A stretch of 42,114 nt of DNA from Saprospiraceae bacterium. Lineage in GTDB: Bacteria; Bacteroidota; Bacteroidia; Chitinophagales; Saprospiraceae. Of this stretch, positions 1 to 42,114 are shown piece after piece (the first letter of the stretch is position 1; each line of letters starts with the position of its first letter). Location of the stretch: positions 1 to 42,114 of the forward strand of contig JABFRV010000112.1 of assembly GCA_013140975.1 (NCBI GenBank), in the 5' to 3' direction. The notes below the pieces were generated by a model. It was not told where the DNA came from and searched no databases. It was given only the letters and a program-made list of their open reading frames with translations. Position numbers and translations under genes: made by a program.

Positions 1-247
1 TTCCTTTCATTTGTATTGCGTGTTGAAGAATTTCCTTATCCATTCCAACCAATTTAAGTCCTTCTATTCCGCGATGGGATAATGCCAGGTTAATGGATCT
101 GCCTGCAGACATTGACTGAAGTCTCATGTCTTCTCTTGATTCAAATATTTCAACCTGAAAGCCTTTTTGAACCAATCGCAATGCTAATAAAGAGCCTACG
201 AGTCCTGCACCCGCAATAATAAATTTGTTAGAATTATTTGTAATCAT
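1..247 (-). CDS. kmo: Kynurenine 3-monooxygenase, N-terminal part (cut by window edge)
   Basis: FAD monooxygenase that hydroxylates L-kynurenine to 3-hydroxykynurenine using NADPH and O2. Only the first 82 codons lie in the window; the rest runs off the left edge. The visible part begins with a Rossmann FAD-binding turn (GAGLVGS, residues 13-19), followed by the acidic ribose-binding end of the second strand (EIFESR, 33-38). Next comes GRSINLALSHRG (49-60), which I recognise as the signature separating Kmo from other flavin hydroxylases. The ATG overlaps the kynU stop codon in an ATGA arrangement, so the two genes are almost certainly co-transcribed and translationally coupled. Other FAD hydroxylases share the first motif, but the second motif and the kynureninase neighbour make Kmo by far the best call. 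Confidence 0.9.
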   Translation of the reverse strand, partial: MITNNSNKFIIAGAGLVGSLLALRLVQKGFQVEIFESREDMRLQSMSAGRSINLALSHRGIEGLKLVGMDKEILQHAIQMKG

Positions 248-1503
248 TTGGATTGAATTATATTTTTCAATGCATCATAAAAAAAATAAACATCACTAAA
301 AGAGTTATAAAGTGGAACAGGTGCAACTCTGATTACATCAGGCTCACGCCAATCTGCAATAATTCTTATGTTTTTCAATTCATTATAAATTCTTTTATCT
401 CCTCCTCGAATTTGAATAGAGACTTGCGAACCTCGTTCTTCTTCACTTTGAGGAGTAAGAATCCTTATACTTGGGTGATTTAATGATTGGAGAAGCTGAA
501 TAAGATATTCGCTCAGTTCAAGAGATTTTTTTCTGAGTGCGGGCATTCCTGCTTTTGAAAATAATTGAAGTGAAGATAACATACATGCCATCGGAAGAAT
601 AGGTGGATTGCTTAATTGCCAACCTTCGGCGCCTCGCATTAGCTTCATTTGCGGAGACATTTTAAAACGATCTACCTTATTATGACCCCACCATCCTGCA
701 AATCGAGGAATCTCGTAATCATCTGCATGTTTTTCATGTACAAAGCATCCGGCTAAACTACCAGGACCAGAATTCAAATATTTATAACTACACCATACCG
801 CAAAGTCAGGAGCATCATTATGTAGATCTAATAATAGATTCCCAGCACCATGCGCCAGATCGAATCCAACTTTGCAACCGTATTTATGTGCTAAATCTGT
901 AATTTTTTTTATAGGGTAAGCCTGTCCTGTATAATAATTTACAGAACCTATAAGTACTAGAGCAATTTCTTCACCATGACTCTCCAAAACCTCTTTAATA
1001 TTTTCCCAGCTGACATATTCATTCTGATCTTTAGGCGTCAGTAGAATGAGTGATTCTTTAGGATCGAAGCCATGAAACCGAATCTGAGATTCAACTGCAT
1101 ATCTATCTGAAGGAAAAGCACTGTATTCAATGAGAATTTTATGTCTGGACTTTGTTGGTCTGTAAAAGCTCACCATCATCAGATGAAGGTTTACCGTAAG
1201 AGTATTCATAACAACAAGCTCATGAGGTAAAGCACCAACTGCGGCAGCCATCGGCTCTGTTAAAAATTCGTGATAACGAACCCAAGGTCTTTCAGCTTCA
1301 AGATGTCCTTCAACTCCAAACTCCGACCAGTCATCCAATTCCTGCATCACATATTCTTTTGTCTGAATAGGTTGAAGACCCAATGAATTGCCACAGAAAT
1401 ATAGTAGAGAGCCCTGTGCATCACGAGGAAAATGAAATTGAGATCGAAAAGAAGCTAAAGAATCGTTTCGATCTTTTTGTAAAGAGTCTTCATGAGAAAA
1501 CAT
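244..1503 (-). CDS. kynU: Kynureninase
   Basis: PLP enzyme that cleaves 3-hydroxykynurenine (or kynurenine) to 3-hydroxyanthranilate (or anthranilate) and alanine. Of 419 residues from the chosen ATG, the PLP lysine is K241 in SYKYLNSGPG; the family motif RFAGWWGHN and the MRGAEGWQLSNPP stretch follow. The frame stays open upstream to a TTG at 1584 and another ATG at 1533, but a TAnnTTTG promoter box at 1521-1528 lies inside that extension. The ATG at 1503 also gives the usual family length, so I use it. It is the first gene of a kynU-kmo operon with a 4-base overlap. In Bacteroidota this pair usually serves de novo NAD synthesis from tryptophan; the remaining genes are not in the window. Cysteine desulfurases share the fold but lack these motifs. 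Confidence 0.95.
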   Translation of the reverse strand: MFSHEDSLQKDRNDSLASFRSQFHFPRDAQGSLLYFCGNSLGLQPIQTKEYVMQELDDWSEFGVEGHLEAERPWVRYHEFLTEPMAAAVGALPHELVVMNTLTVNLHLMMVSFYRPTKSRHKILIEYSAFPSDRYAVESQIRFHGFDPKESLILLTPKDQNEYVSWENIKEVLESHGEEIALVLIGSVNYYTGQAYPIKKITDLAHKYGCKVGFDLAHGAGNLLLDLHNDAPDFAVWCSYKYLNSGPGSLAGCFVHEKHADDYEIPRFAGWWGHNKVDRFKMSPQMKLMRGAEGWQLSNPPILPMACMLSSLQLFSKAGMPALRKKSLELSEYLIQLLQSLNHPSIRILTPQSEEERGSQVSIQIRGGDKRIYNELKNIRIIADWREPDVIRVAPVPLYNSFSDVYFFYDALKNIIQSK

Positions 1504-1520
1504 AAACTTGCTTATAAAAG

Positions 1521-1528
1521 CAAAAGTA
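1521..1528 (-). promoter_or_regulatory. Probable -7 box of kynU promoter
   Basis: The minus strand reads TACTTTTG, matching the Bacteroidota TAnnTTTG -7 element, and ends 17 bases before the kynU ATG at 1503. No clear -33 TTG was found at the usual distance. Confidence 0.5.
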
Positions 1529-1542
1529 ATCATATCATCAGA

Positions 1543-1580
1543 AAAAATACATATTAAATATTTAATTAATATGTATTTTT
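1543..1580. repeat. Perfect 15-bp inverted repeat between kynU and xerD
   Basis: The arms AAAAATACATATTAA (1543-1557) and TTAATATGTATTTTT (1566-1580) are exact reverse complements around the 8-base centre ATATTTAA. The dyad lies between divergent genes and its right arm covers most of the xerD -7 box. This suits an operator bound by a dimeric regulator or a cruciform-prone site. It is not followed by a clean terminator arrangement for either gene. Confidence 0.75.
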
Positions 1581-1581
1581 G
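1574..1581 (+). promoter_or_regulatory. Probable -7 box of xerD promoter
   Basis: TATTTTTG fits TAnnTTTG and ends only 5 bases before the xerD ATG at 1587, so transcription would start at or next to the start codon (leaderless mRNA). It is embedded in the inverted repeat at 1543-1580. Confidence 0.5.
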
Positions 1582-1586
1582 CAATT

Positions 1587-2498
1587 ATGGATTGGCATTC
1601 TTCAATTACCGGATTCAAGATCTATTTGCAACTGGAAAGGTCATTATCAAAGCACTCCATTGATGCTTATGTAAGAGACGTTAGCACTTTGCGAACTTTT
1701 GTTATAGAAAATTATCCCGACATATCCCCACTGAATCTTGATCTCACCAAACTTAAAGAGTGTATACATTGGATTTCCAAGAGAGAAATTGATAACAGAT
1801 CTCAGGCAAGAACTATTTCTGGCATTAAGGCATTTTACAAATTCCTAATGGTAGAAGACTTAATAAAAGATGATCCAACAGAATTATTAGAGTCTCCAAA
1901 ACTAGGAAAATATATTCCGGACGTACTTAGCATTGATGAAATCGAACAGATTCTTCAATCCATAGATCTTAGTACCGACCGAGGACATAGGGACAGAGCT
2001 ATCGTTGAAACACTCTATGGTTCCGGACTAAGAGTAAGTGAATTGGTTGAATTAAGAATCACGAATATAATTCAGGATCAAAGCTTCTTAAGAGTTACAG
2101 GAAAAGGCAATAAAGAAAGATTGGTTCCAACGGGCGAACATGCTTTGTTTCATATTAATACCTATTTGAATCAATACAGAGTCCATCTTCCCAGAATCCA
2201 AAACCATGAAGATTTCGTATTCCTAAATAAATTTGGCAAAAAGCTATCTAGAATAAGTATTTTCAATATTATCAAAGAATGTGTTGCTCGAGCCGGAATT
2301 CATAAATCAATAAGTCCTCACACTTTTAGGCATTCATTTGCATCACATCTTGTTGAGGGTGGTGCCAATTTAAGAGTTGTTCAGGAAATGTTGGGACACG
2401 AATCCATTACAACAACAGAAATCTATACGCATCTTGACAAGGATTTTTTAAGGGAGAATCTTATAAACTTTCACCCAATACACAAAAAAAAGAGCTGA
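1587..2498 (+). CDS. xerD: Site-specific tyrosine recombinase XerD/XerC type
   Basis: Cytoplasmic recombinase that resolves chromosome dimers at dif during division. The 303-residue length is typical of Xer proteins. An N-terminal SAM-like core-binding domain (about 1-95) is followed by a catalytic domain with the full set of active residues: R149 (GSGLRVSEL), K173 (VTGKGNKER), H245 and R248 (HTFRHSF), H271 (LGHES) and Y280 (EIYTHL). Size, intact motifs and lack of flanking att-like repeats or phage genes argue for a housekeeping Xer rather than a mobile-element integrase. XerC and XerD cannot be separated confidently by eye. The gene is divergent from kynU, and its last codons overlap a hairpin that terminates the convergent operon. 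Confidence 0.9.
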   Translation: MDWHSSITGFKIYLQLERSLSKHSIDAYVRDVSTLRTFVIENYPDISPLNLDLTKLKECIHWISKREIDNRSQARTISGIKAFYKFLMVEDLIKDDPTELLESPKLGKYIPDVLSIDEIEQILQSIDLSTDRGHRDRAIVETLYGSGLRVSELVELRITNIIQDQSFLRVTGKGNKERLVPTGEHALFHINTYLNQYRVHLPRIQNHEDFVFLNKFGKKLSRISIFNIIKECVARAGIHKSISPHTFRHSFASHLVEGGANLRVVQEMLGHESITTTEIYTHLDKDFLRENLINFHPIHKKKS

Positions 2499-2514
2499 GA
2501 AATATCCCAGCTCT
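2484..2514 (-). terminator. Rho-independent terminator of the sigma/anti-sigma/OMP operon
   Basis: The minus strand has the stem AGAGCTG/CAGCTCT (2508-2514 with 2491-2497, 10-base loop) followed by eight T (complement of 2484-2491). The hairpin overlaps the xerD stop codon, so one structure lies at the junction of the convergent genes. Confidence 0.8.
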
Positions 2515-2548
2515 ACCGTATTGAAAAAAAGTTTAACCAACAATCTTT

Positions 2549-3472
2549 TTAGAAATCAAACCATAAGCCACATTCTAATGTGCGAAGGTCATTGGATGCC
2601 CAGGTATCACTTAAGTCAAGGTTAGCAAATAACTTTAAGAAGCCAATATCTACTCTTCCACTAACACCATAACGGAATTTTTCAAAACCAAAATCTTCTT
2701 TTGTTACAGTATGTCTATCAATATTCTGATAGCATACTTCAGACCTCTCATGTACTTTGACTCCCGCGTAACCACCTAATCCAATTCCAATTCTACCCAG
2801 GCCTTTAATTTTATTACTTTGGAAATATAGCATCAAAGGAACTTGAAGATGTTGAACGTGCAGTCTAGAACGACGAATATTAGAATCCAAAGAATATACT
2901 AAATCTTGATTTGGTTCAAATTGTATGCTATTGTCAAATTTATAATTTCCGATTCTCCATCCTATAGCTGTCATTAACCTGACATTTCTAGAGCCCAAAT
3001 AAATTTTTGTTGGTAAGAAATTCAATGTTGTTGACCATGACCAAAATTTCAAATCCAAATCATTCTTTAATGTCTCAGAAACATCACCGGAATTAGCAAA
3101 TAAGTTTACACCTAAGTCGACATCAAGAAAACCAACTTTTGCTCCACTCTTTGATTTTTTTGCAGGATGAGTATTTTCCTTATGTTTCTTCATGTGGGCT
3201 TTATCATCATCATTCATGTCTTCGTCATCTTTGTCATTGTCATCATCATCTTCTTCATCTTCATCATCTTTCCGGCTATCATCATTCTTATTATTTTCTT
3301 TCTCAATTATTAGCACTTCTGTTCCGCCGAGATTAATTCTTGTTGTATCTTTCTTCTTGTCAGATTTCATCTCTGGTGAAGGTGCCGATGGAGGTGCAGG
3401 AGGCGTAGGAGGTTCTTGTGCAGATAATGTTATTGTAATCAATAAAAACAGGATTAAAAAAATATTTTTCAT
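2549..3472 (-). CDS. Outer-membrane beta-barrel protein with highly acidic linker
   Basis: Uncharacterised envelope protein, 307 residues from the ATG at 3472; a TTG at 3481 would add three. A signal peptide (MKNIFLILFLLITITLSAQ) is followed by a short Pro-rich stretch, then a strongly acidic Asp/Glu segment around residues 60-95, then a Lys/His-rich stretch. The rest alternates polar and hydrophobic residues and ends in an aromatic (GLWFDF), typical of a small outer-membrane barrel. It is the third gene behind an ECF sigma factor and a membrane protein, with 19 bases separating it from the latter, so it is probably co-expressed with the regulators. The acidic segment could bind cations or keep the N terminus extended in the periplasm; that is inference. 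No enzymatic motif is visible. Confidence 0.7.
   Translation of the reverse strand: MKNIFLILFLLITITLSAQEPPTPPAPPSAPSPEMKSDKKKDTTRINLGGTEVLIIEKENNKNDDSRKDDEDEEDDDDNDKDDEDMNDDDKAHMKKHKENTHPAKKSKSGAKVGFLDVDLGVNLFANSGDVSETLKNDLDLKFWSWSTTLNFLPTKIYLGSRNVRLMTAIGWRIGNYKFDNSIQFEPNQDLVYSLDSNIRRSRLHVQHLQVPLMLYFQSNKIKGLGRIGIGLGGYAGVKVHERSEVCYQNIDRHTVTKEDFGFEKFRYGVSGRVDIGFLKLFANLDLSDTWASNDLRTLECGLWFDF
3202..3297. repeat. Imperfect ATC/GAT triplet repeat coding for the acidic linker
   Basis: The plus strand is dominated by TCA/TCT/TCG triplets, GAT/GAA/GAC on the coding strand. The repeat keeps frame, so slippage would change linker length without breaking the gene. Confidence 0.6.
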
Positions 3473-3491
3473 ATGTAACAATTTTTTTTAT

Positions 3492-4391
3492 TTAAAAAGT
3501 AGGTATTTGTAAAGTTTTAGAAAATCCGAATAAGTTTGTTTTAATATTTATATCCACGAAAGTTCTTTCTTCATTTTCTTTTGGATCAATAGCTATAGAA
3601 TTCTGTGACCACTTTCTTGATTTCTTGGAAAGAAAATTAAAGAAGCTCTTTTTAACCTTGCGATCCAAAGAAATGATACCTCCGTTGACATTCTGTTGCA
3701 TTTCTACAGATTGTGAATGAACAGTTTTATTCTCAACTAAAGATGGTTGTTCTCCAACTTCCACCATTGTAGTAGAAATTTCTCCCTCATTCGGATGAAA
3801 AGCTTGTCCCTGTGTAACAGGTATTGAGCCTGCATTCTCTGCAACTCGATTTAATATATTCTGATCAGTAGAAATTTCAGACTTATCAGAAATATCTACT
3901 ATTTGAGAAGTTGTTTTTGTGTTTACGATTTCTTGAGAGGAATTATCAGCTGGTTGAGTAAGGGTCGTACTTCTAGTGCCAGATTTCTTTTTTATTGTTG
4001 ATGTTGCAATTTTATTGTTTTGACTTTCCAGAGAAGTATCATTTATTCTTTCTTCCTGATTAGCAGATTCTTCTATAACTTTTGGAATTGAAGATGTCTG
4101 TTGAATAACATTTTTTGATTCATTTTCAGAATTAGAAACTGCAACAGAAACATCAGAATTAGAATTAAAAGTATTGTAAATTGCATATGAAATAATTACA
4201 ACAAGACCTACTGCTGCAATTCTTGTAAAGTAATAAATTACATTTCTATGCTTTGTTATAACAGGAGCAGACTTCACATCTTCCTTCGAAAAGGACTCAT
4301 GCATAATCTTTTCAAAAAGATGTACAGGTGTATTTTGGCTATCTAGATCTTCTCTATGCTTTTGCAGAAATTTTTTGAATTGATCCGGCAT
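3492..4391 (-). CDS. Probable membrane anti-sigma factor
   Basis: Membrane protein of unknown family, 299 residues from the ATG at 4391. The frame also allows a TTG at 4415. A soluble N-terminal region of about 70 residues begins MPDQFKKFLQKHREDLD, followed by one transmembrane helix (about residues 77-97: FTRIAAVGLVVIISYAIYNTF core). The rest is a long Ser/Thr/Asn/Gln-rich, low-complexity stretch, presumably periplasmic. It starts inside the end of the ECF sigma gene (38-base overlap), so translation is likely coupled. A cytoplasmic head that can hold a sigma factor, one membrane span and a sigma gene immediately upstream are the classic arrangement of an anti-sigma factor. No zinc-binding HxxxCxxC motif is present, so sequence alone does not prove the role. 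Confidence 0.6.
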   Translation of the reverse strand: MPDQFKKFLQKHREDLDSQNTPVHLFEKIMHESFSKEDVKSAPVITKHRNVIYYFTRIAAVGLVVIISYAIYNTFNSNSDVSVAVSNSENESKNVIQQTSSIPKVIEESANQEERINDTSLESQNNKIATSTIKKKSGTRSTTLTQPADNSSQEIVNTKTTSQIVDISDKSEISTDQNILNRVAENAGSIPVTQGQAFHPNEGEISTTMVEVGEQPSLVENKTVHSQSVEMQQNVNGGIISLDRKVKKSFFNFLSKKSRKWSQNSIAIDPKENEERTFVDINIKTNLFGFSKTLQIPTF

Positions 4392-4926
4392 AATGACTGT
4401 TTTTAATAAGTTCAATAATTTTTTGTTTGGCTCTCATATATTGGCTACGGCAAGTTGCACTAGGAATGGAGAGCTTGTCTGCTATATTCTCATGTGAATA
4501 ATTCTCAATAGCAAACAGGGAGAATACAATTTTATATTTCTCAGGCAGTCTTTCAAGAGCCCATTGAATAGCATCTAATTTTTGAGCATATTCATATTCA
4601 TCTACGATTTCATCTTCGTCATTGAGATTAATCAAAACTGTATGATCATCAAAATTAGACCATTGCAATTTTTTCTTTTTTTCAATTTGTTTAAGACAGG
4701 TATTCACGCATATTTTCTTGATCCAAGCAGGAAGTAATTCAGGTTGTTCCAGTGAATGAATATTTCTAAAAACAAGTACGAAGGTTTCCTGAAGAGCATC
4801 CAATGCATCTTCTTCTTTGCCCAATAATCTCAAACAGGTATTATACATTGCCTTATTGAATAAATTATAAAGCTCGGAACAGGCTTTCCTGTCAGCTTTA
4901 ATTACTTTTTCAATTAGGTTTTTCAT
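4354..4926 (-). CDS. ECF-family RNA polymerase sigma factor
   Basis: Extracytoplasmic-function sigma-70 factor of 190 residues, the normal ECF size. Region 2 spans about 10-80, with YNTCLRLLGKEEDALDALQETFVLVFRN matching the core-binding and -10 recognition helices in pieces such as DALDALQETF. Region 4 spans about 110-175: LERLPEKYKIVFSLFAIE, then a helix-turn-helix ENIADKLSIPSATCRSQ that reads -35 DNA. An acidic linker lies between them. Sigma, membrane protein and outer-membrane protein are arranged head to tail on the minus strand and end at the hairpin at 2484-2514. The probable target is its own operon and other envelope genes; this is inferred from position only. No consensus housekeeping promoter was obvious upstream (4927-5069). 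Confidence 0.9.
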   Translation of the reverse strand: MKNLIEKVIKADRKACSELYNLFNKAMYNTCLRLLGKEEDALDALQETFVLVFRNIHSLEQPELLPAWIKKICVNTCLKQIEKKKKLQWSNFDDHTVLINLNDEDEIVDEYEYAQKLDAIQWALERLPEKYKIVFSLFAIENYSHENIADKLSIPSATCRSQYMRAKQKIIELIKNSHYAGSIQKISAKA

Positions 4927-5069
4927 ATTTGATGAAGAAAAAAATCAATGTAAAGAGTCTTGAAATTTGCTTCTGTTGCATTTTTTAAACAAAAAAAGTT
5001 CCCGGCTTTGTACAAACATCAATTTTCATCATAAAGTGCTGATTTACAACCAAATATTGCGGCTTAATA

Positions 5070-5819
5070 TTACCAATTAATATTAGACCCTGATTTTTTT
5101 AGCCAGTTTTCAGCTTCCATATAGTTCGGCATTACCTTTTCCACTACTTTCCAATATGCTGCGGAGTGATTGTGATGAACAAGGTGAGCCAACTCATGAA
5201 TAATTATATAATCAAGAACAAAAGCAGGCGCAAGAAGTAATCTCGACGATAAACTAATGTTTTTATTAGAGGAGCATGAACCCCAGTTACTGGAGTTGTT
5301 TCGCAGTTGAATTTCATTAATCTCTTTCTTAAAATATGTATCGTTTAAATCATCAACTCTTTTCTTAACATGATGCTGATACGTCTGAGACATTATTCTA
5401 TGTATTAATTTTTGACAGGTTTTTTGTCGAACGTTTGCACTAAGATTACTCGGAAGATTAATGTATATAGTTTTATCAATTCTTCTTCCTGTGGCGGTCT
5501 TCCCATCTTTTTCATTCAATTGAAGAGTATAATTTGTTCCCATTACTTCAATGATGGTTCCTGTCAAATATGTCTTAGGAAAAAAACTAGATTTTAAATT
5601 CTGATCCTTCTTTATTTTTTTAGCAATCCAATCCTTCGCCCAATTCATGTGCTCCTCTTTTGTTGAACTTGCAATCAAAATTGGAAGGCGAATAATGGCT
5701 TTATCTCGACCTATGCTAACCCGGGCTGATTTTCTCCATTCATGATGAATTTCAACCGGGATTTGTATATCCTCTAATTCAAGAAATTGAATCTCTTTGA
5801 ATTTGCCAGGTTTAGGCAT
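5070..5819 (-). CDS. YgjP-type (DUF45) zinc metallopeptidase
   Basis: Predicted zinc metalloprotease of the YgjP/SprT-like group, 249 residues from the ATG at 5819; the frame also allows a TTG at 5831. The C-terminal domain contains NSSNWGSCSSNKNISLSSRL, the typical lead-in, then HELAHLVHHNHSAAYW, which holds the HExxH-like zinc site. The gluzincin form here is HELAH with the third ligand in NHS. The N-terminal half has an Arg/Lys-rich beta region (RKSARVSIGRDKAIIRLP) common to the family. The gene overlaps the end of serC by 8 bases, suggesting co-transcription. YgjP proteins have a poorly defined cellular role, so I do not assign a substrate. Confidence 0.85.
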   Translation of the reverse strand: MPKPGKFKEIQFLELEDIQIPVEIHHEWRKSARVSIGRDKAIIRLPILIASSTKEEHMNWAKDWIAKKIKKDQNLKSSFFPKTYLTGTIIEVMGTNYTLQLNEKDGKTATGRRIDKTIYINLPSNLSANVRQKTCQKLIHRIMSQTYQHHVKKRVDDLNDTYFKKEINEIQLRNNSSNWGSCSSNKNISLSSRLLLAPAFVLDYIIIHELAHLVHHNHSAAYWKVVEKVMPNYMEAENWLKKSGSNINW

Positions 5820-6882
5820 ACTTCTCTTCAAATCTTTTCATAACATCAACAAGAACTTGCACACTTTTTAATTCCAACGCATTATATAAAGAAGCTCTGA
5901 ATCCTCCAACGGATCTATGTCCGGCTAAACCAACACAACCTTCGGCTTTGCAAGCTTCTAAAAATAAGTTTTCATGTTCAGGGTTATTTGGAACAAAAAC
6001 TACATTCATCCATGATCTGTCATTTTTTTCTACCGTTCCATAAAAACAAGAGTTACGATCTATTTCATTGTAAAGGCATTCAGCTTTAGCCCTGTTTCGG
6101 TTTTCAACAACTTCTAAACCTCCGATTTCTTTTATCCACTGAAGTGTAAGCATTGTAACATATATTGGAAAAACCGGTGGAGTATTATACATAGATCCTT
6201 TTTCTGAAAAGGATTTATAATTCAACATTGTTGGTAGCTTTCTTGCGGATCTACCTATCAGACTTTTCTTTAAAACAACTATGGTTACACCTGCTGGTCC
6301 CAGATTTTTTTGTGCTCCGGCATAGATCAGATCGAACTTTGAAAAATCTAACCTTTTGCTGAAAATATCAGAAGACATATCACAGAATAATGGAATAGGG
6401 GAATCCGGAAAACTTTGATATTGAGAGCCGTAAATTGTGTTATTGGAAGTAAGATGCAAATAGGCTGCATCTGAAGGTATAGTAAAGCCCTTTGGAATAT
6501 GTCGGAAATGATCATCTTCTGAGCTAGCAAGAACATTTACATTTCCGAACAACCTGGCTTCTTTAATTGCTCCACTCGCCCAGGTTCCAGTGTTTACGTA
6601 ACATGCGGTTTCATCATCTTTCAAAATATTCATTGGAACCATAAAGAATTGACTACTTGCACCTCCCCCCATAAAAAGTACGTCATAATCATCTCTTAGA
6701 TTCATTATTTCAAGAATCAGAGATTTAGATTCATCCATAACTGCTTCAAATTGCTTGCTTCTATGTGAAATTTCTAGCAAGGACAAATCCATATCGCTAA
6801 AATTCAAAATCGCTTGCGACGCTTTTTGCAGAACTGACTTTGGCAGTATTGCCGGGCCAGCATAAAAATTATGTTTGGTCAT
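5812..6882 (-). CDS. serC: Phosphoserine aminotransferase
   Basis: Class V PLP aminotransferase converting 3-phosphohydroxypyruvate and glutamate to phosphoserine and 2-oxoglutarate in serine synthesis; it can also act in pyridoxal phosphate synthesis. The 356-residue length matches the family. The PLP lysine is K192 in AGAQKNLGPAGVT, and HRSKQFE near the start and MGGGASSQFFMVPMN are family signatures. The C terminus has GHRSVGGFRASLYNAL, which positions the substrate phosphate. A -7 box sits 4 bases before the ATG, so the message may be leaderless. serA is not adjacent; a peptidase gene overlaps its 3' end instead. Confidence 0.95.
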   Translation of the reverse strand: MTKHNFYAGPAILPKSVLQKASQAILNFSDMDLSLLEISHRSKQFEAVMDESKSLILEIMNLRDDYDVLFMGGGASSQFFMVPMNILKDDETACYVNTGTWASGAIKEARLFGNVNVLASSEDDHFRHIPKGFTIPSDAAYLHLTSNNTIYGSQYQSFPDSPIPLFCDMSSDIFSKRLDFSKFDLIYAGAQKNLGPAGVTIVVLKKSLIGRSARKLPTMLNYKSFSEKGSMYNTPPVFPIYVTMLTLQWIKEIGGLEVVENRNRAKAECLYNEIDRNSCFYGTVEKNDRSWMNVVFVPNNPEHENLFLEACKAEGCVGLAGHRSVGGFRASLYNALELKSVQVLVDVMKRFEEKYA

Positions 6883-6886
6883 GTTG

Positions 6887-6894
6887 CAAAATTA
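6887..6894 (-). promoter_or_regulatory. Probable -7 box of serC promoter
   Basis: The minus strand reads TAATTTTG (TAnnTTTG), ending 4 bases before the serC ATG at 6882. No convincing -33 TTG was seen. Confidence 0.5.
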
Positions 6895-7102
6895 AGTCAG
6901 AATTATAACTATTTGGTTTAAAAATGATAATTGTTCTAATTGAAATACCTCATCCTGCCATGAAAGTTTTAGCTTTCAATATTGGTTGAAATGTTGATAA
7001 TTGACCAAGGGGGTTATGAATAAATCGATTTAAATAAATTATTATTTAAATTTTTAAAGAATCAATCTCTCAATATCAAACCTAACAGTCATCATTTATC
7101 GC

Positions 7103-7118
7103 AGCTTAAGTTTAAGCT
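7103..7118. promoter_or_regulatory. Near-palindrome upstream of MFS gene, possible operator
   Basis: AGCTTAA and TTAAGCT (7103-7109, 7112-7118) form a 7-bp dyad around GT in the divergent serC/MFS spacer (6883-7177). It lies about 47 bases upstream of the MFS -7 box. The spacer otherwise shows only AT-rich sequence and a 5-bp GAAAG/CTTTC hairpin near 6960. Confidence 0.35.
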
Positions 7119-7164
7119 GTTATTAGCTTTGGTTATTTTATGTCACTTATAACTTTAAAATAAT

Positions 7165-7172
7165 TACTTTCG
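7165..7172 (+). promoter_or_regulatory. Probable -7 box of MFS gene promoter
   Basis: TACTTTCG is a one-base variant of TAnnTTTG and ends 5 bases before the ATG at 7178, again consistent with a leaderless or nearly leaderless transcript. Confidence 0.4.
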
Positions 7173-7177
7173 CAACT

Positions 7178-8431
7178 ATGAAAGAATTTCAAAAAGACAG
7201 GAAATTATGGATTTTAATAATCGTTGCTTCCCTGGGTTATTTTGTTGACATATTTGATTTAATTCTTTTCAATGTAGTTAAGTATAAGAGTTTTCAGGCA
7301 TTGGGCTTTAGTGCGGAGAAAATTAATGAGTATGAGATTAGCTTATTTAATTACCAAATGTCGGGAATGCTTATTGGTGGATTATTTTGGGGAATACTTG
7401 GTGATAAAAGAGGGAGGATTAGTGTCCTGTTTGGCTCGATATTATTGTATTCAATAGCCAATATTGCAAATGCTTTTGTGCAATCTTTTGAGGCGTATGC
7501 AGTGTGGAGATTTATTGCTGGTCTTGGCCTGGCCGGGGAGTTAGGAGCCGGAATTACACTGGTAACAGAAACTATGCAAAAAGATAAAAGAGGAATTGGC
7601 ACAATGATTATTGTAACATTTGGAGCCTTGGGTGCAGTGGTGGCTTCGATTGTTGGAAAATACTTTGAATGGAATATTGCATACATTATTGGTGGAGTTT
7701 TAGGGCTTCTTTTATTGTTGTTAAGAGCAGGAACAATAGAAAGCAAGATGTTTGAAATAGCTAAAACGACAGATGTTAAGAGAGGAAACTTCTTCATGTT
7801 ATTTCATACTAAGGAAAGATTTATAAAATTTATGTCTTGCATATTCATTGGTTTTCCTGTATGGTTTTTCATTGGCGTACTTGTAGCATTGAGTAAATAC
7901 TTTTTTTCATTTGAAGGTGTTAGTGTCCAGGAGCAGGTGAGTCAGGGTGTTACCTATTCCTATATTGGATTAAGTATTGGTGATTTGATTTGTGGATTAG
8001 CAAGTCAATATTTTAAGAACAGGAAAAAAGTAATTTTTAGCTATCTTTTCATAAGCCTGATTCTGATGTTTGTTTATCTCACTTCAACTGGAATTTCATT
8101 TTCAACGTTTAAGATAATGAGTCTTTTGCTTGGAATTGCAACAGGATATTGGGCATTATTTGTAACGAATGCGGCAGAACAATTTGGAACCAATCTTCGA
8201 AGTACTGTGACGAACACAGTTCCAAATTTTGTAAGAGGCGCAGTTGTTCCAATTACATATTCTTTTAAATATTTTGTCGGCGTATTTGTTGGATCACAAA
8301 TTGTATTACCCGCAGAAGGGGCTATAAAGGCAGCTATGATTGTTGGAACGTTTTGTATTGGAATTGCAATGTTGTCATTGCTTACAATAGATGAAACTTT
8401 TAGTAAGGATTTAGATTATCATGAGGTGTAG
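7178..8431 (+). CDS. Major facilitator superfamily transporter
   Basis: Inner-membrane secondary transporter of 417 residues with about 12 predicted membrane helices. The loop between helices 2 and 3 carries the MFS motif A in the form GDKRGRISVLFGS, and helix 4-5 has RFIAGLGLAGELGAG, reminiscent of the sugar and metabolite:H+ symporter groups. The N terminus (GYFVDIFDLILFNVV) has an acidic pair in helix 1, as in proton-coupled members. The substrate cannot be read from sequence. The gene stands alone: divergent from serC and ending 5 bases before the convergent EnvC-like gene, with no terminator seen in that gap. Confidence 0.85.
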   Translation: MKEFQKDRKLWILIIVASLGYFVDIFDLILFNVVKYKSFQALGFSAEKINEYEISLFNYQMSGMLIGGLFWGILGDKRGRISVLFGSILLYSIANIANAFVQSFEAYAVWRFIAGLGLAGELGAGITLVTETMQKDKRGIGTMIIVTFGALGAVVASIVGKYFEWNIAYIIGGVLGLLLLLLRAGTIESKMFEIAKTTDVKRGNFFMLFHTKERFIKFMSCIFIGFPVWFFIGVLVALSKYFFSFEGVSVQEQVSQGVTYSYIGLSIGDLICGLASQYFKNRKKVIFSYLFISLILMFVYLTSTGISFSTFKIMSLLLGIATGYWALFVTNAAEQFGTNLRSTVTNTVPNFVRGAVVPITYSFKYFVGVFVGSQIVLPAEGAIKAAMIVGTFCIGIAMLSLLTIDETFSKDLDYHEV

Positions 8432-8436
8432 GAATA

Positions 8437-9591
8437 TTATCTACCAACAAATCCAATAGGATCTATTGGCGTCCTTCCTTTCCACACTTCGAAGTGAAGG
8501 TTATGCATCCCATTGGTTTCTGTTTTGAGCTCCCCAAGATTCGATAATTTATCGATCCTTTCTCCGGGCTTGACAAAGACCTTATCAAGATTAGAATAGA
8601 CTTGATAATATTCACCAGATTGCGTCAATAGAAAAAATGTTCCATTGTCCATCTGTCGAATCTGAATAACCGTAGCATCAACAGCAGATCTTACAAATGA
8701 TTCTTTGGCGCGTATATCAATGCCGTTGTTCTTTAATGTGAGTTGAGGATTCTTAGGATCCCGAAATGTTCCATAGGGTGAACTGATAGTTCCTCCGGAA
8801 AGTGGAAAAGACCAAGCTATTTTGGTTGAAGGGGTATATGTTATTTCGGTTCTGACATTTTCTGTAATGGATTGATTTACCATATTCTCAAGTTGTGCTC
8901 TCTCCCGATTATATTTATCAAGAATAGACTTATATTCTTTAATTTTAGATTGAATCTCTTTATAGTCAGAATGTAGCTGGTTTATGTCACCTGTAATTTT
9001 GGTTTTTTCAGATTCCTGTGTGAGAACCATTTCTTTCTGAGATTGAATTTTATTTTTAATCTCATTTTTTCGGGCAAGAACAGAGTCCAAAGAATTTTTG
9101 TAAACCTTAAAGCGATTTATTCTAAACTCGTTAAGTTGTTCTGTCCATATTAGTTTCTTAACGATTGCATTCCATTCTTTCTGATTTACTGAAAACATAT
9201 GAGACTGGTTCAACTGCTGCGTAAATTTTTTTCTGGCAACAAACTCAAAGTCCTTCTTATACACTTCAAGTAGTTTTAAACTAGACTTATTGTTGTCTTC
9301 CAGTTTTTGTAATTCTGCAGAGTTATGATTAATTTCTTCATTCAATCTGTTGATTAGATCTGTTCGGTTTTTAATTAACCCCTGTCGAGCTTGAATTAGA
9401 GTGATAAAACTTTCTTTGTTGTTTTTGTAATCTGATAATTGGGATTCTATCTGATGAATCTGGTTTTTCAGAAAGTCAATGCGCTCATTATTTCTGGATT
9501 CCTGACTTAGAGTAAATGATGAAAAAAGGTAGGATACGCCTACAAGAATGACAATTGCAATGATAAAATGTAAATAGCTCCGACCAGGCAT
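8437..9591 (-). CDS. EnvC-like murein hydrolase activator (degenerate LytM/M23 domain)
   Basis: Periplasmic protein, 384 residues from the ATG at 9591. One N-terminal membrane anchor (about 5-22) is followed by a long coiled coil (about 25-245) and a C-terminal LytM/M23 domain (about 265-384). The zinc ligands of active M23 peptidases are missing. The usual HxxxD reads NNGIDI, the YxHL position reads YSNL, and the HLHFE position reads NLHFE. Coiled coil plus dead LytM is the architecture of EnvC and NlpD, which activate cell-wall amidases at division sites rather than cutting peptidoglycan themselves. It is the last gene of a TPR-DUF4292-EnvC cluster that I know from many Bacteroidota. The partner amidase is not in the window. 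Confidence 0.85.
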   Translation of the reverse strand: MPGRSYLHFIIAIVILVGVSYLFSSFTLSQESRNNERIDFLKNQIHQIESQLSDYKNNKESFITLIQARQGLIKNRTDLINRLNEEINHNSAELQKLEDNNKSSLKLLEVYKKDFEFVARKKFTQQLNQSHMFSVNQKEWNAIVKKLIWTEQLNEFRINRFKVYKNSLDSVLARKNEIKNKIQSQKEMVLTQESEKTKITGDINQLHSDYKEIQSKIKEYKSILDKYNRERAQLENMVNQSITENVRTEITYTPSTKIAWSFPLSGGTISSPYGTFRDPKNPQLTLKNNGIDIRAKESFVRSAVDATVIQIRQMDNGTFFLLTQSGEYYQVYSNLDKVFVKPGERIDKLSNLGELKTETNGMHNLHFEVWKGRTPIDPIGFVGR

Positions 9592-9601
9592 TAGCAATTA
9601 G

Positions 9602-10348
9602 CTACCCTCTTTTATAATGAGTAGGAATCTCAAATTTAATGGTTTCCTTTGAATTAAGTTTAATTTCCTTAGATTCAATATGAATAAATTTTATTTCATT
9701 TCTTTCATTGCGGAAACGAAATTCAAAGCTTTTGGGTAACAAATTTCCATTGATAGATTCATGCTTCAAAATATCTATTGTAGTAAATTGACCTAAAGAG
9801 TTAAAATTTATACTTGAAGAGCGCAAAGGCTGCAGGAGGATCTGCGTGTTAAATTGAAATAATTCTGAAGTTCCCATAAGTAATGAGGTGTCAGGTGACT
9901 GCTTCCATTCATAAGAGAGATATTCCGAAAGGTAGAATCCTGAAGTCAGTACATCCTGAATCAAGTAAAAATCCACAGGAAGTTTCAATTGCGAAGTCCA
10001 TTGAATTATGCTATTCTTTTGCCAGGTATTTTCTATTCTATCCAATACAGTGACACTATCTCTTTCTATCAGAATCCTGAAAAGTTCAATACCCAATTTT
10101 TTTATTATCAGGCATGCAATGCTATCTTTTATTATTCTTAGTTGACAATCTGCGGCTCCTTCAAATTCTGATCCGGAATAATAAAGTGATCCTTTGGCAA
10201 AATACGTTAGAAATTGTTGCTGTGAATAAATGGAATTCATAAGGGAATCCATTGAAATAGGAATGCTCTTTTTTGGAATTAGAATTTTTTTGGAACTTTT
10301 ACATTGAACCAAAAGACCACAACAGACGAATAATACTATATATTTCAA
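9602..10348 (-). CDS. DUF4292 family lipoprotein
   Basis: Outer-envelope lipoprotein of unknown function, 248 residues. The signal peptide ends in a lipobox, VCCGLLVQC, with the lipidated Cys at about residue 16. The body is rich in beta strands (FAKGSLYYSGSEFEGAADCQLRI in pieces; FEFRFRNERNEIKFIHI), recalling LolA/LolB-like half-barrels, although that link is inference. The start is TTG: the sequence TTGA joins it to the stop of the upstream TPR gene, and the next ATG would remove the signal peptide. The EnvC-like gene follows after 10 bases. The conserved order TPR-DUF4292-EnvC suggests a shared role in envelope assembly or lipoprotein handling. Confidence 0.8.
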   Translation of the reverse strand: MKYIVLFVCCGLLVQCKSSKKILIPKKSIPISMDSLMNSIYSQQQFLTYFAKGSLYYSGSEFEGAADCQLRIIKDSIACLIIKKLGIELFRILIERDSVTVLDRIENTWQKNSIIQWTSQLKLPVDFYLIQDVLTSGFYLSEYLSYEWKQSPDTSLLMGTSELFQFNTQILLQPLRSSSINFNSLGQFTTIDILKHESINGNLLPKSFEFRFRNERNEIKFIHIESKEIKLNSKETIKFEIPTHYKRG

Positions 10349-12000
10349 TTCAGACGGTTCAATATATTTTGATAATATTCCTTATTATCAGAATATTCCA
10401 GTGCTTTACTAAGCAGAATTCTGGCATTAGTTTTATCTCCCTTTGCGTTAAAAATCAAATATGCCAATTCAAAGTTCTCTGAATTTTGGCCTGCAGAGAG
10501 ATTCAGACAAGCGTTAATATTCTGATCCGCTCTTGCGTAATCTTTGGCATAAAAATTAATAGCTGCCATTCGTGATAATATATAGTCCATGCTTAATTCC
10601 TGGCTTGCTGTTGCTTTTACTAATTTATCTTCAGGAAATGTTTTACCCTTACGGGATAGGCTATAACAGTATTCAATAATTGCAACTTCATTTTTTTCAC
10701 TTGCTATACATTGAGACCATAATTCTGCAGCTTGATCTTGCTTGTTTGTTTCATCAAATATTCTGGCTTTTAAAATATTGGATTCCAGTAATCTTGACGG
10801 AGAATTTTTATTCATAAGAGCAAACTGCTCTATTTGAATTTTGGTATCTGAATAATTCTTAAGATTAAATTGTGCAAGGGCAAGAGCATAAAATATGAAA
10901 CTTTGATTGGGATAATAATCAAGAGCAACATTCGTTTTCTCTTCCAATGTTTTCCAATGGGTTAATTTCATTAAACAAACTATATAATTCTCCCAAATGG
11001 TATAAGGCACAGTAGCTAAACCAATTGCTGTGTTATAAGCTGAGGTTGCTTCAATTAATTTATCATTACCATATAGAATATCTGCTTTTAGTGCCCAGGT
11101 TTTGGGATCTTTAGGAAATTTTTTACATAACTTATCTGCTATGTTAATAAATTTGTCAAAGTTATTATTGTTGATATTCTTAAGTTCCGGAATAATTTTC
11201 TTTACTATTGGATCAGGATCAATAGAATTTTCTATTTCAGAATCACTAATATCGGATGAAGATTTTTGAGTTGATTGACTCAAAGAATTAAGGAAAGGGT
11301 GATTGGGTTTTATCGATTGCAATTTTTTAGTATAATTTGCTGCTTCTTCCAACTGATTATTCTGAAAATAGAATTGAATTATTTCTATCATTAATTCCGT
11401 ATTCTTGGGATATTCCTTTTCAGCCTGAAGCAATAGTTCTATTCCTTTCTTATTTTTACCAACAAGTTGTAAAAGTTTATTTTTTTGAATCGCAACTTTG
11501 GGAGTTGCGCCAAATTTGGTATGGGCCAAATCCATAATAGATAAGGCTTTTGCAGCTTGATCAGATTTAAGATAATTGAGCGCTGCCAGATCATACATAG
11601 TATAATTTTCAGGTTCAATTTTAATGACAGCCTCATACGATTCTGCAGCCATTTGATATTTTCCAATTGATTCATAAAGATTCGCCTGATACACTCTCGT
11701 CCATTTATTTTTAGGGTCTGCTATTATGCTCTCATTGATTGCATTTAGTGCATCTTCTAATTTGGATTTTGATTTATATAATCTTGATAATTGATAATAA
11801 ACTGCGGCTCTTGTTTCCGGAATGTTTCGCATTTTTTCTAGTAACTCGATTGACTTATCCGGATTGCCAATTAATTCTTGCTTTTGTGCCTCGATTAATT
11901 GAGCCTCAATTCCAGAAGGGCTTATTTCCTCAATAAATTGTGCAAATGCATACTTATTACCAATCAAAGAGAATAAAATAAAAGCGAATACCCGGAACAT
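10345..12000 (-). CDS. Exported tetratricopeptide-repeat protein
   Basis: Periplasmic or membrane-associated scaffold of 551 residues from the ATG at 12000; a TTG at 12039 would add 13 residues ahead of the signal peptide. The signal peptide (MFRVFAFILFSLIGNKYAFAQ in parts) ends at AFAQ. The rest is helical TPR-type repeats throughout, for example YYQLSRLYKSKSKLEDALNA, YQANLYESIGKYQMAAESYE and the repeats between about 300 and 540. A low-complexity Ser/Asn/Asp segment near 245-280 separates two repeat blocks. TPR arrays bind partner proteins; no catalytic motif is seen. It is the first gene of the TPR-DUF4292-EnvC operon and is divergent from nothing: pyk lies upstream on the same strand after about 110 bases. 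Confidence 0.8.
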   Translation of the reverse strand: MFRVFAFILFSLIGNKYAFAQFIEEISPSGIEAQLIEAQKQELIGNPDKSIELLEKMRNIPETRAAVYYQLSRLYKSKSKLEDALNAINESIIADPKNKWTRVYQANLYESIGKYQMAAESYEAVIKIEPENYTMYDLAALNYLKSDQAAKALSIMDLAHTKFGATPKVAIQKNKLLQLVGKNKKGIELLLQAEKEYPKNTELMIEIIQFYFQNNQLEEAANYTKKLQSIKPNHPFLNSLSQSTQKSSSDISDSEIENSIDPDPIVKKIIPELKNINNNNFDKFINIADKLCKKFPKDPKTWALKADILYGNDKLIEATSAYNTAIGLATVPYTIWENYIVCLMKLTHWKTLEEKTNVALDYYPNQSFIFYALALAQFNLKNYSDTKIQIEQFALMNKNSPSRLLESNILKARIFDETNKQDQAAELWSQCIASEKNEVAIIEYCYSLSRKGKTFPEDKLVKATASQELSMDYILSRMAAINFYAKDYARADQNINACLNLSAGQNSENFELAYLIFNAKGDKTNARILLSKALEYSDNKEYYQNILNRLN

Positions 12001-12108
12001 TGGAAGGAAAATGAAGAGATTAGAATGATTCGTTTTCAATTGCGAGAAATCTTTATAAAAGAGAACTGATAAAATATCTGGGAATAACGTATAGATTAAT
12101 TTTTCATT

Positions 12109-13533
12109 TTATAAAACCTCAGTTACTTTCAACATATTGGTTCTCAACTTGGCATGAATAGGCATACTACCGGTGTTTACAATGAGGTCCCCTTTTTTAA
12201 CCTTATGATCTTCTTTTAGTATACGAGTGATGTCTTCAATTGTTTCATCTGTTGAGGTCATTTTATCGTAATAATATGATCTTACTCCCCATATCAAATT
12301 CAAAGTACCTAAAATATCCTTGGCACTAGAAAAAATATAAATCGGACAATTGGTACGATAAGAAGAGGTCTTAAAAGCCGTATATCCGGAAACCGTTAGT
12401 CCTATAATAGCTTTGGCTTTAATTTCTTCAGCTACTTTTGCGGCATTGAAGCAGACTACGTCACTAATAAATGTAGAAGATTTTTCGGATGGAAGCGGTC
12501 TTTTCGTCTGAATATTATAATGCTTTTCTGCTTCAGCTATGATTTTATTCATCGCGTTCACTACAAGTACAGGATGAGAACCAACAGAAGTTTCACCACT
12601 TAACATTACCGCATCACACCCATCCAGCACTGCATTGGCTACATCAGTAACTTCTGCCCGGGTAGGACTAGGGTTGCGAATCATACTATCCATTAATTGC
12701 GTTGCGACAATTACAGGCCGTGATCGCTGGATACATTTTCCAATTATCATTTTCTGGATAGTGGGTAATTTCTCTATTGGCATTTCAACTCCTAGATCAC
12801 CCCTAGCAATCATAATTGCATTGCTTACTTTTATTATTTCATCAATATTTTTTATCGCTTCAGGCTTTTCAATTTTGGCAATAACTTTGGCAGGATGTCC
12901 TGTTATATCAATTCTTCTTGCTAAATCTATTATGTCTTCTGCAGTTCTGACAAAGGAAAGTGCAATCCAATTTACAGGTTGGGACAAAATAAAATCCAGG
13001 TCTTCAAGATCCTTTTCTGTTAATGAAGGAAGACTGACCATAGTGTCCGGCAAATTCACCCCTTTATTAGAAGAAAGTATTCCACCAAATAATGTTTTTA
13101 ATCTAACTGTATCTTTTCCATTTGTGTCCACAACTTCAAAAACGAGCTTACCATCATCAATAAGAATTTTCTCGCCGATCTTTACATCTCTCGCGAAATG
13201 ATCATAGCTCATATAGATCTGCTCCTTTGTACCAAGACATTCTTCGTCCTTAAATGTTAAAACATCTCCCTCTTGAATCTGTAATGAATCATTTTCTAGA
13301 CGACCTATTCGCAACTTTGGACCTTGTAAATCAGCTATTATGCCAATATGAAGATTGAATTTTTCATTGATTTCCTGAATATGCTCAATCACTTTTAGGT
13401 GGTCCTTATGCGTGCCATGAGAAAAATTTAATCGAAAAGTAGTAATGCCTTCCAATGCTAAATCCCTAAGGTTTTCATAGGAATTACAAGCCGGACCCAC
13501 GGTGGCAACAATCTTAGTATTAAGACTAATCAT
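12109..13533 (-). CDS. pyk: Pyruvate kinase
   Basis: Glycolytic enzyme transferring phosphate from phosphoenolpyruvate to ADP. It has 474 residues, the usual bacterial length. Visible motifs are KIVATVGPAC at the start, TFRLNFSHG (substrate and K+ site), the B domain after about residue 70, AKIEKPEAI with the catalytic lysine, MIARGDLGVEMP (metal and PEP site) and MLSGETSVGSHP. The C-terminal domain (about 350-474) is complete. The gene diverges from acpP; a TTCCTTTG stretch about 15 bases before the ATG resembles a -7 box with one mismatch. It stands as a single gene. Nothing unusual was noticed. Confidence 0.96.
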   Translation of the reverse strand: MISLNTKIVATVGPACNSYENLRDLALEGITTFRLNFSHGTHKDHLKVIEHIQEINEKFNLHIGIIADLQGPKLRIGRLENDSLQIQEGDVLTFKDEECLGTKEQIYMSYDHFARDVKIGEKILIDDGKLVFEVVDTNGKDTVRLKTLFGGILSSNKGVNLPDTMVSLPSLTEKDLEDLDFILSQPVNWIALSFVRTAEDIIDLARRIDITGHPAKVIAKIEKPEAIKNIDEIIKVSNAIMIARGDLGVEMPIEKLPTIQKMIIGKCIQRSRPVIVATQLMDSMIRNPSPTRAEVTDVANAVLDGCDAVMLSGETSVGSHPVLVVNAMNKIIAEAEKHYNIQTKRPLPSEKSSTFISDVVCFNAAKVAEEIKAKAIIGLTVSGYTAFKTSSYRTNCPIYIFSSAKDILGTLNLIWGVRSYYYDKMTSTDETIEDITRILKEDHKVKKGDLIVNTGSMPIHAKLRTNMLKVTEVL

Positions 13534-13681
13534 TAAAAGTATTGTATATCAAAGGAACAAAAATGAGCTGAAAGGTTGTTATAGGAAACAATATTTATTA
13601 AATAATTATTCAGTTTCCTTTGGAATAAGCAGGTGAAAGCCTTTATTTTGCGGAATCTTTTTCTAAACAATTAAAAATAAA

Positions 13682-13918
13682 ATGTCAACTACAAGCGAAA
13701 GAGTTAAAAAAATCATCGTCGATAAATTAGGGGTAGACGAGACTGAGGTTTTAAATGAATCTAGTTTTGTCAATGATCTGGGTGCAGATTCCCTTGACGT
13801 TGTGGAACTTATAATGGAATTTGAGAAGGAATTCGATACTTCCATTCCAGATGATCAAGCTGAGAAAATTCAAACTGTTGGACAAGCTATAGACTACCTT
13901 GAAGCTAACAGCAAGTAA
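13682..13918 (+). CDS. acpP: Acyl carrier protein
   Basis: Small acidic carrier (78 residues) that holds growing acyl chains on a 4'-phosphopantetheine arm during fatty-acid synthesis. The attachment serine is S37 in [12 protein letters not shown], the canonical DSL motif, and the rest is the expected four-helix pattern. It is followed by fabF and rnc, a very common bacterial order. A 67-base spacer with a hairpin separates it from fabF, so acpP mRNA may accumulate above the downstream genes. The upstream spacer with pyk (13534-13681) contains TTTATTTTGCGG, a weak match to the -7 box. Confidence 0.97.
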
Positions 13919-13927
13919 GCAACCTAG

Positions 13928-13956
13928 GTCAAATCCTTGACAATCAATGATTTGAC
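13928..13956 (+). promoter_or_regulatory. Hairpin between acpP and fabF
   Basis: GTCAAATC (13928-13935) and GATTTGAC (13949-13956) form an exact 8-bp stem with a 13-base loop. No T-run follows, so it is more likely an attenuator or 3'-end-protecting stem that raises acpP mRNA than a full terminator. Confidence 0.5.
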
Positions 13957-13985
13957 AATAAATTTATTAGAGCATGTAAAACTAT

Positions 13986-15230
13986 ATGAAGAGACGAGTT
14001 GTCGTAACCGGAATGGGAGTCCTTGCGCCTATAGGCAATAATGTTATGTCCTATCGGGAAGCACTTGAAAAGGGGATCTCAGGTGCAGGTATAATTACAC
14101 GATTTGACCCTTCTCTTTTCAAGACTCGATTTGCATGTGAACTTAAAGGCTTTAATCCTGAAAACTTTCTTGAAAAGAAGGAAGCCAGGAAAATAGATCC
14201 TTTTGCCCAGTACGCCTTAGTTGTTGCTGAAGAATGCGTAATTGATTCAGGTATTGACCTATCTGTGGTCGATAAAGCCAGAATAGGAGTTATTTGGGGT
14301 TCTGGTATTGGTGGCTTTCATACACTTGAGACTGACCTTTCCGAAGCTGCTTTGAATACTGGACCTCCTCGATATAGTCCTTTCCTTATTCCCAAATTGA
14401 TTTCCGATATTGCACCTGGCCATATTTCAATTAAGTATGGCTTTATGGGCATTAATTACGGTACAGTATCAGCTTGTGCTTCTTCCAGTCATGCAATCTC
14501 TAATGCTTTTGATTATATCAGACATGGAAAGGCAAATTTGATTCTTACAGGTGGATCTGAAGCAGCTGTTACCCGTGCGGGAATAGGTGGGTTTAGCTCA
14601 ATGAAGGCTTTATCTGAAAGAAATGACGATATGATGACCGCTTCACGTCCTTATGATAAAGAACGTGATGGTTTTGTTTTGGGTGAAGGAGCCGGTGCAA
14701 TAATGCTGGAGGAATACGAACATGCTAAAAAAAGAGGAGCGAAAATCTACGCTGAAATCTGTGGTTCTGGCCTTACAGCCGATGCTTATCATATAACTGC
14801 TCCTCATCCGGAAGGGCTTGGGGCCAAAGCAGCGATGGAACTAGCGCTGGAAGAAGCTGAAATGAACCCTGAGGATATAGATTATATTAATACTCACGGT
14901 ACTTCTACTCCATTAGGGGATATCGCAGAAGTTAAAGCTATTATGCAGGTTTTTAAGGAATATTCCTATAAACTAAATATTAGCTCAACCAAATCAATGA
15001 CAGGCCATCTTCTGGGTGCTGCTGGTGTTATTGAGTGCATTGCCGGAATATTGGCAATGCAAAATAATTTTATCCCGCCTACTATTAATCATTTTACAGA
15101 CGATCCTGAATTAGACCCAAAACTAAACTTTACATTTAATGAGGCACAAAGCAGATCGATTCGCGCTTTCTTAAACAATACATTTGGTTTTGGAGGTCAT
15201 AATAGTTCGGTGATTTTCAAAAAATGCTAG
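13986..15230 (+). CDS. fabF: 3-oxoacyl-[ACP] synthase II
   Basis: Condensing enzyme (KAS II) that elongates acyl-ACP with malonyl-ACP. In 414 residues the Cys-His-His triad is complete: C164 in VSACASSSHA, H304 in NTHGTSTPLGD and H341 in TKSMTGHLLGAAG, with K336 in the same motif. GMGVLAPIGN at the start and FGFGGHNSS at the end are FabF signatures. It lies between acpP and rnc, and its stop overlaps the rnc start. Length and motifs fit FabF rather than FabB. Nothing is missing. Confidence 0.96.
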   Translation: MKRRVVVTGMGVLAPIGNNVMSYREALEKGISGAGIITRFDPSLFKTRFACELKGFNPENFLEKKEARKIDPFAQYALVVAEECVIDSGIDLSVVDKARIGVIWGSGIGGFHTLETDLSEAALNTGPPRYSPFLIPKLISDIAPGHISIKYGFMGINYGTVSACASSSHAISNAFDYIRHGKANLILTGGSEAAVTRAGIGGFSSMKALSERNDDMMTASRPYDKERDGFVLGEGAGAIMLEEYEHAKKRGAKIYAEICGSGLTADAYHITAPHPEGLGAKAAMELALEEAEMNPEDIDYINTHGTSTPLGDIAEVKAIMQVFKEYSYKLNISSTKSMTGHLLGAAGVIECIAGILAMQNNFIPPTINHFTDDPELDPKLNFTFNEAQSRSIRAFLNNTFGFGGHNSSVIFKKC

Positions 15231-15973
15231 TAACTTTCATTAATTTATTACGGAAAACACATAACAAGTATTTCTCAAAAGAAAGACATTTTGTCGAACG
15301 GCTAGACAATGTATTGGGATTTACTCCTGTCCATGTTCAACTTTTTAAAATCGCCTTTTATCATAAGTCGACAATCAATAATTCACTACAGACAGAGAAA
15401 AAAAATCATGTATTACAATCTAATGAAAGGTTGGAATATTTGGGTGATGCTTTGTTAAGTTTTGTGGTAGGAGAATATTTGTTTAATAAATATATTCAGG
15501 CAGATGAGGGTTTTCTAACAAAAATGAGATCTAAGATTGTTAAAAGAAAAATGCTTAACTTTCTTGCAGAACAAATGGGACTAGACAGAATACTCATGGA
15601 ATTTAATCAAGCAAATTTAAGTCCTTCAATGATGGGTAACGCGCTTGAAGCTCTTATTGGTGCCATATATTTGGAAAAAGGATTTATTTATACCCGAAAA
15701 TATATTCTTAATGAATTGGTAAAGAAGTATATCAACATACATTCGCTTGAAAATTTTGATGACAATTATAAAAGTCAATTATTGGAATGGTGTCAGAAAA
15801 ACACAAAAGAAATAGATTTTAGAGTTATTTCTAAATCAAAAAATGATAAGCGAGATCGATTCCGTATTGGAGTATACATAGATGGAGTTGAAGTTGCAAC
15901 TGCAGAAGATTTTAACAAGAAAAGCGCAGAACAAGTTGCAGCAGAAATTGCTCTTACGCAAATTCAATCGTAG
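15224..15973 (+). CDS. rnc: Ribonuclease III
   Basis: Double-strand-specific endoribonuclease for rRNA and mRNA processing, 249 residues. The catalytic domain has the signature NERLEYLGDALLSFVV, containing the metal-binding Glu and Asp, and the second acidic site GNALEALIGAIYLEKG. A double-stranded RNA-binding domain fills about 175-249 (YKSQLLEWCQK ... AEQVAAEIALTQIQS). The start overlaps the fabF stop by 7 bases, indicating coupled translation. The stop TAG is followed after three bases by the next gene's TTG in the same frame. An N-terminal extension of about 25 residues is common in Bacteroidota. Confidence 0.95.
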   Translation: MLVTFINLLRKTHNKYFSKERHFVERLDNVLGFTPVHVQLFKIAFYHKSTINNSLQTEKKNHVLQSNERLEYLGDALLSFVVGEYLFNKYIQADEGFLTKMRSKIVKRKMLNFLAEQMGLDRILMEFNQANLSPSMMGNALEALIGAIYLEKGFIYTRKYILNELVKKYINIHSLENFDDNYKSQLLEWCQKNTKEIDFRVISKSKNDKRDRFRIGVYIDGVEVATAEDFNKKSAEQVAAEIALTQIQS

Positions 15974-15976
15974 TTT

Positions 15977-16906
15977 TTGGCTAAATCAAAAAAAACTATT
16001 CCAGACAAATCTTTTCAAATTGGTCAGGGAATTCAACTTCTTGAACAATGGATATTTCAATTATTGGATCATGGAATTGAAGTGCTTTCAAAAGACAAAA
16101 CACGTCTTGAGGATATTTCTCTTCGTTTATTGGATTATGGAATCCCTTCTATAGCTAAAAGATTAAGATTGCTTCCTGATAAAATAAATACCGACAAAGG
16201 ATGGAAGGAGACAATACTTCAGGAATTAGGGGAATATCTTATTATGATTTCGATATTTAAAAAGAATACTGATATTCAGAAAGAAGAACTATTGCGTTAT
16301 CTCAGCACTCCTCAACGCAAAGCGGATGTTGAAAAATTAAATTATTTCATAGAAGATTCCTGGATTTATCTCGGTACCATCCGAATTAAAGAGGAAAATA
16401 TTCTTGTTGTAAGAAATTGGTTTATTGGAATTGAGACCGGAAAAGCAGCACTTTACATTGAGTATATTTTTAATCGTTTTGTAGCGGAGAGAAAATTTGA
16501 GTGGGGGAAATGTTATACAGGAAAAGTATATTATTATCCTTCACAGGTTCCTTTACGGGTAACCCAGATACCTTCTCCTTCAAAATCAATTCCATTGGCA
16601 TATCTTCCTAAAGTACTGTCTATCCGTGAATTTCAAAAACAATGGGCGAATGAAATTATTAAAGTTCCATGGTTAAAACAAAAGCTTCTATTGATTCGTC
16701 ACTTTAAATTGGTAAAACACGACAATCAATATTTTATCAATGACGACAGCGAGTTGCTTCTGCCACTTCAATGCGAACCAGGTCATCTGCCGGAATTAAT
16801 AGCTTTTAGCCTTGACATTAAAGGAATTTTCATAGGTGAATATGATGATTTAAAGATTAGACCTTTATCAGTAATTCACGAATCGGGATTAATTGGAATA
16901 CAATAA
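15977..16906 (+). CDS. Uncharacterised protein, resembles SWIM-associated family
   Basis: I do not know a named family for this 309-residue soluble protein. The start must lie after the rnc stop at 15971-15973 in the same frame, and there is no early ATG, so the TTG at 15977 is the only sensible start. A helical N-terminal part (LLEQWIFQLLDHGIEVLS; AKRLRLLPDKI) leads to a beta-rich middle (DSWIYLGTIRIKEE; VVRNWFIGIETGKAALYIEY; GKVYYYPSQVPLRV). The C terminus (ELIAFSLDIKGIFIGEYDDLKIRPLSVI) recalls, from memory, the proteins encoded beside SWIM zinc-finger genes, which end in a similar GEW/GEY-D-G-x-LRPLS pattern. No SWIM gene is in this window. It is probably co-transcribed with acpP-fabF-rnc. 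Function unknown. Confidence 0.65.
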   Translation: MAKSKKTIPDKSFQIGQGIQLLEQWIFQLLDHGIEVLSKDKTRLEDISLRLLDYGIPSIAKRLRLLPDKINTDKGWKETILQELGEYLIMISIFKKNTDIQKEELLRYLSTPQRKADVEKLNYFIEDSWIYLGTIRIKEENILVVRNWFIGIETGKAALYIEYIFNRFVAERKFEWGKCYTGKVYYYPSQVPLRVTQIPSPSKSIPLAYLPKVLSIREFQKQWANEIIKVPWLKQKLLLIRHFKLVKHDNQYFINDDSELLLPLQCEPGHLPELIAFSLDIKGIFIGEYDDLKIRPLSVIHESGLIGIQ

Positions 16907-16925
16907 AAGAATGATTCTGTAATTG

Positions 16926-18170
16926 TTATTCAGGATTTTCAAGACGAATAATTCTTACAGTTTCAATTTTTGTATCGCTGACCATTTCCAGAATAAAAGT
17001 ATATCCATCTTGGTATAACTCATGACCTTGTTCTGGAATGGTTCCTATACTATTTACGATGTAACCTGATAGTGTGTGATAATCACCACTTTTCAATAGT
17101 ATATTGTATTCATTCTTGAGATATTGAATTTCCAAACGACCAGAAAAAAGATATTCATTTTCAGAAATTACCTGTTCAATAAATTCCTCTTTATCGTGTT
17201 CATCATCTATCTCTCCAAAAATTTCTTCCAGAATATCTTCCTGTGTAATAATGCCACTTGTTCCGCCAAATTCATCAACTACACACGCGATTGAGAGTCT
17301 TAGTTTATTCATTCGCAGCATAAGATCATAAACATTCATTGTTTCAGGTACAAACGGAATGTCCATAATGTGAGATTTAATAGATGTAAATTCTTTAAAC
17401 ATTTGTTGATGATGAATATAACCCAGGACATTATCAATGTCACCATCAGTAATAATTATTTTGGATAGTTTACTTTCTGCAAATGCATTTACTAGATCTT
17501 CTTTACTGTCATTCACACTAACGTATACAATTTCATTTCTTGGAATCATGCACGCTTTAACTCTGACTTGCTTTAGATTTAAAGTATTTTTAAATATATC
17601 TGCATCAATATCATCCTCAGAAAATTTCAGTGGGCCCTCAAGATAATGTTCTAAATCCAATGTTGAGAACCTATATCTTGCCTTTGTTTCACTCTTTTTA
17701 AACAATACCTTGATTAAGAATTTTGAAATACCAGAAACGATGAGTGAAGGAATATATAGTAATTTATAGAAAAATTGAATCACATAAGACATTGGAGAAA
17801 TCAACTCATTGGCATAGAGTGAAAACAAAACTTTAGGTATGAATTCGCCTAGTATTAGAATAAATAAAGAAGTCAGTGCAGTATTAACAAAAAAATGAAC
17901 ACCGGAATTTAATTGTAATGGAGCTAAAATAGAGTCAAAAAAAGCAATAAAAAGATACGACAATGTAACCAATGAAATGCTGTTACCAATTAGCATTACG
18001 GTAATAAACTTATCCGGATTATCATAGAAAAAGGTAAGTATACGAGAACTCGGAATTCCTTTACTTTTCTTAATCTCGATATTCAGTTTATTGGCTGTAA
18101 AAAAAGCGATTTCGATCCCAGAAAAAAAAGCACTTAATAACAGAAAAACCGCTATCCAAAATATTAACAT
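16926..18170 (-). CDS. CNNM/CBS-domain membrane protein (HlyC/CorC family)
   Basis: Inner-membrane protein of 414 residues in the usual three-part order. A CNNM (DUF21) membrane domain with about four helices spans 1-150, including FFSGIEIAFFTANKLNIE and LGEFIPKVLFS. A tandem CBS pair (about 195-320) includes IPRNEIVYV and DEFGGTSGIITQEDILEEI. A CorC/HlyC transporter-associated domain with the motif SGDYHTLSGYIV spans about 335-414. Family members are linked to Mg2+ or Co2+ export and are sometimes misannotated as haemolysins. The Bacteroidota gliding protein GldE has the same architecture, but gldD is not adjacent, so I do not use that name. The gene is transcribed alone, divergent from mreB. 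Confidence 0.88.
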   Translation of the reverse strand: MLIFWIAVFLLLSAFFSGIEIAFFTANKLNIEIKKSKGIPSSRILTFFYDNPDKFITVMLIGNSISLVTLSYLFIAFFDSILAPLQLNSGVHFFVNTALTSLFILILGEFIPKVLFSLYANELISPMSYVIQFFYKLLYIPSLIVSGISKFLIKVLFKKSETKARYRFSTLDLEHYLEGPLKFSEDDIDADIFKNTLNLKQVRVKACMIPRNEIVYVSVNDSKEDLVNAFAESKLSKIIITDGDIDNVLGYIHHQQMFKEFTSIKSHIMDIPFVPETMNVYDLMLRMNKLRLSIACVVDEFGGTSGIITQEDILEEIFGEIDDEHDKEEFIEQVISENEYLFSGRLEIQYLKNEYNILLKSGDYHTLSGYIVNSIGTIPEQGHELYQDGYTFILEMVSDTKIETVRIIRLENPE

Positions 18171-18174
18171 AATA

Positions 18175-18182
18175 CAAAGATA
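18175..18182 (-). promoter_or_regulatory. Probable -7 box of CorC-like gene
   Basis: The minus strand reads TATCTTTG (exact TAnnTTTG) only 4 bases before the ATG at 18170. A TTG lies 16 bases upstream, and the palindrome TTCAGCTGAA (18185-18194) sits between the two elements. Confidence 0.55.
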
Positions 18183-18230
18183 TATTCAGCTGAACTGCCA
18201 AAATAGAATTCCAGATAAAAATGAGAGAAA

Positions 18231-18263
18231 TTGACTCAAACCCTCAGAAATGTTCTATTTTTG
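18231..18263 (+). promoter_or_regulatory. Probable promoter of the mreB operon
   Basis: A -33 TTG at 18231-18233 and a -7 TATTTTTG at 18256-18263 are separated by 22 bases, within the range reported for Bacteroidota housekeeping promoters. The leader to mreB would be about 65 bases. Confidence 0.55.
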
Positions 18264-18336
18264 CGGTTCTTCCCTGGTAGCAGTCCAAATCATTATAATT
18301 GGAGCCATTTTTTATACTATTTAATTCAAATCAAGG

Positions 18337-19365
18337 ATGAAGTTATTTAATTTATTCATGCAAGAACTTGCGGTTGACCTCGGTACCGCCAACACCCTGA
18401 TTATGCAGGATGGACGAGTTGTTGTAGATGAGCCTTCCATCGTTGCAATTGACAAAAAGACCGGGGAGACAATCGCAGTAGGCTGGAAGGCCATGCAGAT
18501 GCACGAAAAAACTCACCGTAACATAGAGACTCTCAGACCTTTGAAAGATGGAGTAATTGCAGACTTTAATGCTGCTGAAAGCATGATTCAAGGTATGATC
18601 AACATGATTGGTACCAAAAGAAGATTTTTTACCCATCTCAAAATGGTTATCTGTATTCCTTCCGGAATAACTGAAGTCGAGAAAAGAGCTGTTTTTGACT
18701 CCGCAGATCATGTCGATTCAAAGGAGACCTACCTGATTCATGAACCGATGGCGGCTGCATTGGGAATTGGTCTTGATGTGGAAGAACCTGTCGGAAATAT
18801 GGTCATTGATATTGGCGGAGGTACTACCGAAATTGCAGTTATTGCTCTTTCCGGAATCGTCTGTGATCAATCCATTAGGGTTGCCGGAGACGAGTTTACA
18901 GAAGATATTATTGATTTTATGCGCAGGGAACATAACCTACTTATTGGGGAAAGAACTGCTGAAAACATTAAAATTCACACTGGTGCTGCTATTAAAGATC
19001 TTGAAATTAGGCCAGACCCATACGCTGTTAATGGCAGAGATCTTATGTCTGGAATTCCTCGACAGATCGTAATCGGTCATGAAGAAATTGCGGAAGCCCT
19101 CAATAAATCAATTATGAAAATTGAGGAAGCGATTCTAAAAGCTTTGGAAATTACCCCTCCCGAATTATCCTCTGATATTTATAAAACAGGATTATATCTT
19201 ACAGGAGGTGGAGCCTTACTGAGAGGTTTGGACAAACGGCTTTCTATTAAGACCAAACTACCAGTTATTGTAGCCGAAGACCCATTGCGTGCGGTCGTAA
19301 GAGGTACAGGAATTGCTTTAAAAAATACTGACCGGTTTTCTTTTCTCATTGGAAGAGGAAGTTAA
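18337..19365 (+). CDS. mreB: Rod-shape-determining protein MreB
   Basis: Bacterial actin that forms membrane-associated filaments directing lateral cell-wall synthesis. It has 342 residues. Nucleotide-binding signatures are VDLGTANTLI near the N terminus (phosphate 1), MVIDIGGGTTEIAVI near residue 155 (phosphate 2) and LYLTGGGALLRGLD near 290 (adenosine). The N terminus MKLFNLFMQ is an amphipathic membrane-binding patch as in other MreB proteins. It is the first gene of mreB-mreC-mreD-mrdA, separated from mreC by 38 bases. The organism is therefore probably rod-shaped or filamentous, an inference from family knowledge. Confidence 0.97.
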   Translation: MKLFNLFMQELAVDLGTANTLIMQDGRVVVDEPSIVAIDKKTGETIAVGWKAMQMHEKTHRNIETLRPLKDGVIADFNAAESMIQGMINMIGTKRRFFTHLKMVICIPSGITEVEKRAVFDSADHVDSKETYLIHEPMAAALGIGLDVEEPVGNMVIDIGGGTTEIAVIALSGIVCDQSIRVAGDEFTEDIIDFMRREHNLLIGERTAENIKIHTGAAIKDLEIRPDPYAVNGRDLMSGIPRQIVIGHEEIAEALNKSIMKIEEAILKALEITPPELSSDIYKTGLYLTGGGALLRGLDKRLSIKTKLPVIVAEDPLRAVVRGTGIALKNTDRFSFLIGRGS

Positions 19366-19403
19366 ATAATATGTTTTCATTACATTAATTTAGGTTCACC
19401 GCA

Positions 19404-20231
19404 ATGCTCGATGCACTACGTATTATTGTCAAGAACGGAGCATTAGTTTTATTTGTAGTTCTTCAGATTTTTTGTTTCTACTGGATAGTAAAATACAATC
19501 AAAGACAAGGTCAGGTGTTTTTTTACTCCACACAGGTTTATTCTAATTCTTTATACTCCCAATACCATTCTATATTATCATATTTCAATCTCAGACAAAA
19601 AAATGATAGCATAGTATCTGAGAATAAATTCCTTTTAAAAAAATCTTTTTCTCAATCAAAAATTTTAAACATCGATTCTTCATTCACCTTGCAGGATTCC
19701 AATATGTATGAAGTAATTCCTGCTGCTGTAATTAATAATAGTCTCTCCAGAAGAAATAATACTTTAACTCTAAATAAAGGAGCACTGGATGGCGTAAGTT
19801 CCGGTATGGGTGTAATAACTCCATTTGGGGTTGTTGGAATAGTTACAGATGTGTCAGATCATTTCTCATTGATTCTCTCCTTATTGCATTCAAAATCAAG
19901 AATCAGTTGCAGAATTCCTCACAATGGATTTATCGGAACCTTAGTTTGGGATGGAAAGGATCCTAAAATATTACAGCTTGAAGAAATACAGCGCTACGCA
20001 GAAATAAGGTTGGGAGATAGTATTGTTACAAGTGGTTATTCAATCATCTTTCCCCAAAATATTTTATTGGGTAAAGTAAAATCCTTTACAGTAGAACCCG
20101 GAGCATTTACTTACACAATACAAGTTGAGCCAACACAATCATTTTTTACATTGGATCAGGTCTATATTATAAACCATCCCTATAAGTCAGAAAAAGACAT
20201 GATCGAAAAACAGTCGGAAAAATATGAATAA
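19404..20231 (+). CDS. mreC: Rod-shape-determining protein MreC
   Basis: Bitopic inner-membrane protein that links MreB to the periplasmic elongation enzymes and activates PBP2. It has 275 residues: one transmembrane helix near the N terminus (about 10-30), a short coiled coil (about 55-85) and a double beta-barrel domain (about 90-260) with characteristic turns such as LNKGALDGVSSGMGVITPFG (in part) and GVVGIVTDVS. It overlaps mreD by 8 bases, so expression is coupled. The position between mreB and mreD makes the call secure even though MreC proteins diverge strongly in sequence. Confidence 0.93.
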   Translation: MLDALRIIVKNGALVLFVVLQIFCFYWIVKYNQRQGQVFFYSTQVYSNSLYSQYHSILSYFNLRQKNDSIVSENKFLLKKSFSQSKILNIDSSFTLQDSNMYEVIPAAVINNSLSRRNNTLTLNKGALDGVSSGMGVITPFGVVGIVTDVSDHFSLILSLLHSKSRISCRIPHNGFIGTLVWDGKDPKILQLEEIQRYAEIRLGDSIVTSGYSIIFPQNILLGKVKSFTVEPGAFTYTIQVEPTQSFFTLDQVYIINHPYKSEKDMIEKQSEKYE

Positions 20232-20745
20232 AGATCTGATTGTAAATAGTGTGCGAATTATTATATTAATTCTTTTCCAGGTATTAATATTAAGGGATAT
20301 CAATTTTGAACAAAACACTTCGAAGTACTTCAACATTATTATTTACCAGCTTGGGATAATGTTATTGCCTCTTAATCTCCCAACATTTATTGTTTTTCTT
20401 GTTGCTTTTTTTTCGGGTTTGATCGTAGATAGCTTTTATGGCAGTATTGGCGTTCATGCTTCAGCTTGTCTTTGGATGGCGGCCATACGTACATTTGTTT
20501 TAAAATTATTAGAACCAAAATCAGGATATGCAATAACGCAAAAACCAAATTCGAATCACCTTGGAATGGTTTGGTTCTTACAATATTCCGCGATTTTATG
20601 CTTTGTTTACTTGTTCATTTATTTTACTTTAGATGAATTTACATGGGTTTACATTGGTACGATTATGTTGAAAACCATTTGCAGCTTTGCAATTTCGATA
20701 GTGTTAATTTTTTTAATACAACTTCTTATTAACTTTAAAGATTAA
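20224..20745 (+). CDS. mreD: Rod-shape-determining protein MreD
   Basis: Small integral membrane protein of the elongasome, 173 residues with five to six hydrophobic helices and little else. Recognition rests mainly on position between mreC and mrdA, on size, and on the MreD-like helix FFSGLIVDSFYGSIGVHASA, whose Asp and Gly-rich turn are typical. It starts inside the mreC 3' end and ends 7 bases before the GTG of mrdA. MreD is thought to balance MreC activation of PBP2. Alternative identities are unlikely in this context. Confidence 0.88.
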   Translation: MNKDLIVNSVRIIILILFQVLILRDINFEQNTSKYFNIIIYQLGIMLLPLNLPTFIVFLVAFFSGLIVDSFYGSIGVHASACLWMAAIRTFVLKLLEPKSGYAITQKPNSNHLGMVWFLQYSAILCFVYLFIYFTLDEFTWVYIGTIMLKTICSFAISIVLIFLIQLLINFKD

Positions 20746-20752
20746 TCATAGG

Positions 20753-22606
20753 GTGGCTGACAAAGAAAAGAAAAATTTATTTCTAAGTTTACGTATTGTT
20801 ATTGTCATCATTATCGTTATACTCATCTCTCTATTAGCCAAATTCCAACTTTTTGATCCTTTTTACAGCGTTAAGGCAAATGCCACAACATTAATTCAGA
20901 AAAATATTGAACCAGAAAGAGGATTGTTTTATGATAGAAAAGGAAAAATTCTGGTTATCAATTATCCCACATATGATCTTTATGTCACTTACAAAAATAT
21001 TAAACCAGGATTCGATACAGTAAAATTCTGTAACCTTCTAAATATTTCAAAGAAAGTATTTATTGAAAACCTTGACAAAGATTGGTCAAGCAATATGTAT
21101 TCTAAATCTGTTCCTTTCGTCTTTCTCAAAAATATAGAACCGGAAACATTTTTAAGATTTCAAGAAAATATCTTTCAATTCCCTGCCTTTACACCTTATG
21201 TAAGGTCTGTCAGAGAATATCCAAGACCACATGGCGCTCACTTCTTAGGATATATGAGCGAAGTTAAAAAATCAGATATTGAACAATCAAAAGGCGAATA
21301 TCGCCTTGGAGATTACATAGGAGTAAATGGACTTGAAAAACAATACGAAAATTATATAAGAGGATATAAAGGTGTTCAATTTGTTCTTAGAGATAAGTTA
21401 GGCCAGGAGGTTGGCTCTTATCAGAACGGAATTCTGGATAGAAATGCTGAAGCCGGTGCAGATCTTATACTCGGTGTGGATATGGACCTACAGGCATATT
21501 GTGAAAGTCTTTTACAAAATAAAGCAGGAAGCATAGTCGCAATTGAACCATCGACAGGTGAGATATTAAGTTTAGCTTCTTCTCCGAACTACAATCCAAA
21601 TCTGCTTTCAATAAATAGAAACCGTGGACGAGATTACGCCTACTTATTGCTTGATTCAACAAAGCCCTTATTTGACAGATCTGCATCTGCTGTATACCCG
21701 CCTGGTTCAATTTTCAAACCCATCCTGGCGCTGGTCGCTCTACAAGAGCAAGTTCTTTTTAAAAATACTGCACATTCTTGCAATGGTGCATATTATTACA
21801 AAACTGTCTCATACGGATGTCACCATCATCCATATCCTAACAATGTTTCAGTTGCTTTAGAACATTCCTGTAATTCTTTTTTTATTCAGACTTTCAGAGA
21901 TTTAATTGAAAAAAATGGATTCAATAAACCAAAAGAAGGCCTTGATATTCTGACCCGATATTTGGGACATTTTGGATTGGGCAAGCCTCTCTACTCTGAT
22001 GTAGCAACTGAAAATGGGGGATTTATTCCAACTTCTGAATATTATTCTCGGTTATACAAAACCAATAATTGGAGATCAACTTATATTATTTCTGTTGGAA
22101 TTGGACAAGGTGAATTACAATTAACGACACTACAAATGGCAAATCTTGCTGCAATTATTGCAAACAAAGGTTTTTATATTACTCCTCATCTTGTAAAAGG
22201 ATTTAATCATCTGAATTCTGAAATCCCTGAAAACATAAGAACAAAGTATATAATACCAATCGATAAACATCATTATGAGCCAGTCATTGAAGGCATGGAG
22301 AATGCTGTAAAGAGTGGAACTGCAACCAAAGCCTTTAATTACCATATTCCTATCTGTGGCAAAACGGGAACTTCGCAAAATCCGCACGGTGATGATCACT
22401 CCGTTTTCTTTGCTTTTGCACCTAGAGAAAATCCCAAAATTGCACTCGCAGTATATATAGAAAATGCAGGATGGGGTGGTAATGTTGCTGCGCCAATCGG
22501 CTCCTTGGTTATAGAAAAGTATCTTCATGATACTATAAGCGCAAGCAGAAAATACCTGGAAAAAAATATGATTGATTTAAAAATAAACCCGAACAAAAAA
22601 AGATGA
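20753..22606 (+). CDS. mrdA: Penicillin-binding protein 2 (elongation transpeptidase)
   Basis: Membrane-anchored D,D-transpeptidase that cross-links peptidoglycan during side-wall growth. It has 617 residues and starts with GTG; the N-terminal membrane helix is at about 11-32. The pedestal domain (about 40-230) includes IEPERGLFYDRKGKIL, as expected for class B enzymes. The three active-site motifs are intact: S319-I-F-K322, S372-C-N374 and K537-T-G539. A Cys/His cluster (SYGCHHHPY, near 353-361) lies where PBP2 enzymes are known to bind zinc. In many relatives rodA follows; here folA follows with an ATGA overlap, so the partner glycosyltransferase must be encoded elsewhere. Confidence 0.95.
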   Translation: MADKEKKNLFLSLRIVIVIIIVILISLLAKFQLFDPFYSVKANATTLIQKNIEPERGLFYDRKGKILVINYPTYDLYVTYKNIKPGFDTVKFCNLLNISKKVFIENLDKDWSSNMYSKSVPFVFLKNIEPETFLRFQENIFQFPAFTPYVRSVREYPRPHGAHFLGYMSEVKKSDIEQSKGEYRLGDYIGVNGLEKQYENYIRGYKGVQFVLRDKLGQEVGSYQNGILDRNAEAGADLILGVDMDLQAYCESLLQNKAGSIVAIEPSTGEILSLASSPNYNPNLLSINRNRGRDYAYLLLDSTKPLFDRSASAVYPPGSIFKPILALVALQEQVLFKNTAHSCNGAYYYKTVSYGCHHHPYPNNVSVALEHSCNSFFIQTFRDLIEKNGFNKPKEGLDILTRYLGHFGLGKPLYSDVATENGGFIPTSEYYSRLYKTNNWRSTYIISVGIGQGELQLTTLQMANLAAIIANKGFYITPHLVKGFNHLNSEIPENIRTKYIIPIDKHHYEPVIEGMENAVKSGTATKAFNYHIPICGKTGTSQNPHGDDHSVFFAFAPRENPKIALAVYIENAGWGGNVAAPIGSLVIEKYLHDTISASRKYLEKNMIDLKINPNKKR

Positions 22607-23097
22607 AAATAACTTCAGTAGTTGCTATGAACGATAAAAGGGTCATAGGAATAAATAATCAACTTCCTTGGCATCTTCCCGCTGATCTTCGTTATTTTAA
22701 AGAAACAACTTCCGGACATCATATCCTAATGGGCAGAAAATGTTATGACAGTATTGGACGCCCATTGCCCAACCGCACAAATATTATAGTTACAAGAAAT
22801 AAATCTTTGTATCTTGCGCATTGTAACATTGTCCCTACTATTGAGGATGGAATTTTAATGGCCCGAAATAATTTTGAAAATGAATTATTCATAGTTGGTG
22901 GAGCTGAAATATATAAGCAGTCCATAGAATATTGGACGGACTTGTTAATTACATGGGTTGATGCCGATGTGGAGGGTGATGTATTTTTTCCATCGCTGAA
23001 TATGAATGAATGGATTCTGAAAGATGAACAAAAATTCAAGAAAGATAATAAAAACTTATACGATTACACTTTTTCTAAATACACAAGAAAGACATGA
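22603..23097 (+). CDS. folA: Dihydrofolate reductase
   Basis: Reduces dihydrofolate to tetrahydrofolate with NADPH; the target of trimethoprim. It has 164 residues. N-terminal motifs are VVAMNDKRVIGINNQLPWHLPADLRYFK (recognisable pieces NNQLPWHLPADL and the catalytic acidic residue in PADLRYFK). GRKCYDSIGRPLPNR contributes to NADPH binding, and FIVGGAEIYKQSI is the classic GG turn. ATGA overlaps join it to mrdA upstream and to the DUF2851 gene downstream, so it belongs to the mre operon. Coupling a folate gene to cell-shape genes is unusual, but no sequence feature suggests an altered enzyme. Confidence 0.95.
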   Translation: MKITSVVAMNDKRVIGINNQLPWHLPADLRYFKETTSGHHILMGRKCYDSIGRPLPNRTNIIVTRNKSLYLAHCNIVPTIEDGILMARNNFENELFIVGGAEIYKQSIEYWTDLLITWVDADVEGDVFFPSLNMNEWILKDEQKFKKDNKNLYDYTFSKYTRKT

Positions 23098-24374
23098 AAG
23101 AAGACTTATTACACTACTTTTGGAGAACAAAAAAATGGGGAAATTATAAACTAAAAACAACAACAGGAGAACCGATTGAAATCATATATCAAGGTGATTT
23201 CAATACTGACCAGGGCCCGGACTTTAATTTTGCAAAAATTAAAATTGGTTCAACTCTTTGGAATGGAAAAGTTGAAATGCATATCGATTCTTCAGATTGG
23301 ATTGTTCATGAACACATACATGACCCTCAATATAAAAATGTAGTATTGCATGTAGTATGGAATCATGATGCAGAAATCATTGTTCAGGGAATTCCCCTCC
23401 CAACGTTAGAGCTAAAAGCTTATATCTCTGAAGATGAATTAAAGCACTATTCTGATCTTATTTTAAACGCTGAAATAATTCCTTGCGCGAAGCAAATAAA
23501 AAAAGTTCCTACTTCAATTATAATTTCTGAACTTGAAGAAAATTCTATACAAAGAATTCAATCGAAGATTCAAAAATTAGAATCCGAACTTTTTGAATCG
23601 CAACAAAATTGGAATTTCTTACTTTTTAAATATTTTGCAAGATACCTGATGGGTCCTGTGAATGCAATTGCAATGGACAATCTTATCTCACGAATTACTT
23701 TTCCGCAATTAATGAGGTCCTCTGACAGTCTTGAAAACCTCGAAGCAATTCTATTGGGGACAGCCGGGTTATTGGATGATTCAGATAATACAGTTTTAAT
23801 GTCCAAGTTAAATCAATATTATTCTCATTTTCAAAGGAAATTTAATATACAGACTATGGAAAAAGAAAATTGGTACTTTGCGAGAATCAGGCCTGCTTCT
23901 TTTCCTACCCTGCGATTAGCGCAATTAGCTTCTTGTCTGTTTAGCAACAAACTTCAATTGGACATCATTATTCAAATGAATTACGTTTCTGAAGTGTATA
24001 AGCATTTTTCTAATTCAGTCTCAGAATATTGGCAAACTCATTATCGTTTTTCTCAATCAAAGAATAAACCTATCAATGGCAGAATCGGGAGAGACACTCT
24101 CAATGTTATAATAATAAATGCTCTTGTTCCCTTGTTATATCTTTATGGTAAACTCAACTTTCAGGATTCAATCTGTCAAAAATCAATTCAATGGCTTGAA
24201 GAAATTTCTCCGGAAAAAAATAAAATCACAAAAATTTATACCCAATTGGGTGTAATGGTTGATAATTCAAGATTGTCACAAGGTTGTTTAGAACAATATT
24301 ATAAAAAATGTACTCTTAAGAAATGTACAGAGTGCAAGATTGGCCACACTCTACTAAAAGGATCTTACTCCTAG
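23094..24374 (+). CDS. DUF2851 family protein
   Basis: Member of a Bacteroidota-wide family of unknown function, 426 residues, no signal peptide. It begins with the family-typical LLHYFWRTKKWGNYKLKTT and GEPIEIIYQGDFNTDQGPDF. Next comes LWNGKVEMHIDSSDW and a His-rich stretch (VHEHIHDPQYKNVVLHVVWNHD, quoted only in part elsewhere) that resembles a metal-binding or nuclease-like core. That reading is inference. The C terminus has a Cys cluster (CLEQYYKKCTLKKCTECKIG), which may bind zinc. It starts in an ATGA overlap with folA. The family is often next to envelope or DNA-related genes, so context does not settle the role. Confidence 0.82.
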   Translation: MKEDLLHYFWRTKKWGNYKLKTTTGEPIEIIYQGDFNTDQGPDFNFAKIKIGSTLWNGKVEMHIDSSDWIVHEHIHDPQYKNVVLHVVWNHDAEIIVQGIPLPTLELKAYISEDELKHYSDLILNAEIIPCAKQIKKVPTSIIISELEENSIQRIQSKIQKLESELFESQQNWNFLLFKYFARYLMGPVNAIAMDNLISRITFPQLMRSSDSLENLEAILLGTAGLLDDSDNTVLMSKLNQYYSHFQRKFNIQTMEKENWYFARIRPASFPTLRLAQLASCLFSNKLQLDIIIQMNYVSEVYKHFSNSVSEYWQTHYRFSQSKNKPINGRIGRDTLNVIIINALVPLLYLYGKLNFQDSICQKSIQWLEEISPEKNKITKIYTQLGVMVDNSRLSQGCLEQYYKKCTLKKCTECKIGHTLLKGSYS

Positions 24375-24437
24375 TAATTAATCTAATATTTTTATAGAGT
24401 ATATCATTTGGCTTCTCACGGATATATATAAACTGAT

Positions 24438-24445
24438 TACCTTTG
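24438..24445 (+). promoter_or_regulatory. Probable -7 box upstream of lpxK
   Basis: TACCTTTG exactly fits TAnnTTTG in the 89-base spacer after DUF2851 and lies 18 bases before the proposed lpxK CTG. The nearest upstream TTG (24408-24410) is 27 bases away, too far for a good -33. Confidence 0.45.
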
Positions 24446-24463
24446 TAAGATAATTTCAAAACT

Positions 24464-25519
24464 CTGACTAAACTTATCCAAATTCTTTTAAGTCCTTTTT
24501 CATTGATATACGGTTTATTCGTAAGCTTATATCAAGCACAGTACATATCAGGAATTACCAAATCGTTCTCTTTCAACATTCCTGTAATAACAATTGGGAA
24601 TCTATCTGTTGGTGGAACTGGAAAATCTCCACATGTTGAGTTCTTAATTCGTCACCTAAAAGATTTTATTCATCCTGCTGTCCTAAGCCGAGGTTATAGA
24701 AGAAAAACATATGGCCATATTGACGTAAGCATAAACCAAAATTCTCATGAAGTTGGCGATGAGCCATTACAAATGAAATTAAAATTTCCGGATATTGCTA
24801 TTGCTGTGAATAAAAATAGGTCAATTGGAATTCCAAGATTAATAAAAGATCATCCGGAGACCCAGGTTATTATCCTAGATGATGCGTATCAACATCTCGC
24901 TGTTAAGCCATATTTAAATATTTTATTAACTGAATATACTAATCCATTTTCTAAGGATTATTTACTCCCCAGTGGAAGATTAAGAGAGTGGAGATTCGGA
25001 CATCAAAGAGCGCAAATAGTTGTTGTAACTAAATGTCCGCATGAACCTGATGAAGCTGAAAAAAATAAATGGAGAAATGAGCTTAAACTCAAAGCTGATC
25101 AAAAGCTATTCTTCTCTCGAATTAGTTATGGTACGCCCTACAATATTTTCAAAAAAGACAATGAATATATATTAACTGAATCTTCTCAAGTCATATTAGT
25201 TTCGGCAATTGCTCAATCGGATTACCTCAATGATTACGTCTTTCCGAGAGTTGGTTCACTTACAGACTATAGCTATGAAGATCATCATTACTTTAGCTCG
25301 GATGAGATTCTTAAAATGATTAATAAATACAAAAGCATTCAACACCACAATAAAATTCTCTTAACGACTGAAAAAGATGCAACTCGTTTAAGTCTTTTTA
25401 GGCAGTTCTTTGATGAACACAAAATACCTGTGTTTGCAATTCCAATAACGGTTGAATTTTACGAGCAGGATCTTTTTATCAATACAATTAAAAATTATTT
25501 ATTAGAATTTAAGGCATGA
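24464..25519 (+). CDS. lpxK: Tetraacyldisaccharide 4'-kinase
   Basis: Inner-membrane kinase that phosphorylates the 4' position of the lipid A disaccharide, the penultimate core step of lipid A synthesis. The Walker A motif is in GNLSVGGTGKSPHVEFLI, followed by SRGYRRKT and ILDDAYQHLAVKPYLNI, all hallmark LpxK stretches. A TTG at 24503 would begin at IYGLF, but the conserved membrane-anchor segment LLSPFSLIYG continues upstream in the same frame. A stop at 24446 bounds it. No ATG, GTG or TTG exists in between; CTG at 24464 is the best candidate and gives MTKLIQILLSPF, 351 residues. ATC or ATT codons at 24476 or 24482 are alternatives. It overlaps the next gene by 4 bases. Confidence 0.92.
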   Translation: MTKLIQILLSPFSLIYGLFVSLYQAQYISGITKSFSFNIPVITIGNLSVGGTGKSPHVEFLIRHLKDFIHPAVLSRGYRRKTYGHIDVSINQNSHEVGDEPLQMKLKFPDIAIAVNKNRSIGIPRLIKDHPETQVIILDDAYQHLAVKPYLNILLTEYTNPFSKDYLLPSGRLREWRFGHQRAQIVVVTKCPHEPDEAEKNKWRNELKLKADQKLFFSRISYGTPYNIFKKDNEYILTESSQVILVSAIAQSDYLNDYVFPRVGSLTDYSYEDHHYFSSDEILKMINKYKSIQHHNKILLTTEKDATRLSLFRQFFDEHKIPVFAIPITVEFYEQDLFINTIKNYLLEFKA

Positions 25520-27144
25520 GAATTTTATTTTTCATAATTCTAAACTTCTCGTGGTTTCAACACCTTGTGTCACAAGGAAACGTATTGCGTATTTATGAAG
25601 ATGAATATAATACTTTAATTAAGGATGAAATTCAAAGCAAGCGAAGTCATATGCAACATTCGGACTTGCAACCGTTTTATCAACATAGATTATCGTGGGA
25701 TGAAATTCAAAATCGCAAATTAATTCGAGATAATTATGAATACTACAAATTTAACTCAGATAGCATAGCATTTCAATCCAGAAAATTTTTAAAATATTTT
25801 TTTACGCATCCCGGTCATTTTTACTCTCAATATGGTAAACATTATTATTTTACGATAGACCCCATTCTTAATTTTTCAGCTGGAAAAGAAGATTCCAGAA
25901 ATCTGATTCACAACATGAGAGGCTTTTCTTTAAAAGCTGGAATCGATAATAAAATTTTTATTTATAGCAATCTTTATGAATCACAGATCGCACCTTATTC
26001 CTATGTCGATCAATATGCCAATTTATATAAAGCTATCCCTGGAGCTGGATTCGTTAAAAATTACACAAGCTCAATATTCAATCTAAAGAATGGTTTTGAT
26101 TATCTGATTGCAGAAGGTGGTTTAACATTTCGGGCAAGTAAGCATGTTGATATCTCACTTGCACATAGTAGAAATTCAATTGGTCAAGGCATTCGATCTC
26201 TATTGCTATCAGATTTCAGTGCTCCGCAGTTTAACTTAAAAATTAATACGTATCTGGGCAGATGGAATTATCAGAATATATTTTCAGAGCTTTCCTCAGA
26301 AACCCGATTTATCAATGATATAGATCATTTACTTGAAAAAAAATATTCTGCAACGCACTACCTTTCCTGTAATATAAGCAAAAACTGGAATGTAGGTATT
26401 TTTGAATCCGTTGTATTTAATCGTAAAAAGAGTTTTGAATTACAGTACCTGAATCCGATAATATTATATCGGGCAATTGAACAAGCTGTTGGAAGTCCTG
26501 ACAATGTATTAATTGGATTAAATTCTCATATCGATATTCTCAAAAAAGTAAGAATCTATGGTCAGGTAATGTTGGATGAATTTGTTCTGAATAAATTATT
26601 GAAAAACGAAGGATGGTGGGCCAATAAATACGGATTCCAATTTGGTTTGGTTTACCCGGAATTTATTGGAATCAAAAATCTATTTTTACAAATGGAGTAT
26701 AATTATGTTCGACCTTATACATACTCTTATTCTGATAGCTTAGCAAGTTATTCTCACTTTCATCAATCACTCGCTCATCCACTGGGATCTAACTTTCACG
26801 AAGGTATTGGAAAGATCAATTATCAATTCAATTCCAAATTAAGTTTTCAATGTAATTTTTTATTATATAAGAAAGGATTAGATACCGATACAACCAACTG
26901 GGGTGGCAATATTCTTAAACCAAATTCAAGTCGAGAACAAGATCTCGGAAACAAAACAACGCAAGGGCTTAATTCCGCCGTACGTCAAATAACATTCAAT
27001 GTTTCCTATGAATTATTTCCAAGATTCTGGATTGATTTAGGAACAGGAATCAGAATCAATAAAATTGAATCAGAATTTAATAATTCAAAGTGGTTACAAC
27101 TGGGACTTCGAATGAATGTAAATAAAACCAGATTTGACTTATAA
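25516..27144 (+). CDS. Outer-membrane beta-barrel protein, Wzi/RemB-like
   Basis: Predicted outer-membrane protein of 542 residues. A signal peptide (about 1-19, ending HLVSQG) precedes a soluble part (about 20-110) and a long barrel region of alternating strands with many aromatic residues. Examples are GRWNYQNIFSELSSETRFI and LFLQMEYNYVRPYTYSY. The overall look, with SHFHQSLAHPLGSNFHE in the last third, matches the capsule-assembly Wzi family and the Flavobacterium gliding adhesin-associated RemB. I cannot choose between these. It starts in an ATGA overlap with lpxK, so an envelope role is likely. A role in anchoring surface polysaccharide is inference. Confidence 0.6.
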   Translation: MRILFFIILNFSWFQHLVSQGNVLRIYEDEYNTLIKDEIQSKRSHMQHSDLQPFYQHRLSWDEIQNRKLIRDNYEYYKFNSDSIAFQSRKFLKYFFTHPGHFYSQYGKHYYFTIDPILNFSAGKEDSRNLIHNMRGFSLKAGIDNKIFIYSNLYESQIAPYSYVDQYANLYKAIPGAGFVKNYTSSIFNLKNGFDYLIAEGGLTFRASKHVDISLAHSRNSIGQGIRSLLLSDFSAPQFNLKINTYLGRWNYQNIFSELSSETRFINDIDHLLEKKYSATHYLSCNISKNWNVGIFESVVFNRKKSFELQYLNPIILYRAIEQAVGSPDNVLIGLNSHIDILKKVRIYGQVMLDEFVLNKLLKNEGWWANKYGFQFGLVYPEFIGIKNLFLQMEYNYVRPYTYSYSDSLASYSHFHQSLAHPLGSNFHEGIGKINYQFNSKLSFQCNFLLYKKGLDTDTTNWGGNILKPNSSREQDLGNKTTQGLNSAVRQITFNVSYELFPRFWIDLGTGIRINKIESEFNNSKWLQLGLRMNVNKTRFDL

Positions 27145-27254
27145 TATCGCTCGATCGATATTTATATTGATTCAATAAAAGATAAAAAATTATTTTCCTT
27201 ATACTTCATGCCTCAAAATACTTTTTTAATTTTTGAATCAGAATTTACGAAGAC

Positions 27255-27285
27255 AAAAAAACCTTATTTACGATAAACTATAAGG
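27255..27285 (-). terminator. Rho-independent terminator of the parC-murA operon
   Basis: The minus strand has CCTTA/TAAGG (27281-27285 with 27262-27266) with an inner TTTA/TAAA stem around TCG, then seven T (complement of 27255-27261). It sits 48 bases downstream of the murA stop. A second weak dyad AATATCG/CGATATT (27143-27162) lies at the end of the convergent Wzi-like gene. Confidence 0.75.
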
Positions 27286-27332
27286 CTAAAACTTCGAGCA
27301 TCAATTAAGGATAACCAATTAAACGGTTCGCT

Positions 27333-28646
27333 TTACGTTCTTGTAATATCTGCACCTATTGACCGTAATCTTTCGTCTATTCTTTCATATCCACGATCGA
27401 TCTGATGAATTGAATGTATAGTACTCTTTCCATTGGCAGACAATGCTGCAATTAATAAAGCTACTCCTGCGCGAATATCAGGAGAAGTCATTTCAATTCC
27501 ACGAAGAGTATATTTTCTATTTAGGCCATTAACTGCTGCACGATGAGGATCACATAAGATAATTTGTGCTCCCATGTCAATTAACTTATCAACAAAAAAG
27601 AGTCTGCTTTCAAACATTTTCTGATGTATCAATACATTTCCTTTTGCTTGAATAGCCATTACCAACAATGCACTCATAAGATCGGGTGTAAATCCCGGCC
27701 AGGGTGCATCATAAATTGTCATAATTGAACCGTCCATAAAACTTTGAATTTCATATTCTGATTGCTCAGGAATAAAAATGTCATCATTCTGGACTTCAAA
27801 CTTTAGGCCCATTCTTTCAAAGACAAATGGTATGATTCCTAATTGGTCATATCGTACATCTTTGATTCGAATCTCTGATTGTGTCATTGCTGCAAGACTC
27901 ATAAAGCTTCCAATTTCAATCATATCCGGCAGCAACTCGTGAGAGGTTCCATGTAAAGAATCTACTCCTTCAATCGTTAAAAGGTTAGAACCAATACCCT
28001 GAATTTTTGCTCCCATTCTATTCAACATTTTACACAGCTGCTGAAGATATGGTTCGCAAGCAGCATTATATATTGTAGTTGTTCCGGAGGCCAACACGGA
28101 AGCCATGATAACATTGGCTGTTCCGGTAACTGAAATTTCATCCATAAGGATGTATGTTCCCTGCAATTTGTCTGCCGTTATATTATAAACGCTTTCATTT
28201 TCATTAAAATTAAATTGTGCGCCTAATTTCTGTAAACCCAAAAAATGTGTATCTAATCTTCTACGTCCGATTTTATCTCCACCAGGTTTAGGCAACATCG
28301 CTCTTTTGTATCTTGCCAATATGGGTGCGAGCAACATTACTGAGCCACGTATTTTTCTGGCATTGGAATGAAATTCATTCGATCCAAAAAAATTTAGATC
28401 AATTTCTTCAGCTTTGAATTTGTATTTATGCGAATCTATTCGCTCAACATTTACTCCAAGACCCTTAATTAAATCAATTAAATGAATAATATCAAGAATA
28501 TCCGGAACATTCGTAATCGTAACTTCTTCCTTTGTTAATAGCACCGCACATAAAATTTGCAATGCTTCATTTTTCGCGCCTTGGGGTGTAAGAGTACCTT
28601 TTAATTTTCTACCACCGTTAACTATAAAACTATCTCCGTTTATCAT
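27333..28646 (-). CDS. murA: UDP-N-acetylglucosamine 1-carboxyvinyltransferase, Asp in place of active-site Cys
   Basis: First committed enzyme of peptidoglycan precursor synthesis: adds enolpyruvate from PEP to UDP-GlcNAc in the cytoplasm. It has 437 residues. GAKNEALQIL near residue 24 carries the substrate-binding Lys-Asn, and ARKIRGSVMLLAPILAR precedes the catalytic loop. The loop reads PGGDKIGRRRLDTHF. D124 occupies the position of E. coli Cys115, the residue alkylated by fosfomycin; Asp variants remain active in known enzymes but resist the drug. TSPDIRAGVALLIAAL and the YERIDERLRSIGA end are normal. It lies 11 bases behind the parC-type gene and ends at a clear terminator. Confidence 0.95.
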   Translation of the reverse strand: MINGDSFIVNGGRKLKGTLTPQGAKNEALQILCAVLLTKEEVTITNVPDILDIIHLIDLIKGLGVNVERIDSHKYKFKAEEIDLNFFGSNEFHSNARKIRGSVMLLAPILARYKRAMLPKPGGDKIGRRRLDTHFLGLQKLGAQFNFNENESVYNITADKLQGTYILMDEISVTGTANVIMASVLASGTTTIYNAACEPYLQQLCKMLNRMGAKIQGIGSNLLTIEGVDSLHGTSHELLPDMIEIGSFMSLAAMTQSEIRIKDVRYDQLGIIPFVFERMGLKFEVQNDDIFIPEQSEYEIQSFMDGSIMTIYDAPWPGFTPDLMSALLVMAIQAKGNVLIHQKMFESRLFFVDKLIDMGAQIILCDPHRAAVNGLNRKYTLRGIEMTSPDIRAGVALLIAALSANGKSTIHSIHQIDRGYERIDERLRSIGADITRT

Positions 28647-28657
28647 TTTTTTAAATC

Positions 28658-31234
28658 TTAATCATCAAATTCTATGGTGTCTCCAACTTTCACTCCCTTC
28701 TTCGATACACTAGCACTTTGATCAATGACACTTACTAACGGAAGTGCTTCAATCTTGTTTCCAATGGCTTTCCATCCTTTTATATCAACAAAATCATTTA
28801 GTGTAATGATTTCTTCAATCTTCTCTTTCTTTTGTTTGTATGAAAATAAAACTTCAGGATTTTTGTGATTGCTTATATAATACAATTTAGAATCTTTGTT
28901 TTCAGAAATAAAGGTGAATTTCTGATTCAATGAAGTTGTTTCAATTTTAAACCTCTTTGCCATTGACCACCTCTTCTCACCTTCAAAGTAAATACATGAG
29001 AACACATCTTCTTCTCTAAATTTGTCGATGAGCACAAGATCTTCATACGAATATCTGTTATTTAAATCGTATTCCGTAATTTCATAAGTACCATTTTTGT
29101 AAAAGGCAATTATTTTTTCGCCCCGATTGATTCCACCAATAAATTTACCACGGCCTTCACTATTGAATCTGCCGGTATTCTCATCGTACCAAACTTGTTG
29201 TGCGCCAATAGTTGATTTTCCTTTTTCTTTTAATGACACTTTACGAACTGGATACTTTGTAACAGTGTTTCCTAAAGAAGAACGTCCTTTGATTTCTAAT
29301 TCTGAAAAATTGAAGTCAAAATTCTTAATTCGTGCAGTACATCCTGAAGATAATTGAATTGTAACAATTTCTGCTTCACCTTCCGGATTCGCACTTAAAT
29401 ATAATGTTTTGGATTTAGCATGACCTTTGGACAGATCATATTCCTTATCGCGTGTAACACCGGTGACATTAAATCTTTTAGCCATTGTTTTTCCTGTCTC
29501 GCCGTCAACATATATCATGTTGTAAGTGGTACGTTCATCTGCTTTTTTCCATACATCAACATGAAGTATGTCTTTCCCTACAAAAGTTTTTTCAGCGATA
29601 CGACTAACAATCATCTTGGCATCACCGCGGAAAACAATGATATCATCCAATTCAGAACAGTCTTTTATAAATTCGTCTTTTCTAATTCCAAATCCAATAA
29701 ACCCATCCGCACGATTCACATAAAGCTTGGAATTATTAGCCATTACCTGTACTGCCTGTACCGATTCTATTTCAGTTATTCTAGTGCGCCTTTCTTTTCC
29801 TGCTCCGTATTTAAGCAATAAATTTTCATAATATCGAATAGTGAAGTCATTCAGATTATCAAGATAACTCTGCGTTTCTTTGATCTCTGATTCTAATTTT
29901 TTTAGATTTTCGTCAGTTTGAAATTTATTATACTTTGAGATCTTTTTTATTTTAATCTCTGTAAGGAAAGTAATATCATCTAAAGTAATATCTCTATTTA
30001 ATTTAATTCTACCATCGTCAGATTTTGCTTTGTCTTTAGGAGTAGCTACATATTTTCGAAGACCCTTATCAATTGCTTCTATTACCTGATCCCAGTTCGT
30101 ACATTCTTCAATGTCCCGATATATTCTTTTCTCTATAAATATTTTTTCCAAAGATGTCAGATGCCATTTTTCAAGCAACTCATCTTTTTTAATTTTTAGT
30201 TCAAGACCTAAAAGAATCTTAGTATTCTCAGTTGCGATACGCAGAATATCCTGCACGGATAAAAATAAGGGTTTGTTGTCAACAATGACACATGCATTCG
30301 TGGAAATTGAAACTTCACAATTGGTAAAAGCGTATAACGCGTCAATTGAAACCTCTGGAGATACACCGGGTTGAAGTTCAATTCTTATTTCTACATCTTT
30401 TGCAGTATTGTCTGTAACCTGTTTGATTTTTATCTTTCCCTTCTCCGAAGCTTTGACAATTGATTCGATTAATGATGTTGTAGTTACGGAAAATGGAAGC
30501 TCTCTAATTACAAGGGTTTTCTTGTCTTCAATTTCAACTTGAGCACGTACTTTAACTTTTCCCCCGCGCTTACCTTGCTCATATTCTGATACATCTATTA
30601 TTCCTCCGGTTTCGAAGTCAGGATAAATTTTAACTCTAGTCCCTTTTAAATAATTTATGGACGCTTTTACTAGTTCGATAAAGTTATGTGGAAGAATTTT
30701 AGTCGCGAGTCCAACTGCAATTCCTTCAACTCCTTGTGCAAGTAGTAAAGGAAATTTCATAGGAAGCGATACCGGTTCTTTATTCCTACCATCATAAGAT
30801 AATTGCCAGTCAGTTGTCTGTTTATTAAAAGCAACTTCAAGAGCAAACTTGGTTAATCTTGCTTCGATATATCTTGGAGCGGCAGCAGAATCACCGGTAC
30901 GATAATCACCCCAATTTCCCTGTGTATCGATCATCAGGTTTTTCTGCCCCAGATTCACTAAGGCTTCATTAATTGCTGCATCACCGTGAGGATGATATTG
31001 CATAGTGTGACCGATCAGATTAGCGACCTTATGATATCGGCCATCTTCCTTTTCATACATACTGTGAAGAATTCTTCTCTGCACAGGTTTTAGTCCATCG
31101 GAAATAGCTGGAACTGCTCTTTCGAGAATTACATAGGAAGCGTAATCCAAGAAGTAATCCTGGTACATTCCATCCAATGTAATGATGTGATCTTCAGAAT
31201 GTATTTCTGGTTGAGTAAGCTTTGGCTTTTTCAT
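28658..31234 (-). CDS. parC: Type II topoisomerase subunit A (topoisomerase IV ParC type)
   Basis: DNA breakage-reunion subunit that decatenates chromosomes with its ATPase partner ParE (not in the window). It has 858 residues: the winged-helix/tower part holds SDGLKPVQRRILHSMYE and the catalytic Tyr122 in AAAPRYIEARL. The C-terminal half is a beta-pinwheel of repeated blades (FRGDAKMIVSRIAEK; YVDGETGKTMAKRFN). The quinolone-resistance region reads HPHGDAAINEALV: the usual Ser is A86, while E90 keeps the acidic position typical of ParC. The GyrA-box QRRGGKG is not seen in the tail, which supports ParC over GyrA. It is the first gene of a two-gene operon with murA. Confidence 0.9.
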   Translation of the reverse strand: MKKPKLTQPEIHSEDHIITLDGMYQDYFLDYASYVILERAVPAISDGLKPVQRRILHSMYEKEDGRYHKVANLIGHTMQYHPHGDAAINEALVNLGQKNLMIDTQGNWGDYRTGDSAAAPRYIEARLTKFALEVAFNKQTTDWQLSYDGRNKEPVSLPMKFPLLLAQGVEGIAVGLATKILPHNFIELVKASINYLKGTRVKIYPDFETGGIIDVSEYEQGKRGGKVKVRAQVEIEDKKTLVIRELPFSVTTTSLIESIVKASEKGKIKIKQVTDNTAKDVEIRIELQPGVSPEVSIDALYAFTNCEVSISTNACVIVDNKPLFLSVQDILRIATENTKILLGLELKIKKDELLEKWHLTSLEKIFIEKRIYRDIEECTNWDQVIEAIDKGLRKYVATPKDKAKSDDGRIKLNRDITLDDITFLTEIKIKKISKYNKFQTDENLKKLESEIKETQSYLDNLNDFTIRYYENLLLKYGAGKERRTRITEIESVQAVQVMANNSKLYVNRADGFIGFGIRKDEFIKDCSELDDIIVFRGDAKMIVSRIAEKTFVGKDILHVDVWKKADERTTYNMIYVDGETGKTMAKRFNVTGVTRDKEYDLSKGHAKSKTLYLSANPEGEAEIVTIQLSSGCTARIKNFDFNFSELEIKGRSSLGNTVTKYPVRKVSLKEKGKSTIGAQQVWYDENTGRFNSEGRGKFIGGINRGEKIIAFYKNGTYEITEYDLNNRYSYEDLVLIDKFREEDVFSCIYFEGEKRWSMAKRFKIETTSLNQKFTFISENKDSKLYYISNHKNPEVLFSYKQKKEKIEEIITLNDFVDIKGWKAIGNKIEALPLVSVIDQSASVSKKGVKVGDTIEFDD

Positions 31235-31247
31235 TGTTAAACAGCCA

Positions 31248-31255
31248 CAAAATTA
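31248..31255 (-). promoter_or_regulatory. Probable -7 box of parC-murA operon
   Basis: The minus strand reads TAATTTTG, exact TAnnTTTG, 13 bases before the ATG at 31234. No -33 element was clear in the AT-rich upstream stretch. Confidence 0.45.
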
Positions 31256-31382
31256 ACAAAAAACCCATCATATTATAAAAAAATATTATATAAAGAGTAG
31301 AAGGTTTCCGAGAATATAAATGAGGGATATAGGCATTTGGTGAGATGATTTTATTATTTAGATAACTTATGGCTAGAATTTA

Positions 31383-31474
31383 TTAACCCATCCCAGACTT
31401 TTCTTAACCCATCCCTGCCCTTCCCTTTTCAAGAATGGTTGGGGATGGGTTAACCCCAACAACTCATAACCCAT
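31383..31474. repeat. Cluster of TTAACCCATCCC repeats with inverted copy
   Basis: In the 379-base intergenic region (31235-31613), TTAACCCATCCC occurs at 31383-31394 and 31404-31415. Its exact reverse complement GGGATGGGTTAA is at 31442-31453, and a shortened TAACCCAT is at 31467-31474. The second and third copies form a 12-bp stem with a 26-base loop. No gene is seen here; the remaining sequence is AT-rich and unremarkable. It may be a small dispersed palindromic element or a regulatory RNA hairpin. Confidence 0.75.
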
Positions 31475-31613
31475 ACAACCAATTCGATCTGCATTTTTTA
31501 TCTGAAGATTCATTTTAACTCTAGCTAAACCATTAGGTTAAATTGTTCTTAAGACTGATTTTTACTTTAATCCTGTTTTCGTTTCCGCAGTCTTAAGATT
31601 AAAATTATTAAAA

Positions 31614-31922
31614 ATGAAAAAGAATATCTTATTAGGTTTATCAATTGCACTTCTAACTATGGCCGGAATCTCTGCACAATATGTTCATAAAGCTCATGAT
31701 GTACAAAGAATAAGACACGGAATCAGGACAGGTGAATTAAATCGCACTGAAGTCAGGGAGCTCCGAAGAGAAAACAAAAAAATAATGATTGCTAAACAAA
31801 GAGCCTCAGCAGATGGAAAAATTACCAGAAAAGAAGCTCGCCGAATCTCAAAGATGGAAAGAAAATTGGATCGCACGATATATTCGCAAAAGCATGATTG
31901 TCAAAGAGCATGCAGAAGATAA
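31614..31922 (+). CDS. Small basic secreted protein
   Basis: Exported protein of 102 residues, function unknown. The signal peptide is MKKNILLGLSIALLTMAGIS with cleavage near SAQ. The mature part is very rich in Arg, Lys and Glu and appears as two related helical units: RHGIRTGELNRTEVRELRRE and a second unit containing ADGKITRKEARRISKMERK. The ADGKITRKE core looks like a loop often seen in short Bacteroidota and gammaproteobacterial secreted proteins with the pattern GELT-x-E ... ADGxxTxxE. An EF-hand-like ion-binding turn is possible but unproven. It ends in HDCQRACRR with two Cys. The gene stands alone and is followed by a strong terminator, so it is probably a separately expressed unit. 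Confidence 0.75.
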   Translation: MKKNILLGLSIALLTMAGISAQYVHKAHDVQRIRHGIRTGELNRTEVRELRRENKKIMIAKQRASADGKITRKEARRISKMERKLDRTIYSQKHDCQRACRR

Positions 31923-31943
31923 TTGATTTAGGTAAATAGCTTT

Positions 31944-31978
31944 GGCCTTGATGGAAGAGATTTCGTCAGGGCCTTTTT
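31944..31978 (+). terminator. Rho-independent terminator after small secreted protein
   Basis: GGCCTTGA (31944-31951) pairs with TCAGGGCC (31966-31973) with one G-T wobble and a 14-base loop, and is followed by TTTTT. It lies 22 bases after the stop codon. Confidence 0.85.
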
Positions 31979-32077
31979 AATTTCTGTCGATAAATTGTTG
32001 AAATAATTACCCGAAAGGAACTTGATTATTGCTTTCTTTGTTGTGTCAATCAAATTTTAATCAATAAATTACAAAAA

Positions 32078-32665
32078 ATGTCAAGCAATTTATCACGTTT
32101 AATATGGGGAATCATCTTGGTTCTTCTCTTCTTTGTAGGTTGCAGTAACTACAATGGATTCGTTACAAAAAATAATGAAGTAACCGGTGCATGGGCCAAT
32201 GTTCAGTCTGCCTATCAAAGACGTGCAGATCTTATTCCGAATCTTGTTAACACAGTTAAAGGCTATGCTGATTTTGAACAAAGTACAATTATTGCAGTAA
32301 CTGAAGCCAGAGCAAAAGCAACAAGCATGACAATCGACCCTTCCAAAGCAACACCGGAACAAATCTCTGATTTTCAAAGCAATCAGTCAGCATTAGGTTC
32401 TGCGATCGGACGTCTACTTGCTGTCGCTGAAAGATATCCTGACTTAAAAGCCAATCAGGGATTTTTGGAATTGCAATCTCAGTTAGAAGGTACTGAAAAT
32501 AGAATCAAGACTGAAAGAGATAAGTATAACTCTACGGTAAAGGATTTCAACAATGCAGTTCAGAAATTTCCTGGTGTTCTTTTTGCCAAAGTATTTGGAT
32601 TTGGATCTAAAGGAATGTTTGAAGCAGATAAGGGAACTGATAAAGCTCCTGAAGTTAAATTTTAA
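32078..32665 (+). CDS. lemA: LemA family protein
   Basis: Membrane-tethered helical protein of 195 residues. An N-terminal hydrophobic segment (about 8-22) ends in FFVGC, so it may be a lipoprotein anchor rather than a true transmembrane helix. The body has the family signatures VTGAWANVQSAYQRRADLIP and NLVNTVKGYADFE, then a long helix and TERDKYNSTVKDFNNAVQKFP near the C terminus. LemA function is not established. It is followed after 20 bases by two TPM-domain genes, the common Bacteroidota lemA-TPM-TPM operon, which suggests that the three products act together at the envelope. Confidence 0.93.
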   Translation: MSSNLSRLIWGIILVLLFFVGCSNYNGFVTKNNEVTGAWANVQSAYQRRADLIPNLVNTVKGYADFEQSTIIAVTEARAKATSMTIDPSKATPEQISDFQSNQSALGSAIGRLLAVAERYPDLKANQGFLELQSQLEGTENRIKTERDKYNSTVKDFNNAVQKFPGVLFAKVFGFGSKGMFEADKGTDKAPEVKF

Positions 32666-32685
32666 TTTTCTTTTAATATAAATCT

Positions 32686-33120
32686 ATGTACCGGTTCTTC
32701 AGTAAGGCAGAAGAGGATATTATCATTCGCGCCATACGCAGGGTTGAAAAAAACAGTGAATGTGAGTTTCGGGTACACGTAGATTTTGCAGACCCTCATG
32801 TCTCACCAATTGATGCCGCGATTAAAGCATTCAATAAACTTCAGATGCAATATACGCGATACCGCAATGGCGTACTCATTCTTATTCTACCGGAAAGGAA
32901 TGAATACGCCATTATAGGTGATATAGGAATTAATTCAAAAGTTTCATCTCATTATTGGAATGATGTATATGATCTTATGAAAGCATATTATGTAGATGGA
33001 AGATATGTACTTGGAACTGTTGAAGCAATCGAAATGATAGGATTGGAACTTGTCAAATATTTCCCCTCAGAAAGGGATCATAATGAATTACCGGATGAAA
33101 TTAGTTACACTAGGAAATAA
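32686..33120 (+). CDS. TPM-domain protein, soluble
   Basis: Protein of 144 residues made almost entirely of one TPM domain (the fold named after TLP18.3, Psb32 and MOLO-1). It has no signal peptide or membrane segment. Landmarks are AIRRVEKNSECEFRVHVDFA at the start, NGVLILILPERNEYAIIGDIGI in the centre and an ending around YFPSERDH. Domain relatives have been tied to acid phosphatase activity and photosystem repair, but bacterial roles are unclear. It sits between lemA and a larger exported TPM protein, and its 3' end overlaps that gene's start by 38 bases, so the three genes are clearly one operon. Confidence 0.88.
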   Translation: MYRFFSKAEEDIIIRAIRRVEKNSECEFRVHVDFADPHVSPIDAAIKAFNKLQMQYTRYRNGVLILILPERNEYAIIGDIGINSKVSSHYWNDVYDLMKAYYVDGRYVLGTVEAIEMIGLELVKYFPSERDHNELPDEISYTRK

Positions 33121-33883
33121 AATAATTATCCTTTTATTGGTACTTGCAAATTTTTTGCAAGCCAAGGATATTCCTTCCAAACCGAATCGTCTGGTAAATG
33201 ATTATGCTGGAATTTTAAGTGCGGATGAATCTGCACAACTCGAACAAAAATTAGTGCGCTTTAATGATTCAACATCAACGCAGGTCAGTATCGTAATAGA
33301 AAAAAATCTCGATGGTGAAGATGATTACGATCGCGCTATGGCAATAGCAAATAGCTGGGGAATTGGTCAGAAGGAAAAAAACAATGGTATTTTAATTTAT
33401 ATCGCTTTCCAAAATCGCAAAATCAGAATCCTTACAGGTTATGGAGCAGAAGGATTTCTCACTGATGGAATGTCCCGAAGAATTATCGAACAAATTCTTA
33501 AACCCGCATTTCGTGCACAACAATATTATTTAGGATTTGATAAAGCTACTACTAAAATTATTGAGCTTCATTCCGGAGAATATCAAAAAGAACCAACTGA
33601 TGTAACAATATCTCCTATAGCAATAATAATTATGCTATTCATTTTCATCTTTATATTTCTTGTCATATTCTCGGCCTTACGAAAATATAATGGAGGAGGG
33701 TATTACAAAGGAGGAAGATACTATCGTAACGATGATTGGTGGGGACCAACCGGAGGTGGTTTTATTGGAGGCACTGGTGGAGGTTGGTCATCAGGAGGTG
33801 GCTGGGGGTCCAGCGGTGGTGGAGGTTTTGGTGGTTTCGGAGGCGGTGGCTTTGGAGGCGGCGGTGCCGGAGGATCCTGGTGA
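33083..33883 (+). CDS. TPM-domain membrane protein with Gly-rich tail (YgcG type)
   Basis: Exported TPM protein of 266 residues from the ATG at 33083; an ATG at 33095 is also possible, and a TTG at 33050 extends the frame. The signal peptide (IIILLLVLANFLQA) is followed by PNRLVNDYAGILSADE, the standard TPM opening. NNGILIYIAFQNRKIRILTGYG and the GMSRRIIEQILKPAF helix follow. A transmembrane helix (about residues 182-203) anchors the domain, facing out, and the C terminus is a Gly/Trp/Tyr-rich tail ending GGSW, typical of YgcG proteins. The Gly-rich DNA is GC-rich, but the pattern is normal for the family. It completes the lemA operon. Confidence 0.9.
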   Translation: MNYRMKLVTLGNKIIILLLVLANFLQAKDIPSKPNRLVNDYAGILSADESAQLEQKLVRFNDSTSTQVSIVIEKNLDGEDDYDRAMAIANSWGIGQKEKNNGILIYIAFQNRKIRILTGYGAEGFLTDGMSRRIIEQILKPAFRAQQYYLGFDKATTKIIELHSGEYQKEPTDVTISPIAIIIMLFIFIFIFLVIFSALRKYNGGGYYKGGRYYRNDDWWGPTGGGFIGGTGGGWSSGGGWGSSGGGGFGGFGGGGFGGGGAGGSW

Positions 33884-34295
33884 TTTTCAAGTGCCAGGGG
33901 TTAAGAATCAAAAGTCAATACATCAACAATTTTAGGCAAACAATTTACAAGAAAAACACTCAGTTATAATATTTATTACAGAACGTATTGAACGTGTGAA
34001 CTAAATAAAATAAAACCTGAAATCGAGACAACTGAGAACGTGTGAATTTGTGAACTCTAATCTAAAACTCGTATTTGAATGATTAGATTACACCTACATA
34101 GAAATGTATCATTCTTTATACAGAAACGATAATGAATACTATTTATTCATTATATATCATTCAATGAATATATTCATTAAACTCTCTTAATACGCTTCCT
34201 ACTTAAGTTAGTATTTCCATTTACTATAGAGGAAAAACCCTTAAGAAATGAATGAGTCTGCTACATTCATAAAATCTTGATTCTTTCTTGCGAGT
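33884..34295. other. Intergenic region with short repeats and a palindrome
   Basis: No gene is supported in these 412 bases between two convergent operons. GAACGTGTGAA occurs twice (33990-34000 and 34036-34046). AATGAATATATTCATT (34163-34178) is a perfect 16-base palindrome. ATGAATG/CATTCAT (34248-34254, 34264-34270) forms a 7-bp stem, with TTTTT on the minus strand 16 bases further, perhaps a weak terminator for the SulP operon. Confidence 0.6.
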
Positions 34296-35648
34296 TTAGC
34301 CAAAAGTATCATCCAGATTATGTTCAACTTTATCGTTTATCGGATTTTCAACCCACTTCATTGCAACCATTATTATGAAAACACCAATTGCACTTAATAC
34401 TGCCCAAAGGAAGCCTGTTAATGGAACCATCACTGCTGTAAAGATCATTAACCAAAAATGATACTTGTTCTTCAAATCAAGCACTTCCTGAATTTCGTGC
34501 TTTTTGACCATTCCACTTGCAACATATAATAAGATTCCTCCTATACATGCCATGGGTACCAATTCCAATTGCTTTGCTAAAAACGCAGCCAATAATAACT
34601 TAAAAGCAAACTTCGCAATTCCAGATAATGGAGATAGTGCACCAAGTTTTATGTTCACTGCAGTTCTTGCTAATGCTCCTGTATGGGGAAATCCGTTAAA
34701 TAATGGTGTTACAATATTTACCCAACCTTGTCCCCACAATTCTTTATCTGGATTAAAAGGCGTTCCTTTATTATTGGCTAAGCGATCTGCCATTCTGGAA
34801 CAAAGCAAACTTTCTATAGCAGCTACTATATAAATAGCAAATGCAAAATATACAAGATCAAACATAACTGCTCCTGTGAATTCAGGCATTACCGGTGGTG
34901 TGAAAACAGAAAAATCTGTAGGTATGCTACCGTATTTATCTTTTATTAATACAAGACCTTTATCACTCCAAAAAGTCTTAGCTGCAATATAACCGAATCC
35001 CAATCCAATTACCGGTGCAGGAATTAATTTGGAATATGAAATTAAAATTTTGCATATCGCGAATGTCAATAGAGCAACGATCATCGCAAAGACATTCATC
35101 TCCGGTAAATAAGAAATCGTTTTCTGAATCTGTTCAATAAACGCATAACCTATTTTATTCTTGAATCCAAATACTTCGCCCATTTGTGAAAAAGCAATTA
35201 CGATAGCAATACCGATTGTAAATCCTACAACAATGGAGTGTGGAACTAAGGTTACGAATCGACCAAATTTAAAGATCCCGGAAAAAAGCAGGAGAATTCC
35301 GGCAACAATAGACACCATTACTAAAAAACTGTGAGAATAGGTAGCCATTAATCCACCTATAATAGGAATATAAGCAGCGGTTGGTCCATATACCTGGTAT
35401 TTGCTGCCTCCAAATAAAGCTCCTAATAATCCGGCAACCGCACCTCCAACAATTCCTTGTTCCGGTCTTAATCCGGAAGCCATTGCAAAGCCCATAGCTA
35501 ATGGTATCGCAACCATTGCAACGACTAAACCAGCCATTAAGTCTTTAAAGATATTTGCTTTTACGTTTCCCTTTACAAGGTCTTCATATCTTTTATCAAA
35601 GGGATTAATAAATAATTTAAGTCTTGATGTTAAACTTTCTGATTGCAT
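34296..35648 (-). CDS. SulP-family anion transporter lacking STAS domain, likely bicarbonate
   Basis: Inner-membrane transporter of 450 residues, all in the SulP membrane domain (about 14 helices). FKDLMAGLVVAMVAIPLAMG is the family entry signature, followed by GLRPEQGIVGG and KYQVYGPTAAYIPI. The C-terminal STAS domain of most SulP proteins is absent; the chain ends about 15 residues after the last helix. SulP members move sulfate, bicarbonate or other anions. The gene follows a beta-carbonic anhydrase by 33 bases on the same strand, so bicarbonate uptake or CO2 capture is the best inference, as for BicA-like proteins. Sulfate transport remains possible. Confidence 0.88.
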   Translation of the reverse strand: MQSESLTSRLKLFINPFDKRYEDLVKGNVKANIFKDLMAGLVVAMVAIPLAMGFAMASGLRPEQGIVGGAVAGLLGALFGGSKYQVYGPTAAYIPIIGGLMATYSHSFLVMVSIVAGILLLFSGIFKFGRFVTLVPHSIVVGFTIGIAIVIAFSQMGEVFGFKNKIGYAFIEQIQKTISYLPEMNVFAMIVALLTFAICKILISYSKLIPAPVIGLGFGYIAAKTFWSDKGLVLIKDKYGSIPTDFSVFTPPVMPEFTGAVMFDLVYFAFAIYIVAAIESLLCSRMADRLANNKGTPFNPDKELWGQGWVNIVTPLFNGFPHTGALARTAVNIKLGALSPLSGIAKFAFKLLLAAFLAKQLELVPMACIGGILLYVASGMVKKHEIQEVLDLKNKYHFWLMIFTAVMVPLTGFLWAVLSAIGVFIIMVAMKWVENPINDKVEHNLDDTFG

Positions 35649-35681
35649 ATCGTAAATAATTTGAAATATTAAAAAAAGTTA

Positions 35682-36365
35682 TTAGCGCCTTACAAATTCC
35701 TTTTGTTCAGCTTTCATATGTGGGTTAATCGAATATATGTTATTGTCAAAAAAATTGACCTTGCCAGTAGCAATATCATATACGCCTCCGATTATTCCGA
35801 TTTCATGATTCTCAATCATTTCACGCATTGCTACGCTTTTCGAAATAATTGTATCAATCTGATGTTGTATATTAAACAAGGTAATATTGTTTACAAATTC
35901 AATATTGGCCGAGTTTCTATTCGCTTGAGTTGATGTTTCCATTTCCAATGCCGGAGTAATATGACTCAATAGATGTTTTAGATTATAAATATCTACGTGA
36001 TCACATGCTCCTTTAATGGCGCCACAATTTGTATGCCCAAGAACGACTATTAACTTCGAGCCTAAAATTTTACATGAAAATTCAAGGCTTGCTATCGCAT
36101 CTAAACTTGCAATGTTTCCTGCTAATCTAACACTGAATAAGTCACCTAATCCCTGATCAAATATTAATTCTGAAGATGTTCTAGAATCCGAGCAAGTTAA
36201 AATACTTGCAAATGGAAATTGATCTTCTGATGTAACGTTAATCATTTCAAGATGATCTCTATTTATCTTTAGATTGTTAATAAAGCGCTGATTGCCCTCT
36301 TTGAGAAATTGAATTGATTTCTCTGGACTCATCGATTGACGGCTTTCTTTATAATGTAAATACAT
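35682..36365 (-). CDS. Beta-class carbonic anhydrase
   Basis: Zinc enzyme interconverting CO2 and bicarbonate, 227 residues. All zinc and proton-relay residues are present: C58, D60 and R62 in LTCSDSRTSSELIFDQ, and H111 and C114 in LGHTNCGAIKGA. No signal peptide is evident, so it should act in the cytoplasm. A second ATG at residue 12 is possible (MSPEKSIQFLKEGNQRF matches the common family opening), but the first gives the same domain. It is the first gene of a two-gene unit with the SulP transporter, a pairing known from bacterial inorganic-carbon uptake. The exact promoter was not identified. Confidence 0.93.
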   Translation of the reverse strand: MYLHYKESRQSMSPEKSIQFLKEGNQRFINNLKINRDHLEMINVTSEDQFPFASILTCSDSRTSSELIFDQGLGDLFSVRLAGNIASLDAIASLEFSCKILGSKLIVVLGHTNCGAIKGACDHVDIYNLKHLLSHITPALEMETSTQANRNSANIEFVNNITLFNIQHQIDTIISKSVAMREMIENHEIGIIGGVYDIATGKVNFFDNNIYSINPHMKAEQKEFVRR

Positions 36366-36451
36366 AATCTAATTTTTAATGAACTGAATAGTACAAAAAA
36401 GATTTGCAAATGAGAATAAGTTAGTATATAAATACTACTTACAATAGAAAA

Positions 36452-36763
36452 TCAAGAAACCCGAGGAGGCTGTATTTCTATATCGAGTATAGTGTCTAGG
36501 AAAAAATTTGTTCTGTAAAAATAATGCTCCATTTCTGCATAGGAATTCTTTGGAAGAACTCTACAGAATTTTATATAATGGTGAATTTTTTCTTTACTTT
36601 CAGTTTTGTCTTCTTTTTCTTCACCTTCAGTATTCTTTTCTTGTGAACTTTCCAGAAGATAAGTATAATGATTTGAACTATCGAATGCAAGTATAATATC
36701 ATCTGCCAAAATGCTAATACTAAGCAATGCAACAAAATAATATTTATATAGACCCAATTTCAT
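36452..36763 (-). CDS. Small exported protein of unknown function
   Basis: Protein of 103 residues from the ATG at 36763; the frame extends to a TTG at 36802, but a promoter lies in that stretch. I do not recognise a family. A signal peptide-like helix (LYKYYFVALLSISILA) is followed by a short polar part. A Glu/Lys-rich stretch (QEKNTEGEEKEDKTESKEK) lies at about 54-72, and a Tyr/Phe-rich C-terminal region (YAEMEHYFYRTNFFLD) ends QPPRVS. A good promoter directly upstream supports it as a real gene. Its neighbours, a carbonic anhydrase and an FAD oxidoreductase, do not suggest a role. Confidence 0.55.
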   Translation of the reverse strand: MKLGLYKYYFVALLSISILADDIILAFDSSNHYTYLLESSQEKNTEGEEKEDKTESKEKIHHYIKFCRVLPKNSYAEMEHYFYRTNFFLDTILDIEIQPPRVS

Positions 36764-36771
36764 AATAATGG

Positions 36772-36802
36772 CAAATTTAATGCTTGACAATGGAAATAAC
36801 AA
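36772..36802 (-). promoter_or_regulatory. Promoter of small exported protein gene
   Basis: On the minus strand a -33 TTG (36800-36802) and a -7 TAAATTTG (36772-36779) are separated by 20 bases, the best consensus match in the window. The -7 box ends 8 bases before the ATG at 36763. Confidence 0.65.
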
Positions 36803-36870
36803 GTTTTTAGTAAAAGAAAGTCGCTTCTTTTAGAAATGAAACAATTAAGATTAGGTTAATTTTAGAAATG

Positions 36871-38001
36871 CTAAGATTGCAATGCAATCAAAGCGGCTTT
36901 TTTCCCAACTATAGTTCCGATTGCAACTCCAATTCCCGACAATCTGACAGCAATGATACAGTTCTCCGAAATTTTCTCAATCACCGGGGAACGATGAGTG
37001 CCTAATCCAAGTATTCCTACCCAGTGATTAATTATTCTAAAATTTTCATCCGGTAGAATATGCTCTTTTACGAATTCCAACAAGTATGATTTAATGGTCG
37101 GGTTTATTTCCATAGAATCCGTAAATTCTGATTCTTTATCAATATGCCTTCCGCCTCCGATTAATAATTTCCTATCAACTGAACGAAAATAAACATAACC
37201 CATATTATAATGGTAACAACCTTTTAAGATAATGGGATGATTGGCTTCAATAACCATGACCTGATTTCTAGCAGCTTTAATATCTATTTGCGGAAATTGA
37301 ATCTGCGCAAATCCATTTGTTGCAAAAATTATTTTTTTACTCTGTGTCTTATAAGATTGATTGATGTGTAATTCAACATGACTTTCAATATCTTTCCAAT
37401 GACTTAGTTCAGCATTGCTTAGAATTAGTCCGCCCAAATTCTGAAATTTTCTTTGAAGCACATCAATCATCATCATTGGATTTATACATGCTTCATGTTC
37501 ATTATGTATTAAAGCCGAAAAATTCAACAACGATGAATCTTTTAATCTTGATTTGTCAAATTGAAAGTAATTCTGAATTCCTATGTATTCATTAATTCTA
37601 GTATTGAGATAATGTAATTGTTCTTCAGAAGGAATATTGTTGTTTGCAAACGCTTCATTGCCACCATATTTTTCATAATTCATACTGTCAGCAGGAACCC
37701 TTTTCAATAATTCCTGAATTCCAGAATAGCGTTGTGCAAATAATCCAAAAACTTCTTCTTCTGATGATGTCTCGAGTTCTGAAAGTAATTCTGAAGCTGT
37801 ACCAAAGCAGGCAAATCCCGCATTGCGAGTACTTGCTCCATAAGGAATGTAGGAGCGTTCAATAATAAGGACTTTTAATCCCGGCTTTTTTTCTAATAAT
37901 TCTATTCCGGCATTAAGACCTACAATACCGGACCCTATAATACATACATCAATATGTGATAAATAATGTTGGAATTCCCAATAACTAAATACTCTCGACA
38001 T
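36871..38001 (-). CDS. FAD-dependent oxidoreductase (DAO/DadA-like)
   Basis: Predicted flavoprotein of 376 residues in the D-amino-acid-oxidase fold group. The FAD dinucleotide motif is CIIGSGIVGLNAGIELLE at about residues 20-37, followed by LIIERSYIPYGASTRNAGFACFG, whose GASTRNAG is typical of DAO-type enzymes. A C-terminal motif (IAVRLSGIGVAIGTIVGKKAA) closes the FAD site. Family members oxidise amines or amino acids such as glycine, sarcosine or gamma-glutamylputrescine; the substrate cannot be read here. It lies 11 bases downstream of an HMA-domain gene on the same strand, so the two may be co-transcribed, but no functional link is obvious. Confidence 0.85.
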   Translation of the reverse strand: MSRVFSYWEFQHYLSHIDVCIIGSGIVGLNAGIELLEKKPGLKVLIIERSYIPYGASTRNAGFACFGTASELLSELETSSEEEVFGLFAQRYSGIQELLKRVPADSMNYEKYGGNEAFANNNIPSEEQLHYLNTRINEYIGIQNYFQFDKSRLKDSSLLNFSALIHNEHEACINPMMMIDVLQRKFQNLGGLILSNAELSHWKDIESHVELHINQSYKTQSKKIIFATNGFAQIQFPQIDIKAARNQVMVIEANHPIILKGCYHYNMGYVYFRSVDRKLLIGGGRHIDKESEFTDSMEINPTIKSYLLEFVKEHILPDENFRIINHWVGILGLGTHRSPVIEKISENCIIAVRLSGIGVAIGTIVGKKAALIALQS

Positions 38002-38012
38002 TCAATTGTTGC

Positions 38013-38345
38013 TTACTTATTTCGAGGATATTTACAACATTTATGGAGATTATTGTATGTCGCATCATTCGCGCGATACAATTGAGTATCATATCCAACT
38101 GCAGCGATGCGAAGTTGAATTTGATTTACAGTAACTTTCTTTTCATCATATTCCAATTCCAGAATTTTTGTTTTTTGATTCCAACTTGCACTTTTTACCC
38201 CATCAATTAGGGCTGCTTTTTCAATTTTCGATTTACACATTTTGCAATTTCCGTTTACCTCAATAGAAGCTCGGCTTAAGGTGTCACCAGCAAACAAGAA
38301 GGAACAATTCAATAATGCCAGAATAAGGAAAAATGATAATTTCAT
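38013..38345 (-). CDS. Exported heavy-metal-associated (HMA) domain protein
   Basis: Small periplasmic protein of 110 residues. A signal peptide (KLSFFLILALLNCSFLFAG) precedes one ferredoxin-like HMA domain (about 26-92). Metal ligands are C34 and C37 in NGNCKMCKSKIE, followed by LIDGVKSASWNQKTKILEL and the YDEKKVT turn. This matches copper and zinc chaperone domains and the MerP group; the metal is probably Cu(I) or a similar soft ion. The tail has HKCCKYPRNK, an extra His-Cys-Cys cluster that could also bind metal. It is followed by the FAD oxidoreductase gene. No metal-exporting ATPase is in the window. Confidence 0.88.
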   Translation of the reverse strand: MKLSFFLILALLNCSFLFAGDTLSRASIEVNGNCKMCKSKIEKAALIDGVKSASWNQKTKILELEYDEKKVTVNQIQLRIAAVGYDTQLYRANDATYNNLHKCCKYPRNK

Positions 38346-38451
38346 TGCTTAATTTTAATAACAATACAACATTGACTAACCGAATTGGGTTCTACAAATT
38401 GGTATTTTATAAAAAAATTAATACTTACCTTGGCGGCTTGTTTGAAAAATT

Positions 38452-38886
38452 ATGATTCAAAGAATTCAAAGTATCTGGTTATTAGTTAGCGCAATTTGCT
38501 TTGGGGTTCAATCCTTGGGCAGCTTACGATTTGCCAGAACCCAGAGCACCCTATCTCCTCCTTTAGAGGATATGATCTTAAGCCATTCTGAAAGTTCAGT
38601 AATGATGGCCGGAAGTCTCGGATCTGCCATTTTGGCTCTGGTAGCTATATTTTTATTCAAAAACAGAACCTCCCAAATTCTGGTTGCGGGTCTTGCCGGA
38701 TTGATCCAAGTTCTACTTTCAATAGGATTTGGATTCTATATTCTTAATAAAGCTGGTGGATTTGGGCAATTTTCCCCTGATTTTGCAATCTACCTTGGCC
38801 TCATTGGTTTAACCACTAACTGGCTGGCAACCAGAGCTATACGAAAAGACTCCGAGTTGGTTAAATCCATGGACAGGCTCCGATAA
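38452..38886 (+). CDS. DUF4293 family membrane protein
   Basis: Integral membrane protein of 144 residues with four hydrophobic helices (about 8-25, 48-66, 72-95 and 108-125). It starts MIQRIQSIWLLVSAICFG, the near-invariant opening I associate with DUF4293, a Bacteroidota family of unknown function often found near rpsT or transcription genes. Charged residues sit mainly at both ends, so termini are probably cytoplasmic. It is 70 bases upstream of rpsT, which has its own promoter box. No function is proposed. Confidence 0.82.
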   Translation: MIQRIQSIWLLVSAICFGVQSLGSLRFARTQSTLSPPLEDMILSHSESSVMMAGSLGSAILALVAIFLFKNRTSQILVAGLAGLIQVLLSIGFGFYILNKAGGFGQFSPDFAIYLGLIGLTTNWLATRAIRKDSELVKSMDRLR

Positions 38887-38924
38887 TTTTTTTGTTAATA
38901 GGTGCTTGAGAAGATGATTCTTAT

Positions 38925-38932
38925 TATCTTTG
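38925..38932 (+). promoter_or_regulatory. Probable -7 box of rpsT promoter
   Basis: TATCTTTG exactly fits TAnnTTTG, 24 bases before the rpsT ATG at 38957. A TTG at 38906-38908, 16 bases upstream, may be the -33 element. Confidence 0.6.
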
Positions 38933-38956
38933 CAGCCCTTAAATAAAAAATAGCTC

Positions 38957-39211
38957 ATGGCTAATCATAAATCGTCTTTAAAAAGAATCCGCCAGACAGA
39001 GGTAAAAACCCTGGCAAACCGCTACTACAAAAAAACGGCAAGGACTGCTATCAGAAAGCTCAGAGAACTAAAAAGTGCTACTGAAGCTAAAACTTTCCTT
39101 CCTAAGGTAGTGAGCATGATTGATCGCCTTGCCAAAAAAAATACCTGGCATAAGAATAAGGCCAGCAATCTAAAAAGCGGCCTTATGAAGCATATAGCCG
39201 GACTTGCATAA
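38957..39211 (+). CDS. rpsT: 30S ribosomal protein S20
   Basis: Small-subunit ribosomal protein that binds 16S rRNA early in assembly. At 84 residues, very basic and helical, it has the typical length. The opening MANHKSSLKRIRQTEVKTLA with NRYYKKTARTAIRKLRE, and the ending ARKNTWHKNKA-like stretch (AKKNTWHKNKASNLKSGL), are diagnostic. It has its own upstream -7 box and is followed by a strong intrinsic terminator, so it is expressed as a single-gene unit, as is usual for rpsT. Confidence 0.96.
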   Translation: MANHKSSLKRIRQTEVKTLANRYYKKTARTAIRKLRELKSATEAKTFLPKVVSMIDRLAKKNTWHKNKASNLKSGLMKHIAGLA

Positions 39212-39234
39212 AAACAACGATATTTCACATATTG

Positions 39235-39268
39235 AATCGTGCCGGTCCAACCAGCACGATTTTTTTTT
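39235..39268 (+). terminator. Strong Rho-independent terminator after rpsT
   Basis: AATCGTGC (39235-39242) pairs exactly with GCACGATT (39254-39261); inner GGT/ACC extends the stem around CCA, and a run of T follows to 39268. It lies 23 bases beyond the stop codon. Confidence 0.93.
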
Positions 39269-39302
39269 ATATATAAATTAAATAAATACGACTATTTAGT
39301 AC

Positions 39303-39710
39303 ATGAAAGTTGCCATCTTCAGAAAGGGACATTTCAACGCAGCTCACAGGTTGTTCAAGCCTGAGTGGACAGACGAAAAAAATCTTGAGGTTTTTGGAAT
39401 CTGCAGTAATCCCAATTTTCATGGACACAACTATGAGTTGGAAGTAAAAGTGAGTGGCGAACTTGATCCCAGCACCGGGATACTAATGGACTTAAAAGTT
39501 CTAAAAGAGATAATTCACGAACACATTGAAATGCGTTATGATCACAAGAATCTTAACTTAGATCTTGTTGAATTCCAAGATAAAGTTCCTACAGCCGAGA
39601 ACATTGTCATTGAAATATATAATATTCTTCGCTTACAGATCAATCCCCGTTTCGATTTACAAATACGTTTGTATGAAACTCCACGAAATTTTGTAGAGTT
39701 TCCGGCGTAA
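39303..39710 (+). CDS. 6-pyruvoyltetrahydropterin synthase / 6-carboxytetrahydropterin synthase
   Basis: Zinc enzyme acting on dihydroneopterin triphosphate, 135 residues. Zinc ligands are H15 (FNAAHRL), H40 and H42 (FHGHNY), with nucleophile C34 and the C-terminal LYETPRNFVEF that binds the pterin. The active loop reads CSNPNFHGHNY, a C-x5-H-G-H spacing as in animal PTPS (CNNPNGHGHNY), whereas bacterial QueD usually has C-x3-H-G-H. EENL-like FGIC and the DHKNLNLD motif are also animal-like. It may therefore make tetrahydrobiopterin precursors rather than the queuosine precursor; both remain possible, so I leave the symbol blank. It stands alone after the rpsT terminator. Confidence 0.88.
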   Translation: MKVAIFRKGHFNAAHRLFKPEWTDEKNLEVFGICSNPNFHGHNYELEVKVSGELDPSTGILMDLKVLKEIIHEHIEMRYDHKNLNLDLVEFQDKVPTAENIVIEIYNILRLQINPRFDLQIRLYETPRNFVEFPA

Positions 39711-39799
39711 TTCAAGATTTAAATTTGCCGAATATCATTCTGTGACTTAAGTCCGGCTTTAAAGTAAAATAATTCGTTACGTTGATTGAGTGTCGTACT

Positions 39800-39978
39800 T
39801 GGGGTGTAGGAACGAATATTTCATTTAGAATTGGAACAGAAGATGTAATGTCAATTTCTAAATAAATGTATCCTGAATTTGAAGTGGAAGATTTTATTAA
39901 TCTTTCGAATTACAAGCTTTACTTAAAGCTTATTATAGATGGGAGGCCGAGAAGGCATTTAGTGCACATACTGTATAA
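39800..39978 (+). pseudogene. Decayed C-terminal tail of a VirD4/HerA-like conjugation ATPase
   Basis: Reading 39800 onward gives WGVGTNISFRIGTEDVM, then SISK, a stop (TAA at 39863), then MYPEFEVEDFINLSNYKLY and LKLIIDGRP to 39949. There the frame loses one base: from 39952 the next frame reads KAFSAHTV and a stop at 39976. Joined up, this matches from memory the tail of type IV secretion DNA-transfer ATPases (GNVGT-I-SFR-G-EDA ... F-NL-Y-YLKL-IDG-P-K-FSA-T). A nonsense change and a 1-base deletion mean it is dead. Only about 60 residues survive; no start, Walker motifs or mobile-element ends are seen nearby. Family assignment needs a search. Confidence 0.6.
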
Positions 39979-40135
39979 AGACTGGTTTAATGACTTTTGT
40001 ATCTGGGTATTTATTTGAGAACAGGATATATTAATTTTACTTATCGTTTTTATATAGGATTGCCCAAGTTAAGAATTAACAGCTTGATTGATTTTCTATT
40101 TTGAATATTTCGCTTATTGATGCTACCCCCTGTTG
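39979..40135. other. Intergenic, no feature seen
   Basis: AT-rich spacer between the pseudogene tail and the end of the T9SS protein gene on the opposite strand. With 39711-39799 it completes the 425-base stretch lacking an intact gene. I saw no convincing hairpin, repeat or open frame here. Confidence 0.4.
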
Positions 40136-41836
40136 TTACATCTTAATTACTTTCTCAACCTTTACTAACTTCCCACTTTCAAAGACCTCCACAATATAAA
40201 CTCCTTGATGAATCTGATCGACATCAATTCCATTACTGCCTTCATACATTCGCTTAGTTAGTACTTCCTTGCCATTAAGATCGAATAATGACAGTATCAT
40301 TCGCTGGGGAATATAATCCAACACATTCACAACAAAGTATTCATCGCATGGATTAGGAAACAATTCAATTTTAATATTAACTGTTTTATCCACAGCATTA
40401 GAAACTCCAAGATTCAAGATCTTACACAAAGTATCAGCTCCATTCTTATTCTTAGCAATTAAACACACTTCATACGTACCTTTTTTAGAATATCTATGTA
40501 TTGGATTTTGTGAAATAGAGGTACGTCCATCTTCAAAGCTCCATTCCCATTCGGTAACTTCATAAGCACTTAAATCTGTGAATTCTATATTCAAGTGATC
40601 ACTAGTATCCTGATCACGCCTCCACCAGGCCCAGGGGATGTTGTTAATTCCTAAGGTGTCACAGATGCTGTCATCGATGGGACCGAGCCGATAGTTGGGA
40701 TTATTAGAAACGCCTCTTCTTGCTATGGTCTTCAACATAAATCCGTTGGATCTTGCATCACATGCGAGACCTGGTTCATCTGGCTTATTAATAACATGCT
40801 GATAAAAGTTAGAATAAAGATTAGTAATATAAATTCTTCCGTCTGGTCCTAATTGATGTTGATTGAATTGCGATCCCCAAGGCAAAGTCTGATCAGTTAT
40901 GCTATCAACTTGTATTAAGTTATCAAGCCTATCATTTATAATTTCGTACTTATTAAGAATTAAACCTGAACTATGATAAAGGTATCTTGAATTGGGTGAA
41001 AAACTAATACCTCCTATGCCTTTTTTCACTAAGGGTTTATCTTCAATAAATGATATCTTTCCAGAACATCTGTCAAATGAAAATAGATAAATCGTCGCAC
41101 CAATAATATCACTTATACTTTCATAAAATGCTAAGAGCTTTCCATCATTCAAAAATTTCGCTTGTCCTATACCATCAATAATATTAGGTCCTGAACGAAA
41201 AGTATCTACTTTAAAGCTCCCATCATCTTGTACTAAGATGTTGTAATATAAATTTGTATTGAGCTTATTCAATAATAACCACCAATCTCTTCCATTGGCA
41301 TGCTTACATGCCGTTAAGAATCCATCATTCAAGGTATCAGAAACTAAAGTACCCTTTTCTATAATTTTATTAGTTCCTTCAATCTTAATATAATTAATTC
41401 TTGTTATTAAAAACCTTCCATTTACTCTTTCTAAATAAATATAGAAGAGCATACTCGCATTGACACTTTCTAAAGGTAAAAACATTACTCCTTGCTGTGC
41501 AATTAAAGCATCCCAGTACTTTGGTCCAGTAATTAACACATCTTTAATACTTAAATAATTGGAATCTTTAACTTCGTATCCATTTGAATAATACATCAAT
41601 CTTCCTTCTGTATTTGAAATTGATGCATTAGCATCATACAAAAACTGTCTTATGTTTAATTCAATAGATTGAATTGGATTGCCGGAAATAAAATCAACTT
41701 TAGTTATTCCAAACCTTTCATTTCCCATTCCACCACCATATCCAAATACCCAGTTAAAATCATACCGCTGCGTGATAACAGCGGTATGATAATTAATAAC
41801 AATTAATAGGAAGATATACTTAACTATTGAATGCAT
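40136..41836 (-). CDS. Secreted protein with beta-propeller-like region, PKD domain and T9SS sorting signal
   Basis: Large extracellular protein of 566 residues. The signal peptide is IVKYIFLLIVINYHTAVIT. The N-terminal two thirds (about 25-390) is beta-rich with repeated blade-like units (GISFSPNSRYLYHSSGLIL; GQAKFLNDGKLLAFYES), similar to WD40/6-bladed propellers. A PKD domain lies at about 405-480, with VTEWEWSFEDGRTSISQNP and KKGTYEVCLIAKN. The end (about 488-566) is a type A T9SS sorting domain: IELFPNPCDEYFVV opens it and GVYIVEVFESGKLVKVEKV closes it. So it should be exported by Sec, moved out by T9SS and cleaved or anchored at the surface. The start codon overlaps the end of a decayed sorting domain. 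Substrate or function unknown. Confidence 0.85.
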   Translation of the reverse strand: MHSIVKYIFLLIVINYHTAVITQRYDFNWVFGYGGGMGNERFGITKVDFISGNPIQSIELNIRQFLYDANASISNTEGRLMYYSNGYEVKDSNYLSIKDVLITGPKYWDALIAQQGVMFLPLESVNASMLFYIYLERVNGRFLITRINYIKIEGTNKIIEKGTLVSDTLNDGFLTACKHANGRDWWLLLNKLNTNLYYNILVQDDGSFKVDTFRSGPNIIDGIGQAKFLNDGKLLAFYESISDIIGATIYLFSFDRCSGKISFIEDKPLVKKGIGGISFSPNSRYLYHSSGLILNKYEIINDRLDNLIQVDSITDQTLPWGSQFNQHQLGPDGRIYITNLYSNFYQHVINKPDEPGLACDARSNGFMLKTIARRGVSNNPNYRLGPIDDSICDTLGINNIPWAWWRRDQDTSDHLNIEFTDLSAYEVTEWEWSFEDGRTSISQNPIHRYSKKGTYEVCLIAKNKNGADTLCKILNLGVSNAVDKTVNIKIELFPNPCDEYFVVNVLDYIPQRMILSLFDLNGKEVLTKRMYEGSNGIDVDQIHQGVYIVEVFESGKLVKVEKVIKM

Positions 41837-42066
41837 AATTTTTCTGTAATTGAATTGCCATTAATCAACATTGTCTTAACAAAATAACATCCGCTTTGTA
41901 TAGAATTCATTGATACCTGACACTTATTATTACAATCCTTTAATTCAATCTTGCGAATCGAAACACCACTAAGACTGATTACTTCAACAGTGGAAAAAGT
42001 TAGACTCCATCTAATATTTATATAAAATTCTAATTTTTAAATAAATCAATTCATTGAAAAAATCTT
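41824..42066 (-). pseudogene. Decayed T9SS C-terminal sorting domain
   Basis: On the minus strand, 41824-42036 is open for 70 codons without a start. It reads STVEVISLSGVSIRKIELKD, then NSIQSGCYFVKTMLINGNSI and TEKLCIQ before a stop. This is the typical second half of a T9SS sorting domain (L-G-x-Y-x-V ... G). Upstream in the same frame, KIFSMN then stops (at 42037-42039 and 42046-42048) occupy the place of the usual KIFPNP motif. The signal is therefore the remnant of a neighbouring secreted protein, interrupted by stops. Its TAG overlaps the ATG region of the next gene by 13 bases. Part may continue beyond the right edge. Confidence 0.6.
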
Positions 42067-42114
42067 GCCACTTTTAATTATCCCCTTATTGAAGTAAATT
42101 ATATACTAGTAAGA

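Follow-up and report, generated by a model that had tools for sequence, protein, structure and literature searches.

The analyzed sequence (42,114 nucleotides of a Saprospiraceae bacterium, GCA_013140975.1, contig JABFRV010000112.1; hereafter, the window, from the genome labelled G000) contains the 3'-terminal stub of a stand-alone HerA/TrwB-type ATPase gene. The stub spans positions ~39785 to 39978 on the plus strand, as seen in DNA, protein, and family-HMM matches, and lies where the gene order of the genus changes after a queD-like gene. Similar stubs recur within the genus. Each of them retains the 3'-terminal sequence of the gene, most end at the same sharp boundary, and each is followed by a convergent gene that usually encodes a protein with a T9SS sorting tail. 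This genus-wide pattern of 3' stubs facing convergent T9SS genes is the new part of this work. The window stub is probably the 3' remnant of an ATPase gene that borders the core of a mobile element; the element, or a piece of its cargo, would have landed after queD, with the adjoining T9SS gene retained.

The ATPase remnant and its family

The stub covers approximately codon 326 to the end of a gene of ~390 codons, i.e., its last ~17%, and includes one in-frame stop and one frame change. The segment GTNISFRIGTEDVM starts at position 39809 (plus strand) and runs to an in-frame TAA at 39863-39865. The segment MYPEFEVEDFINLSNYKLYLKLIIDG follows this TAA in the same frame and ends with LIIDG at 39943, whereas KAFSAHTV is encoded in a different frame (39952-39975) and is followed by another TAA (39976-39978). 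No open reading frame (ORF) of 80 or more residues covers the interval 39711-40135. Thus, the original prediction was right that there is no intact gene here and that a nonsense mutation and a frame break are present. It defined the fossil by the stop and a deletion, however, and these lesions are secondary to the main damage, the loss of all but the 3' tail; either of them may be a sequencing error, with most of the gene missing regardless. The DNA from 39711 to 39784 (plus strand), which separates the queD stop codon from the recognizable stub, shows no significant homology. An extension of the stub back to the queD stop at 39710 was considered and rejected, as the alignment of 39711-39788 does not exceed that of shuffled DNA in any of six comparisons.

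Comparison of the window DNA with its own genome reveals a second match on contig C91 (E = 5.1e-27, 75% identity over 179 bases), and the C91 peptide, used as a protein query, recovers the window site at E = 6.3e-19. A family HMM built from eight full-length proteins (six intact genus copies and two order-level relatives) gives a single match in the six frames of the window, covering profile positions 329 to 380 of 388. This match scores 64.9 bits (E = 1.8e-21); none of 20 block-shuffled windows scores above -1.9 bits. The stub and its relatives share 75 to 82% DNA identity across ~180 bases. Searches of Pfam, NCBIfam, and PDB with the short window peptide return no matches or weak irrelevant ones, viral contigs show no match to it, and plasmid matches have E values of 3 or worse; the family was recognized through its genus relatives. 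These empty searches could suggest a chance likeness of short peptides, but the family profile, the negative scores of all the shuffled windows, and the DNA identity refute that explanation, which can be dismissed for practical purposes. Scarcely more credible is an intact gene that merely looks like a pseudogene because of sequencing or assembly errors: over 80% of the gene is gone, including the Walker A region, its N-terminal part is not found anywhere in the window's genome, and the sister stub on C91 is likewise truncated and frame-broken.

The C91 peptide was searched against 60 genomes, the window's own and those of 59 relatives, and matched eight of them: the window's genome, four of the eight congeners (G002, G003, G006, and G007), and the more distant G012 (weakly), G038, and G059. 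Within the genus, this search finds 17 places, 6 intact copies and 11 fragments, two of the latter in the window's genome. The intact copies are found in G002 and G007 (one each) and in G003 and G006 (two each).

The intact homologue is a protein of ~390 amino acids, encoded in the six genus copies by open frames of 388 to 419 codons. In contrast to the stub peptide, which is missed by the Pfam profiles, both of the intact relatives that were scanned exceed the cut-offs of the ATPase families: TrwB_AAD_bind (PF10412; 40.3 and 42.7 bits, cut-off 20.5), DUF87 (PF01935), and T4SS-DNA_transf (PF02534). A structure model of an intact relative, made with 29 related proteins (26 from genome contigs and 3 from viral contigs), has a mean pLDDT of 92.1. 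Its top PDB matches are HerA and TrwB, with E values down to 1e-12, moderate TM scores of 0.57 to 0.64, and rmsd values of 5 to 8. Among viral proteins, Gp156 of Bacillus phage G matches best. By its sequence family, the fossil is a HerA/TrwB/VirD4-superfamily ATPase. Going by fold and family, the intact ATPase would most likely act as a ring-shaped DNA translocase of its element; our searches found no tested function for the intact family.

This ATPase resembles the TrwB/VirD4/TraG coupling proteins in the presence of PF10412 and PF02534 in the two intact relatives and in having TrwB among its top structures. It differs from them at the N terminus. In the intact copies, as read from the sequence, Walker A is located already at residue ~44, preceded by ~43 polar residues, which leaves no room for the N-terminal membrane anchor that precedes the NTPase domain of T4CPs. 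In addition, the relaxase of G002 (MobA/VirD2 type) is adjoined by a separate canonical coupling protein of 475 residues (T4SS-DNA_transf, E = 4.9e-54), encoded ~16 kb from our ATPase. The original prediction of a conjugative VirD4/HerA-like ATPase therefore holds for the superfamily, as the Pfam matches and the model indicate, but the coupling role is not supported, and the label "conjugative coupling ATPase" appears doubtful for this family. The likeness to HerA DNA translocases includes the best PDB match (4d2i, E = 1e-12, TM ~0.57) and the PF01935 scores of both relatives, whereas the HerA equivalog profile NF040819 gives 15.6 and 19.7 bits, far under its cut-off of 970.

Recurrent 3' stubs, their boundary, and the convergent T9SS genes

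In total, the genus contains 19 copies of the ATPase gene, 6 intact ones and 13 stubs, all of the latter with 3'-terminal sequence. Residues 1 to 286 of the ATPase, searched in the nine genus genomes, match the six intact copies and one distant paralogue (27% identity), with no close 5' fragment. Two weak matches to residues 37 to 77 in G006 (41% identity, a stop in each) could be bits of a related ATPase. In contrast, a 77-nucleotide query made of the 3'-terminal bases finds 15 places in five of the nine genomes, including a new micro-stub of 52 nucleotides. Another micro-stub is found at locus L045; the two are ~45 to 52 nucleotides long, and both keep the boundary described below.

Homology between the copies ends sharply at a position that corresponds to 39964/39965 in the window, and the loci differ beyond it. 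In a line-up of 13 copies (all except L028, L043, L044, L045, and the two micro-stubs), ungapped identity averages 75% over the 60 nucleotides before the boundary (range, 37 to 88%, the low values coming from copies with an indel) and 34% after it; for the six intact copies, the respective values are 85% and 35%. The flanks beyond the boundary align locally no better than shuffled sequences and show no shared repeat or site. Even the stop codons of the intact ATPase genes fall in the unshared DNA past the boundary. This boundary is kept in 13 of 16 genus copies. The remaining three, L043, L044, and L045, end earlier.

At the sister stub on C91, the protein tail extends for 76 codons without a stop, and another piece precedes it in a different frame. 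This stub directly follows a gene that looks epimerase-like by eye, and a gene with a T9SS tail lies beyond it on the opposite strand. A tree of the 3' ends of 13 copies is based on a short alignment and has low support; it was used only to see that, in sequence identity, each of the two stubs of the window's genome resembles some intact copy from elsewhere more closely than it resembles its fellow stub. A side observation concerns the gene pair beside the C91 stub (L046:7657-9472), which consists of a gene for a 251-residue protein and the epimerase-like gene. Judging by eye, look-alikes of this pair sit directly upstream of the queD cluster in G002 (L069), so both stubs of the window's genome may adjoin pieces of one ancestral neighborhood.

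The first ORF of at least 100 residues past the ATPase 3' end is convergent with the ATPase in all 16 copies examined together. The L028 stub and the two micro-stubs are also followed by a convergent gene, which makes it 19 of 19; in the order-level relatives, L040 and L041, the next gene is convergent in neither. The first gene encodes a T9SS type A tail over the cut-off in 11 of the 16 copies and at both micro-stubs, i.e., in 13 of 18 scanned, a count that is made without the first gene of L028, closely similar to that of L045. Among the five misses, the second gene has such a tail over the cut-off in L030, L031, and L035 and falls below it in L036 (19.1 bits); this follow-up covers all of them but L045. 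The background is high, with 105 to 150 T9SS type A tails per genome, figures that mean "at least" in eight of the nine genomes, for which scoring was limited to 150 candidates. At an assumed rate of 10% per gene, the binomial probability of 11 or more out of 16 is 2.7e-8, an indicative value because several of the copies are related. Across the whole set, too, copies are not all independent: the neighbor genes of L028 and L045 are near-identical, and a 2.4-kb stretch is common to L043 and L044.

Mobile-element context and proposed origin of the window stub

In the sister species, the intact ATPase gene adjoins a gene for a serine or tyrosine recombinase. Neighbors named by Pfam in G006 and G002 include a large serine recombinase (PF00239, PF07508), a Phage_rep_O-like protein, an XRE regulator, RadC, and ArdC (PF08401 with PF18818); G002 also encodes two tyrosine recombinases near the intact ATPase. 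The other neighborhoods were read by eye. Past the variable genes, RadC and ArdC are found in three of the six intact copies (in G002, one of the two in G006, and G007) and another conserved gene pair in two (both in G003), while the other G006 copy extends to the contig end. ArdC of this type is encoded in every genus genome that has an intact ATPase (G002, G003, G006, and G007) and was not found in the other five, including the window's. In G007, it is split into two pieces ~2.5 kb apart (C51:155418-155789 and 158292-158822); by eye, the ORF between them (L202:17431-19101) could be part of a group II intron. In G007 (L201 and L202; C51:119000-158000), the interval between ATPase and RadC is ~36 kb long and includes an AcrB-family pump and a P-type ATPase. 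Several other genes in it encode secretion-type tails. Beside the element core of G002, L030:12302-15386 appears by eye to encode a SIR2-like protein and a HerA-like ATPase, a possible defense pair.

PF03432 relaxases were found in three of the five genomes searched and in neither G000, the window's whole genome, nor G007. In G003 and G006, the contigs that encode them are not the ones with the intact ATPase. On contig C35 of G002, by contrast, the relaxase, the ATPase, and the tyrosine recombinases lie within ~25 kb, and the relaxase, the coupling protein, and the ATPase likely form one element. The original proposal of a past mobile gene here, among core genes and beside a secreted-protein locus, is supported: the fossil is probably of mobile-element origin. 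Since ArdC and the PF03432 relaxase are absent from the window's genome, it is from the stubs alone that we infer an element at the window site.

The queD-like gene at this site (39303 to 39710, plus strand; 6-pyruvoyl tetrahydropterin synthase family, PF01242, E = 1.6e-30) has matches in all nine genus genomes and is the last gene common to the congeners before the gene order changes. Beyond the stub, and converging on it, the minus strand encodes, at 40136 to 41836, a secreted protein with a PKD domain (PKD_4) and a T9SS type A sorting tail, the proposed retained cargo. The C-terminal sorting domain (TIGR04183, 41.3 bits, cut-off 23; PF18962, 38.6 bits, cut-off 27) marks it as a T9SS-exported protein. 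Its family is dispersed and multicopy. A query that stops short of the end of this protein finds the nearest genus member in G008, at 50% identity, and no near-identical copy on an intact element; family members share contigs with ATPase copies in G007 (C16 and C74), G000 (C91), and G006 (C40). All the genomes are draft assemblies, and the window contig stops 278 bases past this gene, which leaves the far border out of view. A perfect 12-bp inverted repeat with 8 nucleotides between its arms (41759-41790) is present within the T9SS gene, close to its 5' end.

Comparison of related genomes at the locus, one of the checks proposed at the outset, was carried out for nine queD-like loci in the eight congeners, read for 6 kb onward or to the contig end. 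Neither the stub nor the T9SS gene is there: no congener has an ATPase stub after queD, no ORF at the nine loci matches the window's T9SS gene at E = 1e-6, and the window's contig is the only queD contig with an ATPase copy. The window's upstream neighbors are kept at three of these loci (in G001, G002, and G008). The next ORF of at least 80 residues after queD is convergent at eight of the nine loci, all of them without a stub, and several of these genes look by eye like those of short secreted proteins. Convergence at the window site may therefore be ancestral, and a convergent secreted gene after queD is by itself no sign of import. Four congeners share a convergent secreted-looking gene of ~230 codons (L068 to L076), a different occupant of the site that holds the stub and the T9SS gene in the window.

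The events that we propose would have begun with an element whose core ends with the ATPase gene and whose cargo is stored from the ATPase 3' end onward, with genes reading toward the ATPase. This element, or a torn piece of cargo carrying the ATPase end, would land just downstream of queD; the core would then disappear as far as some point within the ATPase gene, and the gene at 40136-41836 would stay, with the ATPase tail as a scar. Retention of the cargo gene would account for the one-sided survival of 3' ends. The order of these events, the arrival of 40136-41836 with the element, and the loss by deletion are deduced from the comparisons above. This gene is probably part of the same event as the stub, because ATPase tails recur beside T9SS-type genes at other loci of the genus.

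Alternatively, the element that decayed at this site may have been conjugative or mobilizable and have had a VirD4/TraD-like ATPase, the adjacent T9SS gene being unrelated resident DNA. This account would fit the superfamily membership of the ATPase, the relaxases found in the genus, the abundance of T9SS genes, and the convergent genes that follow queD without a stub in most congeners. It appears rather unlikely, given that the next gene is convergent in all 19 copies, that T9SS tails are encoded by 13 of the 18 first genes scanned, and that the window's T9SS gene follows queD in none of the eight congeners.

The pattern in G007 raises another question, whether the tails result from deletion at all. 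The starts of five G007 stubs (L039 and L042 to L045) fall within ~10 codons, although the genes that these stubs face differ. A 52-bp repeat directly precedes six of the eight stubs in this genome. This repeat, which has an inner dyad and inverted arms of 14 bp, might be a site of recombination or else a repeat of the hairpin type. It occurs at 18 distinct places (21 matches, minus two both-strand duplicates and a 15-nucleotide chance match), many of them beside T9SS genes (e.g., L043:2310-2368, L042:8904-8962, and L045:10928-10980), and variants of it lie directly upstream of RadC. The ATPase 3' end might then be a docking border at which T9SS cargo is swapped by recombination, with a short tail traveling along with the cargo instead of remaining after a deletion. 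The boundary shared by 13 of the 16 lined-up copies with differing DNA beyond and its retention in both micro-stubs fit this idea, and the G007 pattern somewhat favors it. Nevertheless, such docking seems improbable as an explanation of the window stub. The repeat matches strongly in G007 alone and was not found near the window stub, the boundaries have no site in common, as their flanks align like shuffled sequences, three stubs end before the boundary, and deletion up to a retained cargo gene would yield the same one-sidedness. As a general cargo site, the repeat was rejected: outside G007, it has one partial match in G003 (E = 5.5e-5), the others being at E = 0.008 or worse. The dyad upstream of RadC was likewise rejected as a multi-copy attachment site, as it matches only once in each of four genomes and not at all in the other five. 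In its broadest and still speculative form, the exchange-border reading would make the ATPase 3' end a fixed cargo-slot border in a Bacteroidota element specialized for T9SS-secreted proteins, with the tails as recombination borders that exchange surface-protein genes among elements and chromosomes.

To our knowledge, little is known about how genes for T9SS-exported proteins come and go, and the genomes of this genus encode well over a hundred such proteins each. An ATPase tail with a convergent T9SS gene would be a readable, one-sided mark of imported surface-protein genes, and the scar would name a concrete border to test. A search of the open-licence literature found no report of T9SS cargo on such elements or of ATPase remnants beside T9SS genes.

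Comparison with known systems

In a scan of 84,980 species, the best 80 of 543 confirmed stretches are mostly from Patescibacteria, with 42 to 50% identity, and a few are from Bacteroidota, Acidobacteria, Planctomycetota, and others; ten viral contigs also match the family. A 2025 survey of Patescibacteria (PMC12102498) reports 5,713 VirD4 homologues across 2,918 genomes, with only 148 of these homologues located close to virB4, and leaves room for exaptation or other functions of these proteins. Our ATPase family is presumably counted among them. The orphan VirD4-type ATPases of Patescibacteria are of approximately the same length as our ATPase, in addition to the identity and prevalence among the best matches. 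Unlike them, our gene belongs to a Bacteroidota genus, adjoins a recombinase gene, and persists as mere 3' stubs next to T9SS-type genes. The intact family is thus present both in Patescibacteria and in a mobile element of Bacteroidota.

Integrative and mobilizable elements that carry variable cargo are also comparable. The recombinases, relaxase, and variable genes on one contig of G002 and the pump genes in the G007 slot are similar to what is seen in such elements, whereas the ATPase-adjacent genes differ in being mostly T9SS-tailed and in lying tail to tail with the ATPase 3' end. With regard to integron cassettes, whose borders have attC-like sites, a candidate counterpart would be the 52-bp dyad repeat beside T9SS genes in G007; no such repeat was found near the window stub. 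Finally, in Cryophage, a Bacteroidetes phage, T9SS-sorted genes are also found among the variable genes: three of these encode T9SS type A sorting domains, and the variability of such regions is ascribed to recombination (PMC7468147). That system is a phage, in contrast to the recombinase-bearing island described here, and the account of its variable T9SS genes mentions no ATPase stubs.
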